A stretch of DNA of 64,000 nucleotides from Xanthobacter flavus (GTDB taxonomy: Bacteria; Pseudomonadota; Alphaproteobacteria; Rhizobiales; Xanthobacteraceae). The notes under the pieces were generated by a model. The model was not told the origin of the DNA and did not search any database. It saw nothing but the letters and a program-made list of their open reading frames with translations. This document shows, in pieces, positions 1-64,000 of this stretch (positions are counted from its first letter, which is position 1; each line of letters begins with the position of its first letter). The DNA lies in assembly GCF_017875275.1 (NCBI RefSeq), contig NZ_JAGGML010000001.1:2811001-2875000 (forward strand). The letters are read 5' to 3'. The translations under genes were made by a program, and so were the position numbers.

Positions 1-336
1 TCGGGGCAGATCATGTTCGAGAAGACGCTCTCCATCTACGCCCTGCTGTTCGAGCAAAAAGGCGAAGATGCCATCGAGCAGTTCGTCATGTCCGCAGTGG
101 GCCCGCTGATCGAACACGACCTCCGGCGGAAGAGCAGGCTCACCGCGACGCTGCTTGCCTATATGGACAACGGCCACAGCCTTCATAAGTCCGCCGCCTC
201 GCTGGGGATCCACGTGAACACCATGCGGCAGCGCCTGGAAAGCATCGGCGAGATCGCTCCGAACTGGAGCGAAGCTGGACGCACGCTCGACATTCATTTG
301 GCGCTGCGCCTCAACGCCATTAGGCGGGGATGCTGA
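1..336 (+). CDS. PucR/CdaR-type transcriptional regulator, C-terminal part
   Basis: The reading frame is open at the left edge (codons for S-G-Q-I precede the first Met), so this is the C-terminal end of a longer protein. The last ~55 residues form the PucR-type C-terminal helix-turn-helix: a leucine-rich helix (LTATLLAYMDNGHS), then SAASLGIHVNTMRQRLESI, where the 'iH.NT..qRl..i' core is diagnostic. This family activates purine, sugar-acid or polyketide genes and carries its ligand domain upstream, outside the window. It cannot be told whether it controls the catabolic genes to the right. The stop at 334-336 overlaps a doubtful minus-strand ORF. Confidence 0.7.
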   Translation, partial: SGQIMFEKTLSIYALLFEQKGEDAIEQFVMSAVGPLIEHDLRRKSRLTATLLAYMDNGHSLHKSAASLGIHVNTMRQRLESIGEIAPNWSEAGRTLDIHLALRLNAIRRGC

Positions 337-733
337 TGGCCGAACTGGCTTCAAAACCAACGTTGCAGAGCAGCGCATCCCGGGTCGCGTGATCCTCGAC
401 GCGCGCCGGCAGAAGCGACACCTGCCCCGGATCAGTCCCGCCGATGTAGCCCATGAAAATGGCCGCCTCAGTAACGGGGCGGTTCAGAGCGACCTTCACC
501 TGCCGCCCAACTGCGGACATTTCTCTCAGACCGGGTGGCTGTTCCACCGGGTCTTTCGAGGCGTCGGAACCTTGGGTGAAAATAAAGAGGCGCCAATACG
601 CCGACTTGGGGAAGACGTCGCTGTTCTCCGAAAATGCTGCCGACAGCACTCTCGGAGCGCCGGCTTGAATAGGCCTGGCTAATACTGGTAATTCAGCGAA
701 ACATGAACACGCTCTATCGCCATTGGCCGCCAA
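320..733 (-). CDS. Doubtful hypothetical ORF in the 337-713 gap
   Basis: A 137-codon minus-strand frame fills the otherwise gene-free stretch 337-713. Its codons look coding-like (mostly G/C third positions; plausible soft sequence around VALNRPVTEAAIFMGYIGG), but I recognise no family. It overlaps the ends of both neighbours (17 and 20 nt). Composition is less GC-rich than around it, so this may be a decayed gene or a chance ORF. There is no convincing Shine-Dalgarno sequence at the Met. Confidence 0.25.
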   Translation of the reverse strand: MAANGDRACSCFAELPVLARPIQAGAPRVLSAAFSENSDVFPKSAYWRLFIFTQGSDASKDPVEQPPGLREMSAVGRQVKVALNRPVTEAAIFMGYIGGTDPGQVSLLPARVEDHATRDALLCNVGFEASSAISIPA

Positions 734-1433
734 GGATGGCTGTCAGCTCCTGTCCGGCGGCAAGCAGAACGGGGGACATGATCGCGATCTGAGCGGGCGT
801 GAAACGGGTGCGCGGGCCCGAGATCGTCAACGCCCCCGCAAGAGCGATGCCGCCGGAAAAAACCGGCACCGAGATCGCCGCTGTTTCCGTGTCCCGCTCC
901 CCCTGAGAGACCAAGGGCAGATTTGCGAGCAGCGCCCGGCGCTCCGCCACGTCCCGGGAGCGCGAGAAAGCCGTCAGCACATGCCCGGCGGCGCCCTTGT
1001 CGAGGGCAAGCACGTCGCCCTCGCGGATGTGGTCTCGGATGGGCTGATTGGAATCTTCCCGGAACAGGCAGACCCGCACCGGCCCGTCGCGATGGAAGAA
1101 CGAGGCGCTCTCTCCCGTCTCCCGCACCAGCTCGCGCAGGATGGGGCGGACGTGCCGGTCGAGCCTGAAACTGCGCTGATAGAGGCTGCCGAGTCGCATT
1201 ACCTCAAAGCCCAGCGCGTAGGTCTTGTCCGGCATCCTGACTAGGCATCCTGCGCGCTCCAGGGACACGGCAAGGCGCAAGAGGGTGCTCTTGTAGAAGC
1301 CCGTCCGCTCGGAAAGCTCGTGCAGGCTGAGCGCCGTGTCGCCATCCCGGAACGCCCCCAGGATGCGGAAGGCGCGGTCCACCGCCTCCACTCCGCCCGC
1401 GGACTTCGCGTCCTTCTCCCCGTCTGAAGACAT
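714..1433 (-). CDS. IclR-family transcriptional regulator
   Basis: About 239 residues, the usual IclR length. An N-terminal winged helix (AVDRAFRILGAF...LSLHELSERTGFYKSTLLRLAVSLERAGCLVR) is followed by the IclR effector domain (LRELVRETGESASFFHRDG ... DKGAAGHVLTAF ... ISVPVFSGG.LAGALTISGP). The gene is divergent from the aldehyde dehydrogenase operon and is its likely regulator. IclR proteins bind short palindromes and respond to small organic acids. The start is uncertain. ATG at 1433 is preceded directly by a run of 11 G on the coding strand. A GTG at 1481 would add 16 residues, including a poly-Gly stretch encoded by that run. I prefer 1433 because the conserved domain begins soon after it. 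Confidence 0.88.
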   Translation of the reverse strand: MSSDGEKDAKSAGGVEAVDRAFRILGAFRDGDTALSLHELSERTGFYKSTLLRLAVSLERAGCLVRMPDKTYALGFEVMRLGSLYQRSFRLDRHVRPILRELVRETGESASFFHRDGPVRVCLFREDSNQPIRDHIREGDVLALDKGAAGHVLTAFSRSRDVAERRALLANLPLVSQGERDTETAAISVPVFSGGIALAGALTISGPRTRFTPAQIAIMSPVLLAAGQELTAILGGQWR

Positions 1434-1434
1434 G

Positions 1435-1445
1435 CCCCCCCCCCC
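1435..1445. repeat. Homopolymer of 11 C (G11 on the IclR coding strand)
   Basis: Eleven consecutive C on the + strand lie one base upstream of the preferred ATG of the IclR gene. In the longer reading they encode part of the N-terminus. Such tracts are prone to slippage. Here a length change would alter either ribosome binding or the frame between the GTG at 1481 and the rest of the protein. Confidence 0.8.
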
Positions 1446-1474
1446 GTCCATGCCGACGCACGCCCGGGCGGCGG

Positions 1475-1501
1475 TTGACACGCCCGGCTTGTGGCGATAG
1501 T
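1475..1501 (+). promoter_or_regulatory. Candidate promoter of the aldehyde dehydrogenase operon
   Basis: A perfect TTGACA (1475-1480) is followed after 15 bases by GATAGT (1496-1501), a 4/6 match to the -10 consensus. The palindromic operator begins at the -10, which would suit repression. The short spacer is a weakness. Confidence 0.35.
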
Positions 1502-1535
1502 TCTACTAGAAAGAAACTAGTTCTGTCTAGCAGAA
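1501..1535. promoter_or_regulatory. Compound palindromic operator (likely IclR site)
   Basis: TTCTACTAGA (1501-1510) and TCTAGCAGAA (1526-1535) form an inverted repeat matching at 9 of 10 positions. A perfect palindrome AACTAGTT (1515-1522) sits between them, so CTAG recurs three times at ~10 bp spacing. It lies between the divergent IclR regulator and its presumed target operon, just upstream of the AGGGAGG ribosome site at 1541-1547. Confidence 0.6.
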
Positions 1536-1552
1536 TTTTCAGGGAGGCGTGA

Positions 1553-3031
1553 GTGGAGCGCTATCAGCTCTTCATCGACGGCACATGGTGTGATCCGGCG
1601 TCCGGCGCGTGGTTCGAGACCAGCGAGCCCTTCTCGGGCGAGGCCTGGGCGCTGATCCCCCGCGGCAGCGCCGCCGATGCCGACCGCGCCGTCGAGGCCG
1701 CCCACCGCGCCTTCCTCTCGCCGGAATGGTCCTCGCTCACCGCCACCCAGCGCGGCGCGCTGCTGCGCAAGCTCGCCGGGCTGATCGAGGAGAATGTGGA
1801 CCTGCTCGGCAGGATCGAGCAGCGCGACAACGGCAAGCTCATGGCCGAGGTCGCGGGGCAGGTCCGCAACGTGGCGCAGTGGTTCCACTATTATGCGGGG
1901 CTCGCCGACAAGGTCGGCGGCGACGTGGTGCCGATCAACAAGGCAGACGTCTTCAACTATACGAAGCTCGAGCCGCTGGGCGTGGTGGTGGCCATCACGC
2001 CATGGAATTCTCCCCTCGCGCTCACCACCTGGAAGATGGCGCCCGCCCTGGCTGCGGGAAACACCATCGTCATCAAGCCCTCGGAATACACCTCCGCCTC
2101 CCTACTGGAGCTGGCGAAGCTGGCGGAACAGGCGGGCTTTCCGAAGGGCGTCGTGAATGTTGTGACCGGCTTCGGCCCCGAAGTGGGCGAGCCCCTGGTC
2201 CGCCACCCCCTCACCGCCAAGGTCGCCTTCACCGGCGGCGACATCGGCGGGCAGAAGGTGAACGAGGCGGCCGCGCCCGGCCTGAAGAAGGTGACGCTCG
2301 AACTCGGCGGCAAGTCGCCCAACATCGTGTTCGACGATGCCGACCTGGAGCAGGCGGTGAAGGGGGCGGTGGCCGGCGTGTTCGGGGCCTCCGGCCAGAC
2401 CTGCATGGCGGGCTCCCGCCTGCTGCTGCAGGAGAGCATCCACGACGCCTTCCTCGCCCGCCTGATCGAGGTGGTGAGGGACGCGAAGATCGGCGATCCC
2501 GCGTTGATGGAGACCCAGGTCGGTCCCATCGCCACCCGCGCGCAGTACGAGAAGATCCTGCGCATGATCGAGATGGGCAAGGAGGATGGCGCGACCCTCG
2601 CGCTCGGCGGCTATGCCCTGTCCGGCCCCGACTACGGCCAGGGGCAGTTCGTGGCGCCCACCATCTTCACCGACGTGCGCAACGACATGCGCATCGCGCA
2701 GCAGGAAGTGTTCGGCCCCGTCGTCTGCGTGCTGAAGTTCAAGGACGAGGACGAGGCGCTGGCCATCGCCAATGACGTGCCATTCGGACTCGCCGCCGGC
2801 GTGTGGACCAAGGACCTGCACCGCGCCCTGTGGTGCGTCGACCGCCTGAAGGCGGGCACCGTGTGGGTGAACAACTATCGCTCCACCAGCTTCGCCACCC
2901 CCTTCGGCGGCTACAAGCGCTCCGGCCTCGGCCGCGAGGGCGGCGTGGAGGCGATCAAGGAATATCTGCAGACCAAGAGCGTGTGGATCACCACCAAACC
3001 AAACCGCTCCAACCCCTTCATCCTGGGCTGA
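1553..3031 (+). CDS. NAD(P)-dependent aldehyde dehydrogenase
   Basis: 492 residues, the full length of the ALDH superfamily. Visible residues: oxyanion Asn152 in ITPWNSPL, the nucleotide loop FTGGDIGG near 227, general base Glu250 in LELGGKSPN, and catalytic Cys284 in GQTCMAGSR. It oxidises an aldehyde to the acid. The substrate cannot be read from sequence; the nearest-looking groups are betaine-aldehyde/semialdehyde-type enzymes. The GTG start is chosen because AGGGAGG lies 5 bases upstream and MERYQLFIDGTW is the standard N-terminus. First gene of a five-gene operon, 8 bp before the next gene. Cytosolic. Confidence 0.92.
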   Translation: MERYQLFIDGTWCDPASGAWFETSEPFSGEAWALIPRGSAADADRAVEAAHRAFLSPEWSSLTATQRGALLRKLAGLIEENVDLLGRIEQRDNGKLMAEVAGQVRNVAQWFHYYAGLADKVGGDVVPINKADVFNYTKLEPLGVVVAITPWNSPLALTTWKMAPALAAGNTIVIKPSEYTSASLLELAKLAEQAGFPKGVVNVVTGFGPEVGEPLVRHPLTAKVAFTGGDIGGQKVNEAAAPGLKKVTLELGGKSPNIVFDDADLEQAVKGAVAGVFGASGQTCMAGSRLLLQESIHDAFLARLIEVVRDAKIGDPALMETQVGPIATRAQYEKILRMIEMGKEDGATLALGGYALSGPDYGQGQFVAPTIFTDVRNDMRIAQQEVFGPVVCVLKFKDEDEALAIANDVPFGLAAGVWTKDLHRALWCVDRLKAGTVWVNNYRSTSFATPFGGYKRSGLGREGGVEAIKEYLQTKSVWITTKPNRSNPFILG

Positions 3032-3039
3032 GGCGCGCC

Positions 3040-3882
3040 GTGGCATCCTCTCCCGATCCCGGCCAGTGGTGGCGCACCGCCATCATCGACATCGCGCCCG
3101 GCACCATCCGTGTGCGGGGCTACGCCATCGAAGACCTCATCGGCGCCGTCTCCTTTCCGGAGATGATCTGGCTGATGCTGCGCGGCGACCTGCCGAGCGC
3201 CGATCAAGCGGCGCTGCTCGGCGCGGTGCTTGTGGCGGCGGTGGACCATGGCCCGCAGGCGCCCTCCATCGCCATCGCCCGCATGGCCATGACCTGCGGC
3301 GTGGGCGTGAACAACGCCATGGCGTCGGCCGTGAACGCGCTGGGCGATGTCCATGGCGGCGCCGGCCAGCAATGCATGGAGCTGTACGCCGCCGTCGATG
3401 GCCGGGCCGGACACGGCATCGCCCTCAATGCCGCCGCCGGTGCCGAGATCGGCGCCCGCCTGCTGCGGCGCGAGCATGTGCCGGGCTTCGGCCATCGCTT
3501 TCATCCGGTGGACCCGCGCGCCGGACGCCTGCTGTCGCTGGTGGATGATGCCGCCTCGCGCGGCGCCGTCGGGGGCCGCTTCGCCGCCATCGGCCGCGCG
3601 GTGGAGGAGGCCCTCGCCGCCGCCAAGGGCAAGCGCCTGCCCATGAATATCGACGGGGCGACCGCCGTGGTCCTGTCGGAACTTGGCTTCGCGCCGGACG
3701 AGGGGCGCGGGCTGTTCATCCTTTCCCGCTCGGTGGGCATCCTCGCCCATGCCATGGAGCAGAAGGCGCAGGGCGGCCGCATCAAGGGGCCGATGCCGCC
3801 GGGGATTGCCTACACCTACGACGGAGCGGAGCCGCGTGCGCTTCCCCGCGCCACCGCCGCGGCGGAAGGGACTGCGCCATGA
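3040..3882 (+). CDS. Short citrate-synthase-fold protein (citryl-CoA lyase-like)
   Basis: About 280 residues, against ~430 for citrate synthase, retaining the C-terminal catalytic part. The three catalytic positions are intact: His105 in DVHGG, His152 in GFGHRFHPVDPRA and Asp205 in MNIDG, with the substrate Arg160. Proteins of this size are generally called citryl-CoA lyase. They make or cleave a citryl-CoA-like thioester to acetyl-CoA plus a 2-oxoacid. A CoA-transferase gene overlaps its stop by ATGA, which fits a CoA-thioester substrate made in the same operon. The start is GTG 3040, 8 bp after the ALDH stop; a longer in-frame extension upstream lies inside the ALDH gene and is rejected. 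The actual substrate is unknown. Confidence 0.82.
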   Translation: MASSPDPGQWWRTAIIDIAPGTIRVRGYAIEDLIGAVSFPEMIWLMLRGDLPSADQAALLGAVLVAAVDHGPQAPSIAIARMAMTCGVGVNNAMASAVNALGDVHGGAGQQCMELYAAVDGRAGHGIALNAAAGAEIGARLLRREHVPGFGHRFHPVDPRAGRLLSLVDDAASRGAVGGRFAAIGRAVEEALAAAKGKRLPMNIDGATAVVLSELGFAPDEGRGLFILSRSVGILAHAMEQKAQGGRIKGPMPPGIAYTYDGAEPRALPRATAAAEGTAP

Positions 3883-5087
3883 TCCGTGAGAAGCGCCTGC
3901 CCCTTGCCGGGATCCGCGTGCTCGACTTCGGGCACACGGTCATGGGGCCATCCTGCGCCATGATCCTCGCCGATCTCGGCGCCGACGTGCTGAAGATCGA
4001 GCCCGCTCCAGGCGGAGACCCCACCCGCCAGCTCCAGGGCTTCGGCATGGGCTATTTCGGCTATTTCAACCGCAACAAGCGCTCGCTGGCGGTGGACCTG
4101 AAGAGCGATGCGGGCCGCGAGATCGCCCACCGCCTCATCAAGGGCGCCGACGTGGTGGTGGAAAACTTCGCCCCCGGCACCATGGGCCGTCTCGGCCTCG
4201 ATGCGGAGGCGGCCACCGCCCTCAACCCCCGGCTCGTCTATGCCAGCCTGAAGGGGTTCCTCGATGGTCCCTACGCCCATCGCCTCGCCCTCGACGAGGT
4301 GGTGCAGATGATGTCCGGCCTCGCCTACATGACCGGGCCGAGCGGCCGGCCCCTGCGGGCGGGGACATCGGTGGTGGATATCGCCGGCGGCATGTTCGCC
4401 GTCATCGCCATCCTCGCCGCGCTGCGCGAGCGCGAGGCGACGGGTGAGGGACAGGTGGTGGAGGCGGCGCTGTTCGAGACCACCGTCTTCCTCATGGGCC
4501 AGCATCTCGCCTATGCGGCGCAGACCAACGAGCCCATCCCGCCCATGCCCGAGCGCGTCTCGGCCTGGGCTGTGTACGAGCCCTTTGCGCTGAAAGACGG
4601 GCGACAGATCTTCGTCGGTATCACCACCGATGGGCACTGGCAGCGCTTCTGCGCGCTGGTCGGCTGGCAGGACATGCTGGCCGACGCCAGCCTCGCCACC
4701 AATAACGGCCGGGTCGCCGCCCGCGGACGCATCCTGCCGTGTTTTGCCTGCCTGTTCGGGTCGCTGACACAGGACGAGGCGGTGGCGCTGTGTGAGAAGG
4801 CGCGCATTCCCTTCGCGCCCATCGCCCGGCCGGAGGATCTGTTCCACGATCCCCATCTTGCCGCGACCGGCGGGCTGATGCCCACGCGCCTGCCCAACGG
4901 CGTGGAAACGCGCCTGCCGCGCCTGCCCATCCATATGGCCGAGGCGGACCTCTCGCTGCGCAGCGATCCGCCGGAGGTGGGAGCCGACACGGCCGACGTG
5001 CTCGAAGCCCTCGGCTACGCGCCGGACACCATCGCCGCCCTGGCGCGCGACGGCGTGGTGGCCATGGGCGTCACCGCGTCTCGCTGA
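3879..5087 (+). CDS. CaiB/BaiF-family (class III) CoA-transferase
   Basis: 402 residues, full family length. The fold signature is complete: LPLAGIRVLDFGHTVMGPSCAMILADLGADVLKIE, then NRNKRSLAVDLK, VVENFAPGTMGRLGLD and the TG..GRP..AGTSVVDIAGG segment. Asp167 in that segment aligns with the catalytic Asp169 of formyl-CoA transferase, which carries the acyl-anhydride intermediate. It moves CoA from a donor such as succinyl-CoA to a carboxylate. Its ATG overlaps the stop of the citryl-CoA lyase-like gene, so the two are translationally coupled. Together they look like activation followed by C-C cleavage. Confidence 0.9.
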   Translation: MIREKRLPLAGIRVLDFGHTVMGPSCAMILADLGADVLKIEPAPGGDPTRQLQGFGMGYFGYFNRNKRSLAVDLKSDAGREIAHRLIKGADVVVENFAPGTMGRLGLDAEAATALNPRLVYASLKGFLDGPYAHRLALDEVVQMMSGLAYMTGPSGRPLRAGTSVVDIAGGMFAVIAILAALREREATGEGQVVEAALFETTVFLMGQHLAYAAQTNEPIPPMPERVSAWAVYEPFALKDGRQIFVGITTDGHWQRFCALVGWQDMLADASLATNNGRVAARGRILPCFACLFGSLTQDEAVALCEKARIPFAPIARPEDLFHDPHLAATGGLMPTRLPNGVETRLPRLPIHMAEADLSLRSDPPEVGADTADVLEALGYAPDTIAALARDGVVAMGVTASR

Positions 5088-5123
5088 AGCCGAACAACGA
5101 CAATCAAACTCCGGGAGGAGAAC

Positions 5124-6605
5124 ATGCCAACGACAGCAAAAGGCCCGGACCTCCTTGTGGTGGGCTGCGGCATCGCCGGGCTCAGCGCGGCGGTGTCCGC
5201 ATTGGAAGGCGGACTTTCGGTGACGCTGCTCGAGCGCGCGCCGGAAGAGGAGTTCGGCGGCAACACGCGCTGGACCGAAGCCTACATGCGCATGAAGAAC
5301 GACAGCGAGATCTCCGACGATTTCGAGGAGCATTTCGCCGCGAATGCCGGCCCCAATCTCGATCCCAACGTGCTGACCGACGTGGCCCGCGCCTATGCGG
5401 ACTGGCCGGCGGTGGTGAAGGCCCATCCCTTCCCGGACCCCGAGGTCATCTCCACCTTTGCCGCCGAGGTGCCCCCCACCATCGCCTGGCTGAAGGGCTT
5501 CGGCCTGAAGTTCGGCCCCCAGCCCATCTACCTGCTCACCCAGAACACCACGCGCATCGCCGCGCAGGGGGGCGGCCTCGCGCTCATCGAGCGGCTGATG
5601 GCCGAGGCGAAGCGGCTCGGCGCCGAGGTGCGTTTCCGCACCACCGCCACCGCTTTGCTGCGCGATGCTGACGGGCGCGTGGCGGGCGTTGCCGTGACCG
5701 ACCCGGACGGGCGGCGGGAAGAAATCCGCGCAGGCACCACCGTGTTCGCCTCTGGCGGCTTCCAGGGCAACCCGGAGATGATGACGCGCTACATCGGCCA
5801 GAAGGCGGCCAACATCCGCCCCGTGGCCCGCGGCGGCTACTACAATCGCGGCGAGGGCATCCGCATGATGCTGGAGGCGGGCGCCGCGCCTGCCGGCGAG
5901 TTCGGCTCCTACCACGCCGAGCCGGTGGATCCCCGCTCGCTCCAGGCCGAGGCGGTGGTGTTCATCTATCCCTATGGCGTGCTCGTGAACCGCGACGGAC
6001 GGCGCTTCCTCGACGAGGCGCCCGGCACGGTGGATGCCCATTACGACAATATCGGCCGGGCCATCGCCGACCAGCCGGGCGGCATCTCGTGGGTCATCTT
6101 CGACGCCAAGGTGGAGGACATCCCGCGCTGGCGCACCTCCATCCGCTCGGATGTTCCGGCGGTGGAGGCGCCCACGCTGGAAGCACTGGTGGAAAAGCTG
6201 GGGCTGCCGGGCGAGACCCTCGACACCATCGCCGCCTTCAATGCCGCCTGTCCCGACGAGGGCGGTGACTTCACGCCCTTCGCCATCGACCACCGGGCGA
6301 CCACGGGGCTTGAGCCCCGCAAGTCGCACTGGTGCCGGCGGATCGAGACGGCGCCGTTCCGCGCCTATCCCATCATCTCCACCGCGTGCTTCACCTTCGG
6401 CGGCGTGAAGGTGAACGCCTCGGCCCAGGTGCTGGATGGCGATGGAAAGATCATCCCCGGCCTCTACGCCGCGGGCGAGACCGTCGGTCTCTATCACCAG
6501 GTCTATACGGGCTCGACCTCCGTGCTGCGCGGCGCCGTGTTCGGCCGTCTCGCCGGCCTCGATGCCGCGGCCCGCCTCGCACCACGCCTGAAGACGGCGC
6601 TCTGA
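5124..6605 (+). CDS. FAD-dependent dehydrogenase, TcuA/fumarate-reductase flavoprotein type
   Basis: 493 residues. An N-terminal dinucleotide fold (LLVVGCGIAGLSAAVSALE) is followed by GGNTRWTEAYMRM and a C-terminal FAD segment, GLYAAGETVGLYHQVYTGSTSVLRGAVFGRLAG. The overall pattern matches FAD-dependent tricarballylate dehydrogenase TcuA and 3-ketosteroid/succinate-dehydrogenase-like enzymes, which remove two hydrogens next to a carboxylate or carbonyl. It has no signal peptide. Strong ribosome site GGGAGG 6-8 bases before the ATG. In this operon it may introduce a double bond into a tricarboxylate-like substrate before or after CoA activation; that role is inferred. Confidence 0.82.
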   Translation: MPTTAKGPDLLVVGCGIAGLSAAVSALEGGLSVTLLERAPEEEFGGNTRWTEAYMRMKNDSEISDDFEEHFAANAGPNLDPNVLTDVARAYADWPAVVKAHPFPDPEVISTFAAEVPPTIAWLKGFGLKFGPQPIYLLTQNTTRIAAQGGGLALIERLMAEAKRLGAEVRFRTTATALLRDADGRVAGVAVTDPDGRREEIRAGTTVFASGGFQGNPEMMTRYIGQKAANIRPVARGGYYNRGEGIRMMLEAGAAPAGEFGSYHAEPVDPRSLQAEAVVFIYPYGVLVNRDGRRFLDEAPGTVDAHYDNIGRAIADQPGGISWVIFDAKVEDIPRWRTSIRSDVPAVEAPTLEALVEKLGLPGETLDTIAAFNAACPDEGGDFTPFAIDHRATTGLEPRKSHWCRRIETAPFRAYPIISTACFTFGGVKVNASAQVLDGDGKIIPGLYAAGETVGLYHQVYTGSTSVLRGAVFGRLAGLDAAARLAPRLKTAL

Positions 6606-6630
6606 ACCAGATACAAGAGGGAGGACAACA

Positions 6631-7845
6631 ATGAAAAAGACGATGCTGGCGGCCGCATGCGCGGTGGCCATTGCCCTGCCGCTCGCCGGCGCCCGGGCTC
6701 AGACCTATTCGGACGGCGTGGTGAAGATCGGCATCCTGACAGACCTGTCCGGCCAGCTGTCCGACTCCACCGGCGCCGGCTCCATCCTTGCTGCGGAAAT
6801 GGCGGTGGCGGACTTCGGACCCATCGAGGGCGCGAAGGTGGAGATCATCTCCGCCGACCACCAGAACAAGGCCGACATCGGCGCCGCGACCGCCCGCAAG
6901 TGGTACGAGGTGGACGGCGTCGACGCCATCATGGACGTGCCGAATTCCGCCGTGGCGCTGGCGGTGCAGCAGATCACGCGGGAGAAGGATCGCATCGCGA
7001 TCTTCTCCTCTCCCGCCTCCTCGGACCTGACCGGCAAGGCCTGTTCGCCGAACGGCATCCACTGGACCTATGACACCTACGCGCTGGCCCATGTGACCGG
7101 TGATGCCGTGGTGGCCTCCGGCCTGAAGAACTGGTTCTTCCTGACCTCCGACTATGCCTTCGGCCACGCGCTGGAGCGCGACACCAGCGCGGTGGTCCAG
7201 ACGGCCGGCGGCAAGGTCTACGGTTCGGTGCGGATGCCGGCCAATGCGCCGGATTTCTCGTCCTTCCTGCTCCAGGCCCAAAGCTCGAAGGCCGAGGTCG
7301 TCGCCCTCGCCACGGCCGGCCTCGACACGCAGAACGCCATCAAGCAGGCCGCCGAGTTTGGCCTTGCGGAATCCGGCAAGACCATCGCGGCGCTCCTCCT
7401 CGCCGAAACGGAGGTCAACGCCCTCGGGCTGAAGGCGACGCAGGGCATCCGCCTGACCGCGCCCTTCTACTGGGACATGAATGACGGCACCCGCGCCTTC
7501 GCCAAGCGCTTCTACGAGAAGCGCAAGGCCATGCCCACCTTCTACCAGGCCGGTGTCTACGGTGCCGTGACGCACTACCTGAAGGCCGTGAAGGCGGCGA
7601 AGACGGATGCGGCCGGGCCTGCGATGGCGAAGATGAAGGAGACGCCCGTCAACGACTTCATGACGAAGGACGGCAAGGTCCGCGAGGACGGCCGCGTCAT
7701 CCGCGACATGTACCTGTTCCAGGTGAAGACGCCGGCGGAGTCCAAGGCGCCATGGGACTATTACAAGCTCGCGGCGACCGTGCCCGGCGACAAGGCCTTC
7801 CGCCCCCTCGCCGAAAGCGAATGCCCGCTGGTGAAGAAGATGTAG
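6631..7845 (+). CDS. ABC-type periplasmic solute-binding protein (branched-chain amino acid type)
   Basis: 404 residues with a Sec signal peptide (MKKTMLAAACAVAIALPLAGARA, cleavage before QT). The mature part is a Peripla_BP_6/Leu-Ile-Val-type protein: VVKIGILTDLSGQLSD, then DHQNKADIGAATARKWYE, then SDYAFGHALERD. No permease or ATPase gene accompanies it, so it must use a transporter encoded elsewhere or act as a sensor. It closes the operon, after a GGGAGG site. A clear paralogue lies at 12425-13663 in another catabolic cluster. Ligand unknown, probably an organic acid related to the operon's substrate. Confidence 0.88.
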   Translation: MKKTMLAAACAVAIALPLAGARAQTYSDGVVKIGILTDLSGQLSDSTGAGSILAAEMAVADFGPIEGAKVEIISADHQNKADIGAATARKWYEVDGVDAIMDVPNSAVALAVQQITREKDRIAIFSSPASSDLTGKACSPNGIHWTYDTYALAHVTGDAVVASGLKNWFFLTSDYAFGHALERDTSAVVQTAGGKVYGSVRMPANAPDFSSFLLQAQSSKAEVVALATAGLDTQNAIKQAAEFGLAESGKTIAALLLAETEVNALGLKATQGIRLTAPFYWDMNDGTRAFAKRFYEKRKAMPTFYQAGVYGAVTHYLKAVKAAKTDAAGPAMAKMKETPVNDFMTKDGKVREDGRVIRDMYLFQVKTPAESKAPWDYYKLAATVPGDKAFRPLAESECPLVKKM

Positions 7846-7899
7846 GCAGGTCGGCTTTCAAGGCCCGGTTCGGCGCTGGCCCTTCCCGCCGTTTTGGAA

Positions 7900-7928
7900 T
7901 TGCACCCCGTCGATCCGACGGGGTGCAA
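7900..7928 (+). terminator. Perfect 13-bp hairpin after the operon
   Basis: TTGCACCCCGTCG (7900-7912), a 3-base loop ATC, and the exact complement (7916-7928), 55 bp after the binding-protein stop. There is no T tract, so it may be a Rho-assisted terminator or a 3'-end stabiliser. Confidence 0.6.
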
Positions 7929-8001
7929 GGACGGGCAAACCCAATGTCGATCTTGGGAAGACGGCGGCGCCGACCTCATCGGCGGTCCCGACATGGGCAT
8001 G

Positions 8002-8196
8002 TCACATCCGGCTCGCTCGGCTCGTCGTGGCTTCGAACGTCGATCTCCGGCGAGCCCGCACCATCTGCCGCCGGACCTTGCGTGCCCCGCACCCCTCGAA
8101 CTCTCGGAACACGCGCTCGATCTGGGGCAGCAAGGCCGCGTCGACGCGTGTCTGCGCCGCGACGGCGTTGCCGACCGAATTGGCACCTTCCATCAA
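8002..8196 (-). pseudogene. Remnant of an IS3-family transposase (OrfB)
   Basis: A 64-codon minus frame contains DAALLPQIERVFREFEGCGARKVRRQM. This follows the IS3 OrfB pattern 'D..L...I.rvf.e...yGarKvwRql.reg' that sits just before the DDE integrase core. It then loses homology and stops. No integrase core, partner OrfA or terminal repeats are visible. It sits exactly between two catabolic gene groups and is probably a scar of past rearrangement. Recognition is by motif only. Confidence 0.45.
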
Positions 8197-8208
8197 CTAG
8201 TATATTAG
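8197..8208. promoter_or_regulatory. AT-rich near-palindrome upstream of mannonate dehydratase
   Basis: CTAGTATATTAG matches its own complement at 10 of 12 positions and lies in a locally AT-rich island (8195-8215). GntR/FCD regulators of sugar-acid genes use sites of this look, but no such regulator is adjacent. Confidence 0.35.
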
Positions 8209-8240
8209 TATTTCAATCCAGGCGTTCGGAAGATGACTCA

Positions 8241-8384
8241 ATGACGCTCAATCCGCTCTCCGCTCCGCCATCATCGGCGACCGGGAGGCATGCGCCCACG
8301 ACGCGCCGGACCCCGCCGGGGATGCAGCTCTTCGAGCTTCCGAGGGAGAAATCCTGGCACTGCGGCTGCTGCCGCGCCGTCTAG
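8241..8384 (+). CDS. Possible small protein ending in a Cys cluster
   Basis: A 47-codon ORF with GGAAG 8 bases before its ATG lies in the leader of the uxuA-like gene. The C-terminus is LFELPREKSWHCGCCRAV, with a CxCC cluster. The N-terminal half is low-complexity Pro/Thr/Ser. I recognise no family. It may be a regulatory leader peptide or chance. The stretch 7846-8437 otherwise holds only the hairpin, the transposase scar and the near-palindrome. Confidence 0.25.
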   Translation: MTLNPLSAPPSSATGRHAPTTRRTPPGMQLFELPREKSWHCGCCRAV

Positions 8385-8437
8385 CCCCAAGAACATTCGG
8401 CAGCGACGCCGACAGTCGAGCATCACGGGAGAAACGC

Positions 8438-9655
8438 ATGCGCCAGGGCTGGAGATGGTTCGGGCCGGACGCCCCGGTCACGTTGGACGAGGTGCGCCAG
8501 GTTGGCGCGACCGACGTCGTATCCGCCCTTCATGAGGTGCCGATCGGCGAGGTGTGGACCCGAGGAATGGTCGAGGCGCGGCGCAACCTGATCGAGACGA
8601 CGCCGCCCGGTCGCGCCCCGTTGTCCTGGTCGGTGGTGGAGAGCATCCCGATTCCCGACGCCATCAAGCGCCGCGGCGCCGAAGCGTCCGCCGAGATCGA
8701 GGCGTGGATTGCCAGCCTCGAAAGCGTCGGGCAGGCCGGCATCAAGATCGTCTGCTACAATTTCATGCCCGTGGTGGACTGGTGCCGCACCGAGCTTGAT
8801 TACGTCACCGACACCGGCGCGACGGCGATGCGTTTCGAATTCGAGGCCTTTGCCGCCTTCGATCTGCATATCCTTCAAAGGCCGGGCGCCGAGCGCGACT
8901 ACAGCGAACAAGAACGCCTGCAGGCCCGCGCGCGTTATGAGGCGATGGACGCTGCCGCCGAGGCGGAAATCGCGCGCAACATCGCCAGCGCGTTGCCCGG
9001 CTCGACCACTGAATCGATGACCATTCCCGGGTTTCGCGAGAAACTGAAAGACTATCGCGGCATCGATGCCGCGCGGCTGCGCCGAAATCTCGTCGAATTT
9101 CTTGCAGCCGTCGTGCCCGCCGCCGAGAGCTTCGGGGTCAAGCTGACGCTTCACCCCGATGATCCGCCGCGCCCCCTGTTCGGGCTGCCGCGCATCGCAT
9201 CGACGGAAGACGACTATGCCGCCCTGTTCGATGCGGTCCCCTCGCCCGTCAACGGCATGTGCTTCTGCACCGGGTCCCTGGGCGCCCGCGCGGACAACGA
9301 TCTGGAAGGGATGATCCGCCGTTTCGGCCCGCGCATCTATTTTGCCCACCTGCGAAACACGCGCCGCGAGGCCGATCCGCGCAGCTTCCATGAATCCGCG
9401 CATCTCGACGGCGACACCGACATGGTTGGTGTTCTCAAGGGCCTGATACAGGAAGACCTGAAGCGGCCGCCCGGCGAGACCATCGTCTTTCGGCCCGATC
9501 ACGGGCACCGCATGCTCGACGATCTGAGAAAGACCGTGACGCCGGGCTATCCGGCGATCGGGCGCATGCGAGGGCTGGCGGAATTGCGCGGCATTCTGCA
9601 CGCGCTGGGGCACCCCCCGGAGGTCGGTCCGGTTCAGCCTCTCGGCCGGGCGTAG
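8438..9655 (+). CDS. uxuA: Mannonate dehydratase
   Basis: 405 residues, typical for UxuA. Conserved blocks: MRQGWRWFGPDAPVTLDEVRQVGATDVVSALH, GIKIVCYNFMPVVDW, KLTLHPDDPPRPLFGLPRIAS, MCFCTGSLG, IYFAHLRNTRR, FRPDHGHRMLDD. The His, Cys and Asp positions of the metal site are present. It dehydrates D-mannonate to 2-keto-3-deoxygluconate in hexuronate breakdown. Ribosome site GGGAG precedes the ATG. No uxuB, uxaC or kdgK is nearby, so it acts alone here or serves a related sugar acid. Its 3' end overlaps the convergent gene by 22 bp. Confidence 0.92.
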   Translation: MRQGWRWFGPDAPVTLDEVRQVGATDVVSALHEVPIGEVWTRGMVEARRNLIETTPPGRAPLSWSVVESIPIPDAIKRRGAEASAEIEAWIASLESVGQAGIKIVCYNFMPVVDWCRTELDYVTDTGATAMRFEFEAFAAFDLHILQRPGAERDYSEQERLQARARYEAMDAAAEAEIARNIASALPGSTTESMTIPGFREKLKDYRGIDAARLRRNLVEFLAAVVPAAESFGVKLTLHPDDPPRPLFGLPRIASTEDDYAALFDAVPSPVNGMCFCTGSLGARADNDLEGMIRRFGPRIYFAHLRNTRREADPRSFHESAHLDGDTDMVGVLKGLIQEDLKRPPGETIVFRPDHGHRMLDDLRKTVTPGYPAIGRMRGLAELRGILHALGHPPEVGPVQPLGRA

Positions 9656-10287
9656 GTCTTGGCATAGTCCGGTGTTTCGATGCCGGGCCTCAGGTCCTTG
9701 CAGTTCCGAGGGGCGCCGGCGGTGATCCGAAGCGGAATGACGCCCGCCCACAGATCCAGCGCGATGTCGTCGGCGGGGTCCACGACGCCCTTGTCGCGGA
9801 TCTTGGCCGAGGCTTCCTCGATGGGAAATCTCAGGAAGACGGTCGCGTTCAGTTCCTTGGTCTTCGGCGGGCGCACGACGTGGCCGGGCAGGATGTCCTC
9901 GATGAAGGCCGCCACGAGGCGCTCCTTCTCCGCCACGTCCTCAACCACCTCCGCCTTCGCGAAGATCACCACCGAGCGATAGTCCATGCTCATGCCGAAG
10001 CCGGACCTGCCGGCCACGATGGAATCGACCAGCGTGACGGTGATGCACGCCGGCGCCCCGCCCGCGAGGGTGGACAGCAGCTGGTTGCTCTGGCTGCCGT
10101 GGATGTAGACATGGTCCCCCACCCGGATGATCGCGGTGGGAATGACCCGGGGCTCATCGTTCACGCTGACCCCGACATGGGCCACCAGGGCCTCGTCGAT
10201 GATCGCATGGACCACCGCGCGGTCGAACACGCCGCGCTCCGGCCGCCGCCGGATTTTCGTTCGCTCCGTGGGCTGGATCTCGCTCAT
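9634..10287 (-). CDS. Pyridoxamine 5'-phosphate oxidase-family flavoprotein
   Basis: 217 residues from the ATG with AGGAG 7 bases upstream; a 14-residue upstream extension is rejected. The split-barrel FMN fold of the PPOX/nitroreductase-like family is visible: ALVAHVGVSVNDEPRVIPTAIIRVGDHVYIHGSQSNQLL, then CITVTLVDSIVAGRSGFGMSMDYRSVVIFAKAEVVED. The family binds FMN, F420 or haem and reduces or oxidises small molecules; the substrate is unknown. It is followed upstream by an Ldh2-type oxidoreductase in the same direction, separated by a strong hairpin, so the two are probably separate transcripts. Confidence 0.82.
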   Translation of the reverse strand: MSEIQPTERTKIRRRPERGVFDRAVVHAIIDEALVAHVGVSVNDEPRVIPTAIIRVGDHVYIHGSQSNQLLSTLAGGAPACITVTLVDSIVAGRSGFGMSMDYRSVVIFAKAEVVEDVAEKERLVAAFIEDILPGHVVRPPKTKELNATVFLRFPIEEASAKIRDKGVVDPADDIALDLWAGVIPLRITAGAPRNCKDLRPGIETPDYAKTYARPRG

Positions 10288-10312
10288 CTCAAGCTCCTGA
10301 GAGCACGCGCCG

Positions 10313-10340
10313 ATCCGATTGCCTCGCAATCAGATCGGAT
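10313..10340. promoter_or_regulatory. Nested inverted repeats upstream of the PPOX gene
   Basis: ATCCGAT (10313-10319) pairs with ATCGGAT (10334-10340), and GATTGC (10317-10322) with GCAATC (10326-10331). They lie 26 bp upstream of the PPOX start, in a position suited to an operator or leader hairpin. Confidence 0.4.
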
Positions 10341-10376
10341 AACGCGTTCTCTATCATTAAGTTAGCGGGCGATTCA

Positions 10377-10403
10377 CCGACCGGATTGTTTCAATCCGGT
10401 CGG
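10377..10403 (-). terminator. Perfect 12-bp hairpin after the Ldh2-type gene
   Basis: CCGACCGGATTG, loop TTT, and the exact complement, 10 bp beyond the stop of the minus-strand Ldh2 gene. No T tract follows. The style is the same as the hairpin at 7900-7928. Confidence 0.65.
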
Positions 10404-10412
10404 GATCGCGCT

Positions 10413-11498
10413 CTATGCCGATGCGGCGCCGGCGGTGATGTGATCGCCTTCATAGCTGGCGCGTTCTGTCACCTGCCGACCTGCGGCGTAAGCCTCGATG
10501 GAGGCGACGAGCGAGCGGGGCACCATGACGCCTTCGGCCGTGGTGCGCCTGCGCGCCTCATAGCGCCGGCCGGAGGGCAGGCGGGCGCCATCCTGCGCCA
10601 GCAGCCGGGAGAAAAGGGTTTCGGCATGCCGCAGCTGCGCCGCGCGATCACCGCCCGCGACGAATTTCGCCGGGTCGATCGCGATGACCAGCTCGCCGCC
10701 GCAGGGGGCGCCCGTATTGGCCTTGTCGTGCGCGGCCTGCTCGAAGCTGATCTTGTCGCCGAGAAGCGGGCCGGCCAGCAGTTCCACCATCAAGGCGATG
10801 TTGGAGCCCTTGAAGCCGCCGAACGGCAGCTGGGCGCCGAGCAGGGCCTGCTGCGGATCGTTGGTGGGGCGCCCCTCGGTGTCGATGGCCCATCCATCGG
10901 GCAGCGCCTCGCCGTCGCGCAGGCGCAGCTGGATCTCGCCCCGGGCGCTTGCGCTCGACGCCTGGTCGAAAACCATCGGCGGGTTGTCGAGCCGGGGCCA
11001 GGCGAAGGCCATCGGGTTGGTGCCGAACAGAGGCTTCATGCCGCCCGCGGGCGCGACGTAGGGGCTGGAGGAGACGAAGGCGAAGCCGACCAGCCCGCGG
11101 ACCGCCAGCCGCTCCACCTCGGGCCAGAGGGCCGCGACGTTGAGCGCGTTGGTCACGGCGAGGGCGGCGATGCCGAATTCCTTGGCGCGTTCGGCAAGCG
11201 GCGCGTCGCCGGTCTCAAGCGCGAGCGGCGAGAAGGCATAGCCGGCGTCCACCTTGATCACGCTGGGCGACAGCTCGGTCAGGACCGGCTCGATGTCCGG
11301 CGAGGCCTGGCCGGAGCGCAGGCCGTTCACATAGAAGGGCAGGCGGAACAGGCCGTGATGGCGGCACTCGTCGCGCTCGGCCGCCGTGACCGTGTTGGCG
11401 ATGGCGGATGCGTGGTTCTCGGCAAATCCCTGACCGAGCATCGCAGCCTTGGCCGCGGCATGAATCTCTCCCAGCGACATCCGAACGGCATCGGTCAT
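10413..11498 (-). CDS. Ldh2/malate-lactate dehydrogenase-family oxidoreductase (DpkA-like)
   Basis: 361 residues, full length for the NAD(P)-dependent Ldh2 (YlbC/DpkA) fold. Conserved pieces: AERDECRHHGLFRLPFYVNGLRSG, VTNALNVAALWPEVERLA, GGMKPLFGTNPMAFAWPR, and LLGAQLPFGGFKGSNIALMVELL. The last resembles the 'pf.G.KG..l...ve.l' NAD-contact loop. Members reduce 2-oxoacids or cyclic imino acids (delta1-piperideine/pyrroline-2-carboxylate). The imine-reductase reading is favoured by the RDECRHHGLFR segment but not proven. A palindromic operator precedes it. Its neighbours are an XRE-cupin regulator and a solute-binding protein. Confidence 0.83.
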   Translation of the reverse strand: MTDAVRMSLGEIHAAAKAAMLGQGFAENHASAIANTVTAAERDECRHHGLFRLPFYVNGLRSGQASPDIEPVLTELSPSVIKVDAGYAFSPLALETGDAPLAERAKEFGIAALAVTNALNVAALWPEVERLAVRGLVGFAFVSSSPYVAPAGGMKPLFGTNPMAFAWPRLDNPPMVFDQASSASARGEIQLRLRDGEALPDGWAIDTEGRPTNDPQQALLGAQLPFGGFKGSNIALMVELLAGPLLGDKISFEQAAHDKANTGAPCGGELVIAIDPAKFVAGGDRAAQLRHAETLFSRLLAQDGARLPSGRRYEARRRTTAEGVMVPRSLVASIEAYAAGRQVTERASYEGDHITAGAASA

Positions 11499-11554
11499 CG
11501 GTCAATTCCCCTTCACGGCTTCATCGATCCGCGCCCGGAATGGCCAGGCGCAAA

Positions 11555-11588
11555 GTGCATCCTGCACATATTTGCATACGGTGCAAAT
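11555..11588. promoter_or_regulatory. Operator pair upstream of the Ldh2-type gene
   Basis: GTGCATCCTGCAC (11555-11567; arms GTGCA/TGCAC) is followed by ATTTGCA-TACGG-TGCAAAT (11570-11588; perfect 7-bp arms). Both share a TGCA core and lie ~60-90 bp before the Ldh2 start. The adjacent XRE-cupin protein is the obvious candidate binder. Confidence 0.6.
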
Positions 11589-11707
11589 CAATATGCCGGC
11601 GGTGTCTGCTTTTTGCGCCGGTCCGTGTCCTGCCCTGGCCTGTTCCAACGCGCGCGTTACGGCACGTTCTCATTCTCTTGCGAAGCGCGGTCGCCGGCCC
11701 GATTGAA

Positions 11708-12328
11708 TCAATCCGTCCGGGTCGCGCTTTCGGCCTGGTGCTCCACAGCGTGGGACGGCGTGACCACCATCAGCATGCGCGCCGGGCCGGTGCCAACGTT
11801 GCGGCCCATGTGCGGGCGGTCGCCCTTGAGATGCACGCAATCCCCTTCTTCCAGCACGAAGCTGTCGCTTCCGATCTGGAACTCGATCCGGCCCTCGATG
11901 ATGTAGAGCACTTCCTCCCCCTCGTGGGTCAGAAGGCTCACCGAAGACTCGTTCGTGACCGGGAATTCAAGCAGGAAGGTGTTCAGCAGAGGCTCGGGGA
12001 CCGTCGAAGACAAGGAATGGTATTGATAGCCATTCGCTTCCAGAAGCTGGCCGCTCTGCCGGTCCGACTTGCGGAAGATGTTGTAGCCTTTGACGGCCGC
12101 CACGCTTTGGTTTTCTTCAAACAGATCCCGCAGCGGGATATCGACGGATGTGGCGATGGCGATCAGGTTGGCGATGGATGTCGCGGCCTCGCCGCGCTCG
12201 ATCCTTGAGAGGAAGGCCGCCGACAGGCCGCTCTTCTCGCCGAGCTCCTTCAGGGTCATCTTGCGCGCGGACCGCGCCCCGCGGATACGCTGGCCAATCT
12301 GGCGAGCGACAAAGCGTACCTGGTCCAT
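11708..12328 (-). CDS. XRE-family regulator with C-terminal cupin domain
   Basis: 206 residues, standard for HTH-cupin regulators. The helix-turn-helix occupies residues ~10-65 (IGQRIRGARSARKMTLKELGEKSGLSAAFLSRIERGE). The cupin is residues ~110-195 (LLTHEGEEVLYIIEGRIEFQIGSDSFVLEEGDCVHLKGDRPHMGRN), with an Asp-Cys in the loop and His near the usual metal-binding places. Such proteins sense amino acids, polyamines or organic acids. It lies between the binding-protein gene and the Ldh2 gene, all on the same strand. It probably binds the TGCA palindromes at 11555-11588 and possibly the half-site at 13758. Confidence 0.88.
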   Translation of the reverse strand: MDQVRFVARQIGQRIRGARSARKMTLKELGEKSGLSAAFLSRIERGEAATSIANLIAIATSVDIPLRDLFEENQSVAAVKGYNIFRKSDRQSGQLLEANGYQYHSLSSTVPEPLLNTFLLEFPVTNESSVSLLTHEGEEVLYIIEGRIEFQIGSDSFVLEEGDCVHLKGDRPHMGRNVGTGPARMLMVVTPSHAVEHQAESATRTD

Positions 12329-12424
12329 TCCGCCCTCGGATGCTCTCCCTGATGCATGTAGAGAAACTTCAATTCCAGCGCAAGCAGGCCAACGGCGCCA
12401 CCGGGGTGGCGGCGCCGTCTGCGA

Positions 12425-13663
12425 TCAGGATCGCACGAGGGGGCAGGCGCTCTCGGACAGGGGCTGGAAGATCTGGTCGCCCGGGATGGTCTGGATAATC
12501 CTGTAATAGTCCCAGGGACCCTTGGATTCCGAAGGTTTCTTCACCTCGACGAGATACATGTCGTGGACCATGAGGCCATCGGCGCGGACTTTCCCGCCCT
12601 GGCTGAACATGTCATCGACCGGCAGGTCCTTCATTTTCGCCATCACGATCTTTGCATCGTCGGTTCCGGCGGCTTCCACGGCCTTGAGATAGTGCCGCAC
12701 GGCCGAGTAGACGCCGGCCTGCGTCATGGTGGGCATGGCGTTGCGGCGCGCGTAGAACCGCTGGGACCACGCGCGCGTGGCCTCGTTCCGGTCCCAATAG
12801 AAAGCGGTGATGAACCGCAGGCCGTTCGCCTTGTCGAGGCCGAGCGCGTGGATGTCGGTCAGGAAAACCGCCGGCGCCACGAGGGTCTTCTGCTGGTTCA
12901 GGCCGAATTCGGCGGCCTGCTTGATGGCGTTGGCCATGTCGCTGCCGGCGGCGGAGAAGGCGACGACCTTGGCCTTGGAACTCTGCGCCTGAAGGAGAAA
13001 CGAACTCATGTCGGCGGAGTTCAGGGGAAAGCGAACCTCGCCCAGCACCGCGCCGCCGCCTGCCGTCACCGCCTTGCGGATATCGTTCGCGAACGCATGG
13101 CCGAAGGCATAGTCGACGGTGACGAGAAACCAGCTGTCATAGCCCGCGGCCGCCATGATCTTCGCCAGGCCGAAGCCATTGGAATAGCTCGTGTAAACCC
13201 ATTGCGCGGAGGTTTCGGTGCAGGCCTTGCCGGTGAAATCCGAGGAGGCGGCGGTGATGAGGGCGATCTTGTTCAGATCCTTCGCCAGGCTCTGCACGGC
13301 GAAGCCCACGGACGAGTTGGAGAAGTCGGCGATGACGTCCACGCCGTCCTTGGTGAACCACTCCCGCGCCTTGGCGGCGCCGATGTCCGCCTTGTTCTGG
13401 TGATCGGCGAAGACCAGCTCGATCTTCTTGCCGAGGACCGTGCCGCCGAACTCCTCGATGGCCATCCGCGCGGCCTCCACCGAGCCGGGGCCGGCGAGGT
13501 CGGCATAGAGGCCCGACTGATCGTTCAGAATGCCGATCTTCACCGCGTCGCCGCTCACCTGCGGCTCGGCGGCGGCGCAGTTTACCTGCAGCGCAATCGC
13601 TGCCGCGATGGCAAGCCGGGACCACCAGGTGTTTGCTTGTGAGCGGAGCGTGTTCGCGATCAT
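12425..13663 (-). CDS. ABC-type periplasmic solute-binding protein, paralogue of the one at 6631
   Basis: 412 residues from the ATG at 13663, chosen because GGGGA lies 6 bases before it; upstream Mets at 13675 and 13684 are possible. Signal peptide ends at ...VNCAAA before EPQ. It shares long identical stretches with the protein at 6631-7845: DHQNKADIGAA, SSFLLQAQSSKA, NAIKQAAEFGL, and the C-terminal PWDYY...PGD..F.PL.ES.CPLV. The two are therefore a duplicated pair serving different clusters. Again there are no permease or ATPase genes. Ligand unknown. Confidence 0.88.
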   Translation of the reverse strand: MIANTLRSQANTWWSRLAIAAAIALQVNCAAAEPQVSGDAVKIGILNDQSGLYADLAGPGSVEAARMAIEEFGGTVLGKKIELVFADHQNKADIGAAKAREWFTKDGVDVIADFSNSSVGFAVQSLAKDLNKIALITAASSDFTGKACTETSAQWVYTSYSNGFGLAKIMAAAGYDSWFLVTVDYAFGHAFANDIRKAVTAGGGAVLGEVRFPLNSADMSSFLLQAQSSKAKVVAFSAAGSDMANAIKQAAEFGLNQQKTLVAPAVFLTDIHALGLDKANGLRFITAFYWDRNEATRAWSQRFYARRNAMPTMTQAGVYSAVRHYLKAVEAAGTDDAKIVMAKMKDLPVDDMFSQGGKVRADGLMVHDMYLVEVKKPSESKGPWDYYRIIQTIPGDQIFQPLSESACPLVRS

Positions 13664-13756
13664 GAGAGTCCCCATCTTGCGCATTGATGCGTCTCCGGCG
13701 TTTGGCCGGCCTGGACGGGCGCGATCTTTTTGCGAATCCCGCATGTCGTCAACGAT

Positions 13757-13781
13757 AATTTGCATGCAGAACAAAATTGTT
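13757..13781. promoter_or_regulatory. TGCA half-site and AACAA/TTGTT repeat upstream of the second binding protein
   Basis: AATTTGCATGCA (13757-13768) repeats the ATTTGCAT arm of the operator at 11570. It is followed by an AACAA..TTGTT inverted repeat (13770-13781). The position, ~95 bp before the binding-protein start, suits regulation by the same XRE-cupin protein. Confidence 0.35.
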
Positions 13782-13925
13782 TGTGGCGCATTTTTAAGCC
13801 GGGACGGAAGCGCCTCTGACGTGGCGCGGCGCCGGGCCGCGCGGTGCCGGCTTGAACAGGGCGGTTTCAGGCCGGCGCCTGCGCGCGATAGTGTGGCGTC
13901 CGAACACGGGCGGGGGAGGGGCGGG

Positions 13926-14849
13926 ATGACCGAGCAGGGGGTGCTGCGCATATCCATCGGGGTCACCCTGCTGCTGGCGCTGCTGGGCATCGTGTTCGGC
14001 CTGATGTCGGGCTCCTACGCCATCGTGTTCGACGGCGTGTATGCGATGACCGACGCCAGCATGACGGTGCTGGCCCTCGTGGTGGCGCGCCTCATCGCGA
14101 CCTCCACCGCGCCCGGAACGCCGGCGAAGGGCTTCGTCGCGCATTTCACCATGGGCTTCTGGCATCTGGAGCCCATGGTGCTCGGCCTCAACGGCATCCT
14201 GCTCATGAGCGCGTCGGTCTATGCGCTCATCAATGCGGTGGGCAGCGTCATGTCCGGCGGGCGACCGCTCGATTTCGACCAGGCGATCCTCTACGCCGTC
14301 ATCACCGTGGCGGTGGCGCTCGCAATGGCGCTGTTCGTGCGCCGCGCGAACCGGACGATCAGATCTGATTTCCTCGCGCTCGATGCCAAGGCCTGGATGA
14401 TGTCGGCGGGGCTCACGGCGGCGCTGCTGGTGGCCTTCCTCGTCGGCTTCGCGGTGGAGGGGACGCCGCGCGCGTGGATCTCGCCTTATATCGATCCGGT
14501 GGCGCTGGCGGTGGTCTGCCTCGTCATCATCCCTTTGCCGTTCGCCACGGTGAAGCAGGCGCTGGCGGACATCCTGCTCGTCACCCCGCCGGCGCTGAAG
14601 GAGCATGTGGATCAGGTCGCCGCCGGCATCGTCGCGCGCTACGGCTTCCTCTCCTTCCGCTCCTATGTCGCGCGGGTCGGGCGGGGGCGGCAGATCGAGC
14701 TTTATTTCATCGTCCCGCGCGGCTGGCCGGCCATGCGGCTGGAAGAGTGGGACGTGATCCGCGACGAGATCGGCGCCGCCATCGGCAGCGACACGCCCGA
14801 CCGCTGGCTGACCATCGCCTTCACCACCGATCCCGAATGGGCGGACTGA
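13926..14849 (+). CDS. Cation diffusion facilitator-like membrane protein with altered metal site
   Basis: 307 residues, CDF length. About six membrane helices ([111 protein letters not shown]) precede a ~90-residue cytoplasmic C-terminal domain. In TM2 the usual H/D-xxx-D site reads Tyr39-xxx-Asp43. In TM5 the usual HxxxD reads A-W-M-M-S, so three of four metal ligands are replaced. The start is ATG 13926, with a poor purine-rich leader. It may carry another substrate, or be a non-transporting member. Confidence 0.75.
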
Positions 14850-14867
14850 GGCCGGCATTGCGCGCAA

Positions 14868-14957
14868 ATTGGTCAGGCCAAAATTCCGCTTGCGGCCTGA
14901 CCAATCTCCAGTCATAGAGCTTTCCGGCGCCAGAGAGCATATTGGACTGACCAATAT
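14868..14957. promoter_or_regulatory. Three operators TTGG-N5-CCAA upstream of lldR
   Basis: Site A is ATTGGTCAGGCCAA (14868-14881). Site B, GGCCTGACCAAT (14894-14905), is the exact inverse of the first 12 bases of A. Site C is ATATTGG-ACTGA-CCAATAT (14939-14957), with perfect 7-bp arms. This is the layout expected for FadR/LldR-type GntR proteins and implies autoregulation of the lldR-lldD unit. Site C ends 23 bp before the start codon. Confidence 0.75.
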
Positions 14958-14980
14958 CTCCCTGTCGCGGGAGCCGCCCT

Positions 14981-15748
14981 TTGGCCGACCTTACCGACAC
15001 CATCGAAGCCCTCATCGCCGAACGTGGCCTCCAGCCCGGCGCGCGCCTGCCGGCCGAGCGGGCGCTGGCGGCGGAGCTGAACGTGTCGCGGCCGAAGCTC
15101 CGCGAGGCCATCCGGCATTTGTCGAGCCGGGGCCGGCTGGTGACCCGCAGGGGCGGGGGCACCTATGTGGCGCCACCCACGGATGCAGACACGTCGTTCG
15201 CCGGAGCGCCGTTCGCGGGCGCGCTGGCGCCGCTGGCGGCGGCGGGGGAGCCGGGCTACTGGCACGACGTGATGGAGATCCGCAAATCGCTGGATGCGGA
15301 CATGGCCTATCATGCCGCTTTGCGCGCCGGCCCGCAGGACAAGGCGCGCCTGTGCGCGGCGCTGGAGCATGTCGTTTCCGCGGGCGCCACCGACGCGGCC
15401 ACGCAAGCGAAAGCCGATTCCGCCTTCCACATGGCGGTGGCGGAAGCCTCGCACAATGCGGTCATGCGGCAGGTGATGGCGGGGCTGTTCGACCTCCTGC
15501 GCCATTCCATCTCGCGCAGCCTCGAAAAGCTCTACCTCATCCCCAGCACCGCGCAGGCGCTGGACGACCAGCACCGCGCCATCGCCGCCGCCATCATCGA
15601 GGGCCGGCCCGAAGAGGCGCGCACCGCCGCGTTGCTGCATCTGGAATTCGTCGAGGACACCCTGCGCGGGATCGAGGACGACGCGGCGCGCCGCCGTCGT
15701 GCCTCCCGCGTCGCCCAACGCCAAACCGAGAAAGACCTGACGCCGTGA
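14981..15748 (+). CDS. lldR: GntR-family (FadR/LldR subgroup) regulator of lactate oxidation
   Basis: 255 residues. N-terminal winged helix: [54 protein letters not shown]-terminal FCD domain with metal/ligand residues: [43 protein letters not shown]. The TTG start is supported by CGGGAG 7 bases upstream and by lack of any better Met. Its stop overlaps the lldD start (GTGA), so regulator and enzyme are one transcript. Family knowledge: LldR is relieved by lactate. The symbol rests mainly on this gene pairing. Confidence 0.8.
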
Positions 15749-16920
15749 TCATCTCCTCCGCCTCGGACTATCGCGAAGCCGCCCGTCGGCGCCTTCCGCC
15801 CTTCCTGTTCCACTACATCGACGGCGGGGCCTATGCGGAGACGACGCTCGGCCGCAACGTCTCGGACCTCACGCTGCTCGCTTTGCGCCAGCGGGTGCTC
15901 CGCAGCGTGGGCGAGGTGGATCTCTCCACCACGCTGCTCGGCGAAGACCTCGCCATGCCCATGGCGCTCGCTCCCATCGGCCTGTGCGGCATGTTCGCCC
16001 GGCGCGGCGAGGTGCAGGCGGCGAAGGCGGCGCTCGGCAAGGGCATCCAGTTCACCCTCTCCACCGTCTCGGTGTGCCCCATCGAGGAGGTGCGCGGGCA
16101 GGTGGAGAAGCCCTTCTGGTTCCAGCTCTATGTGCTGAAGGACCGGGGCTTCATGAAGAATGCGCTGGAGCGCGCCTGGGCGGCGGGCATCCGCACGCTG
16201 GTCTTCACCGTGGACATGCCGGTGCCCGGCGCGCGCTACCGCGACGCCCATTCGGGCATGTCCGGCCCCAACGCCGCCGTGCGCCGCATGGTGCAGGCGG
16301 CCCTTCATCCCATGTGGGCGTATGACGTGGGCCTGATGGGCACGCCGCACGATCTCGGCAACGTCTCCGCCTATCGCGGCCACAAGACCACGCTGGAAGA
16401 CTATGTGGGCTGGCTCGGCGCCAATTTCGATCCTGCCATCGGCTGGCGCGATCTGGAATGGATCCGCGAGTTCTGGAAGGGGCCCATGGTCATCAAGGGC
16501 ATTCTCGATCCGGAGGACGCGGAGGATGCGGTGCGTTTCGGTGCCGACGGCATCGTGGTGTCGAACCATGGCGGCCGCCAGCTCGATGGCGTGCTCTCCT
16601 CGACCCGCGCGCTGCCGCCCATCGCCGACAAGGTGAAGGGGAGCCTCGCCATCCTCGCCGATTCCGGCATCCGCTCGGGCCTCGACGTGGTGCGCATGGT
16701 GGCGCAGGGGGCGGACGGCGTGCTGCTGGGCCGCGCCTTCGTCTATGCGCTGGCCACCCACGGCCAGAAGGGCGTGGAGAACCTCATCGACCTCTTCGCC
16801 AAGGAAATGCGCGTGGCCATGACCCTCACGGGCGCGCGCAACCTCTCGGAAATCTCCCGCGAGAGCCTCGTGCGCGACGTGGAGCAGCCGCTCAAGCACC
16901 TCTCCGCCGCGGCGGAGTGA
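15745..16920 (+). CDS. lldD: L-lactate dehydrogenase (FMN, quinone-linked)
   Basis: 391 residues; GTG start overlapping the lldR stop. A full FMN-dependent 2-hydroxyacid dehydrogenase barrel is visible: [101 protein letters not shown] (catalytic His, substrate Arg) and [28 protein letters not shown]. It oxidises L-lactate to pyruvate at the inner face of the membrane, passing electrons to quinone. Homology alone does not exclude a mandelate- or glycolate-type substrate; the LldR-like partner supports lactate. Confidence 0.9.
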
Positions 16921-16943
16921 GAGGGCGCGGCCTTGGGCTGGCT

Positions 16944-17570
16944 CTATCCCCGCGCCGCCAGCCGGGGCGCATAGCCGGCGCGCAGCACCGCCACCGTGGG
17001 TCGGGGCGTGAGCACGGTGCCGTCTGTGCCCGGCACGGGGAGGGGCGGGCCGTAGCCCGCCTGGCTCCAGCGGTGGAGCGCGCGGTGATCGACCAGGAAG
17101 GCCTCGCCCGGCCGGTCGTCCAGCGCCACGAAGGTGCCGGCGGGCAGATCGTGCAGGGCGGCGCGGAAGGTCGTTTGACGGCCGCGCGCAATGCGGGCCG
17201 CGTGCAGCGCCCGGTCCATGTCCCCGGCGGTGAGGGGCGCATCGTCAACGAGCCCGAACGCCCGGCGCCACGCCATCTTGAAGGCCTGATAGTCCGCGTG
17301 CCGGCATTCCCCGCAGGGCCGGTGGCCGGCAGCGAGGGCGACAGCCTCGTCCGTAAAGAAGAGCGGCGTGTAGCGGCGCGGATCGTCGAGGTCGATCCGC
17401 CGGCCCCGGAAGGAGGTGACGCAGCACACCCAGCCGCGCGCGTGCCAGCCTTTTTGCGTGCCGTCCGGCCGGCGCAGATTGCCTCGGTTGCCCATGAACA
17501 GGCCGCGTTCGGCCACCGCCTCGAACGTGCCGAAGGGCGTCACCCGGTTTTGGCGATGCGTTCCGGACAT
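16944..17570 (-). CDS. Hypothetical protein with an Ada-type Cys4 zinc-finger-like segment
   Basis: 208 residues. Residues ~48-90 run VCCVTSFRGRRIDLDDPRRYTPLFFTDEAVALAAGHRPCGECR. The second half closely follows the Ada zinc-binding module 'FF.t.eeA.aaGyRPCkrC', and the CC plus CxxC give four cysteines for one metal. The rest (DLPAGTFVALDDRPGEAFLVDHRALHRWSQAGYG) resembles no domain I can name. No DNA-repair partner is adjacent; it is convergent with lldD. A metal-binding, perhaps DNA- or damage-related role is inference only. Confidence 0.6.
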   Translation of the reverse strand: MSGTHRQNRVTPFGTFEAVAERGLFMGNRGNLRRPDGTQKGWHARGWVCCVTSFRGRRIDLDDPRRYTPLFFTDEAVALAAGHRPCGECRHADYQAFKMAWRRAFGLVDDAPLTAGDMDRALHAARIARGRQTTFRAALHDLPAGTFVALDDRPGEAFLVDHRALHRWSQAGYGPPLPVPGTDGTVLTPRPTVAVLRAGYAPRLAARG

Positions 17571-17651
17571 GAGGTCCTCCCGCGCAGGTTGATCGCCAAC
17601 CCATAGGGAAGGGCGCTTGGCGAACCCACCCGGAAAGACCGGGATGCGGCG

Positions 17652-18329
17652 TCAGCCGGCGGGCTGGCTCTTCGGCCCGTAGGCGGCGAGAAAGACGCGG
17701 ACGGCGCGGCCCACCGTGCGCTCGATGTCCTCCGGCGTCGGCGCCTCGGAGAGGCCGAACATCAGCGCCTTCACCTGGTTGCCCTGGCACAGGTTGAAGA
17801 ACTCGAAGGCGGCGGCCTCGCAATCGTCGATGTCCAGGCGGCCCGCCTCGACCTGCCGCTGCAGCAACTCGGCGAGCCGGCGCCCGCCTTGGCAGGGGCC
17901 GGTCTCGAAGAAGGTCCGGCCGATGGCGGGAAATTTCTCCGCCACGCCGAACACCATACGCACGAGGCGGATATGGTTCGGCCGGATCATCATGCTCATG
18001 AAGGAGACGCCGATGCGCTTCAGAAGGCTCTCCGCGTCGGCGTCGGTCTCGTCGGACTCGAACAGGCGCTCGGCGGACTGGCGGCGGTCGGCCTCCACAA
18101 GGGCCTGGAACAGATCGGCCTTGCTCTGGAAATAGACGTAGATGGTGGCCTTGGAGACGGACGCGGCGCGGGCGATCTCGTCCATGCTCGCGCCGTCGAA
18201 GCCCTTGTGGAAGAACACGCGGCGCGCGCCGTCGATGATGTCGAGGCGCTTCTTCGCCTCCACATCCTGATCGGCGGCGGTCCCGGATGTCCCACGCGCC
18301 TCGGGTGCGCGTTCAAGTGCCTCGTTCAT
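17652..18329 (-). CDS. TetR-family repressor of the EmrAB-type pump
   Basis: 225 residues from the ATG at 18329 with AGGAGA just upstream; an upstream Met at 18380 overlaps the operator region. N-terminal HTH: KRLDIIDGARRVFFHKGFDGASMDEIARAASVSKATIYVYFQSKADLFQALVE. Then an AefR/TetR_C-type ligand domain. Divergent from the HlyD-MFS pump genes with two palindromic operators in between, the classical arrangement for a drug-responsive repressor. Ligand unknown. Confidence 0.88.
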   Translation of the reverse strand: MNEALERAPEARGTSGTAADQDVEAKKRLDIIDGARRVFFHKGFDGASMDEIARAASVSKATIYVYFQSKADLFQALVEADRRQSAERLFESDETDADAESLLKRIGVSFMSMMIRPNHIRLVRMVFGVAEKFPAIGRTFFETGPCQGGRRLAELLQRQVEAGRLDIDDCEAAAFEFFNLCQGNQVKALMFGLSEAPTPEDIERTVGRAVRVFLAAYGPKSQPAG

Positions 18330-18388
18330 GTCCTCTCCTTCGACAATCTCCTGCATGGGGCCGATGCAGCCTTTTGTCAAAGTAATTG

Positions 18389-18444
18389 ACTGAACCGTTC
18401 AGTTCAATATAGTGGCTTCAGATTATGACTAAACCGTTCAGTCA
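18389..18444. promoter_or_regulatory. Two TetR operators in the divergent promoter
   Basis: ACTGAAC-C-GTTCAGT (18389-18403; perfect 7-bp arms) and TGACTAAAC-C-GTTCAGTCA (18426-18444; 8 of 9 matched). Both are centred on AACCGTTC, 39 bp apart centre to centre. They cover the space between the repressor and the pump genes and would let one repressor silence both directions. Confidence 0.8.
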
Positions 18445-18471
18445 GGCCCCGGCTGGCCGGGAGAATGCAAG

Positions 18472-19734
18472 GTGGCTCAGATCAGCAGGATGGAGGCGGC
18501 AGCGCCCGCCCTTACCCCCGAACCGCAGCCGGATGCGCTGGCCGAAGCCCCCGCGGCCGGCGTGACCGTGCTCAAGGCGCGGCGGGAGGAGACCCCTCCC
18601 GCCGCGCCGGCGGTGGAAGCCGAGGCAGCGGCGCCCGCCAAGGACCCCGCCAAGGCGCGCTCGCGCAAGCCCCTCATCTTCGGCGCGGTGCTGGCGGCGG
18701 CGGTCGCCGTTGGCGGCTGGTATGGCATGCACTGGTGGCAGGTGGGCCGCTTCCAGGTGTCGACGGACGACGCCTATGTGGCGGCCGACACCTCCATCAT
18801 CGCGGCCAAGGTGGGCGGCTACGTGAAGAGCATGGACGTGGACACCAACCAGTGGGTCAAGGCCGGCGACGTGATCGCCCGCATCGATGACGGCGACTAT
18901 CGCCTCGCCCTCCAGGCGGCCCAGAACAAGATCGCCACCCAGGAGGCGACGCTGGCCCGCTTCGACCAGCAGGAGACGGCGGCCCGCGCCACCGTCGACC
19001 AGATGAAGGCGCAGCTCGCCTCGGCCGAGGCCGACCAGAAGCGCGCGCAGGCGGAATTCGACCGGCAGGACAAGCTCGCCCGCTCCGACTTCGCCAGCCG
19101 CTCCACCCTCGACAATGCCCGCGCCGACAAGGACAAGACCGCCGCGAGCGTGGAGGCCGCCAAGGCCGCCATCGCCTCGGCCGAGGCGCAGGTGGTGGTG
19201 CTCGCCGCCCAGCGCACGGAGGCGTCCCATGTGCTCGACGAGCTGAAGACCGCGCGCGATCAGGCGCAGCGCGACCTCGATTTCACCGTGGTGCGCGCCC
19301 CCATCGACGGGGTGGTCGGCAACCGCGCGGTGCAGGTGGGACAATTGGTGCAGACCGGCACGCGCCTCGTCGCCGTGGTGCCGCTGGAGGGCGTCTATGT
19401 GGACGCCAACTTCAAGGAGACCCAGCTCGGCCGCCTGAAGCCCGGACAGAGCGTGGATGTCTATGTGGACGCCTATCCGGACCACGATTTCACCGGCAAG
19501 GTGGTGAGCGTGTCGCCGGCCTCGGGCTCCGTGTTCAGCCTGCTGCCGCCGGAGAACGCCACCGGCAACTTCACCAAGATCGTGCAGCGCATTCCCGTGC
19601 GCATCGCCATCGATCCCCGCGTGCTCGCCAAGCGCGAGCTGCGCCCCGGCATGTCGGTGACCGCGACGGTGGACACCAAGTCCTCCCCGTCCACCTCCAC
19701 CGCCGCTGCGCCCACCCCCTCGCCCGCGTCCTGA
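18472..19734 (+). CDS. emrA: HlyD-family membrane fusion protein of an EmrAB-type efflux pump
   Basis: 420 residues. A Pro/Ala-rich cytosolic tail is followed by one membrane segment (PLIFGAVLAAAVAVGGWYGMHWW), a biotinyl-lipoyl-like half (VSTDDAYVAADTSIIAAKVGGYV...DVIARIDDGDY), a long Ala/Gln/Glu coiled-coil hairpin (~140-260), the second half (FTVVRAPIDGVVGNRAVQVGQLVQTGTRLVAVVPLE) and a beta barrel. It links the inner-membrane pump to an outer-membrane channel; no channel gene is adjacent. The GTG start has GGGAG 8 bases upstream. A Ser/Thr/Pro tail ends the protein. Confidence 0.9.
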   Translation: MAQISRMEAAAPALTPEPQPDALAEAPAAGVTVLKARREETPPAAPAVEAEAAAPAKDPAKARSRKPLIFGAVLAAAVAVGGWYGMHWWQVGRFQVSTDDAYVAADTSIIAAKVGGYVKSMDVDTNQWVKAGDVIARIDDGDYRLALQAAQNKIATQEATLARFDQQETAARATVDQMKAQLASAEADQKRAQAEFDRQDKLARSDFASRSTLDNARADKDKTAASVEAAKAAIASAEAQVVVLAAQRTEASHVLDELKTARDQAQRDLDFTVVRAPIDGVVGNRAVQVGQLVQTGTRLVAVVPLEGVYVDANFKETQLGRLKPGQSVDVYVDAYPDHDFTGKVVSVSPASGSVFSLLPPENATGNFTKIVQRIPVRIAIDPRVLAKRELRPGMSVTATVDTKSSPSTSTAAAPTPSPAS

Positions 19735-19767
19735 CGCGCGCATCCCGAGCCTCGACAGGAGGCGGCC

Positions 19768-21363
19768 ATGGCCGACACCCTGACACTGAAGCCATCCGCG
19801 GCGGGCGCCCCTCCTGCCGCCCCCGCCGCGCATGTGGACGGACGGCGCATGTTCGCCTTCCTGTGCATGGTGTTCGGCATGTTCATGGCGATCCTGGACA
19901 TCCAGATCGTCTCCGCCTCGCTGGCCGAGATCCAGGCGGGCCTTGCCGCGTCGTCTGATGAAATCTCCTGGGTGCAGACCAGCTACCTCATCGCCGAGGT
20001 GGTGATGATCCCGCTCTCGGGCTTCCTGTCCCGGGCGCTGTCCACCCGCTGGCTGTTCGCGGCCTCGGCGGCGGGCTTCACGCTCATGAGCTTCATGTGC
20101 GCGACCGCTTCCTCCATCAACGAGATGATCGTCTACCGCGCGCTGCAGGGGTTCCTGGGCGGCGGCATGATCCCCACCGTCTTCGCCGCCGCCTACACGG
20201 TGTTCCCGCGCGAGAAGCAGCCCATCGTGGCGCCCATGATCGGCCTCGTGGCGACGCTGGCGCCGACCATCGGGCCGACGGTGGGCGGCTATCTCACCGA
20301 CCTGTTCTCCTGGCACTGGCTGTTCCTCATCAACGTCATCCCCGGCATCTTCGTGGTGCTGGCGGCGGTGACGCTGATCGACTTCGACGAGCCGGACTTC
20401 TCGCTGCTCGACAAGTTCGACTGGTGGGGCCTCCTCTTCATGGCGGGCTTCCTCGGCAGCCTCGAATTCGTGCTGGAGGAGGGGCCGACCAACGACTGGT
20501 TCGAGGACCAGTACATCGTCGCCTTCGCCATCGTGTGCGGGCTGTCGTCCCTCGCCTTCTTCGCGCGCGTCTTCTCCACCGACCATCCGGTGGTGGACCT
20601 GCGCGCGTTCGAGAACCGCAATTTCTCCATCGGCTCGGCCTTCAGCTTCATCATGGGCATCGGGCTCTACGGCCTCACCTATCTCTATCCCGTCTTCCTC
20701 GGGCGGGTGCGCGGCTACTCGGCGCTGCAGATCGGCGAGACCATGTTCGTCACCGGCATCGCCATGTTCCTCACCGCGCCCATCGCCGGGCGGCTGATGA
20801 CCAAGATCGACCCGCGCATCATGATGGGCGCGGGCTTCGCCGCCTTCGCGGTGGGCACCTGGTGGGTCACCTTCATCACCAAGGACTGGGATTTCTGGGA
20901 ACTGTTCATCCCGCAGATCCTGCGCGGGGTGGGGCTGATGATCGCGATGATCCCCATCAACAACATCTCGCTGGGCACCATGCCGCCGGCGCAGATGAAG
21001 AACGCCTCCGGCCTGTTCAACCTCATGCGCAACCTCGGCGGCGCGGTGGGCCTCGCGCTCATCAACACGGTGCTGAACAACCGCTGGGACCTCCACCTCG
21101 CCCGCCTGCACGAGCATGTGGAATGGGCGAGCGCGGCGGCCGTGGAACGGCTCGACACCATCACCGCGGGCTTCGCGAAGCTCGGCTCGGATGCCTCGGC
21201 CGCCGCGTTGAAGCAGATGGCCGCGATCGTGCGCCAGCAGGCGCTGGTGATGGCCTTCGGGGATGTCTTCTACCTGCTCACCTTCCTGTTCTGCGCGCTG
21301 GTCATCGCCTCGCCGCTCATGCGCCGGCCCAAACCCGGCGCCGGAAGGGGCGGGGGCCACTGA
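19768..21363 (+). CDS. emrB: MFS drug exporter, DHA2 (EmrB) type with 14 helices
   Basis: 531 residues, the expected length of 14-TMS DHA2 pumps. Signature motifs: LDIQIVSASLAEIQ in TM1, WVQTSYLIAEVVMIPLSGFLS, motif C-like LVATLAPTIGPTVGGYLTDLFSWHWLFLINVIPG. It exports hydrophobic drugs or uncouplers by proton antiport. AGGAGG precedes the ATG; 33 bp after emrA, hence one transcript controlled by the TetR protein. Nothing recognisable follows in the 230 bp before paoA except the next ribosome site. Confidence 0.92.
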   Translation: MADTLTLKPSAAGAPPAAPAAHVDGRRMFAFLCMVFGMFMAILDIQIVSASLAEIQAGLAASSDEISWVQTSYLIAEVVMIPLSGFLSRALSTRWLFAASAAGFTLMSFMCATASSINEMIVYRALQGFLGGGMIPTVFAAAYTVFPREKQPIVAPMIGLVATLAPTIGPTVGGYLTDLFSWHWLFLINVIPGIFVVLAAVTLIDFDEPDFSLLDKFDWWGLLFMAGFLGSLEFVLEEGPTNDWFEDQYIVAFAIVCGLSSLAFFARVFSTDHPVVDLRAFENRNFSIGSAFSFIMGIGLYGLTYLYPVFLGRVRGYSALQIGETMFVTGIAMFLTAPIAGRLMTKIDPRIMMGAGFAAFAVGTWWVTFITKDWDFWELFIPQILRGVGLMIAMIPINNISLGTMPPAQMKNASGLFNLMRNLGGAVGLALINTVLNNRWDLHLARLHEHVEWASAAAVERLDTITAGFAKLGSDASAAALKQMAAIVRQQALVMAFGDVFYLLTFLFCALVIASPLMRRPKPGAGRGGGH

Positions 21364-21593
21364 GTGGTTCCGGCGCTCCGCCGCCGGCCCTCCATCCCGC
21401 GACAGCCTGACGTTTCCGTGATCCCGCATTGCGGAACCGCACGGTCGCGGCCGCGTTGGACGCCGGTTCGGCTGGCGACCTACTGGCCGCTCGGACCTAT
21501 CCGTGCGCATGCTCAGACAACGGCCACGCTCGCGCCGCTCCACATCCGTTTCCAACAGCCACAGGCACCCGTCCGAAGGAGGATCAGGCACCC

Positions 21594-22235
21594 ATGGCGA
21601 GCTCCCCCGATCTCGATATCAACCGGCGCGACGTGATCCTCGCCGGGGCCGCCGCGGCGGTCGCCTCTTCCCTTCCTGGCGGTGCCGAGGCACAGGCCGC
21701 CGCGCCTCCGGCGGGCGCAGGGCCTACCCGCGCCACGGTCTCCCTCACCGTCAACGGTGTCATCCGCGAGCTGGAGGTGGATACCCGCACCACGCTGCTC
21801 GACCTCCTGCGCGAAACCCTCCACCTCACCGGCACCAAGAAGGGCTGCGACCACGGACAGTGCGGCGCCTGCACGGTGATCGTGGACGGGCGGCGGATCA
21901 ATTCCTGCCTCTCCCTCGCGCTCATGCACGAGCACCAGAACGTCACCACCATCGAAGGCCTTGGCACGCCCGATGACCTCCACCCCATGCAGGCGGCGTT
22001 CGTGGCGCATGACGGCTACCAGTGCGGCTATTGCACGCCGGGGCAGATCTGCTCGGCGGTGGCGGTGATCGCCGAGGTGAAGGCCGACATTCCAAGCCAC
22101 GTCACCGACGACCTCACCGTTCCCGTCGAACTCACCGAGGCGGAAATCCGCGAGCGCATGAGCGGAAACATCTGCCGCTGCGGCGCCTATTCCAACATCG
22201 TGGAGGCCATCGTCGAGGCCGGGAGGCGCGCATGA
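21594..22235 (+). CDS. paoA: Aldehyde oxidoreductase iron-sulfur subunit (PaoA/YagT-type)
   Basis: 213 residues from an ATG with AAGGAGGA upstream; longer frames into the gap lack support. The N-terminus [25 protein letters not shown] is a Tat signal. Then come two [2Fe-2S] clusters: [11 protein letters not shown] with a later Cys (plant type), and [10 protein letters not shown] plus NICRCGAY (helical type). In PaoABC this subunit passes electrons from the molybdenum subunit to FAD and carries the folded complex to the periplasm. First gene of paoABC; the next overlaps by ATGA. Confidence 0.92.
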
Positions 22236-23182
22236 GGCCCTTCACCTACGAGCGCGCCCTGACGCCCGCCGACGCGGCGGGCGCGGCTGCGGCGAACCCC
22301 GGCGCGCGCTTCATCGCCGGCGGCACCAACCTCCTCGATCTCATGAAGCTGCAGATCGAGACGCCGAGCCACCTCATCGACGTGAACGGCCTCGGCCTCG
22401 ACCGCATCGAGGCGACCGACGACGGCGGCCTGCGCATCGGCGCGCTGGTGCGCAACACCGACCTTGCCGCCGACGCGCGGGTGCGGCGGGATTATCCCGT
22501 GCTCTCCCGCGCGCTTCTCGCCGGGGCGTCGGCCCAGTTGCGCAACAAGGCGACCACCGCGGGCAACCTGCTCCAGCGCACGCGCTGCCCCTACTTCTAT
22601 GACCCCGCGCAGGCCTGCAACAAGCGCAGCCCCGGCAGCGGCTGCGCCGCGCTCGGCGGCTATTCGCGCCAGCTCGCGGTGATCGGCGTGAGCGAGGCCT
22701 GCATCGCCACCCATCCGAGCGACATGGCCGTGGCCATGCGCGCCCTCGATGCGGTGGTGGAGACGGTGCAGCCCACCGGCACCACGCGGAAGATCGCCAT
22801 CGCCGACTTCCATCGCCTGCCCGGCGACACGCCGCACATCGAGACCGCGCTGGAGCCCGGCGAGCTCATCACCGCCGTCACCTTGCCGAAGCCGCTGGGC
22901 GGGCGGCAGGTCTATCGCAAGGTGCGCGACCGCGCCTCCTACGCCTTCGCCCTCGTCTCGGTGGCGGCGGTGGTTCAGGAGGATGGCACCGGGCGCATCG
23001 CCGTCGGCGGCGTGGCTCACAAGCCGTGGCGGGTGGAGGCGGCGGAGGCCGAGCTGCCGCGCGGCGCGAAGGCCGTGTCCGAGCGCCTGCTCGCGGGCGC
23101 CAGGCCCACCCACGACAATGCCTTCAAGATCACGCTCGTGGAACGCACCATCGGCGCCGTGCTGGCGGACGGGAGGACCTGA
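22232..23182 (+). CDS. paoB: Aldehyde oxidoreductase FAD subunit (PaoB/YagS-type)
   Basis: 316 residues. The FAD-binding fold of the CoxM/xanthine dehydrogenase group is seen in [21 protein letters not shown] and [23 protein letters not shown]. The Cys-containing insertion [24 protein letters not shown] is the hallmark of PaoB, where it binds an extra [4Fe-4S] cluster. C-terminal CO-dehydrogenase flavoprotein domain: [21 protein letters not shown]. Overlaps paoA by four bases; three bases separate it from paoC. Confidence 0.92.
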
Positions 23183-23185
23183 GCC

Positions 23186-25399
23186 ATGAAGTTCGAGACC
23201 CCTGCCGCCGACAATCCCATCGACCAGCTCAAGGTCATCGGCCACCCGCTGCCGCGCATCGACGGGCCGTTCAAGACCACCGGCACCGCGCCCTATGCCT
23301 ATGAGCGGCACGACGTGGCCCCCACCGCCGCCCACGGCTTCGTGGTGGGCACGACCATCGCCAAGGGGCGCGTGACCGGCATCGACACGGCGGCGGCCGA
23401 GGCTTCGCCCGGCGTGCTCGCCGTGGTGACGGCCGCCAACGCGGGGCCGCTGAAGAAGGGCAATTTCAATACTGCCCACCTCATCGCCGGGCCGGAGGTG
23501 GAGCATTATCACCAGGCCGTGGCTCTGGTGGTGGCCGAGACCTTCGAGCAGGCCCGCGCGGCCGCCGCTCTGGTGAAGGTGGACTATGCGCCGGCCGAGG
23601 GCGCCTTCGACCTCGCCAAGGCCATGGACGGCGCGGTGAAGCCCGAGAAGGGCGACGGCATGGGCGGGCCGGCCGACACAATGGTGGGCGATTTCCACGG
23701 TGCCTTCGCCGCCGCCCCCGTGCGCCTCGACGCCACCTATTCCACGCCCGATCAGGCCCACGCCATGATGGAGCCGCACGCCTCCACCGCCGCCTGGGAG
23801 GGCGACCGGCTGACGGTGTGGACCTCCAACCAGATGATCGAGTGGGGCCGGGGCGATCTCGCCAGGATGCTCGGCCTGCCCAAGGACAAGGTGCGCCTCG
23901 TCTCGCCATTCATCGGCGGCGGGTTCGGCGGCAAATTGTTCGTCCGGGCCGATGCGCTGCTGGCGGCGCTGGGCGCGCGGGCGGCGCGGCGGCCGGTGAA
24001 GGTGGCGCTGCATCGTCCCCTGATGTTCAACAACACCACGCACCGCCCCGCCACCATCCAGCGCATCCGCATCGGCGCGGGGCGGGACGGGCGCATCACC
24101 GCCATCGGCCACGAGAGCTGGTCCGGCGACCTGCCCGGCGGCGGGCTGGAGACGGCGGTGAACCAGACGCGCCTGCTCTACGCCGGCGCCCATCGCCTCA
24201 CCGCCATGCGGCTCGCCACCTTGCACCTGCCCGAGGGCAACGCCATGCGCGCGCCCGGCGAGGCGCCGGGCATGATGGCGCTGGAAATCGCCATGGACGA
24301 GATGGCGGAGCGGCTCGGCCTCGACCCGGTGGAGTTCCGCATCCTCAACGACACCGAGCGCGACCCCGAAAACCCCGACCGCCCCTTCTCCCAGCGCCAG
24401 CTGGTCGCCTGCCTGCGCCTCGGTGCGGAACGGTTCGGCTGGAGCCGGCGCAACCCGAAGCCCGGACAGGTGCGCGAGGGTGACCTTCTGGTGGGTCTCG
24501 GCATGGCCGTGGGCTTCCGCAACAACCTCCTCATGAAGTCCGGCGCGCGGGTGCGGCTCGATGGCGAGGGCCGGGTGACGGTGGAAACCGCCATGACCGA
24601 CATCGGCACCGGCAGCTACACCATCCTCGCCCAGACAGCAGCGGAGATGATGGGTGTGGGGCTCGACAAGGTGCGCGTTCTACTGGGCGATTCCGACCTG
24701 CCGGCCTCCTGCGGCTCGGGCGGCCAGTGGGGCGCCAACAACGCCACCTCCGGCGTCTATGCGGCCTGCATGAAGCTACGCGAGGAGGTGGCCCGCAAGC
24801 TCGGCTTCAATTCGCAGGAAGCCACGTTCTCCGACGGCGAGGTGCGCGCCGGCAACCGCTCCGTGCCGCTGGCGCAGGCGGCGGGGGCGGAGGGGCTGAC
24901 GGCGGAGGACGCCATCGAATATGGCGACCTCGGAAAGCGCTACCAGCAATCCACCTTCGCCGGCCATTTCGTGGAGGTGGCGGTGGATGCCGCCACCGGC
25001 GAGGCGCGGGTGCGCCGCATGCTCGCGGTGTGCGCCGCCGGCCGCATCCTCAACCCCAAGACCGCGCGCAGCCAGGTGATCGGCGCCATGACCATGGGTG
25101 TTGGTGCTGCGCTGTTCGAGGAGCTGGCGGTGGACCGCCGCCACGGCTTCTTCGTCAATCACGACCTCGCCGGATACGAGGTGCCCGTGCATGCGGACAT
25201 CCCGCACCAGGAGGTGATCTTCCTCGACGAGACAGATCCCATCTCCTCGCCCATGAAGGCGAAGGGGGTGGGCGAGCTCGGCCTGTGCGGGGTGGGCGCG
25301 GCGGTGGCCAACGCGGTCTACAACGCGACGGGGGTGCGGGTGCGCGACTATCCCATCACCCTCGACAAATACATCCACCGCCTGCCCGAGGTGGGGTGA
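23186..25399 (+). CDS. paoC: Aldehyde oxidoreductase molybdenum subunit (PaoC/YagR-type)
   Basis: 737 residues, matching PaoC. Xanthine-oxidase-type molybdopterin subunit with FIGGGFGGKLF, RAPGEAPGMMALE, GSGGQWGANNATSGVYAACMKLR and KGVGELGLCGVGAAVANAVYNATG. Glu697 in the last segment is the catalytic base next to the Mo site. It oxidises aromatic and other aldehydes to acids in the periplasm, a detoxification role in E. coli. No paoD/xdhC chaperone for cofactor insertion is found within the window, so it must lie elsewhere. Confidence 0.93.
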   Translation: MKFETPAADNPIDQLKVIGHPLPRIDGPFKTTGTAPYAYERHDVAPTAAHGFVVGTTIAKGRVTGIDTAAAEASPGVLAVVTAANAGPLKKGNFNTAHLIAGPEVEHYHQAVALVVAETFEQARAAAALVKVDYAPAEGAFDLAKAMDGAVKPEKGDGMGGPADTMVGDFHGAFAAAPVRLDATYSTPDQAHAMMEPHASTAAWEGDRLTVWTSNQMIEWGRGDLARMLGLPKDKVRLVSPFIGGGFGGKLFVRADALLAALGARAARRPVKVALHRPLMFNNTTHRPATIQRIRIGAGRDGRITAIGHESWSGDLPGGGLETAVNQTRLLYAGAHRLTAMRLATLHLPEGNAMRAPGEAPGMMALEIAMDEMAERLGLDPVEFRILNDTERDPENPDRPFSQRQLVACLRLGAERFGWSRRNPKPGQVREGDLLVGLGMAVGFRNNLLMKSGARVRLDGEGRVTVETAMTDIGTGSYTILAQTAAEMMGVGLDKVRVLLGDSDLPASCGSGGQWGANNATSGVYAACMKLREEVARKLGFNSQEATFSDGEVRAGNRSVPLAQAAGAEGLTAEDAIEYGDLGKRYQQSTFAGHFVEVAVDAATGEARVRRMLAVCAAGRILNPKTARSQVIGAMTMGVGAALFEELAVDRRHGFFVNHDLAGYEVPVHADIPHQEVIFLDETDPISSPMKAKGVGELGLCGVGAAVANAVYNATGVRVRDYPITLDKYIHRLPEVG

Positions 25400-25493
25400 G
25401 CGGGAAAACGCCGGCGCAGGTGTCGGGTGCGTCGCGCGCCGTCCGTCATTGAAGTGACGGGCGGCGCCGCCGCCTCTGACAGGGAGAAGAGAC

Positions 25494-25937
25494 ATGCCCG
25501 GCTCCGTCCGCCTGCACCGCATCCTCACCGCCAGCCCGGAGAAGGTCTATCGCGCCTTCATCGAGGCCGATGCGCTGGCCAAATGGCTGCCGCCCAACGG
25601 CTTCACCTGCACGGTGCATCATCTCGACGCGGTGGTGGGCGGCACATTCCGCATGTCCTTCCGCAACTTCACCACCGGGCACAGCGATGCCTTCGGCGGC
25701 GAGTTCCACGAGCTGATCCCGGGCGAACTTGTGCGCTACACCGACCGCTTCGACACGCCCGCTCTGCCCGGCGACATCCACGTGACCATCGCGCTGAAGA
25801 AGGTCGCCATGGGCACCGAGCTGGAGATCTCGCAGAGCGGCATCCCCGACGTCATTCCCGTCGAGGCCTGCTATCTCGGCTGGCAGGAGTCGCTGCGCAA
25901 TCTGGCGCGGCTGGTGGAGCCCGAGATCAACCAATAG
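25494..25937 (+). CDS. SRPBCC/AHSA1-family protein
   Basis: 147 residues: the START-like helix-grip fold of the Aha1 C-terminal-like group (SVRLHRILTASPEKVYRAFIEADALAKWLPPNGFTC, then GGTFRMSFRNFTTG, ending GWQESLRNLARLVE). These small cytosolic proteins bind hydrophobic ligands; the function of this one is unknown. GGGAGAAGAG precedes the ATG. It follows paoC by 95 bp and may or may not be co-transcribed. Confidence 0.85.
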   Translation: MPGSVRLHRILTASPEKVYRAFIEADALAKWLPPNGFTCTVHHLDAVVGGTFRMSFRNFTTGHSDAFGGEFHELIPGELVRYTDRFDTPALPGDIHVTIALKKVAMGTELEISQSGIPDVIPVEACYLGWQESLRNLARLVEPEINQ

Positions 25938-26017
25938 CGCGGGGCCGGCGCGGTGGCCGCTCAGGCGCCGCGCGGGCTTTGTCGTTGCTTTCGCTCATGC
26001 GCCGCGCGGGCTTCAGG

Positions 26018-26701
26018 TCACATCTGCGCCCAGCTCCGCAGCAGGTTGTGATAGACGTTGGTGAGCTGCAGCACGGCCGCCTCGTCGTCCGGCAGCCGGC
26101 TGCGCACGGCCATGATGGCGAGGTCGAGGTCGTAGAGCAGCGCCCGCCGGCCATCGTCCTTGATCATGGACTGGGTCCAGAAGAAGGAGCCCCAGCGGCT
26201 GCCGCGGGTGATCTCGTTGACGCTGTGCAGGCTGCTCGCCGGATAGACCACCGCATGGCCGGCGGGGAGCTTCACCGCGTGGACGCCGTAGCTGTCCTCG
26301 ATGAGGAGTTCGCCGCCATCGTAGTCGGCGGGATCGGTGAGGAAGACGGTGGTGGAGACATCCGCCCGCATGCGGCGCCCGGCGCCCGGCACGGCGCGGA
26401 TGGCGCCGTCCACATGGGCGCCGAACTTCATGCCCACGTCGTAGCGATTGAACATGGGCGGCAGCACATGAAGCGGCATCGCCGCCGAATTGAAGACCGG
26501 GTTGCGGCCGAGCGCGCGCAGGATGAGATCGCCCAGCTCTAGAGCCTCGGCCGACTCCACCGGAATCTGCAAATTCCGCTTGGACTTCGCCGCCTGCTCG
26601 CCAGCCGTCACGCGGCCGTCCACCCAGGGCGAGGCCTCAAGCACGCGGCGGCAATGGGCGACCTCGGCGGCGGTAAGGAGTTCAGGGATTTCGACGAGCA
26701 T
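26018..26701 (-). CDS. piuC: Fe(II)/2-oxoglutarate-dependent hydroxylase PiuC/YbiX
   Basis: 227 residues, standard PiuC. The non-haem iron ligands are visible as HVD in FGAHVDGAIRAV and a later His in SLHSVNEITRGSRWGSFFWTQSMI, with the 2-oxoglutarate Arg nearby. N-terminus MLVEIPELLTAAEVAHCRRVLEASPWVDGR is typical. Family members are iron-repressed and lie beside TonB siderophore receptors, as here: the receptor ends 76 bp upstream on the same strand. The natural substrate is not established, perhaps the siderophore or the receptor. Confidence 0.92.
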   Translation of the reverse strand: MLVEIPELLTAAEVAHCRRVLEASPWVDGRVTAGEQAAKSKRNLQIPVESAEALELGDLILRALGRNPVFNSAAMPLHVLPPMFNRYDVGMKFGAHVDGAIRAVPGAGRRMRADVSTTVFLTDPADYDGGELLIEDSYGVHAVKLPAGHAVVYPASSLHSVNEITRGSRWGSFFWTQSMIKDDGRRALLYDLDLAIMAVRSRLPDDEAAVLQLTNVYHNLLRSWAQM

Positions 26702-26777
26702 CGCGCATCCTGGAACGGGAGAACGGCGGCACGGTTCAGAGCCGCGCCGCCGTGGTCGTCGAGGCCTGTGAAGGGCC

Positions 26778-29132
26778 TCAGAAGGTGTAGCCGACGCTCA
26801 GCGTGACCGAGCGGCCGGGCGCCGGAATGGCACGATTGCCCCAGCCCGAGGAGAAGTTCAGGGCGTTGGTGAGATTGTATCCGTTCAGCGCCACCCGATA
26901 CTTGTCGTGCTTGTAGGAGACAAGCGCATCGAGCGAGAAGGTCTCGGGGATGATCGACGAATTGGCGCTGTTGGTGAAGTATCCATCGGCATAAGTGATT
27001 CCGCCGCCCACCAGCAGCTGCCCGGGAATTTGACGCACCACGCCACCCTTGATGAGGTCGTAGGTGGTCCACAGGGTGAAGTTGTTGGGCGAGACGAAGG
27101 GCACCTCGTTGCCCACATAGCTCAGCGTGGGCGAGGTTAGGATCGTCGTGGCGTAATAGGCGTAGCCGGCCTGGATGGTCCAGGCGTCGGTGATGTTGCC
27201 GGTCACGCCCAGCTCGATGCCCTGCACCCGCTGGGTTTCGCCCGTCTCCACCGGGTTGCCGGTGACGGGGTCCGTGTAAAAGACGTTGCTCTTGTTCACG
27301 CGGAAGATCGCGCCGGTGAGGCCGAGCTTGCCGTCCAGCACCGAGACCTTGGCGCCGGCTTCCCACGTCTCGTTGTCCTCCGGCTGGAGGTCGTTCTGCG
27401 TCGGGCTGACCACCGTCACGTCGTTGGTGGGGAAGGCGCCCTGCGGGGTGAAGGACTTGGCGTAGGAGACGTAATAGGTCTGGGTCTTGGTGGGCTCCCA
27501 GATCAGCGAGGCCTTGGGACTCCAGAAGCGGGTGTCGGCATCGGTATAGACCCACGCCTTTTTCTTGTCTTTCGTTCCCGGGCAGACGCCGGTGGTCACG
27601 ACGCACCAGTAATCGTATTCGGTGGAATAATTGTCCCAGCGGATGCCTCCAAGGATGGAGATCTGGTCGGTGAACCAGATGCGGTCGCTGGCGAAGGCGC
27701 CGAAATCCGTGGTGTTGCTGATCTTCTTGCCGTTGTTGCCGCGCGGATTTTCATACAGGAAGTAACCCGTCGTATTCGCGTAGACCGGAAACCAGATGGT
27801 CGACAGGCCCTTGGTGCCGGAGACCGACAGCGCGGTCCGGTTGTCGTCGACGAAGTAATAGTCGATGCCCGCCACCAGTTCATGCCTCAGGAAGCCGGTG
27901 TTGAACTTGGCGATCATGGTCGCCACGTTCTCGGCAGCGAAGCTCTCCTGCAGATAGCCGGGATTGCCGCCGCCGAAGGTGATGGCCGGGTTGTTGCCTG
28001 CGAAGAATTGGCCGGTGCAGCTCGCCGCGTAGGTTGCCGGGGTGGCGGGCACGGTGTTGGTCGATCCGTTGCTGCAACCCGGCACCGAGGTCGCGAAGTC
28101 GCGCGTGTAGTAGCCGACGCGGGTGTCGTTGGTGAAGGTCAGCCAGTCGTTGATCTCGTTCTTGTAGTTGGACGTGAACATGTTGGTGTCGGTACGGTCG
28201 CGGTCGGTCTCCTTGCCGTAGAAGTTGGAGCGCGGGACGCCCCATTCCGTCACCGGCTGGCCGAGGGAGCCGAACTTCTTCACGTCGTTGAAGAGGGGGG
28301 TGACGATGGGCACGCCATAATCCGGCGTGCGGTCGCCGTGCTGGTAGAGATAGTTGAGATAGAGCGTCTGGTTGGTGCCGAGGCCGAAGCCGAGCGAGCC
28401 CATGAGGCCCCAGCGGTTCGCCTCCACATGGTCGCGGTCCACCACGTCCTGGGCGTTGAACATGCCGACGATGCGGGCCGCCGTGGTGTCGTCGATCTGC
28501 TTGTTGAAGTCGAACACGCCGCGATAGAGCGGGCCGGAGCCGAACTGGCCGTCCACGTCATATTTGTCGCCGCGGTGCGCCTGCTTCAACTGCATGTTGA
28601 TGGCGCCGCCCGTGGTGCCGGAGCCGAAGCTTTCCGAGCTGGGGCCCTTGAAAACCTCAACGTTTTCATATGCGAAGCTGTCGCGCACATAGACGCCGAA
28701 ATCGCGCAGGCCGTTGACGAAGACGTCGCCCTTGGCCTGGAAGCCGCGGATGCGGAACTGGTCGCCGTTCATGCCGCCGCCGCCCTCGCCGATGCCGACG
28801 GTGACGCCCGGAACGTTGCGCAGCGCCTGCTCCAGCGTGGTCACGCCCTGCTGCTGCATGGTCTGCTGGGAGATGACGGTGACGGTCTGCGGCGTGTCCT
28901 GGAGGGTGCCGGGCAGGCGCGAGAGGCCGGTGGTCGCCTCCAGCGAATTGACCGGCTCGCCATCGGCATCGACCACGATGGTGGGCAGGTCCATGTCCCC
29001 GGCGTTGGGGGCGGGCGTGGTGGCCTGCTGCGCGAAGGCCTCCGCCAGCGGCACCGCCGAGAGGGTCATCGCAAGGCCGGCGCCGACCGTCGAGCGTGCC
29101 ATGACGGGCCGAAGTGTGCTTAGTGCGCCCAT
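26778..29132 (-). CDS. TonB-dependent siderophore receptor (Fiu/PiuA type)
   Basis: 784 residues. Signal peptide ending near PLAEAFAQ, a TonB box-like LPTIVVDA, the plug domain (LSRLPGTLQDTPQTVTVISQQTMQQQGVTTLEQALRNVPGVT...FRIRGFQAKGDVFVNGLRD...VEVFKGPSSESFGSGTTGGAINM), then a 22-strand barrel ending in the aromatic GYTF. It imports ferric catecholate-type siderophores, judged from the PiuC and Sel1 neighbours. The gene is followed by piuC on the same strand. Upstream lies the 455-bp regulatory region with a duplicated promoter element. Confidence 0.93.
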   Translation of the reverse strand: MGALSTLRPVMARSTVGAGLAMTLSAVPLAEAFAQQATTPAPNAGDMDLPTIVVDADGEPVNSLEATTGLSRLPGTLQDTPQTVTVISQQTMQQQGVTTLEQALRNVPGVTVGIGEGGGGMNGDQFRIRGFQAKGDVFVNGLRDFGVYVRDSFAYENVEVFKGPSSESFGSGTTGGAINMQLKQAHRGDKYDVDGQFGSGPLYRGVFDFNKQIDDTTAARIVGMFNAQDVVDRDHVEANRWGLMGSLGFGLGTNQTLYLNYLYQHGDRTPDYGVPIVTPLFNDVKKFGSLGQPVTEWGVPRSNFYGKETDRDRTDTNMFTSNYKNEINDWLTFTNDTRVGYYTRDFATSVPGCSNGSTNTVPATPATYAASCTGQFFAGNNPAITFGGGNPGYLQESFAAENVATMIAKFNTGFLRHELVAGIDYYFVDDNRTALSVSGTKGLSTIWFPVYANTTGYFLYENPRGNNGKKISNTTDFGAFASDRIWFTDQISILGGIRWDNYSTEYDYWCVVTTGVCPGTKDKKKAWVYTDADTRFWSPKASLIWEPTKTQTYYVSYAKSFTPQGAFPTNDVTVVSPTQNDLQPEDNETWEAGAKVSVLDGKLGLTGAIFRVNKSNVFYTDPVTGNPVETGETQRVQGIELGVTGNITDAWTIQAGYAYYATTILTSPTLSYVGNEVPFVSPNNFTLWTTYDLIKGGVVRQIPGQLLVGGGITYADGYFTNSANSSIIPETFSLDALVSYKHDKYRVALNGYNLTNALNFSSGWGNRAIPAPGRSVTLSVGYTF

Positions 29133-29231
29133 GATCTTTCCCCGTATGGTGAGAGGCCCGGAGATGCTTCCGGCGGGCCGAGTTCGGCAATATTCGACCG
29201 CTGACGGAACGTGCGTCAGGGTGGTGTCTGC

Positions 29232-29256
29232 AATATTGTTCGAAGTAAAACTGTTC
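29232..29256 (-). promoter_or_regulatory. Repeated element, copy 1, upstream of the TonB receptor
   Basis: On the minus strand GAACAGT and GAACAAT lie 15 bases apart in a T-rich stretch, ~100 bp before the receptor start. Copy 2 (29478-29503) has the same two words 16 bases apart. Confidence 0.55.
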
Positions 29257-29297
29257 TAAGGTCTGTTGCGGACCCTGACGAGCAAAGCCTGGTTTGG

Positions 29298-29328
29298 GGC
29301 GCGTCCAACATCAGCCGTTGGACGCGCC
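29298..29328. other. Perfect 12-bp hairpin inside the intergenic region
   Basis: GGCGCGTCCAAC, 7-base loop, exact complement. It lies between the two repeated elements, with no T tract on either side. It could end a short transcript started near copy 2 or be a binding or structural site. Confidence 0.55.
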
Positions 29329-29430
29329 ACTTTGGAAGTCATCATTCTGTTACGGGAGGTATAAAGGCCCGCCGTTCCGCAGCGCAACAATTATGTTTTT
29401 GATCTGGTCCAAGGTGGGCGGAAAAGTGGC

Positions 29431-29465
29431 GAATTGTGATATTGCAATACTGAATGATACAATTC
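29431..29465. promoter_or_regulatory. Compound palindrome: GAATTGT...ACAATTC around TATTGCAATA
   Basis: The outer arms GAATTGT (29431-29437) and ACAATTC (29459-29465) are perfect inverses. Inside lies the perfect 10-bp palindrome TATTGCAATA (29440-29449). The site is within the AT-rich part, upstream of the Sel1 gene. Confidence 0.5.
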
Positions 29466-29477
29466 GCGACGTGATCT

Positions 29478-29503
29478 AAAATTGTTCAAAACAAGAACTG
29501 TTC
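29478..29503 (-). promoter_or_regulatory. Repeated element, copy 2, upstream of the Sel1 gene
   Basis: Minus strand: GAACAGTTCTTGTTTTGAACAAT plus TTT, nearly the same as copy 1. AAGAACTG is also repeated on the + strand at 29493 and 29509. It lies ~85 bp before the Sel1 start codon. Confidence 0.55.
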
Positions 29504-29587
29504 CATTTAAGAACTGCGCGCTCATGGTTGACATCGGAAGCCGCGCCGGCGGTCTATCGCGCGTGATATACCCTTTGCGGGCCGGGC

Positions 29588-30457
29588 ATGAGCGACGAGC
29601 GGATTTCCTACAGCGCCCTGAAGGGCATGAGCGCGGATGAGCTGCGCGCGCGGCTGTCCGCCGAGCCGGGGCGGAGCGCCGCGCTGGTGCGGGCGGCGGC
29701 GCACAATGGCATCAAGAGCGCGCAGGTGGTGTTCGGCCAGATGCTGCTCGACGGCACGGGCGTCGCGCGCGATGCCGAGGCCGCGTGCCGCTGGTTCGTC
29801 ATCGCCGCCGATGCCGGCAGCCTCGACGGCGTGAACATGGTGGGCCGCTGCCACGAGAAGGGCTGGGGCGTGCCGTGCGACCTCGCCGAGGCTGAACGCC
29901 GTTACCGCGCGGCGGCGGAAGAGGGGCACGCCTGGGCGCAGTTCAACCTCGCCTCGCTGCTGGTGAACGCGGACGATTTCGCCGCCGATCCCGCCCGCGC
30001 CCTCCACTGGTTCGTGCGGGCGGCGCGGCAGGGAAATCCGAAGGCCATGGCCATGATCGGAAGGTTCCTCGAACAGGGGTGGGGCCGGCCCGCCGATCCC
30101 GTCGCCGCGCGCCGCTGGTATCGCCGCGCGGCGCTGGGCGGCGATTATCGCGGCCAGTTCGACTATGCCCGCACGCGCTACGAGGACGGCGCGGCGGAGG
30201 AGGCGCGCGTCTGGTTCGCGCGATCCATCGAGGCGGGGGTCCCGGACTTCTGCCGGCTGGCGGCGGAGGGCCTGAGCGCGTCAGGCGATCCGGCGCTTCA
30301 GGCGATCGCCGATCGCGCATCGGAGCGGGTGCGCCAGGCCGATGCGGCGCAGGCGGAGGCCGAACGGCGGGCGGCGCAGGAGATGGCGGCAGCGCGCGCC
30401 GCCGCCCGCAGCTCCCGCCCGCGGCGCGGCTTCGGGCGTTGGCTGCGCATGCGGTGA
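29588..30457 (+). CDS. Sel1-repeat (TPR-like) protein next to the siderophore receptor
   Basis: 289 residues with four to five Sel1 units of ~36 residues (AQVVFGQMLLDGTGVARDAEAACRWFVIAADAGS; GVNMVGRCHEKGWGVPCDLAEAERRYRAAAEEGH; AQFNLASLL...; AMAMIGRFLEQGWGRPADPVAARRWYRRAALGGD). A basic, Ala/Arg-rich coiled tail follows. No signal peptide. Sel1 proteins are interaction scaffolds. In pseudomonads a similar gene sits with piuA/piuC, which is the pattern here, so a link to siderophore uptake is likely though its job is unknown. Confidence 0.88.
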   Translation: MSDERISYSALKGMSADELRARLSAEPGRSAALVRAAAHNGIKSAQVVFGQMLLDGTGVARDAEAACRWFVIAADAGSLDGVNMVGRCHEKGWGVPCDLAEAERRYRAAAEEGHAWAQFNLASLLVNADDFAADPARALHWFVRAARQGNPKAMAMIGRFLEQGWGRPADPVAARRWYRRAALGGDYRGQFDYARTRYEDGAAEEARVWFARSIEAGVPDFCRLAAEGLSASGDPALQAIADRASERVRQADAAQAEAERRAAQEMAAARAAARSSRPRRGFGRWLRMR

Positions 30458-30469
30458 GGCCCGCCCATC

Positions 30470-32470
30470 TCAGTCCCGCGCCAGCGCCGTCACCGGATCG
30501 AGCCGCGAGGCGTTGCGCGCCGGCAGATAGCCGAAGCCCACCCCGATCAGGCTGGAGCACACCACGGCGGCGATGATGGAGCTTGCCGAATAGATCAGCG
30601 TGAAGTTCGAGCCCGAATAGGCGAACAGCACGCCGAACCCCAGCGCCAGCGCGATGCCGCTGACACCGCCCACGAGGCACACCAGCACCGCCTCGATGAG
30701 GAACTGGTTGAGGATGTCGCTCTGCCGCGCCCCCACCGCCATGCGCACGCCGATCTCGCCCACCCGCTCGGACACCGACACCAGCATGATGTTCATCACC
30801 CCGATGCCGCCGACGATGAGCGAGATGACCGCGATGGCGGCGATCAGCACCGTCATGGTCTCGGTGGTGGCGGTGATGGTGTTGCGGATGTCGTCGGTGT
30901 TGATGATGAAGAAGTCCTTGGTGCCGTGGCGCTGGGTGAGGAAGCGCGTCACCTGCTGCTCGGCGACATCCATGGGCGCGTCGTCGGCCACCTTCACGGT
31001 GATGGAGCGCAGCGAGTTGGAGCCCACGAAGCGCGTCTGCACCGAGGTGAAGGGCAGATAGACGGAGAGGTTCTGGCTGGAGCCGAACCCGCCCTGCTGG
31101 GGCGCCGCCACCCCCACCACGCGGGCGAACACGTCGCCGATGAGGATCACCTTGCCGAGCGGCCCGCCGGGCACGTCCTGGAACAGGGTGCGGCGGGTGT
31201 TCTCGTCGATCACCGCATCAAGCTCGCGCCCGCGCACGCTGTCGGCGTCGAACAGCCGGCCCTGCGTCAGCCGCACGCCCTTGGCGGCGAAATAGCCGTC
31301 GCCGACGCCGTTGATGAGGGCGCTGGCCTCGGTGCCGCCGTAGCGCACGGTGGTGGATTTGGAGACGGTCGGCGTCACCGCCGCCACATAATGCTGGCGG
31401 GCGAGGGCGTCGGCGTCCGCCACCACCAGCGTGGTGATGCGGCCCGAGCGTGTGTCGCCGAAGGTGCGGCCGGCGAAGATCTCCAGCGTGTTGGTGCCGA
31501 GGCTGGAGATGTTGGCGAGCACCTTCTGCCGCGAGCCCTCGCCCAGCGCCACCACGCACACCACCGAGGCGATGCCGATGATGATGCCCAGCATGGTGAG
31601 GAAGGTGCGCAGCCGGTGCGCGTTCATGGCCAGAAGCGCCATGATGAAGGCTTCATAGAGCCGGTCGCCGAAGGCGCGCCAGCGGGCGAGGCGCGAGGCC
31701 GGTGCGGCGGCGGGCTTGGGCTCGCTCACGATGCGGGTGCGGGCGGCGGCCGAGGGTCGGTCGGCGACGATCTCGCCGTCGCGGATCTCGATTACGCGCT
31801 GCGCCCGCTCGGCCACCTTCATGTCGTGGGTGACGATGATGATGGTGCGGCCTTCCGCGTTCAGCTCGTCGAGGATGCGCAGCACCTCGGCGCCGCTCTT
31901 CGAATCGAGCGCGCCGGTGGGCTCGTCGGCGAGGATCACGTCGGCGCCGTTCATCAGCGCGCGGGCGATGGAGACGCGCTGCTGCTGGCCGCCGGAGAGC
32001 TGGCCCGGCCGATGGCCGGTGCGATCCGCCATGCCGAGCCGGGCGAGGATGGCCTCCGCCCGCTCGCGCCGCGCCTCGGCATTGGCGCCGGCATAGACGG
32101 CTGGAATTTCGACGTTGCCGAGTGCGGAGAGTTCGCCCAGCAAATGGTAGCGCTGGAAGATGAAGCCGAAATGCTCGCGCCGGAGCGCCGCCAGCTCGTC
32201 CGGCTCCAGCGCCGCCGTCTCCTTGCCGCTCACCCGGTAGCTGCCGGAGGTGGGCCGGTCGAGGCAGCCGAGGATGTTCATGAGCGTGGACTTGCCGGAG
32301 CCCGAGGCGCCGACGATGGCCACCATCTCGCCGCGCGCGATGTCGAGGTCGATGCCCTTCAGCGCCGCGATGGTGCCCTCGCCGGAGGGATATTCGCGCC
32401 ACACGCCCTTGAGCTGGATGAGCGGCGCCTCGCCGGTTCCGGCCACGGGCGGAGCAAGGGATATGTTCAT
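30470..32470 (-). CDS. macB: MacB-type ABC exporter (ATPase fused to permease)
   Basis: 666 residues from the ATG at 32470 with GGGAG 8 bases upstream. N-terminal ATPase: Walker [10 protein letters not shown], signature LSGGQQQR, Walker [13 protein letters not shown]. Then a membrane helix, the large periplasmic MacB core, and three C-terminal FtsX-type helices ([46 protein letters not shown]). It drives export of macrolides, lipopeptides or siderophores from the periplasm through a TolC-like channel. Encoded 13 bp after macA and downstream of a NodT-type channel, giving a complete tripartite system. Confidence 0.93.
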
Positions 32471-32483
32471 GCCGGCGGCTCCC

Positions 32484-33752
32484 TCACAGCCCGCCCATGG
32501 GCGGGCGGCGGGGCGGGCCACCGGCGCCACCGCCGGCCACGGCTTCGCCCGTCACCACGCGTTCACCCTCTTGAAGGCCGGAGCGGATCTCCGCCGTCAC
32601 CTTGTCGTTGAGGCCGACCTCCACACGCCGGCGCTCCACCGAACCGTCGGCATTGAGCACGCGCACCCGCCAGCCCTTGCCGGCGCGCTCCAGGGCGGTG
32701 GCGGGCACGGTGAGCACATTCTCCGCCCGGCCGAGGATGATGTGGACCTCGGGCGTCATGTAGGTCCGCAGCTGCCCCTTGGGGTTCGGCACGTCGAACA
32801 CGCCGATGTAATAGATCGCCGACGAGGTGGTGGAGGACGAGGAGGACGAAGAGCTGCTGCTGGTGGTGGAGAAGCTGCTGTCGTTCTTCAGGCTCTCCGG
32901 CGCGGGCTCGATGAAGCCGAGCTTGGCGGTGTGCCGCTCGTCCGGCGCGCCGACGACCGTGAACCACAGGGGCATTCCCGGCGCCACCTTGATGATGTCC
33001 GCCTCGGAAATCTCCGCGCGCACCGTCATCACGTCCAGCTGGCCGAGGATGGCGACGGTGGGGGCCGTCTGGCTCGCGTTCAGGGTCTGGCCCTGCTGCG
33101 CCACCAGGGCGAGCACGGTGCCATCGGCCGGGGCGGTGATCTGGGTGTAGCCGAGATTGGCGCGGGCGGTGTCCACCGCCACCTGCGCGGAGATGATCTG
33201 GGCATCGAGCGCCGCGAGCTGCGCGCGGGTGACCTTCACCGCCGAATCGGCCGCCTCGTAGTCCGCCTGCGAGACGGCCTTCTGCGCCACCATGGTCTTC
33301 TGGCGGGCAAGGGTCTGCTCGTTCAGCACGAGGGTCGCCTCCTTCTCCGCCTTCTGGGCGCGGGTGTTGGCGAGGGAGGCCTCCGCCGTGCGCAAAGCGT
33401 TCTCCTGCGTGACCGAGTCGATCTGGGCGATGAGGTCGCCCTTCTTCACCGTGTCGCCCAGCTTCACCTTGATGGCGAGGATGCGGCCCGAGGCCTGCGA
33501 GCCCACCGCCACGAGGTTGGAGGGCTTCAGCGTGCCGGAAGCCAGCACCGTCTCCTCCAGATTGCCGCGGGTGACGGGTGCGCTCATCAGCCCGGCGCCG
33601 GGCACAGGGGCGGTGTAGCGGCTGTAGCCATAGGCGCCGGCGGCGATGAGGAGGATGAGGGCCAGCCAGCGCCACAGGCGGCGCCGGGGTTTCTTCTTCG
33701 TGCCCGTGGCGGCGGGCGCGCGGGTTTCGTCGAGGGGCGGCATGGCGTTCAC
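32484..33752 (-). CDS. macA: MacA-type periplasmic adaptor
   Basis: 422 residues. A basic N-terminus and one membrane helix ([18 protein letters not shown]) precede the lipoyl halves, a coiled-coil hairpin (~110-200) and beta-barrel/MP domains; a Gly/Pro-rich tail ends it. A run of almost pure Ser/Thr, residues 292-311, is inserted just before [14 protein letters not shown], in a loop of the barrel region. The GTG start overlaps the stop of the NodT-type gene (GTGA). A perfect 18-bp palindrome (32489-32506) falls in the last codons. It links MacB to the outer-membrane channel. Confidence 0.92.
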
Positions 33753-35326
33753 GGTCGGGCGCTCCCGTCACTGCTCGCGGGCGGCACGATGCGGGCGAAG
33801 TGGGGGCCGGTGTTCTGGTCCACCACTTCGGGCTTCGAGGTATCGACCACCCCGTCCCAGCCGCCGCCGAGCGCCTTGTTGAGGGCGATGTAATATTTGG
33901 TGGTCGCGACCCGGCTCTGGATGAGCTGCGTCTCGGCCGAATAAAGCGAGCGCTCCGCCGTGAGCACGTCGAGGAAGCTCGTGGAGCCGTTCTCGTAGAG
34001 CGCGCGCGAGAGCCGCGCCGCCTCCCGGTAGGAGGTGGCGGCAATGGTCAGCTTGCCGGTCTTGAGGCGCTGCTGGGTCAGCGACACGGAGGCGTTCTCC
34101 ACATCCTCCAGCGCCGTGAGCACGCTCGCCCGGTAGGCGATGAAGGACACGTCGCGATTGGCCTCCGCCACATCCACGAGTGCCTTCAATTGCCCGCCGG
34201 TGAAGATCGGCACGGTGAGCGTCGGCCCGAAGGCCCAGCTGATGGAAGAGGCGCGGCCGAGATTGCCGAGCTGCGAGCCGGTGGTGTCGATGTTGCCGGA
34301 GAGGCTGATGGCCGGATAGCGGTTCGCCTCCGCCTGCCCGATGAGGGCGGTGGACTGGCCGAGCTGGCGCTCCGCCGCCCGTACGTCCGGCCGGTTGGTG
34401 AGCACATCGGCCGGAATGCCGCGCGGCACCGGCAGGCGCGGGGAGGGGACGGGCTTGACCCGCGACAGCCGCAGCATGAGCGCCGCCGGCGGCTGGCCGG
34501 TGAGCACAGAGATGCGGTGGATGGCCGCCGCGAGGGACGCTTCCAGCTCCGGGATGTTGGCCTCGGTGGAGGCGACGAGGCCGGAGGCGTTGGCAAGGTC
34601 CACGGCGGAGGCGGCGCCGGCATCGAGCTTGCGCCGGGTGAGCGCCTCCGTCTCCCGCTGCGAGGCGGCGGTGCGGCGGGCCAGCGCGATCTGCGCCTGA
34701 TAGCCGCGCACGTCCGCATAATAGGAGGCGACATCCCCCACCAGCGTCAGCAGCGCCGCGTCGAGGTCGTTGACCACCGCATCCACATTGTAGGCCGCCG
34801 CCTCCACCCCCCGGCGGTTGGCGCCGAACAGGTCGATCTCCCAACTGGCATCGAGGCCGGCCTGATACTGGCCGTAGCTGTTGTCCACGGTGACGTCGCC
34901 GCCGGTGGAGACCCCGCCGCCGCTGTCGCCCCGCGTGCCGGAGGCGTTGCCGGTGACCTGCGGGAACAGCGATCCCACCTGCTGGCGGTAGGAGGCGCGG
35001 GCGGCGCGCACATTGGCCTTGGCGGTCGCCACATCGAGATTGCCGGCGACCGCCTCCGCCATCAAAGCATCGAGCATGGGATCGCCCATGCGCCGCCACC
35101 ATGCCTTCAGCTGGGGCGCGGCCTCCCCCGTCTTCGCCGTCGCGCCCCATTGGCTGGGGAGGGTGAGCGCCGGCGTGTCATATTCCGGCCCCACCGCGCA
35201 GGCGGAGAGGGTGAGGGCCGCGAGGACGAGGGCGAGGCTGCCCGGGGCGACCCGGAGGGGTCTCCCGGAGGAGCGTCCGGCCGCGGCGGCGGTCGCCGGG
35301 CCAGATCGGCCTTCGAAACGATGCAC
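33749..35326 (-). CDS. NodT-family outer-membrane efflux lipoprotein
   Basis: 525 residues from a GTG at 35326, just before a basic and hydrophobic lipoprotein signal ending in the lipobox LSAC (ALVLAALTLSACAVGPEYD). Two OEP repeats form the TolC-like barrel/tunnel: NLDVATAKANVRAARASYRQQVGSLFPQVTG, LDASWEIDLFGANRRGVEAA and NRYPAISLSGNIDTTGSQLG. The frame could begin upstream (to 35476), but that part overlaps the next gene's end. It supplies the channel for MacAB and is translationally coupled to macA. Confidence 0.88.
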   Translation of the reverse strand: MHRFEGRSGPATAAAAGRSSGRPLRVAPGSLALVLAALTLSACAVGPEYDTPALTLPSQWGATAKTGEAAPQLKAWWRRMGDPMLDALMAEAVAGNLDVATAKANVRAARASYRQQVGSLFPQVTGNASGTRGDSGGGVSTGGDVTVDNSYGQYQAGLDASWEIDLFGANRRGVEAAAYNVDAVVNDLDAALLTLVGDVASYYADVRGYQAQIALARRTAASQRETEALTRRKLDAGAASAVDLANASGLVASTEANIPELEASLAAAIHRISVLTGQPPAALMLRLSRVKPVPSPRLPVPRGIPADVLTNRPDVRAAERQLGQSTALIGQAEANRYPAISLSGNIDTTGSQLGNLGRASSISWAFGPTLTVPIFTGGQLKALVDVAEANRDVSFIAYRASVLTALEDVENASVSLTQQRLKTGKLTIAATSYREAARLSRALYENGSTSFLDVLTAERSLYSAETQLIQSRVATTKYYIALNKALGGGWDGVVDTSKPEVVDQNTGPHFARIVPPASSDGSARP

Positions 35327-35433
35327 GCGTAACCTGCCTTCCCGCCCCGAATCCAAACCTCGATTCGAATCTGAACCCGAACGCCGGCCTGACACCCACC
35401 GGAAACCCGGTGAAACTGCGCCACTATGGGGCA

Positions 35434-37644
35434 TCAGTCGAACGTGTCCATGCGGACCCGCCCCGCGCCGATCCACTGCTCGATCTCCACCCGCGCCGCC
35501 TCCGGCTTCAGTCCGCCCTCCGTCACCAGCACGTCCGCAAGCGCCGCCAGCACCGCCTCCGACATGGCCCTGCGGCCGCAGATGTAGACCATGGCCTGCT
35601 TCTCCACGAGCCAGTCGAACGCGGTCGCGGCCTGCTCCCTGAGCCGGTCCTGCACCCGCGCGCCGTCATCGGGATCGCGCGAGAATGCAGTGTCCATGCG
35701 GGTTAGCGTGCCGTCGGCCAGGGCCGTCTCGAAGGCATCCCGCCACAGGAAATCGCCGTCACGATGGCGGTTGCCGAAGATCAGCCACGCCGGTCCCGCC
35801 CGCCCTGAGGCCCGCCGCTCCGCGATGAAGCCCGGGAACGGGGCGATGCCCGAGCCGGCGGCGATCATCACGATGGCGCGTGCGGGATCGTCCGGCGGGT
35901 TGAATGCGGGATGCGGATCGATCTGGGCTTCCACCGTAACCCCTTGTTTTGCCTCACGTAACAGGAATCCGGAGACGCGCCCGTAGTGCCGCGCACCATC
36001 CTCGGTCCAGTCGTGCAGGCGCACGGTCAGGGCGATGCGGCGCGGGTCGATCCGGCTGGAGCTGCCCACCGAATAGGAGCGCGGCCGCTCCCCCGCACCC
36101 GCCGCGATCCGCACCAGATCCCCGGGGCGGAAGGCGAGATCCTGCGCCCCTTCCAGCCAAATCTTCCATGTTTCCTGCGTGTTGGCGGCATCCGGCGCAT
36201 CCAGGCGCTGGCGCTCCGCCACCGTGAGGGCGACCGGCGCGGAGACCGGCAGCAGGCCGGCCATGTCGCAGTTCAGGGCGAGTTCGCCGCGCACCGTATC
36301 CGCCCAGGCGAGGAAGGCGGCGGAGGGATCGCCGTCGGCCTCCCGCATATGCAGTGCCTCCACCCCGCCGGCCGCCACCAGCGCTGCCCTGAGGCGCTGG
36401 CCACCGCCGCAGAAATGGGTGTAGCTGCGATCGCCGAGGGCGAGCATCGCGAAGCGCATGCCTTTGAAATCGTTCGGCTTCAGCCTTTTCAACAGGGCGC
36501 GTGCCCCGTCCGGCACCTCCCCCTCCCCGGTGGAGGAGGCGACGACGAGCAGGAGGGGAAAGCGGGCGATATCCACCGGCTTCAACGCGCCGATGGGGGC
36601 CAGCGTCGCCTTCTCGCCGCCCGCGACCAGCCCCTCGAAGAGCGCCTTGGCGAGCCGCGCCGCCGTCCCGGTCTGGCTGGCATGCGCGACGAGGATGTCC
36701 CCGCCGCCCTTCACCGGCCGCGTCCGGTTGCGCGCCTTGCGGCGCACCCAGGACCACAGGCCGGTGACCGTAAGCCCCAGAAGTGCCAGCGAAATTCCGA
36801 AGTTCAGTGCGCCCGACCAAGCGCCGCCCCACGTACCCTCATGGATCTGCTTCACAAGGCTCGGGCCGCCGACGAGGGGCGTGACGCTCTGATCCGTCAC
36901 CACGAAACCGCCCCCATTCCGGCCGGCGGCATCCGGCGCGAGCTGCAGCATCACCGTGCCGCCGCGAAACCTGCGGGCTCCGGCGAGGCGGCTGATGTCG
37001 AGGTCGCGCCCGGCGATGTCGAGGGCCTGGCTGATGGTCACGGGTCGCTTGGTCCGCGGCAGCTCGGGCCGCGATCCGGTGCCGATGTGGAGGGAGAGCA
37101 TTACCGCCGTCACCGGCGACGTGAGCGTGAGCGGCAGCAGGAGCCAGCCCACGGCGGTGTGCCAGCCCATCAGGCTGTTGCGGAAGCGCAGCCAGGCCAG
37201 AAACGGCCCGGCGATCATGATCCCGAGCATGAGGAAGCTCGCCACCTCCACCACGAGGCCGAGGCCGAGCAGCAGTGTCTTGTGCAGTCCCTCCGCGGTG
37301 CGGAAGATATCGATGCCGCCAGCAGGCGCGGGCGTGTGGTCGCCGGTGGCCATGTCCCACCGGCCGGCGACGGCAGGATCCTGCCCCATCACCCGCAGCG
37401 CGCGGCCGCCCTCAACCACACTGATAGCGCCGGGCTGTCCCGCCTTCTCGACGGCGCCGAGGAGCCGGCCGAGGGCCGCGACGTCCACGGAGGCGCCGGG
37501 GCGCGGTCCCTGCGCGTCATTGAGGATGGGGCGGAACGACAGCACCGCCCCCGTGAGGATGATGACGAGGAAGACCGGCGTGAGGATCAGCGCGATCCAG
37601 CGGTGGAGGAAGATCAGCGTGCGGCGCACGGTGGCAAAGGACAT
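35434..37644 (-). CDS. PepSY-membrane / flavodoxin / NADPH-flavin reductase fusion
   Basis: 736 residues in three parts. Residues 1-~310 are a PepSY-associated TM region with four helices (LHRWIALILTPVFLVIILTGAVLSF; LLGLGLVVEVASFLMLGIMIAGPFLAWL; GWLLLPLTLTSPVTAVMLSLHIG; LNFGISLALLGLTVTGLWSWVRR). Residues ~315-460 are a flavodoxin (ILVAHASQTGTAARLAKALFEGL; SSTGEGEVPDGA). The rest is a CysJ-like FAD/NADPH domain (RPRSYSVGSSS; IMIAAGSGIAPFPGFI; YICGRRAMSEAV). Such fusions move electrons from NADPH across the inner membrane and are usually found near siderophore receptors, probably reducing ferric siderophores. It is the first gene upstream of the nodT-macAB set, 107 bp away. Confidence 0.9.
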   Translation of the reverse strand: MSFATVRRTLIFLHRWIALILTPVFLVIILTGAVLSFRPILNDAQGPRPGASVDVAALGRLLGAVEKAGQPGAISVVEGGRALRVMGQDPAVAGRWDMATGDHTPAPAGGIDIFRTAEGLHKTLLLGLGLVVEVASFLMLGIMIAGPFLAWLRFRNSLMGWHTAVGWLLLPLTLTSPVTAVMLSLHIGTGSRPELPRTKRPVTISQALDIAGRDLDISRLAGARRFRGGTVMLQLAPDAAGRNGGGFVVTDQSVTPLVGGPSLVKQIHEGTWGGAWSGALNFGISLALLGLTVTGLWSWVRRKARNRTRPVKGGGDILVAHASQTGTAARLAKALFEGLVAGGEKATLAPIGALKPVDIARFPLLLVVASSTGEGEVPDGARALLKRLKPNDFKGMRFAMLALGDRSYTHFCGGGQRLRAALVAAGGVEALHMREADGDPSAAFLAWADTVRGELALNCDMAGLLPVSAPVALTVAERQRLDAPDAANTQETWKIWLEGAQDLAFRPGDLVRIAAGAGERPRSYSVGSSSRIDPRRIALTVRLHDWTEDGARHYGRVSGFLLREAKQGVTVEAQIDPHPAFNPPDDPARAIVMIAAGSGIAPFPGFIAERRASGRAGPAWLIFGNRHRDGDFLWRDAFETALADGTLTRMDTAFSRDPDDGARVQDRLREQAATAFDWLVEKQAMVYICGRRAMSEAVLAALADVLVTEGGLKPEAARVEIEQWIGAGRVRMDTFD

Positions 37645-37794
37645 CTTCGCTGCTCCAGACGGAACCTAAGCGTGCTGGCTGGACGCGCGGGGCGGTCTGG
37701 CTAGGCTTCGTTGCGGATGTTGTGCCTTATCCGCGTCTGGAAAATTTGTCCCGCGGCGGTCGCTTCGTAAATGTTCGTCCCATGCGGGGCGGCT

Positions 37795-37810
37795 GATACA
37801 GTTGGATACA
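37795..37810. promoter_or_regulatory. Direct repeat GATACA-GTTG-GATACA
   Basis: Two GATACA words in a 10-bp period lie in the 270-bp divergent region between the flavoprotein gene and the response regulator. OmpR-family regulators bind such tandem hexamers (for example the RstA box GTTACA-N4-GTTACA), so this is a candidate site for the adjacent regulator. Confidence 0.5.
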
Positions 37811-37914
37811 AATTCGCGGTGGCGGCGCGCCGGCCTGTCGGCTCAAGTCGCCGGCGGGCAGCGCGGCCGGCATCCGCATCCCGCTCCCAAGAGAGACCAG
37901 AAACCCCACGGCAA

Positions 37915-38634
37915 ATGGAACGCACGCCGCACATCCTCGTCGTCGACGACCATCGCGAGATCCGCGAGCTCCTCGCCAAGTACCTGACACGCAACGGGCT
38001 CCGGGTGAGCGTCGCGTCCGGCGGCGTGGACATGCGCCAGCAGATGCGCACCGGCACGTTCGACCTTGTGGTGCTGGACATCATGATGCCGGGGGAGGAC
38101 GGCCTCACCCTGTGCCGCCAGCTTCGGCAGGGGAGTGATATTCCGGTCGTCCTGCTCACCGCCGTGGCCGAAGAGACCGACCGCATCGTCGGGCTGGAAC
38201 TGGGCGCGGACGATTACGTCACCAAGCCGTTCAACCCGCGCGAGCTGCTCGCCCGCATCCGCGCCATCCTGCGCCGCGCGCAGGGACCGGCCCGGGCACA
38301 GCAGGGCGAGCCCACGCTCTATCGCTTCGACCGCTGGCAGCTCGACCCCGGCCGGCGCGTGCTGCTGGACGAGACCGGCAGCGAGGCGCGCCTCGGCAGC
38401 GCCGAGTTCCGGCTGCTGCTCGCCTTCGTGACCCGGCCGTCCGTGGTGCTCTCGCGCGACCAACTGCTCGACATCACCGCCGGCCGGCCGGCCCAGGTAT
38501 TCGACCGCAGCATCGACAACCTCGTGAGCCGGCTGCGCCGCCGGATCGAGCGTGATCCGCAGAACCCCGCCCTCATCAAGACGGTGTGGGGCGACGGTTA
38601 TGTCTTCGCCGCGCCGGTGGAGGTGGAGGCGTGA
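37915..38634 (+). CDS. OmpR-family response regulator
   Basis: 239 residues. Receiver domain with acidic pocket (ILVVDDHRE), phosphorylated Asp in LVVLDIMMPGEDG, Thr in VVLLTAVAEE and Lys in DDYVTKPFNPRELLARIRAILRR. Then a winged-helix C-terminus (LGSAEFRLLLAFVTRPSVVLSRDQLLDITAGR...DRSIDNLVSRLRRRIERDPQNPALIKTVWGDGYVF). The start is set by the MERTPHILVVDD pattern; the ribosome site is weak. Its stop overlaps the kinase start. Divergent from the PepSY flavoprotein gene, a possible target. Confidence 0.9.
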   Translation: MERTPHILVVDDHREIRELLAKYLTRNGLRVSVASGGVDMRQQMRTGTFDLVVLDIMMPGEDGLTLCRQLRQGSDIPVVLLTAVAEETDRIVGLELGADDYVTKPFNPRELLARIRAILRRAQGPARAQQGEPTLYRFDRWQLDPGRRVLLDETGSEARLGSAEFRLLLAFVTRPSVVLSRDQLLDITAGRPAQVFDRSIDNLVSRLRRRIERDPQNPALIKTVWGDGYVFAAPVEVEA

Positions 38635-40091
38635 GCGCACGGAACCGGCTGCTGCGCTTCATCTGGCCGGGCAGTCTCGCGGGGCGGCTGGTGCTGCTGC
38701 TGGTGGCGACGCTGGCGCTGGCGCAGGGGCTTCTCGTGCTGGTGCTGCAAAGCGAGCACGACGCCGTGGTCGCCGGCATCGTGCGCGGACAGGCCCTCAG
38801 CCAGACGGTGACGCTCACCCGCCTCATCGAATCCATGCCCGAGGAGCAGGCCGACCGGCTCGCCGGCGCCTTCACGACGCGGGGCACCTGCGCCTGGGTT
38901 TCCGACGATCCGCCCGATCCGCACGAAATGACGCTGACGGAAGAGGGCCTCGCCCGCCTGCTGGGGCGCCGCCTGCATGGCGTCGGCAAGGGACCGCCGG
39001 CCGTGCGCATCCGCACCGATGGCCTCTGGGATCGCCGCTGCCCCGAGCGCAGCAGCGAGGATTTCCCCTGGCTGCGCCGCGGCACGGGTGGGCCTGTCCA
39101 GCCGCTGCGGCCGGGACTGGGCGTGGTGGCGCTCAGCGTGCCGCTCTCCGGTCAGCGCTGGTTGCACATGGATGCGGTGGTCGGCCTGCCAGGGATCTGG
39201 AGCCGGCCCATCGTGCTCTCCTTCCTGATCTCGGCGCTGGCCGTCTCGCTGGTGACGGTGGCCTGCGTGCGGTTGCAGACCCGCTCCCTGCGCTCGTTGG
39301 CCGATGCCTCCGAGCGCTTCGGCCGGGGCGAGACCGTTCCGCCTCTCGATGTGCACGGGCCGACCGAGGTGGCTGCGGCGACCCGCGCCTTCAACACCAT
39401 GCAGCAGCGCCTGAGCCAGTTCATGCGCGACCGGATGCGCCTGCTTGCCTCGATCAGCCACGATTTGCGCACGCCGCTCACGACGCTGCGCCTCAAGGCC
39501 GAGTTCGTGGACGACGCGGAGGTGCGCAACGACATCATCGCCACCATCGACGAACTGGTCGCCATCTGCGAGGCGACGCTCGCCTTCACCCGTGCGGAGG
39601 CGACGAGCGAGGAAACCCGCACGGTGGACATCGCGGAGCTGTGCGCCGAAGTGGTGGACGAATTTGCCGGCGTCGGCGCCGATGCCGAGATGGCGGAGCA
39701 TGCCGCCGGCGTGCTTTCGGCGCCCATCCTCCTGCCGTGCCGCCCGGTCGCGCTGCGGCGGGCGCTCCGCAACCTCGTGGACAATGCGGTGCGCTATGGC
39801 GGAAAAGCTGTGGTGTCCGTTCAGGCGCCGGTCGCCGGCACGGTCGCGATCCGGGTCGAGGACGATGGGCCCGGCCTTCCGGAAGATCGCTTCGAGGAGG
39901 CGTTCCAGCCCTTCGTGCGGCTGGAGCCCTCGCGCAGCACGGAGACCGGCGGCATTGGCCTCGGCCTCGCCATCGCCCGCAGCATCGTCAAGGCCCACGG
40001 CGGCGAGCTGACCCTCGCCAACCGCCCCGGCGGCGGCCTGTGTGCGAAGATCGTGCTGCCGACAGTCGGCTCCGGATCAGGAGCGGCCTGA
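38631..40091 (+). CDS. EnvZ-type sensor histidine kinase
   Basis: 486 residues from a GTG overlapping the regulator stop. TM1 at ~17-38 (GRLVLLLVATLALAQGLLVLVL), a ~150-residue periplasmic sensor part, TM2 (PIVLSFLISALAVSLVTVACV), HAMP (RSLADASERFGRGETVPPLDVHGPTEVAAATRAFNTM), His box SHDLRTPLTTL, N box RNLVDNAVRYGG, and G boxes DDGPGLPED and GIGLGLAIARSI. The signal is unknown. Neighbouring iron and efflux genes suggest envelope stress or metal. Its 3' end overlaps the convergent gene by 15 bp. Confidence 0.9.
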   Translation: MSARNRLLRFIWPGSLAGRLVLLLVATLALAQGLLVLVLQSEHDAVVAGIVRGQALSQTVTLTRLIESMPEEQADRLAGAFTTRGTCAWVSDDPPDPHEMTLTEEGLARLLGRRLHGVGKGPPAVRIRTDGLWDRRCPERSSEDFPWLRRGTGGPVQPLRPGLGVVALSVPLSGQRWLHMDAVVGLPGIWSRPIVLSFLISALAVSLVTVACVRLQTRSLRSLADASERFGRGETVPPLDVHGPTEVAAATRAFNTMQQRLSQFMRDRMRLLASISHDLRTPLTTLRLKAEFVDDAEVRNDIIATIDELVAICEATLAFTRAEATSEETRTVDIAELCAEVVDEFAGVGADAEMAEHAAGVLSAPILLPCRPVALRRALRNLVDNAVRYGGKAVVSVQAPVAGTVAIRVEDDGPGLPEDRFEEAFQPFVRLEPSRSTETGGIGLGLAIARSIVKAHGGELTLANRPGGGLCAKIVLPTVGSGSGAA

Positions 40092-40826
40092 GGCCGGGAG
40101 CTGCACAGCTTCAAGCGAGAGGGTGACAAGCAGGCCTGTGTGGTCGGAAAGGCGCCGCCCGTCATCGGTCTGGTTGGGCAGAACAGTGACCGAGATCGGT
40201 GCGAGGTCGCGGCCGTGCGCCACGTGGTCGATGGCGGCGGTGGGAAAACCGGCAATCGCGCCTGCCGTGGCAATCGCGAAACGCGGTCTCATGATGGCCT
40301 CCAGCCGCTCGAACACCGCAATCGGCGCGTGGCGGCGCGGAATGGTCTGGTTGAAGTCGCCGAGCAGGATGGTGCGGGCAGGGGCGTCCGCTCGGTCGAG
40401 GATGTGGCTGAGGCCGTCGAGGTAGCGGGTGTGCTCCTGCCAGGGGCGGCTATCGCGTCGCCCGGTGCTGACATGGGCGGCGCTCCAGGGAATGCAGACG
40501 CCAATCACGTCGAGCGGTCCATACGGCGTTGCAAGGCGGCCACGCACGAAGCGCCCCTTGGGCAGGGCGGCATCGCCGAAATTGTCGATCGCCTGCCAGG
40601 GCCAGCGGCTCCAGAGGAGAACCTTTCTGCGGTCTTCCCGGATGGGGTACCCGAAGTCCGCATCCGACACGATGCGTCCCGTCTCGTCGAGCAGGTCGAG
40701 ATTGCTTTCGGTGAGGCAGATCAGGTCCGGGTCATGGGCGGCGATAATGGAGCGGATCGCCGCGCCGCGATCCGTGCGGGCGCGTTGCCACTGGACGTTC
40801 CAGAGAAGGATCCTGATCGAACTCAT
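40077..40826 (-). CDS. Endonuclease/exonuclease/phosphatase (EEP) family protein
   Basis: 249 residues. EEP fold motifs in order: RILLWNVQW, DLICLTESN (metal Glu), the middle segment with WQEHTRYLDGLSHIL, TILLGDFNQTIP (Asp/Asn), and the final RRLSDHTGLLVTL (Asp-His). All catalytic residues are present. No signal peptide, so a cytosolic phosphodiesterase or nuclease; the substrate cannot be assigned. Downstream in direction but unrelated in type to the sulfatase gene. Confidence 0.82.
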   Translation of the reverse strand: MSSIRILLWNVQWQRARTDRGAAIRSIIAAHDPDLICLTESNLDLLDETGRIVSDADFGYPIREDRRKVLLWSRWPWQAIDNFGDAALPKGRFVRGRLATPYGPLDVIGVCIPWSAAHVSTGRRDSRPWQEHTRYLDGLSHILDRADAPARTILLGDFNQTIPRRHAPIAVFERLEAIMRPRFAIATAGAIAGFPTAAIDHVAHGRDLAPISVTVLPNQTDDGRRLSDHTGLLVTLSLEAVQLPASGRS

Positions 40827-40895
40827 TGCCGCCGCCGCGGGCCGGGCATCGGCCCCGGCCGGGTGTTAGCCCGCGTCCACAGTGGCGGCAATGCC

Positions 40896-42365
40896 TCAGT
40901 CGTCCTCCATCTCCATCCGATAGAGGCCGGCGTCGGGCGTCGCGAGTGGGGCGGAGAGGGTGGCCTTGAGGGCGGTCGAGAAGAACAGGGGCGGCGCCAT
41001 GGTGCGCGCCAGGTCGACCACCTTCTCCTTCAGCTCGGCCACCTTCGCCGGGTTCTGCGTGGAGAGGTCCGTCTTCTCCTCCGGGTCGGCGTCGAGGTCG
41101 AACAGCTCCACCTTCGGCGGCAGCAGCACGTGCCAGACGAGTTTCCACTTGCCCTGGCGCACGCCGCCGGTCGTCGGCTCCACATTGTAGATCAGCTCGT
41201 CGCGACCGGGGGCGCCGGCCGTCAGGGCGGCCCAGGCGTCCTTGCCGTCGAGGGGCTTGGCCTGCTTGAGGTCCGCGCCCGCGAGCTTGGCGAAGGTGGG
41301 CAGCATGTCCACGACATGCATCACGCCATCCGCCTGCCCCGGCTTGATGCGGCCCGGCCAGTTGGCCAGCGCCACGACGCGGGTGCCGCCCTCGTAGAGC
41401 GAGCCCTTGCCGTCGCGATAGGGGGCGTTGTTGGGGGGCGGATCGCCGGCCAGCGCCCCTTCGCCCACGAACATCTTGTTGCGGGTGCCGCCATTGTCCG
41501 AATGGAAGACGATGAGCGTGTTCTCGCGCATGCCGCGGGCCTCAAGCGCCGCCACCACCTTGCCGATCTGGTCATCCATGGCGGTGACCATCGCCGCATA
41601 GGCCCGCCGGGAGGGGTCGGCGATGTGCGCGTACATGTCGAGATAGGCCTGCGGCGCCTGGTAAGGCGTGTGCGGCGCGGTGAAGGCCAGATAGAGGAAG
41701 AGCGGGGCCTTGGGGTCGTGGGCGCTCAGCTGCCGCACGGCCTCGGCACCGAACAGGTCGGTGTCGTAGCCCTCTTCCTTCACCAGCGTGTTGTCGCGAT
41801 ACCAGTCGGTGACGCCGTGCGCCTCGTGCTTGAAATGGTCGATCTCGCCCACCAGCGGACCGTAGAAGCTGTCAAAGCCGCGCTGGCGGGGCCAGTATTT
41901 GCGATCCGCATGGCCGAGGTGCCACTTGCCGACCAGGGAGGTGCGGTAGCCCACGTCCTTCAGCGCCTGCGGCAGCAGGAATTCGTCGGTGGCAAGGCCG
42001 TAGGTGCCGCCGGAGGGGATCACGCCCACCTGCAGGCCGTAGCGCATGGGATAGCGTCCGGTCATCAGCGCCGCGCGGGTCGGCGTGCACAAGGGCTGGG
42101 TGTAGAATTGCGAGAGCTTCGCGCCGCCGGCGGCGAGGCGGTCGAGGTTCGGTGTCCTGATGTCCGAGCCGTGAAAGCCCACGTCGGCGAAGCCCAGGTC
42201 GTCGGCGAGGATGTAGAGGATGTGCGGACGCGGCACGCCCTGCGCCCGCGCGCCCGGTGCGAGCAGGGACAGGCCGGCGACGGCGGCGAGGAAGCCGGCG
42301 CTGCCGGCGAGCACGTCGCGCCGGCTCGGGGCGGACGCATCGATCCTCTCATCACGCTCGGTCAC
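40896..42365 (-). CDS. Tat-exported type I sulfatase (arylsulfatase family)
   Basis: 489 residues from the GTG at 42365 with GAGAGG upstream. The twin-arginine signal SRRDVLAGSAGFLAAVAGLSLLAPGARA ends before QG. Sulfatase signature PLCTPTRAALMTGRYPMRYGLQ, where the Cys becomes formylglycine, plus the metal residues in ILADDLGFAD and FHSDNGGTRN. The N-terminal half carries the active site; the C-terminal part (KVELFDLDADPEEKTDL) is the usual sulfatase tail. It hydrolyses a sulfate ester in the periplasm. The gene for its activating enzyme ends 10 bp upstream. Confidence 0.92.
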   Translation of the reverse strand: MTERDERIDASAPSRRDVLAGSAGFLAAVAGLSLLAPGARAQGVPRPHILYILADDLGFADVGFHGSDIRTPNLDRLAAGGAKLSQFYTQPLCTPTRAALMTGRYPMRYGLQVGVIPSGGTYGLATDEFLLPQALKDVGYRTSLVGKWHLGHADRKYWPRQRGFDSFYGPLVGEIDHFKHEAHGVTDWYRDNTLVKEEGYDTDLFGAEAVRQLSAHDPKAPLFLYLAFTAPHTPYQAPQAYLDMYAHIADPSRRAYAAMVTAMDDQIGKVVAALEARGMRENTLIVFHSDNGGTRNKMFVGEGALAGDPPPNNAPYRDGKGSLYEGGTRVVALANWPGRIKPGQADGVMHVVDMLPTFAKLAGADLKQAKPLDGKDAWAALTAGAPGRDELIYNVEPTTGGVRQGKWKLVWHVLLPPKVELFDLDADPEEKTDLSTQNPAKVAELKEKVVDLARTMAPPLFFSTALKATLSAPLATPDAGLYRMEMEDD

Positions 42366-42375
42366 TTGAAACCTC

Positions 42376-43380
42376 TCAGCTGGTGAAGCGCCGCACACAG
42401 CGGAAGCCGATGTGAACGGAGCCGGTATCGAGGGATTGGGGCTGGCGCGCGGCGGGCCGATAGCGTCGGCAATAGCTGGGCGCACAGAGGTGTGAGCCGC
42501 CCTTGAGCACTTTTCGGGGCAAAGCGAGACCGGGGTTGGCCCATTCAAGGCTGTCTTCGATCGTCCCGCCACGCGGGTTGCGCGGCAGGCAGCAGGCCTT
42601 GGCCGCCGGCGCGGGATGGCGCGGGCGATACCAGTCGTCGGTCCACTCCCAGACATTGCCGATCATGTCGAGGAGGCCGAAGCCGTTGGCCGGGAAGGCG
42701 GTGACGGGCGATGTGCCGACGAAGCCGTCCTCGGCGAGGTTCTCCATCGGGAAGCGCCCCTGCCAGGTGTTGGCGCGATGGATGCCGCCCGGCGCCAGTT
42801 CGTCGCCGCCCCAGGCGAAGGCCGCGCCGTCAAGGTCGCCGCGCGCCGCGAACTCCCATTCCGCCTCCGTAGGCAGCGCCTTGCCGGCCCATGCCGCATA
42901 GGCCGCCGCGTCCGCGTGGCAGACGTGGACGACGGGGTGGTCCTCGATACCGGAAAGATCGCTGCCGTGGCCCTGCGGGTGGCGCCAGGATGCGCCGGGC
43001 ACGAACTGCCACCAGCGGGTCCAATCGTCGGGATCGCCTGCACCGGCGGGCATGCGGAAGACCAGAGAGCCGGGCACCAGCAGGGCGGGGTCGGCACCGG
43101 GATAGTCTTCGGGATGGGGCGCCTGCTCGGCCACCGTGACATAGCCGCTGGCCGCGACGAAGCGGGCGAAGGCCTCATTGGTCACGGGGGTGCGGTCCAT
43201 GAGGAAGGCGTCCACATGCACCTGATGGACCGGCGCCTCTTCGGGATAGTGATCGTCCGAGCCCATGCGGAACAGCCCGCCGGCGATCCGGATCATGTCC
43301 GGATCGCCGGCCGCGGCTGGTGCGTGCTCGACGGAGCCAGTCCCCTGATGTGCGACGGTGCAGTCGTTCTGCCCGTGCAT
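42376..43380 (-). CDS. Formylglycine-generating enzyme
   Basis: 334 residues from the ATG at 43380, preferred because GGAG lies 9 bases before it; an in-frame ATG at 43497 has none. FGE-sulfatase fold: IRIAGGLFRMGSDDHYPEEAPVHQVHVDAFLMDRTPVTNEAF, ALPTEAEWEFAARG, IGNVWEWTDDWY. The copper-binding Cys pair in GGSHLCAPSYCRRYRPAAR and the terminal GFRCVRR are all conserved. It oxidises the sulfatase Cys to formylglycine in the cytosol, before Tat export of the folded sulfatase. Immediately upstream of its client, surely co-transcribed. Confidence 0.93.
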   Translation of the reverse strand: MHGQNDCTVAHQGTGSVEHAPAAAGDPDMIRIAGGLFRMGSDDHYPEEAPVHQVHVDAFLMDRTPVTNEAFARFVAASGYVTVAEQAPHPEDYPGADPALLVPGSLVFRMPAGAGDPDDWTRWWQFVPGASWRHPQGHGSDLSGIEDHPVVHVCHADAAAYAAWAGKALPTEAEWEFAARGDLDGAAFAWGGDELAPGGIHRANTWQGRFPMENLAEDGFVGTSPVTAFPANGFGLLDMIGNVWEWTDDWYRPRHPAPAAKACCLPRNPRGGTIEDSLEWANPGLALPRKVLKGGSHLCAPSYCRRYRPAARQPQSLDTGSVHIGFRCVRRFTS

Positions 43381-43513
43381 GACCTCTCCGCCTGCGCCCG
43401 TTCCGCTCTCGGCCTGCGCCCGTTCATGTCCCCCGCATGCCACGGTCTTAGCCGGCTCTTGCTCTAGCGGCTGGGGCGGTGGGTCCTCAATTGCCATTTC
43501 GCGCCATCGCGCC

Positions 43514-44542
43514 TCACCGCTCCAGCCCTGCGGCGGACCGGAAGGCGAGCGGCGTGCGCCCCTCCCAGCGCCGGAAGGCCCGAACGAAATGCGCCGGATG
43601 GCCATAGCCCAAGGCGCGCGACACCGAGGCCACCGGCACCGACGATCCGCCCAGATGCAGCCTCGCCTGCGCGTGCCGCCAGCTGTCCAGCTGCACTTCG
43701 TAGGAGGTGCCCAGCCGGGCGAGCCGCCGCTGCAGGGTGCGTGGGGAGAGCCCGAGGCTTCGGGCCGTATCCACCAGCGAGAGGGTGCCGGACAGCGCGG
43801 CGCTGTCGAACAGGGCATCGACCATGGCGATCAGGGCATCGTCGTCGAGAGCCACGGGCGCGGGCGGCAAGCTCGCGGCGGCGCCTTGGGGGGCCGGGGC
43901 ATACAGCAGGTTCGGCTGGTCGAGCCATCGGGCATCGAACATGATCTCGATGCCCTCGCCCGCGCCGAAGCTGACGCCGGCATTGAGCCGATCCTCGTAG
44001 AGCGTCGCCGGCGCCTTCGCCCGGTGGGCGAAACGCATGTTGACCGGCGCCGCATCACCACCCGTGATGGCGCGCAGTGCTTCCAGGGTGAACGCGCCGA
44101 TGCCCTCGTTCAGCACCTGCGCATGATCGGGGTCGCTGTCCACCAGCCGATGGCGCCAGCGGGCGACGCCGTCCCGCTCCTCGATGGCGACCGAGACGCC
44201 ACCTTGCAGGTCCGGCATCTGGTGATGCAGGGCGTCAAAGCACTCACGCAGCGTTCGGCCGGCAAACAGCGCGCGGCCAGCGAGGCCGAGGCGCATGGGA
44301 TCGGCGGCGGCCGCGAGGTCGAGCCCGATGGCAGCGTCCCCGCTGCGCCGGGCGAGATGGAACAGCAGCGTCGAGACCTGGCCGCGGGCCACGACGCGAT
44401 CCCCGCCGAGGAGCTGTTCGGCTGGAGCTGCATCCGGGAGACCGGCTCGCCCCAGCAGAGGCGCCAGCGGCACCCCGTGGTCATCGGCGATGGCGGGCAG
44501 CATGTGGACGAGCGAGAGCCGGATCGGATGACGGTCCCACAT
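43514..44542 (-). CDS. AraC-family regulator (OruR/ArgR-like ligand domain)
   Basis: 342 residues from a Met typical for the subgroup. The N-terminal AraC ligand-binding domain (RLSLVHMLPAIADDHGVPLAPLLGRAGLP... RRSGDAAIGLDLAAAADPMRLGLAGRALFAGRTLRECFDAL) precedes a C-terminal double HTH (LSLVDTARSLGLSPRTLQRRLARLGTSYEVQLDSWRHAQARLHLGGSSVPVASVSRALGYGHPAHFVRAFRRWEGRTPLAFR). Same strand as and directly upstream of the FGE-sulfatase pair (133 bp gap), hence its probable activator. The start has only a weak ribosome site; upstream Mets exist. Confidence 0.85.
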   Translation of the reverse strand: MWDRHPIRLSLVHMLPAIADDHGVPLAPLLGRAGLPDAAPAEQLLGGDRVVARGQVSTLLFHLARRSGDAAIGLDLAAAADPMRLGLAGRALFAGRTLRECFDALHHQMPDLQGGVSVAIEERDGVARWRHRLVDSDPDHAQVLNEGIGAFTLEALRAITGGDAAPVNMRFAHRAKAPATLYEDRLNAGVSFGAGEGIEIMFDARWLDQPNLLYAPAPQGAAASLPPAPVALDDDALIAMVDALFDSAALSGTLSLVDTARSLGLSPRTLQRRLARLGTSYEVQLDSWRHAQARLHLGGSSVPVASVSRALGYGHPAHFVRAFRRWEGRTPLAFRSAAGLER

Positions 44543-44696
44543 CAGGTTCTCGCTCCGGTGCGGGCGCATGACGCGCGCGCAGATGGTCCGGCGGTCGAAA
44601 CGGTCTCCCGCCACCGCCGGCCCCCCGGCCCGCACGGCTATGAAGGCCATGCGGTGCCCGGCGGTCAAGGTCCTCCTGCGGCCTCCGATATCCTGA

Positions 44697-45470
44697 TCAG
44701 TAGCAGGGCGGGTAGGGATAATAGCCGCAACGCGGAGCGGCGGCCGCTGCCGCAGCACCCGCGGTAATGGCCGCACCCGCCGCAAAACCCGCCGCCGCCG
44801 CGCCCGCCGGATAGACCGGGGCGGCAACCGGGTACGGATGGGCATACCAGGCGCCGTGATAGACCGGCGCGTGGTAATAAGCTCCGCCATGGTAGCCATA
44901 ACCGCCCACATGGGCGACGCCGCCGCCATAGGAGCCACGCACGGCCCAGGCATCGATGAAGAGCGCCACCGGGCCGCCGGGCGTGAGGCTGCCCTCAAGC
45001 ACCTTCACGTCGAAGGTGAGCGTCGTTCCCTCGAGCTTGGGCGCCTTGAGCACCACGACGGCATCGGAGACCTCGCCGGGTCTGCCGCCGAGCACGGACA
45101 CGGTGGCGTTGGGCGGATCGACGGCGAAGCTGTCCTTGCCTTCGTCCCACTGCATCAGGAACTGCACCAGTGTCTCATGCCCCGCTGCGCGCACGGGCCT
45201 GTCGGCGAAGACGATGGTGTTGGCGGCAACCCCGGTGAGTGTGAGCTTGCCGCCGTCCAGCTTGGCGCCGGCGGCATTTATGACGGCAAGCGAGGGGATC
45301 GGCCGGTCGGCATGGGGCGTGCCGATGACCTTCTGGAGCGGGACGTGCTGCGCCGGCGCGGCCGGCTTGGCCGCCTCCTGTGCGACAGCGGCCGAGCCGG
45401 CCATCACGAGCGCGGCGGCGAGAGCGAGGGCGTGACGTGCCCGGACCGTTAAACGCTGCATGGACCGCAT
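44697..45470 (-). CDS. Secreted protein with Gly/Ala/Tyr/His-rich tail
   Basis: 257 residues. Signal peptide (HALALAAALVMAGSAAVAQ), then a soluble region (~25-165; KVIGTPHADRPIPSLAVINAAGAKLDGGKLTLTGVAANTIVFADRPVRAAGHETLVQFL) of unknown fold. A low-complexity tail alternates Tyr/His/Pro with a stretch of Ala/Gly, ending CGYYPYPPCY. The tail may anchor to the envelope. The start is uncertain: ATG 45470 has AGGAG only 2 bases away, ATG 45461 has it 11 bases away. No family recognised, and its relation to the hydrolases upstream is unproven. Confidence 0.65.
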   Translation of the reverse strand: MRSMQRLTVRARHALALAAALVMAGSAAVAQEAAKPAAPAQHVPLQKVIGTPHADRPIPSLAVINAAGAKLDGGKLTLTGVAANTIVFADRPVRAAGHETLVQFLMQWDEGKDSFAVDPPNATVSVLGGRPGEVSDAVVVLKAPKLEGTTLTFDVKVLEGSLTPGGPVALFIDAWAVRGSYGGGVAHVGGYGYHGGAYYHAPVYHGAWYAHPYPVAAPVYPAGAAAAGFAAGAAITAGAAAAAAAPRCGYYPYPPCY

Positions 45471-45501
45471 ATCTCCTGTTGATTGTGATGTGGAGCCGCT
45501 A

Positions 45502-45522
45502 TGCCCGCGCCTCGTGCGGGCA
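45502..45522. other. 7-bp hairpin TGCCCGC/GCGGGCA
   Basis: Perfect arms with a 7-base loop in the 197-bp gap between the alpha/beta hydrolase end and the secreted-protein start. It could lie in the secreted-protein leader. Confidence 0.35.
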
Positions 45523-45600
45523 AGCTGTCGTGGGGGCGCGCCGCACGCGCGCGGCCCTCGCGCACGGCAGGGCTGAGCCTGCACCAGGGATGCCATGAGT

Positions 45601-45621
45601 CGCCGGCTCTGGCAGCCGGCG
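45601..45621 (-). terminator. 8-bp GC hairpin after the alpha/beta hydrolase
   Basis: CGCCGGCT, loop CTGGC, AGCCGGCG, 47 bp past the stop of the minus-strand hydrolase. No T run on that strand. Confidence 0.45.
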
Positions 45622-45667
45622 TCTTTGCCCCACGCGCCACGGTGCTGCGCGGTGGGCTGGCGTGCAG

Positions 45668-46522
45668 CTAGAACCCGCCGAACCATGCACCGAAATAGCC
45701 GGCATAGAGCTTGGGTGCTTCCAGATTCATGCAATGGCCGATGCCGGGCACGGCCACGAAGCGGCAATCGGGCATCACCGTGGCCATCTCCGTCATGTCC
45801 GCCTCCTGGATCACGCCGTCGCGCATGCCCCAGACCACGAGGTGAGGATGGCGGATGGAACCCATCTTCCCCTTCAGCTCGCCGCTCCTCGCCTCCTTGG
45901 TGAGCGTGTCGGGCGTGCCGAACCAGATGCCGTCAGATACCGCCCAGACCTGATCTACGATCCGGTCGAACAGGCCGGCCCGCGCGCCGGCGTCGGCAAT
46001 GAAGCGGGCGGGTCCGTTCGCCAGCGTCTCGTCCACGAACAGGCTCGGCGCCGTCATGGCCATGACCTGTCGGGTGACGTCGTAGCTCTCCTTCATCTGG
46101 CCGAAGAAGGCCGACTGCTCGGGCTTGAAGTCGATGCCCTGAGGGCCGACCGGCGACAAAGAGAAGACCCGGCCAAAGCGGTCCGGCTGCTTCAGGATCA
46201 TCCGCGTGGAGATGATGCCGCCGGTGGAGTGGGTGGCAAGGTGGCAGAAGGAGATGTCGAGCGCATCCAGCGCCGCGATCATGTCATCGGCATGCTGGGC
46301 GATGGAATAGTTGGAGAAATCGGCGGCAGGCGCGGGCTTGTCGCTGTCGCCGCAGCCACGCCAGTCCACCGCCACGGTGCGCACGCCGCGCGGGAAATGC
46401 GGGGCCGCCAGCTCGATCCACTCCTTGCTGGCGAGATTGCCGTGGATGAAGAGGACAATCGTGTCCCCCGAGCCCCATTCCCGGTAGGCGAGGCGAAGGC
46501 CGTTCGCGTCAAGCGTCTGCAT
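45668..46522 (-). CDS. Alpha/beta-hydrolase fold protein
   Basis: 284 residues, cytosolic. GDTIVLFIHGNLASKEW (oxyanion HGN), VAVDWRGCGDSDKPAP, a nucleophile elbow reading T-H-S-T-G around Ser (usual GxSxG with Thr first), acid residue in VVWGMRDGVIQEADM, and His in VAVPGIGHCMNLEAP. Esterase, lactonase or C-C hydrolase activity possible. 72 bp downstream of the large double hydrolase gene on the same strand, so likely co-expressed. Confidence 0.85.
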   Translation of the reverse strand: MQTLDANGLRLAYREWGSGDTIVLFIHGNLASKEWIELAAPHFPRGVRTVAVDWRGCGDSDKPAPAADFSNYSIAQHADDMIAALDALDISFCHLATHSTGGIISTRMILKQPDRFGRVFSLSPVGPQGIDFKPEQSAFFGQMKESYDVTRQVMAMTAPSLFVDETLANGPARFIADAGARAGLFDRIVDQVWAVSDGIWFGTPDTLTKEARSGELKGKMGSIRHPHLVVWGMRDGVIQEADMTEMATVMPDCRFVAVPGIGHCMNLEAPKLYAGYFGAWFGGF

Positions 46523-46594
46523 GAGCCCTCCGTCAGATGCGTGCCGAGGGCGGTTCGCGCGCCCGGGATGGCGCGCAAACCGAATACCGCTCGT

Positions 46595-49108
46595 CTACTT
46601 GTTCAGCCCGGTCGGCGCAGCTGCCTTGGCCGGGGCGGCCTCTGCGGCGGCGGGCGCACCGTGGATGAGGCGGTCGATGCTGGCCGGCGCGCCGGTGGGG
46701 ACGCGTCCGGTCTCGACGAAGTCCACCACATCCTCGGCGAAGGCGACCGGCTCGTCCGTGTGGATGAAATGGGCGGTGCCGGGATAGATCTTCACCTGCA
46801 CGTCGCGCCCCGCCGTGTTCATGCGGCGCATGAAGGGCAGGACGAGCTGTCGCGAGAGGTCGGTGAGCCCGTTGAAGGCGGTGCCGGGGATGAAGGGCTC
46901 CTTGTCGCCGAAGGCGAGGAAGATCGGCACCTTGATCTCGGTGAGCCGCTTGTAGAGGCTCTGCGGATCCTTCTCCTGCAACTCCGCCACCATGGCGTAG
47001 ATATCGAAGGTGAACACATCCACCCACTGCTGCAGTTCGCGCGGATCGCCCTTGATCATGCCGATGCGCTGGGCGGTGTGGAGGCGGGCATATTCGCTGT
47101 CGCGCAGGAAGTAGCCGTTGCGCTGGGGCGTGACCGCCCCGGTCACGGGATCGCGGCTGCGGAAGTGGTAGAAATCGTCGATCTGCTGGGCGGTGAGGTT
47201 CTTCTCCCGCTCGCGCAGGCCGGTCTGGTCCCACGCCTTCTTCCAGGCGTCGAAATCATGGGCGAAGGCCGGATCGAACAGATCAAGCTTCTTGCCCGGC
47301 GCGACCGTCACCTCTCGGGGATATTCCTCAAGCCCGGCCGGGGCTTCGAGGATCAGCTTCGTGACGGCATCCGGCCAGGTGAGGGCATAGCCGAGGACGA
47401 TCTGCCCGCCCATGGAATGGCCGAGATAGGCGGCCTTGGGAACCTTCAGCTGGTTCACCACCACCGCGTGCAGCACGTCGCGCATGTCCTGCAGGGTGCG
47501 GGCGGGGCTCTTGTCCAGGTTGCCGGGGCCGGACATGCCGTAATGGGGCATGTCCACGGCGATCACGCGCAACCCGCGCTCCAGCGCGATGCGCATGATG
47601 TTGCCGTAGTGGCCGCCAAACGCGCCCTTGCCGTGGACGATGACCAGTACGTCGGGATTGGCCGCCGTGCCGGCATATTCGTCCATGTAGCCGATGTCCC
47701 ACTCGACGCCGCGGCCGTCCTTCGCCTTGGTCTTCTTCACCGGGAAGGGATAGGTGACGAACGTATTCCAGAAGGACTTGTCGGGCGTGATGTCGGACGC
47801 GACCGAGGGGGTGCGGTAGGTCTTGGCCGCCATCTCGCGATTACGGGTGAGGCGCGACACGTCGCCGAGGAAGCTGGCGACAGTCGGATCGAACTGGCGG
47901 TTCTTCAGGATGGGGAAGACGCCGTAATGGGCGACCGGGCTCTTCTCATGCACGAAGTCCGCGCCGGGCACCTTTTCCACCGTGCGCTTGGCGCGGTCGA
48001 AGGTGAGCCACTGGTCGTTCTCGATATGCATGACGAGGGTGCGCGCCTTGATGCGCTTCAGCTCGGCATTGATGTTGTAGGTCTCGCCGGCGCGGTTGCG
48101 CCACAGCAGGTCGACCGCATCGAACAGCAGCGATCGGGCGGCGATGGCGGCGCCCGCCTGCGGATTGGGCGGGTTCCAGTAGAAGACATCCCGCTGCACC
48201 GTCGACCAGTCCTGTTGTGAGCGGTGCTGGAAGTCGAACCCGGTGAGGTTGAGGATCGACCAGCCGAAGGCGACGCCCTGGTTGGGATGCTTGTCCTTGG
48301 GCAGGTTGTAGTAATTGCCGCCGGTGGCGCGCCACTGCGGATCGCTCTCGATGGCCGCCGACATGAGCTGGAAGGTCCAGTTGCCCACCGGATCCTCGCC
48401 GTCCGACTGGCTGGTGCCGCCGATGGGCATGAGGCCGTCCATGAAGTCCGGGTGCATCACGCCCCAGACATAGGTCTGGGTGGCGCCCATGGAGACGCCG
48501 GTGACGAGGGAGGCACGGGCGACCTTCAGATGGTCGCGCAGCATCCGGTAGTTCGCCTGAACCATGTCCTGGTAACTGTATTGCGGAAACTTCTGCCCCA
48601 GCCCTTCGGAGGGCTTGCTGGTGCCCCAGAGGCCAAGGGCATCCACCAGCACCACATAATATTGATCCGTATCGATGGGCTTGCCCGGCCCGATCACCGA
48701 GCCGCCGGAAAGCGCCGTGCCCTCCACCCATTGGGCGTACATGTCGGTGGCGTCGCCGGAATAGAAGGAGTTGATCACCACCGCGTTGGTGATCTCGCCC
48801 GCGGCGTTGCGCTTCGGCGTGCCGAGCGCGATGTAGGCGGTCTTCGCCGGGCCGGCGCCGAGGGATTCCAGCGTCGTGCCGCCTTCCCCGCCGTTCGCCC
48901 ATTTGTCCGGGCTCGACAGATCATAGCGGCCGCCGATGCGGAAGTTGGCAACCTCGTAGAATTTCTTGAGCTGGCAAAGCCTCTGCTGGGAGCAGGCGCC
49001 GGTGAGAGGCTGTTGCGACGCGGCGGGCGTCTGGGCGTAGGCGGCAGGGGTGGTCGCGGACAGGGCCGTCGCGGCGAGCGCGAGGCCCAAGGCTATGGCA
49101 TACCTCAT
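46595..49108 (-). CDS. Exported protein with two alpha/beta-hydrolase domains
   Basis: 837 residues. Sec signal MRYAIALGLALAATALSATTPAAYA. Domain 1 (~45-430) resembles homoserine O-acetyltransferase-like hydrolases: Ser in GVSMGATQTYVWG, Asp in MHIENDQWLTFDRA, His in KSPVAHYGVFPI. Domain 2 (~450-805) is a second hydrolase: HGKGAFGGHYGN oxyanion loop, Ser in LGHSMGGQIVLGYALTWPDA, Asp in AFGDKEPFIPG, His in PGTAHFIHTDEP. Both triads look intact. An Ala/Pro-rich tail follows. Such a fused, secreted pair is unusual; the substrate may be a bulky ester taken apart outside the cytosol. AGGAGGAAAC precedes the ATG. Confidence 0.85.
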   Translation of the reverse strand: MRYAIALGLALAATALSATTPAAYAQTPAASQQPLTGACSQQRLCQLKKFYEVANFRIGGRYDLSSPDKWANGGEGGTTLESLGAGPAKTAYIALGTPKRNAAGEITNAVVINSFYSGDATDMYAQWVEGTALSGGSVIGPGKPIDTDQYYVVLVDALGLWGTSKPSEGLGQKFPQYSYQDMVQANYRMLRDHLKVARASLVTGVSMGATQTYVWGVMHPDFMDGLMPIGGTSQSDGEDPVGNWTFQLMSAAIESDPQWRATGGNYYNLPKDKHPNQGVAFGWSILNLTGFDFQHRSQQDWSTVQRDVFYWNPPNPQAGAAIAARSLLFDAVDLLWRNRAGETYNINAELKRIKARTLVMHIENDQWLTFDRAKRTVEKVPGADFVHEKSPVAHYGVFPILKNRQFDPTVASFLGDVSRLTRNREMAAKTYRTPSVASDITPDKSFWNTFVTYPFPVKKTKAKDGRGVEWDIGYMDEYAGTAANPDVLVIVHGKGAFGGHYGNIMRIALERGLRVIAVDMPHYGMSGPGNLDKSPARTLQDMRDVLHAVVVNQLKVPKAAYLGHSMGGQIVLGYALTWPDAVTKLILEAPAGLEEYPREVTVAPGKKLDLFDPAFAHDFDAWKKAWDQTGLREREKNLTAQQIDDFYHFRSRDPVTGAVTPQRNGYFLRDSEYARLHTAQRIGMIKGDPRELQQWVDVFTFDIYAMVAELQEKDPQSLYKRLTEIKVPIFLAFGDKEPFIPGTAFNGLTDLSRQLVLPFMRRMNTAGRDVQVKIYPGTAHFIHTDEPVAFAEDVVDFVETGRVPTGAPASIDRLIHGAPAAAEAAPAKAAAPTGLNK

Positions 49109-49230
49109 GTTTCCTCCTGCGGCCGGTCTCTGTCATCGCCGCCGTCTGGAGGAGAGAACAGCACGCCCCCGCGCCCAAGGGAAGCATGGCTGTTGAAACG
49201 AGGCGCGCAACCTGTGGGCGGCGCGGACCC

Positions 49231-50481
49231 TTAGCCGCCGTAGCGTCGCGCGGCCTCAATGGCGAGGCCGGTGCCGACCGAGCCGAAGGTGTCGCCCTCG
49301 ATCACCCGGGCCTGCGGGACGCACGCGCAGATGGCCGCGCGCACATGGGCGAGGCGCGTCGAGCCGCCGGTGAGGAACAGGGCGTCAATGGCGTCCGCCG
49401 CGAGCCCCGCAGCCGAGAGGCAGGACGCGATGCGCCCGGCGATGCGCTCGGCGAGGAGCCCGGTGTGGGCGATGAGATCGTCGTGGGAGATGCCGACGGA
49501 AAGCCCCGCCTCCAGCACCGCGAGATCAAGCTCCGTGGCGCCATCTTCGGCGACGCGGATCTTCGCCGCCTCCACATCGAGTGCGAGGCCGTGGCCGCGC
49601 TCTTCCTCCACCGCCCGGGCGAGGCGGGAAACGAGTTCCGGCTTCGCCGCTGCGCGCTCCAGCTCGCGGATGGAGCGCGCGGTGCGCCCGTCATAGAGCC
49701 GGTTGATGGCCGACCAGGTGGCGAGGTCGTGGTAGAGCGCCGCCGGCATGGCGAGGCCCTGGCGCTTCAGCGGGCTGCCGTGGCCGAGGAGGGGCATGAC
49801 CACGGCGAGCGAAAGCTGCCGGTCGAAATCGGTCCCGCCGATGCGCACGCCCTCGTTGGCGAGGATGTCGGAGGCACGGTCGGCGCGGTTCTGGTGACCG
49901 CGATCGATGCGCACGATGGAGAAGTCCGAGGTGCCGCCGCCGATGTCCGCGATCAGCGCCAATTCCTCGCCCGCCACCTGCCGCTCGTAATCGAGGCTGG
50001 CGGCGATGGGCTCGAACTGGAACGAGAGATCAGTGAAGCCGATGTCGCGGGCGATCGCGCCCAGCGTCTCCTCGGCGCGCTTGTCGCCCTCCGCATCGCC
50101 ATCGACGAAATGCACCGGCCGGCCGAGGACGACCGCGCTCAGCGCTCCGTCCGCCTCGGCCTCGCCGCGCGCCTTCACCTCGGCAAGGAATTCGCCGATG
50201 ACGCTTTTGAAGCCGAGCCGGCGGCGGCCGACCGGCGTCGTCTCCTCGATGAGGGAGGTGCCGAGCACCGATTTCAGGGCCCGCATCAGGCGGCCCTGCT
50301 CGCCGCCCACATAGGCGGCCATGGCGGCGCGGCCCACCAGCGGCGCGCCGCTCCAGGGGAAGAAGATGGCGCTCGGCAGGGTGTCGGATGCGCCCTCCAG
50401 CCGCGCGAGGCGCGGGCCGTTGGGACCGTTCAGTCCGAGGGTCGTGTTGGAGGTGCCGAAATCGAGGCCGCAGGCGTTCAT
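49231..50481 (-). CDS. yegD: Hsp70-family chaperone-like protein, YegD type
   Basis: 416 residues, about two thirds of DnaK: the ATPase domain without the substrate-binding part. Phosphate-1 loop GLDFGTSNTTLG, phosphate-2 ALIADIGGGTSDFSIVRI, adenosine motif DALFLTGGSTRLAHVRAAI. YegD members are cytosolic and of unknown client. AAGGAGG lies just before the ATG. The flanking genes share no obvious theme. Confidence 0.9.
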   Translation of the reverse strand: MNACGLDFGTSNTTLGLNGPNGPRLARLEGASDTLPSAIFFPWSGAPLVGRAAMAAYVGGEQGRLMRALKSVLGTSLIEETTPVGRRRLGFKSVIGEFLAEVKARGEAEADGALSAVVLGRPVHFVDGDAEGDKRAEETLGAIARDIGFTDLSFQFEPIAASLDYERQVAGEELALIADIGGGTSDFSIVRIDRGHQNRADRASDILANEGVRIGGTDFDRQLSLAVVMPLLGHGSPLKRQGLAMPAALYHDLATWSAINRLYDGRTARSIRELERAAAKPELVSRLARAVEEERGHGLALDVEAAKIRVAEDGATELDLAVLEAGLSVGISHDDLIAHTGLLAERIAGRIASCLSAAGLAADAIDALFLTGGSTRLAHVRAAICACVPQARVIEGDTFGSVGTGLAIEAARRYGG

Positions 50482-50616
50482 CGGGCCTCCTTGCCGTATG
50501 CGGGTGCGGAAGGCCGGGCTAGCTAGACCAAGTCTCGCTGCAGCGCAAGAGACGGAGCGATGGAAAGCGGCGGATGGCGCCCGGGCGCCACGCTGTCACC
50601 CGGGCGGTCGCGCGGC

Positions 50617-51546
50617 TCAGAAATGGTAGCCGATGCTCATGAACGGCCCGTGCATGGTGGTGTTGTAGCGGAAGTCGCGGGTGGGCGAGGTGATGGACTG
50701 GTAGTCGGTGTACAGCGCCCGGTACCCCAGCGCCGTCGACCATGTGTCATTCCAGTTGTACCCGACGGCGATGAGTCCCTGCGAGGAGAGCTTGGAGCTT
50801 GCCGGCAGGCCGAAGCCGCCAACGTCTGCGAGGGCGTTCACGAACCACTGCTTGTTCAGCTTCCATTGGAGGGCGAGGCCGAAGGTCGGGTCCAGCCAGT
50901 CCTTGCTGTCGGCTTCCGAGACGGCGAACGGCACGAAAAGCGAGGTGATGGAGGTGTTGGCCGACAGGCGCTGGTAGCGGAAGCCGGCCGTGGCGGAAAG
51001 GTCGAAATCGGCATCGCCGACGGGCAGCCGGTAGCCGGCGGCTCCGGACAGGATGAACAGGCGCTGGTTGAAGTCCACCACCGGCGCGCCGGCGGTCGAC
51101 AGGGTCTTGCTGCTGCCGAGCTGCGACCAGAACACATCCGCGAAAAGGGTCCAATTGTCCTTCTTCGCGAGGAAATTGCCCATGATGGCGCCCTGGAAAT
51201 TCTCCATCACGTCGCCGAAGGTGATGTTGACCGGGATGCGCGGCAGATTCCGGATGCCGACGTCGCCATCGATGCCGGTGGCCCAGAGGTAAAAGGTCGC
51301 CTGATATTGCCAGCCCGACTCCGCCTGAGGCTGCGGCGCCGGTGCGGCCGCGGCCCCCAGATCCGCAGCGCGGGCGGCCCGGTCCGGCGCCATGGCCAGC
51401 ACCGCGCCGGCGACCAGCAGGGCGATCGCCGTCCGCAGCCCCATGGCCCGACGCCCCTCCGCGCGGCGACGGCCCGTGCCGGACAGGCCATTCCCAGTCG
51501 CGCCACCCACGACCTCGGCTTCCAGTTGATACCCCCGGACCATCAT
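50617..51546 (-). CDS. Outer-membrane beta-barrel protein
   Basis: 309 residues as drawn from the ATG pair with GGGGGA upstream; the cleavable signal (MGLRTAIALLVAGAVLAMAPDRAARA, cleavage before ADLG) really begins at an in-frame ATG at 51444, giving 275 residues. The mature protein is rich in alternating amphipathic strands (WQYQATFYLWATGIDGDVGIRN; FNQRLFILSGAAGYRLPVGDADFDLSATAGFRYQRL) and ends in the barrel signal MSIGYHF. Possible porin or ligand-specific channel; I cannot assign a substrate. Divergent from an AraC regulator. Confidence 0.75.
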   Translation of the reverse strand: MMVRGYQLEAEVVGGATGNGLSGTGRRRAEGRRAMGLRTAIALLVAGAVLAMAPDRAARAADLGAAAAPAPQPQAESGWQYQATFYLWATGIDGDVGIRNLPRIPVNITFGDVMENFQGAIMGNFLAKKDNWTLFADVFWSQLGSSKTLSTAGAPVVDFNQRLFILSGAAGYRLPVGDADFDLSATAGFRYQRLSANTSITSLFVPFAVSEADSKDWLDPTFGLALQWKLNKQWFVNALADVGGFGLPASSKLSSQGLIAVGYNWNDTWSTALGYRALYTDYQSITSPTRDFRYNTTMHGPFMSIGYHF

Positions 51547-51948
51547 TCCCCCGTGTCGAGCTTATGCCGTTGGCAGCGTTTGCGGCAGGCCCCCACCCGC
51601 CATTCGTCGCATCCTAGCGCAGCCGCGCGTCCTTAACTGCCCCGCCCGCGCTGATGGCGCCGAAGTGTGGCTCCAACGCCACGGCGGGACGACTCGCGCC
51701 GGAGCCGACCAAGAGGGCAGCGGCCTCTCGCGTGCGTCGTTATAATCATTGACGTTTGGTCACCTCGTTCCAATTCGCGTGGGTTTGAACCCGCGCCCGG
51801 ACGGCAGGCCGGATTTGATCTTGAACGCCACGATGAAAGCGTGTGAACACTCTGGTCACGGATCAGCTTGAGCGGAGACCGCCCCACCGGTGCCGGGCGC
51901 GCAAGGGTGGAGCCTATTCGGCGCAAAGAGAGCGAGAGAAGTTCGTTC
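51547..51948. promoter_or_regulatory. 402-bp divergent gap between barrel protein and AraC regulator
   Basis: No credible gene. The only notable pieces are TGGTCAC repeated at 51757 and 51853, TATAAT at 51741-51746 without a matched -35, and an imperfect hairpin around 51777-51796. Both divergent promoters must lie here. Confidence 0.4.
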
Positions 51949-52989
51949 GTGACCACCACTCTGCCCCTGGTGCGCGCTGGCGCCATCGCACCGATCATGG
52001 TCTGGCTGCGCGATGGCGGACATCCGCTCGACCCGATGCTCCGTGCTGCCGGATTGCCGTCCGGCCTGATCGAGGATCGTGAACGTCCGATCCCCCTCAT
52101 GGCGGGAATCCGCTTGCTGATGGATGTTGTCCGGCGCGAGGGCCACGACGTGCCCGGCCGCATGGTCGCCCATGCCGGGATCGAGGAACTGGGTCTGCTG
52201 GGCCAGTTGGTCATGTCCTCCCGCACCCCGCGCGAGGCCTTCACCAAGGTGGAGCGCGCCTATCAGCACCACGGCTCGCACGAGCTGTTCACTCTGACGC
52301 CCCATCCCGGCGGCGGCGCGGTGCGCCATGCCTTCCGTGTGCCGGTCGACCCCGAGCATTTGTGCTATGTGCAGCAATATGTGGCGGCGCTGATCCGCAC
52401 CGTGGTCCTGCGGACCGGCCATGCGGGCCCATCTGTCGAACGGGTCGAGCTGACCCCTCATCCGCATCACGGCGTGGACGGCATGAGCGCCCAGTTCGGA
52501 TGCGAGACAATGCCGGCGGCCAACCGGACGGTGACCATGCTTTTCTCCGACGCGGTGCTCGACCGGCCCTATATGAATGGCCGCCAGCTTGCCGACACGG
52601 TCGTCCCTCCGGGTTCGGCCGTGATCCGCGGTGACGGCACACTGGCCGGCTCCATCACCACTATCCTGCCGGCCTTGATGGAGGCCGGCGCGGAGCCCGA
52701 CCTCGCCAACATCGCCGACCTCGCGTTCATGAGCCGCCGCACGCTGCAGCGGCGGCTGGCGGCCGAAGGCACGAGCCTGTCCGGATTGATCGACAAGGTG
52801 CGGGCCGAGCAGGCCATCGCCCGCCTCACGGCTGACGGCAGCGCCATCCGGGTCGTGGCTGCCGAGGTCGGCTATGGCTCCAACGCCAGTTTCAGCCGCG
52901 CCATCCGCCGCTGGACCAAGACGTCCCCGAGCCGCCTGCGGCGTAGTGCACCGGGTGGCCGGTTGGCCGGCGGCGAAGAGGCGGAATAG
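51949..52989 (+). CDS. AraC-family regulator (second, same subgroup as the one at 43514)
   Basis: 346 residues from a GTG with AGAGAAG upstream; a TTG further upstream (51868) is less likely. The ligand-binding N-terminus (LVRAGAIAPIMVWLRDGGHPLDPMLRAAGLP...HDVPGRMVAHAGIEELGLLGQLVMSSRTPREAF) is followed by HTHs (PDLANIADLAFMSRRTLQRRLAAEGTSLSGLIDKVRAEQAIARLTADGSAIRVVAAEVGYGSNASFSRAIRRWTKTSPSRLR). It diverges from the outer-membrane protein gene and probably controls it. Confidence 0.87.
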   Translation: MTTTLPLVRAGAIAPIMVWLRDGGHPLDPMLRAAGLPSGLIEDRERPIPLMAGIRLLMDVVRREGHDVPGRMVAHAGIEELGLLGQLVMSSRTPREAFTKVERAYQHHGSHELFTLTPHPGGGAVRHAFRVPVDPEHLCYVQQYVAALIRTVVLRTGHAGPSVERVELTPHPHHGVDGMSAQFGCETMPAANRTVTMLFSDAVLDRPYMNGRQLADTVVPPGSAVIRGDGTLAGSITTILPALMEAGAEPDLANIADLAFMSRRTLQRRLAAEGTSLSGLIDKVRAEQAIARLTADGSAIRVVAAEVGYGSNASFSRAIRRWTKTSPSRLRRSAPGGRLAGGEEAE

Positions 52990-53010
52990 CCGCCTCGCGC
53001 CATCATTTTG

Positions 53011-53844
53011 CTAGGCGACACTGACGGCGCGGGTGGTCGGCTCTTCGGCCTCGGCATCGCCGTCGACCGCATCGATGCCGACCGACATGCCCTTGAATTC
53101 GGCATCGCCATAGATCGTCGCGAAAGCCGCGTCCGACGCGTCGCGACCGACACCGATGCGAACCAGACCCTGGAGCGCGGCCTGCCGCGTTGCATCGAAA
53201 AGATACCACTGCCCTCCGAGATAGGCCTCGAACACCGCATGGAAATCCGGCGGATCGAGCTGCCACGCATAGCCGCTGGCGAAGCGGGCGGGAATGTTGA
53301 GCGCGCGGCAGAAAGCGATCCCGAGGTGCGCGAAGTCGCGGCATACGCCGGCCCGCAGGACCATGGTGTCATAGGCCGAGGTCTGGGAATCGCTCGATCC
53401 GCGCACGTAGTCGACGTGGTCGTGAATCCAGTTGCAGATGGCGGTCACGCGAGAGTGGCCGGGCTCGATTTCGCCAAACTCGCGACGGGCGAAGCGGCCG
53501 AGCAGGTCCGACTGGCAGAAGCGGCTCGGATACAGATAAGGCATGATGTCCAGCGGCAGATCGCCCACCGGCAGTTCCTGAATGCTCTCCGGCGCCTCGT
53601 CGATCATGTCGACCTCGACGACCGCGTGGTAGCTGACATGAAACGGCCCGGGCTCGGCATTCACGCGGATGAACCGGCTTCCGCCCTCATCGTCCGCGAA
53701 GCGTTCGATGGGGAAGGCGGGATTGAGGGTGAGGCTTTCGACGATGATGCGCTGGCGATGCAGCGCGGCCGCCTCGACGTTCAGAATGAAAACGGCGGGA
53801 GACTTCACGTCGTACTGGAGGCTTGATCGCACGGCAAAGCGCAT
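53011..53844 (-). CDS. Transglutaminase-like (cysteine protease fold) protein
   Basis: 277 residues from the ATG at 53844. An N-terminal beta domain (RFAVRSSLQYDVKSPAVFILNVEAA) precedes the core triad: Cys in RAGVCRDFAHLGIAFCRALNIPARFASGYAW, His in PDFHAVFEAYLGGQWYLFDATR and the Asp of FDAT. This is the common bacterial transglutaminase-like family, probably an amidase or protease rather than a cross-linker. No signal peptide. Isolated, convergent with the AraC gene. Confidence 0.87.
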   Translation of the reverse strand: MRFAVRSSLQYDVKSPAVFILNVEAAALHRQRIIVESLTLNPAFPIERFADDEGGSRFIRVNAEPGPFHVSYHAVVEVDMIDEAPESIQELPVGDLPLDIMPYLYPSRFCQSDLLGRFARREFGEIEPGHSRVTAICNWIHDHVDYVRGSSDSQTSAYDTMVLRAGVCRDFAHLGIAFCRALNIPARFASGYAWQLDPPDFHAVFEAYLGGQWYLFDATRQAALQGLVRIGVGRDASDAAFATIYGDAEFKGMSVGIDAVDGDAEAEEPTTRAVSVA

Positions 53845-54071
53845 TTTCCGTCCCCATCGGTGGGCCTGGAGGCGGTGAGGAGACTCCGCGCAACGCGTAT
53901 TGTTCCGCTTCCGATGCGAATTGCCTTCGGCTACCTCCAATCGGGTTGTCGCGTTGGAATCGATCCGGCAAACCTTCGTTGTGTTATGCCCCAGCTCCCG
54001 GCTGTCCAGTTTTGAGCAGACTAGCCCGCGCTGCGCGCCTTGATGATGCTCTAACCCTCCGGCCGAAGCTT

Positions 54072-55760
54072 TTACCCGCTACTCAGCGCAGAGCCAGGTT
54101 CAGCCAGCCGGCTGTCGCGCAGTTCCCCCGAGCGGGCGAGAACGGGATAGGCGGCCGCGGCCACCACATGAGAGTTCACCAGCTTCAGGTCGCGCACGAT
54201 GTCGGCACTGAGACCACTCGCTTCGGCGTGGGCGGCAAGACCATGACGCAGCCGGTCGAAATGCAGACGTGCCGCTGCGGTCTCGCTTTCCCGAAAGGCG
54301 GCCTTCTCCATGGCGAGCAGGCGCGCCGCGCGGGGATCGGCGGTCATGAAGAGTGAGGCGGCGAGGCGCACGTTCGTCTTCAGCCGTTGGATGAGGGCGG
54401 CAATCTCCCCTTCCTCCGCCGTCGAAAAGGAGATGCCGCGCTTGAGACGCTTGCCCGCCTCGGCCATCAGCCGCCCGCACACCACGTCGGCCGCCTGCTC
54501 CAGATTGGCGGAAAAGGTCAGGATCTCCTCCACGCGCCGCCTGTCGGCGGACGACAGATCGTCTGGATCGATGGAGGCCAGATAGGAGCGGATTTCCCGG
54601 TTGAGTCGATCGAGAACGTCGTCCCCCTGCCGCGTCTCGGCGATATGCCGCCGCTCTCCGCTCAGAAGGGCGCGGGCCGCGGTGTCGAGCATCTCCTCCA
54701 ACGCGTCGGCAAGGCGCAGAGCCTCGCGAGTCGCGGCGCCCAGCGCCACCACCGGCGTCTCGGTTGCTGCCGGATTGAGGTAACGCGGCCGGGTCGGATC
54801 GTCGGCAAGATCGCGGTCGGGAAAGAGCCGCTCGAGCAGCCGCGCGAACGGACCGAGCAGAGGCAGGAAGACGAGCGCGGTGACAACGTTGAAGAGCGTG
54901 TGAAAGTCGATGGCGAGCCGCGCGAGGTCGGGTTGCCACAGCACCATCTGGCGGCCGATAGGCTCGATCAAGGCCACGCCCACGGCGACGCCGACGGCGC
55001 GGTTGATCAGATTGCCCATGGGCAGGCGCTTGGCGGCGGGATCGTCCCTGCCCATCACTTCCACCACAGGCGCGATGGCGCTGCCGAGGTTCGCCCCCAG
55101 CACGAGGGCGATTGCTGCGTTTGGTGGCACCACCCCCTGCGCTGCCAGCGAGGCCGTGATGAGCACCACGGCGACCGAGGAATGCACCGCCCATGTCAGG
55201 ATGGCCGCGAGCATCACGTCCAGCGCCGGCACGGTCGCCAGGGCGCCGAGCAGCATCCGGATGCTCGGCGCGTCTTCCAGCGGCCGCAGCAGGTCCACGA
55301 GGGCGTGCAGCGCCAGCACGATCAGGCCCAGCCCGATCAGCACACGCCCGAGATCGCGCATGCTGGTGCCGACGCCCTTGCGGAACAGGATGAGCCCGCC
55401 GAGGATCGCCGCCGGCGCGAGCGCGGCGACGTTGAACGACAGGACCTGCACGATCAGGCTGGTGCCGATATTGGCGCCAAGCATGGCCGCCAGCGCTGGC
55501 ACCAGCGCCACCAGGCCCGCCGCAGCGAACCCGGAGACCATGAGCGCGGTTGCGGTTGAGCTCTGTAGAAGGGTGGTGACCAGCGCGCCGGCGCAGAAGC
55601 CTTTGAGCGGTCCCGCCAGCGCACGGCCGAGCACCATCTTCAGCCGCGGCCCGAGCGCTCGCATCACGCCGCTCTGAACCATGTGGATGCCCCACAGCAA
55701 CAGGGCTGCGAAACCCGCGAGGTCGATCAGCGTGAGGGAAAAGCTCATCGAGGAGCTCAT
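54072..55760 (-). CDS. Na+/phosphate cotransporter family protein with PhoU-like tail
   Basis: 562 residues. Eight or nine helices in two inverted repeats (TTLLQSSTATALMVSGFAAAGLVALVPALAAMLGANIGTS and WAVHSSVAVVLITASLAAQGVVPPNAAIALVLGANLGSAIAP, each with the Q/H-S-S substrate motif) are followed by a helical PhoU-like domain (~340-545). It imports or expels phosphate with sodium at the inner membrane. Near the phosphorus-related cluster to the right but separated by 133 bp. Confidence 0.9.
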   Translation of the reverse strand: MSSSMSFSLTLIDLAGFAALLLWGIHMVQSGVMRALGPRLKMVLGRALAGPLKGFCAGALVTTLLQSSTATALMVSGFAAAGLVALVPALAAMLGANIGTSLIVQVLSFNVAALAPAAILGGLILFRKGVGTSMRDLGRVLIGLGLIVLALHALVDLLRPLEDAPSIRMLLGALATVPALDVMLAAILTWAVHSSVAVVLITASLAAQGVVPPNAAIALVLGANLGSAIAPVVEVMGRDDPAAKRLPMGNLINRAVGVAVGVALIEPIGRQMVLWQPDLARLAIDFHTLFNVVTALVFLPLLGPFARLLERLFPDRDLADDPTRPRYLNPAATETPVVALGAATREALRLADALEEMLDTAARALLSGERRHIAETRQGDDVLDRLNREIRSYLASIDPDDLSSADRRRVEEILTFSANLEQAADVVCGRLMAEAGKRLKRGISFSTAEEGEIAALIQRLKTNVRLAASLFMTADPRAARLLAMEKAAFRESETAAARLHFDRLRHGLAAHAEASGLSADIVRDLKLVNSHVVAAAAYPVLARSGELRDSRLAEPGSALSSG

Positions 55761-55893
55761 GGCGACCTCCGTTCACATGACCTCGTCTCCCCGGCGCAGG
55801 CGAAGTCAGGACGCGCACGCCAGAACGGAATCTCAGAATCTTAGCCATCTATATTGCGCTGCAATATGTGCGCGTGGAAGGGACATCCCTTGT

Positions 55894-56703
55894 TCAACCC
55901 GCGAGACGCGAGCCCGGTTCGCGGGCTGCGCTCAGAATTGCGAGGGCTTGCGCATGAAGGGCGCCATTGGCCGCAGCAATGACCCTTCCCCCGGAGGAGA
56001 GCGTGAGTGGCGCTCCGTCCCAGTCGGTGATGACGCCGCCGGCCCCCTCGACCACCGGCACCAGCGCCATGAAATCATAGGGCTTGAGGCTCGCCTCCAC
56101 GACGAGGTCCACATGGCCGCAGGCCAACAGCCCATAGGCGTAGCAGTCGCCGCCGAACCGACGCAGGCCGACCTTGTCGGCCAAGGCGGAGAAGGCAGGT
56201 GCCTCGATGCTGTCGAACATGTCGGGGGCGGTGGCGCACAGCCGCGCATCGCCGAGCCGCGTCACGCCGCTGGTTCGGCACACAATGCCGTTGAACCGCG
56301 TGTCCTCGCCTCTCGCGCCGACAAACCGCTCACCGAGAGCCGGCATTTCGATGACGCCGACGTGGGGTCGCCCCGCCACCAGGAGGGCGACGAGCGTGCC
56401 GAAAAGGGGCAGCCCGGTGATGAAGCTCTTGGTCCCGTCGATGGGATCCACCACCCACACCAATTCCCGCTCCAGGCCGACGGCCTCCTCCTCCTCGCCG
56501 AGGATGCCGTGGGCGGGAAAGCGGCGGGCGATGGCCGCGCGCAGCGCACGCTCGATCGCGCGATCGGCAATCGTGACGGGGCTTGCGTCCGCCTTCCACT
56601 GGATGCCGAGGGGGGTGCGGAAGTGCGCCATCGCCAGCGGTCGCGCGATGTCAGCCAATTGGCCTGCGAAGGCGACGAGTTCAGGGCGGTTGCTAGTCGG
56701 CAT
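55894..56703 (-). CDS. Inositol-monophosphatase-family phosphatase (HisN-like)
   Basis: 269 residues. Li-sensitive phosphatase fold: metal-binding Glu in HGILGEEEE, WVVDPIDGTKSFITGLPLFGTLVALL (Asp-Pro-Ile-Asp-Gly-Thr), and the C-terminal VDLVVEASLKPYDFMALVPVVEGAGGVITDWDG. The IDGTKSFITG form is common in histidinol-phosphatases, but the family also acts on inositol-phosphate or other polyol phosphates. The start overlaps the DeoR gene end by 11 bp, so it belongs to the DeoR-Ugp transcript, favouring a catabolic phosphate ester over histidine synthesis. Confidence 0.85.
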   Translation of the reverse strand: MPTSNRPELVAFAGQLADIARPLAMAHFRTPLGIQWKADASPVTIADRAIERALRAAIARRFPAHGILGEEEEAVGLERELVWVVDPIDGTKSFITGLPLFGTLVALLVAGRPHVGVIEMPALGERFVGARGEDTRFNGIVCRTSGVTRLGDARLCATAPDMFDSIEAPAFSALADKVGLRRFGGDCYAYGLLACGHVDLVVEASLKPYDFMALVPVVEGAGGVITDWDGAPLTLSSGGRVIAAANGALHAQALAILSAAREPGSRLAG

Positions 56704-57505
56704 AAGCGGGCCTGCGACCATGGCCGTCGCCATTCTCCGTGAGCGGCGGGGCGGGGACGATGCGGGCATGCTTCAACTCGGCGCGGACGGCGGCGGGTGG
56801 CCCCTCCTCGGTGACGAGGATGTTCACGGCGCTCCACTCGCACACCTGGATGAGGCCCGGCTTGGCATATTTCGAGCTGTCCAGCAGCAGCATCACCTTG
56901 TCCGCAAGCGGGATCATGGCGCGTTTGAATTCCGTCTCGAACAGGTCGAAATCCATGCAGCCGCGCGATGCATTGGCGGCGGCCACCGACATCACGAACA
57001 GGCTCGGCGTGAACTGAGAGGCGAAATCGATGGCGGATGGGCCCACGATGGTGCGGTCCTCGGCGCGCAGCTCCCCGCCCGGCAGGATCACGCGATGGTG
57101 CCGCCCGGCGGAGGAGAGAATCTGCGCCACCTCCACGGAGAAGGTGATGGCGGTGAGCCGCCGGGCACGCGGTGCCAGCGCCTGCGCGAGGAAGCAGGAG
57201 CTGGAGGAATTGTCGAGGAGGATGGTGGCATCCTCCTCCACCAGATCCGCCGCCGCGTGGGCAATACGCCGCTTTGCTGCCGCCTGTTCCCGCAGGCGGC
57301 GGTCGAACGGGGCCTCCCAATCGGCGACGTTGAGGCGAACGCCGCCGTGGAACTTGTCCACCATGCCGGCTTCGGACAGCGCCCTGAGATCGCGCCGGAT
57401 GGTTTCGTCCGACACCGCGAAGTGTTCGGCAAGATCGGTGATGGTGGCGGAGCGGCGTTCGCGAAGCAGATCCACGATCTCTTGTTGCCGCACGGTCTGG
57501 GCCAT
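56693..57505 (-). CDS. DeoR/GlpR-family repressor
   Basis: 270 residues. HTH: RQQEIVDLLRERRSATITDLAEHFAVSDETIRRDLRALSEAGMVDKFHGGVRL. The C-terminal sugar-phosphate sensor domain (DLVEEDATILLDNSSSSCFLAQAL, LPGGELRAEDRTIVG, DKVMLLLDSSKYAKPGLIQVCEWSAVNILVTEE) is typical of GlpR. It sits between the phosphatase and the UgpC gene on one strand, so it likely controls the importer in response to glycerol-3-phosphate or another polyol phosphate. Confidence 0.9.
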   Translation of the reverse strand: MAQTVRQQEIVDLLRERRSATITDLAEHFAVSDETIRRDLRALSEAGMVDKFHGGVRLNVADWEAPFDRRLREQAAAKRRIAHAAADLVEEDATILLDNSSSSCFLAQALAPRARRLTAITFSVEVAQILSSAGRHHRVILPGGELRAEDRTIVGPSAIDFASQFTPSLFVMSVAAANASRGCMDFDLFETEFKRAMIPLADKVMLLLDSSKYAKPGLIQVCEWSAVNILVTEEGPPAAVRAELKHARIVPAPPLTENGDGHGRRPAYAD

Positions 57506-57520
57506 GGAGCGTCTCGCCTC

Positions 57521-58594
57521 CTAGTGCGGCAGGGAGCGGCCTGAGGCCGCGTCGAACAGGCGGGCGCGCGCCATGTCGAAGCTCACACCGACCGTCGCGC
57601 CGATAGCCGGCGCGGCCATGACCGCCGTTCGGGCCATCAAGCGATCGTCGCCCACGAGGATCTCGGTCAGTGCCTCCGATCCGATGAGCTCCGTGCGCTC
57701 CACCCTCCCGTGCGCCATGGCGGTGCCGTCGGCGGCGCCGAGGAGTACCTCTTCCGGGCGGACGCCGAGGAAGACCTCGCTGACATCCGCACGCGCCGGC
57801 ACGTGGGCGCCGAAAGAGGCATGCTGGATCACACTGCCCGTTCCATTGGGGAGCAGCGCGCAGCGCAGGAGGCTCATCTCAGGCGAGCCGATAAAGGTGG
57901 CGACGAAGGTGTTGGCCGGGCGCAGATAAAGCTCCATGGGCGCACCGAGCTGCTGCAGCCGCCCCTCGGAGAGGATCGCGACCCGCGTTCCCAGCGTCAT
58001 GGCTTCGATCTGGTCATGGGTCACATAGATGACGGTGAGGCCCAGCTCGCGGTGCAGGCGCTTCAACTCGGCCCGCATGTGGGTGCGCAGCTTCGCGTCG
58101 AGGTTGGAGAGCGGCTCGTCGAACAGGAACACCTTGGGCTGACGCACGAGTGCCCGGCCAATGGCCACGCGCTGACGCTCGCCGCCGGAGAGCACGTTGG
58201 GCTTGCGGTCCAGAAGGTGCGTGATGTGAAGGATCTCCGCGGCCTCGTGGATGCGCTTGTCAACTTCCGCCTTGGGCAGCTTCGACGCCTTCAACAGGCC
58301 GAATGCCATGTTTTGATACGCCGACATGTGCGGATAGAGCGCATAGGACTGGAACACCATGGCGATGTCGCGTTTCTGCGGCTCGGCGTGGGTCACGTCT
58401 CGCCCGTCGATGAGCAGCCGGCCCGAGGTGATCTCCTCAAGGCCCGCGATCATGCGCAAGGTGGTGGATTTGCCGCAGCCGGACGGGCCCACAAGCACCA
58501 TGAATTCCCGGTCCGCCACCGCAAGGTCGAGCCCGTGCACGGTGGCTCGGCCCTGGTAGGACTTACTGACCCCCTGAAGAACGACTTCGGCCAT
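57521..58594 (-). CDS. ugpC: ABC importer ATPase, UgpC/MsmK type
   Basis: 357 residues from ATG 58594 with AGAGG 6 bases upstream; an earlier TTG is rejected. Walker A GPSGCGKST, Q loop, signature LSGGERQRVAIGRAL, Walker B VFLFDEPLSNLDAKLR, switch His in VTHDQIEAM, and a C-terminal TOBE region (FLGVRPEEVLLG). It powers the importer formed with the next two genes, 9 bp away. Confidence 0.9.
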   Translation of the reverse strand: MAEVVLQGVSKSYQGRATVHGLDLAVADREFMVLVGPSGCGKSTTLRMIAGLEEITSGRLLIDGRDVTHAEPQKRDIAMVFQSYALYPHMSAYQNMAFGLLKASKLPKAEVDKRIHEAAEILHITHLLDRKPNVLSGGERQRVAIGRALVRQPKVFLFDEPLSNLDAKLRTHMRAELKRLHRELGLTVIYVTHDQIEAMTLGTRVAILSEGRLQQLGAPMELYLRPANTFVATFIGSPEMSLLRCALLPNGTGSVIQHASFGAHVPARADVSEVFLGVRPEEVLLGAADGTAMAHGRVERTELIGSEALTEILVGDDRLMARTAVMAAPAIGATVGVSFDMARARLFDAASGRSLPH

Positions 58595-58603
58595 GCTCAA
58601 CCT

Positions 58604-59491
58604 CTACTTCAGACCCGCGTGCATGAAGCTGTCCACGAAGCGGCGCTGGAAAATGACGAAGAAGATCAGGAGCGGCGACACCACCACGACCGTCGCCGCC
58701 ATCAGCCGCGTCCAGTCGGCGCCACTGTCGGACTTGGCGAGCAGCCCGAGGCCGATGGGCAACGTGCGCACGCTTTCCGAATTGGTGACGAGCAGCGGCC
58801 ACATATAGTCGTTCCAGTGCGTCACCACGGCGATGATGGAGAAGGCGACGAGCGTCGGCTTCACCAGCGGCAGATAGACGTGCCATAGGATGCCGAGATG
58901 TCCGCAGCCGTCCAGTCGTGCCGCGTCGGCAAGCTCGGTGGGCACCTGCCGGAATGCCTGGCGCAGCATGAAGGTGCCGTAGCCCGAGGCGACGAAGGGT
59001 ACGATCAGGGCGGGCAGGGAATTCAGGATGCCGAGTTCCCGCACCGTCACGAAATTGGTGAGGAACGTGGCGTAGATCGGAAACATGATCTGCAGCAGGA
59101 ACAGGGTGAAGAGAATATTCTTCCCGGGGAAGTTCAGCCGCGCGAAGGCATAGGCCGCGAGCGTAATCGTGATGAGCTCGCAGACGAGAATGCCGCCTGT
59201 CACGAGTATCGAATTGATGAGATAGGTGCCGAAGGGGGCAACGGCCAGCGCGGCCGGATAGTTACTCCACTGCGCCACGGCGGGCAGGAAGCCGGCGTTG
59301 GGATCGAAGACCTCCACTCTCGTCTTCAGGGAGGTGACGACGATCCACACCAGCGGGCTGGCCCACACGGCGAGCAGCGGCAGAAGAACGAAGTGCAGCC
59401 AGTTCCTCTTCACGGCAGCGAGGACGCCGGACAAGCTGCGGGAGCCACCTGCGGCAGCCGACATTTCGATGGGATCCTGCATGGTCGCCAT
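58604..59491 (-). CDS. ugpE: ABC importer permease, UgpE type
   Basis: 295 residues; six helices and the cytoplasmic EAA loop ELADAARLDGCGHLGILWHVYLPLVKPTLVAFSII that docks the ATPase. MalG/UgpE subfamily of carbohydrate importers. A gap of 8 bp to the partner permease and 9 bp to ugpC marks one operon. Confidence 0.9.
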   Translation of the reverse strand: MATMQDPIEMSAAAGGSRSLSGVLAAVKRNWLHFVLLPLLAVWASPLVWIVVTSLKTRVEVFDPNAGFLPAVAQWSNYPAALAVAPFGTYLINSILVTGGILVCELITITLAAYAFARLNFPGKNILFTLFLLQIMFPIYATFLTNFVTVRELGILNSLPALIVPFVASGYGTFMLRQAFRQVPTELADAARLDGCGHLGILWHVYLPLVKPTLVAFSIIAVVTHWNDYMWPLLVTNSESVRTLPIGLGLLAKSDSGADWTRLMAATVVVVSPLLIFFVIFQRRFVDSFMHAGLK

Positions 59492-59499
59492 GGCCCGCC

Positions 59500-60414
59500 T
59501 CAGCGCCCGAGATAATGGACGCGCCGGCCGAAGACCAGCGCCACGAGGGAGATGAGGCCGCCCACGAACAACAGCAGCACGTTCGCCAGCGTCGAGGCGT
59601 ATCCGATGTCCTGATACTGGAAGCCGTTCTGGTAGATGTAGAAGGTCAGCACGTTGGTGGCGTCCGCCGGTCCGCCCTGCGTCATCACGTAGACGTAGTC
59701 GAAGATCTGGTAGGAGTGCAGAAGCCCTATGATGATGACGAAATAGAGCGTCGGCGAAATGAGCGGGATGGTGATGTGCACCAGGCGGTGCCAGGCGGAG
59801 ACGCCGTCCAGCCGCGCCGCTTCGTAGAGGTCATCGGGGACCATCTGCAGCGCCGCGAGCAGGATGAGCATGAAGTAGCCGGAATATTTCCAGATGCTCA
59901 TGATGATGATCGCGATCATGGCGGTGTTGCTGTTGTAGAGCCACTCCAGTTTAGGAAGACCCAGCAAGGCAAGAACATCGTTGATGGGTCCGTAGCCTGG
60001 GGCATAGAGAAACACCCAGACCATGCCGGCAGCCACCGAAGGGATCATCACCGGATAGAAGAATGCCGAGCGGTAGAAGGTCATACCGCGCAGCTTGCTG
60101 TCGAGGGCGACCGCCAGCAGGAGAGCGCAGGCGATGGCGCTGGGAATGGTCACCAGCGTGTAGAAGGCCGTGTTGCCGAGCGACTTCCAGAACAGGCCGT
60201 CCGTCCACAGGCGCTGGTAGTTCTCAAGTCCGAGGAAGAAGATCTTGTCGGACCCGAGCATGACGTCATGGAAGCTGAACCATATGGACCGGACGATGGG
60301 CCAATAGGTGAAGGCACAGAGGAAGATCAGCGAGGGCAGAAGCAGCAGATAGGCGAGCCCGGCCTCCGAAACGCGGGCTCGCAGTGCGTGACCTGTGACC
60401 ATGCCGATCCTCAT
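59500..60414 (-). CDS. ugpA: ABC importer permease, UgpA type
   Basis: 304 residues. MalF/UgpA-type with about six helices (AYLLLLPSLIFLCAFTYWPIVRSIWFSFHD at the start) and the EAA loop DDLYEAARLDGVSAWHRLVHITIPLISP. Forms the membrane channel with UgpE. It lies 52 bp after the binding protein gene. Confidence 0.9.
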   Translation of the reverse strand: MRIGMVTGHALRARVSEAGLAYLLLLPSLIFLCAFTYWPIVRSIWFSFHDVMLGSDKIFFLGLENYQRLWTDGLFWKSLGNTAFYTLVTIPSAIACALLLAVALDSKLRGMTFYRSAFFYPVMIPSVAAGMVWVFLYAPGYGPINDVLALLGLPKLEWLYNSNTAMIAIIIMSIWKYSGYFMLILLAALQMVPDDLYEAARLDGVSAWHRLVHITIPLISPTLYFVIIIGLLHSYQIFDYVYVMTQGGPADATNVLTFYIYQNGFQYQDIGYASTLANVLLLFVGGLISLVALVFGRRVHYLGR

Positions 60415-60466
60415 GCGGGGCTGAACGGGCAGGAGTTGGCGCCCACCGGGGGGCGCGTTGGTCGTG

Positions 60467-61765
60467 TCAGGAGCGCCGGCGCAACAGGCGCTGGATCTCG
60501 CGGTTGGAATTGTCCGCCGCCTCCTTCAGTGCCGCATCCGGCTTGATGGAGCCGGCGAGCGTGCGGTCGAGAGCGCTTTTGAGATATTCGCGGACTTTGT
60601 GATAGCCCGGCACCTGGAGAAATGCACCGGCATAGGCGGCCTGCTCCAACGCCACCTTGGCCTGCGGCACCTGCTCCAGATACGCCTTCATTTCAGGCGT
60701 TTCCCAAGACGACTTGCGCACGGCGAGATAGCCGGTGTCGCGACCCCACTGCGACTGCACTTCGGTGGAGGTCATCCACTTGGCAAACGTCCAGGAGGCC
60801 TCGATCTGGGCGTCGGTCTGCTTCTTGGCGATCATGATGGGTCCGCCGCCCTGGCAGGCCCCAAAGGTCTTGTTCTTCGGCATGAAGGCCACGTCCACCT
60901 CGAAAGGCGAGGACTTGCGCAGGTTGGTCAGCGAACCCGTGGAATGATAGAGCATCGCGGTACGGCCGGCCATGAAGTCGTTCGCCGAGCCTTCCCAGGT
61001 GGAGGCCGGGGGCATCACGCCCGCCTGAACCATCTTCACCCAGAATTCGAGCGCGTCGACGGCCTCCGGCTTGTCGAACAGCACCTTGTCCTTGGTCCAC
61101 GGCACCAGGGCGTTCTGGCGGCAGTAGCATTCGAAAATCCAGTCGTGCCAGCCGCCCCCGATGGTCAGGCCCCAGCGCTTCAGTTCGTTATTCTCCCGAA
61201 CGGTGAGGGCCTTGGCGACATCCAGGAGCTCGGTCCAGGTGACCGGCGCCTTCTCGATGCCGGCCGCCTTGAAGGCCGCCTTGTTGATGTAGAGCACCGG
61301 CGTCGACGGCTGGAACGGCAGACCGTAGAGCTTGCCGTCGGACACGCAGGTCTCGAGGAAGCCGGGCAGGAAGTCCTGATAGATGTCGGCCGCCTTGGCC
61401 TTGCCCGTCACGTCCGCGAGGGCATCGAGACCGAGGAACGTCTGCAGCGCCGAGTTGATGGGCAGCCAGGTGGCGGGCGGGTCGCCGACGCCCAGAGCCG
61501 TGATCACCTTCTGCTCGGTGTTGTCGTAGCTGCCGGCGTAGATCGCCTCTACTTCGATGTTCTCATGGGCAGCGTTGAACTTGGAGATCATTCCCGTCAC
61601 GATCCGGTTGATGTCACCCGACACCCCCACCGGATACATGAACTGCAGCTTCACCTTGTCCGCAGCGGACGCGGCACGGCCGCCGAGGCCGGTCACCGTG
61701 GCAGCCGCCGCGCCGAGAAGAAGGCCGCGCCGGGAAATGTGGGGAAATGTTGAAATAACCGACAT
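60467..61765 (-). CDS. ugpB: ABC importer solute-binding protein, UgpB type
   Basis: 432 residues with a Tat signal (PHISRRGLLLGAAAATVTGLGGRAASA, cleavage near ADK). The SBP_bac family body (KVKLQFMYPVGVSGDINRIVTGMISKFNAAHENIEVEAIYAGSYDNTEQKVITALGVGDPP; LPFQPSTPVLYINKAAFKAAGI) resembles glycerol-3-phosphate-binding UgpB, including SYDNT near the ligand. AGAGGAAAG lies upstream. First gene of the operon; divergent from the phosphodiesterase, which supports a phosphodiester or G3P ligand, not proven. Confidence 0.88.
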   Translation of the reverse strand: MSVISTFPHISRRGLLLGAAAATVTGLGGRAASAADKVKLQFMYPVGVSGDINRIVTGMISKFNAAHENIEVEAIYAGSYDNTEQKVITALGVGDPPATWLPINSALQTFLGLDALADVTGKAKAADIYQDFLPGFLETCVSDGKLYGLPFQPSTPVLYINKAAFKAAGIEKAPVTWTELLDVAKALTVRENNELKRWGLTIGGGWHDWIFECYCRQNALVPWTKDKVLFDKPEAVDALEFWVKMVQAGVMPPASTWEGSANDFMAGRTAMLYHSTGSLTNLRKSSPFEVDVAFMPKNKTFGACQGGGPIMIAKKQTDAQIEASWTFAKWMTSTEVQSQWGRDTGYLAVRKSSWETPEMKAYLEQVPQAKVALEQAAYAGAFLQVPGYHKVREYLKSALDRTLAGSIKPDAALKEAADNSNREIQRLLRRRS

Positions 61766-62097
61766 CTCTTTCCTCTCAGGGCGATGGGGGCATCGAGGAG
61801 GCGAACATCTCCGGCTGCCGAACGGCAGCTGGTAAGCCTTGTGACAGAACTCCCGAGGGAGGCGCCGCTGCGTCGCATTGGACCTGGGCGCGGCGCATTT
61901 TTGGATCGGGACCGTGACAGTGATGCGACTGTAACTTTAGGGAATGTTGGAAATCGAGGCCATAAATTGGGCAAGATGCACAAAAAACCACATTTTCCAT
62001 CATCGCCATCGACCGACAGAGGCGGGATGGCTAGACTCCGACCGTCTGTTCATGTGGCCAGAGCCCCGCTCTCGCGCGGCGCGTGTTGGAGTAAAAA
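61766..62097. promoter_or_regulatory. 332-bp divergent promoter region of ugpB and gpdQ-like genes
   Basis: No gene. It contains an interrupted palindrome GTGACAGT-GATGCG-ACTGTAAC (61914-61935; 7 of 8 pairs), a fit for the DeoR/GlpR-type regulator. GGAG lies six bases before the phosphodiesterase ATG at 62098. No CTGTCAT-type Pho box is clear. Confidence 0.45.
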
Positions 62098-62859
62098 ATG
62101 CTGATCGCGCAGCTCACCGACTTCCACGTCACGGTCGCCGGCGAGAGGGTCGGAGGCAAGATCGACACGCGCGCGGCCTTCAGCGCCCTCATGGCCCGTG
62201 TCGCCGCCCTCCGGCCTCGACCCGACCTCCTGCTCGTCAGCGGGGACCTCACGGAGACGGGCACGGAAGAGGAATACGCCTTCGCGCGGGCGGGGTTGCG
62301 CGAGCTGGGTATCCCCTTCCTCGCCGTTCCGGGCAATCACGATCTGCGCGCGCCGATGCGCCGCGGTCTGGCCGGGCATGTCGGGACGGAGCAGGACCAC
62401 CTGGGCCTCGCGGTCGGATTTCCGGGAATGCGTGTCATCGGCCTGGACACGCTGGTCGAAGGGCACGGCCACGGGGCGATCGGACCGGCGCAACTGACAT
62501 GGCTGAAGGGCGTGCTGGGCGGCGTCGATGGGGAGCCTGCGCTCATCTTCACGCATCACCCGCCGTTCCAGATCGGCATTGCCGCCATGGATGCCATCGG
62601 GGTTCGGGAAGGCGCAGGCGAGTTGCGGACGCTGCTGGAAGGGCGCAGCGACATCCTCGCAATCCTGAGCGGCCATGTGCATCGGGCGATCGGCGGCATC
62701 TTTGCAGGGCACCGGGCCTTCATCGCCCCCGCCGCCGCACATCAGTTCGAATTCGATCCCGTTGGGTCAGGCTTCCGCATCGTTCAGGAGCCGGCGCAGA
62801 TCGCGCTCCACACGATGGTGAATGGCGCGCTCACGTCCTATCTCGTGCCCGGCCCCTGA
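62098..62859 (+). CDS. gpdQ: Class III cyclic-phosphodiesterase/glycerophosphodiesterase (GpdQ-like)
   Basis: 253 residues. Calcineurin-like metallophosphoesterase with a complete bimetal site: D-x-H in IAQLTDFHVTV, SGDLTETG, PGNHDLRAP, FTHHPPFQIG and LSGHVHRAIGG. The order and spacing match GpdQ/CpdA-type enzymes (MLLAHISD..., SGD, GNHD, HHPP, GHNH). It cleaves glycerophosphodiesters or cyclic nucleotides. Divergent from ugpB, so the likely task is releasing glycerol-3-phosphate from imported diesters; cAMP hydrolysis is the alternative. The symbol is a best guess. Confidence 0.78.
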   Translation: MLIAQLTDFHVTVAGERVGGKIDTRAAFSALMARVAALRPRPDLLLVSGDLTETGTEEEYAFARAGLRELGIPFLAVPGNHDLRAPMRRGLAGHVGTEQDHLGLAVGFPGMRVIGLDTLVEGHGHGAIGPAQLTWLKGVLGGVDGEPALIFTHHPPFQIGIAAMDAIGVREGAGELRTLLEGRSDILAILSGHVHRAIGGIFAGHRAFIAPAAAHQFEFDPVGSGFRIVQEPAQIALHTMVNGALTSYLVPGP

Positions 62860-63245
62860 ACAGGGGGCTCTGGCCTTTGAGAAGAGACCTTTTGTCCGCT
62901 GGTGTGTTGCCACGCCCAATTGCCTTGCTGTTGGAAGACGAGCTTCCAAAATGGCCAGGTGCGGGGGCGGATCCCAGGCTGGCGGGTCCCCCAAGCTGCT
63001 TGACACCGGCTCTTACGAGTTGATTGCCGCGCCACTCCTGCGGGCAGGATGATCGCGAACCACCCCGGCCCGGTCCTGCCACAGGGCAAGTGCGCGCTCA
63101 CCGCGCAGATCCAGAACTGGGTATGGGAGCCGGGCTAATCCCGCTTGTGCCCACCATGGACCATCACGAGCTAACGCCCGTGCTGGGGCACAAATTGTTG
63201 CAGGGAAGGATTTTCGTTATATTTCAGTTTGTTATGAAATTTAAC
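62860..63245. other. 386-bp non-coding stretch between phosphodiesterase and tRNA-Ala
   Basis: Short frames here look like noise. Besides the hairpin at 62931-62949 there is an AT-rich inverted repeat ATTTCA...TGAAAT (63221-63240) immediately 3' of the tRNA, possibly its terminator. Confidence 0.4.
62931..62949 (+). terminator. Weak hairpin after the phosphodiesterase
   Basis: TTGGAAG-ACGAG-CTTCCAA, perfect 7-bp arms, 71 bp after the stop; only AA follows, no T tract. Confidence 0.3.
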
Positions 63246-63321
63246 TGGTGGAGCCGAGGGGAATCGAACCCCTGACCTCTGCAGTGCGATTGCAGCGCTC
63301 TCCCATCTGAGCTACGGCCCC
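63246..63321 (-). tRNA. tRNA-Ala, anticodon CGC
   Basis: 76 nt on the minus strand with encoded CCA. Acceptor GGGGCCG/CGGCTCC (one G-T pair), D arm GCTC..GAGC, anticodon stem CTGCA/TGCAG with loop ATCGCAC (T33, anticodon CGC), and T arm AGGGG-TTCGAAT-CCCCT. All arms fold with full-length stems. It reads GCG codons, which are common in this GC-rich genome. Confidence 0.96.
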
Positions 63322-63338
63322 GAACCTTGGGAGGCGCC

Positions 63339-63367
63339 ATTTATGATTCGGGGGCCCATGCTGTCAA
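63339..63367 (-). promoter_or_regulatory. Promoter of tRNA-Ala
   Basis: On the minus strand TTGACA (63362-63367), a 17-base spacer, and ATAAAT (63339-63344), 17 bp before the tRNA 5' end. The best sigma70-like match in the window. Confidence 0.75.
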
Positions 63368-63419
63368 GCGGGGATGATCCGCGAGAGGACGGGATTCACG
63401 GGCTATCCACCGTTCCGCG

Positions 63420-64000
63420 TCATGCGTTCCGCGAGCCTCCTGCGCGCCCGCCTCTCAGCACCACGTAGATCGCGGGAATCACCAATACGGTCAATGCCGT
63501 GGATGAGGCGAGGCCGAACAGGAGGGAGATGGCGAGGCCCTGGAAGATGGGGTCCGTCAGGATCACCGCCGCGCCGATCATCGCCGCCAAAGCGGTCAGG
63601 AGGATGGGCTTGAACCTGATGGCGCCCGCCTCCAGCAGCACCTCCTCCAGCGGCCGGCCGGGGGCGCGGGCGTGGCGGATGAAGTCCACCAGGAGGATGG
63701 AATTGCGCACGATGATGCCGGCCAGGGCGATGAAGCCGATCATGGATGTGGCCGAGAAGGGCGCGCCGAACAGCCAGTGTCCGGTCATTATCCCTATGAA
63801 TGTCAAAGGGATAGGCGTGAGGATAACGAGCGGCAGCTTGAACGAGCCGAACTGCGCCACCACCAGGATGTAGATGCCGAGGATGGCGACGATGAAGGCG
63901 CCGCCCATGTCGCGGAAGGTGACCCACGTCACCTCCCACTCGCCGTCCCACAGAAGTGTCGGTTTCGCCTCGTCGGAGGGTTGTCCATGGAGGGCGATCT
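63420..64000 (-). CDS. RND efflux transporter, C-terminal end (partial)
   Basis: The frame is open to the right edge; about 193 residues are visible, reading ...ALHGQPSDEAKPTLLWDGEWEVTWVTFRDMGG at its start. Membrane helices follow: AFIVAILGIYILVVAQFGSFKLPLVILTPIPLTFIGI, then SATSMIGFIALAGIIVRNSILLVDFIRHA, then KPILLTALAAMIGAAVILTDPIFQGLAISLLFGLASSTALTVLVIPAIYV. The last is the AcrB/HAE1-type TM11-TM12 signature. Most of the protein (~1000 residues) lies outside, so substrate class (drug or metal) is open. Confidence 0.9.
   Translation of the reverse strand, partial: IALHGQPSDEAKPTLLWDGEWEVTWVTFRDMGGAFIVAILGIYILVVAQFGSFKLPLVILTPIPLTFIGIMTGHWLFGAPFSATSMIGFIALAGIIVRNSILLVDFIRHARAPGRPLEEVLLEAGAIRFKPILLTALAAMIGAAVILTDPIFQGLAISLLFGLASSTALTVLVIPAIYVVLRGGRAGGSRNA

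What the first reader, a model, noticed from the sequence alone, without database searches (positions are those of the whole stretch)
1553..7845. Five-gene carboxylate operon: CoA-transferase + mini citryl-CoA lyase + TcuA-like flavin dehydrogenase + ALDH + orphan binding protein
Seen: five tightly spaced genes with ATGA coupling between lyase and CoA-transferase, under a divergent IclR regulator. Known: CaiB/BaiF enzymes activate carboxylates; citrate-synthase-fold lyases split citryl-CoA-type esters into acetyl-CoA and a 2-oxoacid; TcuA-type enzymes dehydrogenate tricarballylate. Inferred: import of a tri- or hydroxy-polycarboxylate, FAD dehydrogenation, CoA transfer, retro-Claisen cleavage, and oxidation of an aldehyde product. 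I know no named pathway with this exact gene set.
Basis: partly seen in the sequence, partly recalled or inferred. Interest (0 to 1): 0.75.

Follow-up and report, generated by a model that had tools for sequence, protein, structure and literature searches.

The report
CoA-driven tricarboxylate-splitting operon, substrate unknown
The five genes look like a real, regulated operon that probably imports an organic acid, attaches coenzyme A to it and splits it with a citrate-synthase-like enzyme; the gene pair at its heart is found in many bacteria, and its substrate is still unknown.

Summary
Confirmed: a divergent IclR gene and five close-set genes (ALDH, short citryl-CoA lyase, class III CoA-transferase with ATGA overlap, TcuA-like flavoenzyme, binding protein). 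The whole set recurs in the same order in 3 of 14 genomes of the genus and six Azospirillum loci, behind paired palindromes.

The core is lyase + CoA-transferase: 92 of 112 lyase loci have a CoA-transferase within 1.5 kb; 109 of 112 have some acyl-CoA-forming enzyme within 9 kb. Of 17 loci with a thiamine enzyme, 13 carry an acylating aldehyde dehydrogenase; the four without it all carry the window-type ALDH plus CoA-transferase (p = 0.002).

The flavoenzyme is below both TcuA cut-offs, and the genome has a stronger tcuA near a tcuB elsewhere. The "orphan" binding protein has a possible permease at 3.57 Mb.

Best reading: an aldehyde-derived tricarboxylate is dehydrogenated, hydrated, CoA-activated and cleaved to acetyl-CoA plus a 2-oxodicarboxylate. 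Activity and substrate are untested.

The parts
714..1481 (-). IclR-family regulator, divergent
   Evidence: 58-63% identical homologue in the same place in six Azospirillum loci, 97% and 90% in two same-genus genomes
1501..1511 (.). palindrome TTCTACTAGAA, possible operator half
   Evidence: perfect arms of 5 here; less regular related sequence in the same place in the same-genus and Azospirillum loci and in front of the CoA-transferase of L106 (compared by eye)
1521..1535 (.). palindrome TTCTGTCTAGCAGAA, possible operator half
   Evidence: identical in the two same-genus copies, TTCTATCTAACAGAA in the six Azospirillum copies
1553..3031 (+). aldehyde dehydrogenase (ordinary, not the acylating SauS type)
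   Evidence: one clade (100/99) with the six ALDHs of thiamine-enzyme loci, best own-genome paralogue 49%
3040..3882 (+). short citrate-synthase-fold lyase, citryl-CoA lyase family NF004864; start GTG 3040 inferred
   Evidence: single match in the genome
3879..5087 (+). class III (CaiB/BaiF) CoA-transferase, subfamily 1
5124..6605 (+). FAD-dependent dehydrogenase, TcuA-like but in a clade of its own
6631..7845 (+). substrate-binding protein of a Liv-type ABC importer
   Evidence: Azospirillum copies L060 and L064 are followed by genes for two ATPases and two permeases of Liv type (read by eye; one ATPase scanned)

Best explanation
A catabolic operon that degrades an imported small polycarboxylate by CoA transfer followed by retro-Claisen cleavage. 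Proposed order: the binding protein delivers the substrate to a LivHMGF permease encoded elsewhere in this genome. The ALDH oxidises an aldehyde form to a saturated tricarboxylate. The FAD enzyme dehydrogenates it to an aconitate-type acid. A housekeeping aconitase hydrates it to a citrate- or homocitrate-type acid. The CoA-transferase moves CoA onto the acetyl arm, probably from succinyl-CoA. The short lyase splits the thioester into acetyl-CoA and a 2-oxodicarboxylate (oxaloacetate or 2-oxoglutarate). The IclR protein controls it through two palindromes. Shown by sequence: gene set, families, conserved residues, conserved co-occurrence, conserved upstream palindromes. Inferred: every reaction, the order of ALDH and FAD steps, the hydration step, the regulation, the permease partner and the substrate.
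For: Lyase: NF004864 416 vs 261 bits; D64, H65, H100, H147, R148, R155, D200, R225, H232, R242 invariant in 102 of 102 (roles recalled from citrate synthase); Foldseek best match 6hxp, TM 0.79 by target. CoA-transferase: Asp139 in 22 of 22 subfamily 1 and 77 of 77 subfamily 2 (a few duplicate contigs included). Coupling: CoA-transferase within 1.5 kb in 92 of 112, 63 of 112 with 60 bp or less between the matched spans. ALDH upstream: of 17 thiamine-enzyme loci, the 4 without the acylating dehydrogenase all have window-type ALDH plus CoA-transferase, against 1 of the 13 with it. L074 holds an acylating dehydrogenase and, by the lyase, a CoA-transferase remnant lacking residues 82-293. Tricarboxylate chemistry: sister loci L061 and L217 have lyase, CoA-transferase 1 and aconitase in a row; L050 and L103 have a PrpF-like isomerase; the FAD clade lies beside PrpF-like genes in 4 of 13 genomes, with a PrpB-like gene in 2 (named in L186 only). 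Import.
Against: No activity is known to me for any of the five proteins. There is no aconitase in the operon, and the six lyase loci with one lack the FAD enzyme, so the two never occur together within 9 kb in my set. If the acid were plain citrate, CoA activation would be wasteful beside a working TCA cycle. The FAD enzyme was found near the lyase only in the nine complete loci, which form one clade of the lyase tree, and none of its 13 other close relatives has a lyase in the stretch fetched. The ALDH argument comes from related but different clusters (thiamine enzyme, CoA-transferase 2); one of the four key loci, L075, is a 6.1-kb contig where an acylating enzyme could lie beyond the end, and the loci are related, so the p-value is only indicative. 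No natural aldehyde precursor is identified.
Confidence: 0.5

Rival explanations
1. One reading: a tricarboxylate is dehydrogenated, activated and cleaved, and the ALDH then oxidises an aldehyde product of the cleavage.
For: Gene content fits. The ALDH also matches the alpha-ketoglutaric semialdehyde dehydrogenase model, though far under its cut-off (420 vs 770 bits).
Against: Citrate-synthase-type cleavage gives an acyl-CoA and a 2-oxoacid, not a simple aldehyde (established chemistry). ALDH + CoA-transferase stand in for an acylating aldehyde dehydrogenase in related loci, which places the ALDH upstream.
Confidence: 0.15
2. A second, specialised route for tricarballylate or aconitate: FAD enzyme = tricarballylate dehydrogenase, then citrate, citryl-CoA and cleavage to acetyl-CoA and oxaloacetate.
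For: FAD enzyme only just under one TcuA cut-off (359 vs 369), and a close relative in L185 passes it (381); aconitase and PrpF-like genes in sister loci; TctA-type genes in 28 and TctC-type in 22 of 112 lyase loci.
Against: The genome's own TcuA passes both cut-offs (715 and 603 bits) and lies 0.8 kb from the only TcuB match. No place for the ALDH.
Confidence: 0.15
3. The lyase runs as a synthase (acetyl-CoA + 2-oxoacid to an alkylcitrate) in a biosynthetic or detoxifying operon.
For: The fold is shared with citrate synthases; some Azospirillum copies carry a second citrate-synthase-like gene in the operon.
Against: A CoA-transferase or acylating enzyme lies within 9 kb in 109 of 112 loci, which fits acyl-CoA consumption; importer genes point to catabolism.
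Confidence: 0.1

Closest known systems
Citryl-CoA lyase of Hydrogenobacter thermophilus (PDB 6hxp)
   Same: Lyase fold and family, active-site residues; same proposed retro-Claisen cleavage
   Different: 31% identity in the fold alignment; here a CoA-transferase gene stands beside it, whereas the Hydrogenobacter route uses a citryl-CoA synthetase (recalled); whether this organism runs a reverse TCA cycle was not tested
Salmonella tcuABC tricarballylate utilisation
   Same: A TcuA-like FAD protein and an importer component in one operon (tcuABC functions seen in passages of PMC10468695)
   Different: FAD enzyme below both TcuA cut-offs; no TcuB gene in the operon; a higher-scoring tcuA near tcuB elsewhere in the genome
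Itaconate degradation (itaconate CoA-transferase, hydratase, citramalyl-CoA lyase)
   Same: Logic: CoA transfer, then lyase cleavage (start of the abstract of PMC12290011, seen in the listing)
   Different: Lyase here is of the citrate-synthase fold; the itaconate lyase is CitE-type by recall; no hydratase gene in the operon
Acylating sulfoacetaldehyde dehydrogenase SauS family
   Same: In sister loci a SauS-like protein seems to do in one step what ALDH + CoA-transferase do here
   Different: Not present in the window; the scanned member (L091) is below the SauS cut-off (455 vs 600), so sulfoacetaldehyde is not inferred

Membership tests
Citryl-CoA lyase (NF004864) | Score over the curated equivalog cut-off | tested here: met
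   416.4 vs 261 bits
Citryl-CoA lyase (NF004864) | Catalytic His/Asp and carboxylate-binding Arg residues kept | tested here: met
   invariant in 102 of 102 lyases; roles of residues recalled
Citryl-CoA lyase (NF004864) | Cleaves citryl-CoA | not testable with these tools
   needs enzyme assay
Class III CoA-transferase | CoA_transf_3 domain and the conserved active-site Asp | tested here: met
   387 bits vs 23.3; Asp139 in 22 of 22 and 77 of 77; that this is the catalytic Asp is recalled, it aligns with an Asp of 10uh
Class III CoA-transferase with a named substrate (succinate-glutarate, formyl-oxalate, mesaconate, carnitine) | Score over a specific equivalog cut-off | tested here: not met
   best 257 vs 750; all 7 matching models are under their cut-offs
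TcuA tricarballylate dehydrogenase | Score over the TcuA equivalog cut-offs | tested here: not met
   359 vs 369 (narrow) and 218 vs 373
TcuA tricarballylate dehydrogenase | TcuB partner beside it | tested here: not met
   the one TcuB match of the genome is at 965478-966575, 0.8 kb from another TcuA
Itaconate (Ict-Ich-Ccl) pathway | CitE-type lyase | tested here: not met
   lyase is citrate-synthase type
Reverse-TCA citrate cleavage (citryl-CoA synthetase + lyase) | Citryl-CoA synthetase genes in the genome | not tested
   the five genes of the operon hold none; the genome was not searched for them

The most novel reading that the evidence does not exclude
The lyase family is the terminal step of an undescribed family of catabolic routes in which an arm of a tertiary hydroxy-carboxylic acid is turned into a CoA thioester and clipped off as acetyl-CoA. 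In the thiamine-enzyme loci this would be a ring-opening, non-aromatic route for quinate/shikimate that resembles inositol breakdown: 3-dehydroquinate to a cyclic diketone, thiamine-dependent ring cleavage to homocitrate semialdehyde, ALDH + CoA-transferase (or one acylating enzyme) to homocitryl-CoA, lyase to acetyl-CoA + 2-oxoglutarate (C7 = C2 + C5). The window operon would be the branch of the same scheme fed by another aldehyde and a flavin dehydrogenase.
Probability: 0.2. Interest if true: 0.8.

Novelty: new variant of a known kind. Interest (0 to 1): 0.55.

Why it matters
Citryl-CoA lyase is known above all from reverse-TCA carbon fixation (recalled). Here relatives of that family sit in what look like heterotrophic operons of many Proteobacteria, some Actinomycetota and single metagenome bins of other phyla, nearly always with a CoA-transferase or an acylating dehydrogenase. 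If the reading holds, calling carbon fixation from this gene alone would mislead in these genomes, and a general way of degrading tertiary hydroxy-acids has been missed. Azospirillum brasilense carries the six-gene block (L064, L065) and can be tested.

Tried and rejected
Tricarballylate as the clear substrate: rejected as the leading choice because a tcuA close to a tcuB exists elsewhere in the genome. Orthologue of the thiamine enzyme elsewhere in the genome: best hit 37%, against 56-86% among the other loci, so none. A dedicated aconitase in this genome: two PF00330 genes, neither at the operon; the one compared with the L061 type is 44% identical. Isonicotinate as source of a tricarballylate semialdehyde: considered from memory, no support, not pursued. 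Fumarate-reductase active-site mapping of the FAD enzyme (by eye): uninformative.

Rows dropped: the tree has 102 distinct lyases; loci whose matched span held a stop, was under 240 residues or repeated another were left out, L066 among them. Duplicate contigs L046/L106, L043/L081 and L216/L061 were counted once. In one search one ALDH (L109) was dropped for a stop; the 204-residue fragment of L129 was not used. L133, counted as having no acyl-CoA-forming enzyme, has a CoA-transferase-like match of 34% about 6.6 kb off, under my threshold; L118, also so counted, has only 1.7 kb on one side.

Literature: searches. Only the top rows of each list were seen (for example 15 of 58, 15 of 65, 8 of 38). 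Among them I noticed no paper on this operon or on the lyase/CoA-transferase pair. I saw listings with the starts of abstracts, and passages of PMC2864759 and PMC10468695. Most subscription papers and all preprints are outside that library, so this is weak evidence of absence.
Full report
OBSERVATION. The lyase and CoA-transferase share ATGA. The lyase frame is open far upstream; the likely start is GTG 3040, 8 bp after the ALDH stop, giving 280 residues. The genome is one 5,354,025-bp contig.

IS THE SET CONSERVED? Yes, but narrowly. In the genus, 3 of 14 genomes, the window's included, have the lyase. In both others the whole block is present: ALDH 97% and 95%, lyase 93% and 89%, CoA-transferase 96% and 94%, FAD 96% and 91%, binding protein 97% and 92%, IclR 97% and 90%. 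Six Azospirillum loci carry the same six genes in the same order at 58-63% (IclR), 84-85% (ALDH), 74-76% (lyase), 74-75% (CoA-transferase), 72-75% (FAD) and 77-78% (binding protein). In the two Azospirillum loci whose downstream frames I read (L060, L064) the operon runs on into genes of Liv type, two ATPases and two permeases, read by eye; in L060 a second citrate-synthase-like gene stands before them. The region before the ALDH holds two palindromes, TTCTACTAGAA (1501-1511) and TTCTGTCTAGCAGAA (1521-1535). By eye, related paired sites, the first less regular, stand in the same place in the two same-genus and the six Azospirillum copies, and before the CoA-transferase of L106. An IclR homologue of 38% or more lies within 9 kb of the lyase in 55 of 112 loci.

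THE CORE MODULE. I collected lyase relatives from 297 genomes of the order and from named genomes (the best 80 of 486 confirmed, so biased to close relatives). After removing three duplicate contigs, 112 loci hold a lyase of at least 50% identity. A CoA-transferase lies within 1.5 kb in 92 of 112, and with 60 bp or less between the matched spans in 63. The CoA-transferases are two distant subfamilies, 25-37% identical to each other and 49-100% within. The window has subfamily 1 (16 of the 92), the others subfamily 2 (76). Of the 20 loci without one at 1.5 kb, 4 have subfamily 1 at 2.7-6.8 kb, 13 have a SauS-like acylating aldehyde dehydrogenase, and 3 (L118, L119, L133) have neither at my thresholds. 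So 109 of 112 lyases have an acyl-CoA-forming enzyme within 9 kb. SauS-like genes occur in 14 loci, and only L107 of these has a CoA-transferase within 1.5 kb.

WHERE THE ALDH ACTS. Seventeen of the 112 loci carry a thiamine-diphosphate enzyme. Thirteen of the 17 have the SauS-like enzyme. The four without it (L066, L071, L075, L121) all have an ALDH 62-67% identical to the window's plus CoA-transferase 2; of the 13 with it only L128 has both, its CoA-transferase 7.2 kb off (Fisher p = 0.0021). Limits: L075 is a 6.1-kb contig, and L084 and L105 are cut short too, so some absences may be contig ends; related loci are not independent. L074 may show the swap in progress: an intact SauS-like gene and, beside the lyase, a CoA-transferase remnant that keeps residues 1-81 and 294-395. 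It is from a metagenome bin, so an assembly fault is possible. The 15 ALDHs that are 61% or more identical to the window's (nine complete blocks, six thiamine-enzyme loci) form one clade (100/99) apart from the other 15 rows of the tree. Those others include ALDHs of lyase loci at 28-42% (L065 second copy, L081, L092, L106, L108, L218) and five own-genome paralogues; no wider sample was used. The window ALDH's best own-genome paralogue is 49%. The simplest reading is that ALDH + CoA-transferase do in two steps what the acylating enzyme does in one: aldehyde to acid to acyl-CoA. That puts the ALDH before the CoA-transferase.

THE LYASE. It passes the NF004864 citryl-CoA lyase cut-off (416 vs 261). 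Positions D64, H65, H100, H147, R148, R155, D200, R225, H232 and R242 are the same in 102 of 102 relatives. From citrate synthase I recall most of these as catalytic or carboxylate-binding, which would suit a product with two carboxylates such as oxaloacetate or 2-oxoglutarate. The AlphaFold model (pLDDT 89.8) matches 6hxp best (TM by target 0.79). In the tree of 102 lyases the window lyase falls in a 29-row clade (99/94) with most of the thiamine-enzyme loci (L058 and L142 fall outside) and with L061 and L217, which have lyase, CoA-transferase 1 and an aconitase in a row.

THE FAD ENZYME. It lies under both TcuA cut-offs (359 vs 369; 218 vs 373). The genome's own TcuA at 967-969 kb scores 715 and 603 and lies 0.8 kb from the genome's one TcuB match. 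A second TcuA-like protein at 3.893 Mb scores 594. In 385 genomes of the class, 74 have a match at E 1e-60 or better; besides the window's genome, 13 have one at 51-58%, and the next listed is 42% or less (only four candidates per genome were scored). None of the 13 fetched stretches contained a lyase match. In 4 of 13 a PrpF-like gene is next to it and in 2 a PrpB-like gene (family named for L186); several stretches were short. This fits a role on a saturated tricarboxylate other than tricarballylate. The distinction from TcuA is not sharp: of the four relatives scanned, L185 passes the cut-off (381) while L059, L188 and L196 do not (357, 363, 364).

IMPORT. The nearest permease to the Azospirillum LivH is at 3,569,801-3,570,673 (76%, next best 41-42%), inside a LivG-LivF-SBP-LivH-LivM cluster 67-75% identical to the Azospirillum subunits. 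That cluster has its own binding protein, 57% identical to the window's. The window protein may share the permease; this is inference.

MECHANISM. Proposed: aldehyde -> (ALDH) saturated tricarboxylate -> (FAD enzyme) aconitate type -> (aconitase) citrate or homocitrate type -> (CoA-transferase) thioester -> (lyase) acetyl-CoA + 2-oxodicarboxylate. The family chemistry of each step is established knowledge; that these genes perform it, and in this order, is not shown. Weak points: no aconitase in the operon, the FAD enzyme and an aconitase never co-occur within 9 kb in my loci, and no natural aldehyde is known to me.

A WIDER HYPOTHESIS. Thirteen of the 17 thiamine-enzyme loci have a 3-dehydroquinase, shikimate-dehydrogenase or xylose-isomerase-like neighbour; none of the 95 others does (p = 7e-14; the probes came from such loci, so the contrast is partly built in, and related loci are not independent). 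Quinate has the same C(OH)(COOH)(CH2-)(CH2-) centre as citrate. An inositol-like ring opening would give homocitrate semialdehyde and, after activation, acetyl-CoA + 2-oxoglutarate. I saw no such route in the listings.

VERDICT. Real operon, interpretation partly right, ALDH probably upstream, TcuA label not met, substrate open. New variant of a known kind.

Noticed in passing
L066, L071, L083, L099, L107, L128, L145 and others (17 loci): Clusters of a thiamine enzyme and the lyase with, in varying mixes, a SauS-like acylating dehydrogenase, 3-dehydroquinase, shikimate dehydrogenase and xylose-isomerase-like genes: a possible non-aromatic quinate/shikimate route.
   Followed up: partly
L074:1405-2055: CoA-transferase remnant lacking the middle of the protein, beside the lyase in a locus that has an intact SauS-like gene.
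   Followed up: yes
L060:15028-16122 and L059:15031-16125: Second citrate-synthase-like gene (364 aa; L059 copy scanned, NF009005) downstream of the binding protein in some Azospirillum operons. In L064 the 116-bp gap to the next gene is too short for it.
   Followed up: no
L185, L186, L188, L189: The FAD-enzyme clade lies beside PrpF-like genes and a large molybdenum-hydroxylase-type protein, in L185 and L186 also a PrpB-like gene: another unnamed tricarboxylate cluster.
   Followed up: partly
L227:8113-9708 and 9715-12661: A second TcuA-like protein of the same genome (594 bits) is followed by two genes that look to me like MmgE/PrpD family (by eye, not scanned).
   Followed up: no
window 8438-9655, 10413-11498: UxuA-type mannonate dehydratase downstream of the operon, and an Ldh_2 dehydrogenase on the other strand; left out of the operon because of the 592-bp gap after the binding protein.
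   Followed up: no
G000:C1:2807895-2809010: Another CaiB-type CoA-transferase gene just left of the window, on the other strand.
   Followed up: no
L050, L061, L092, L106, L217, L218: Aconitase-type genes within 9 kb of the lyase in six loci with CoA-transferase 1.
   Followed up: partly
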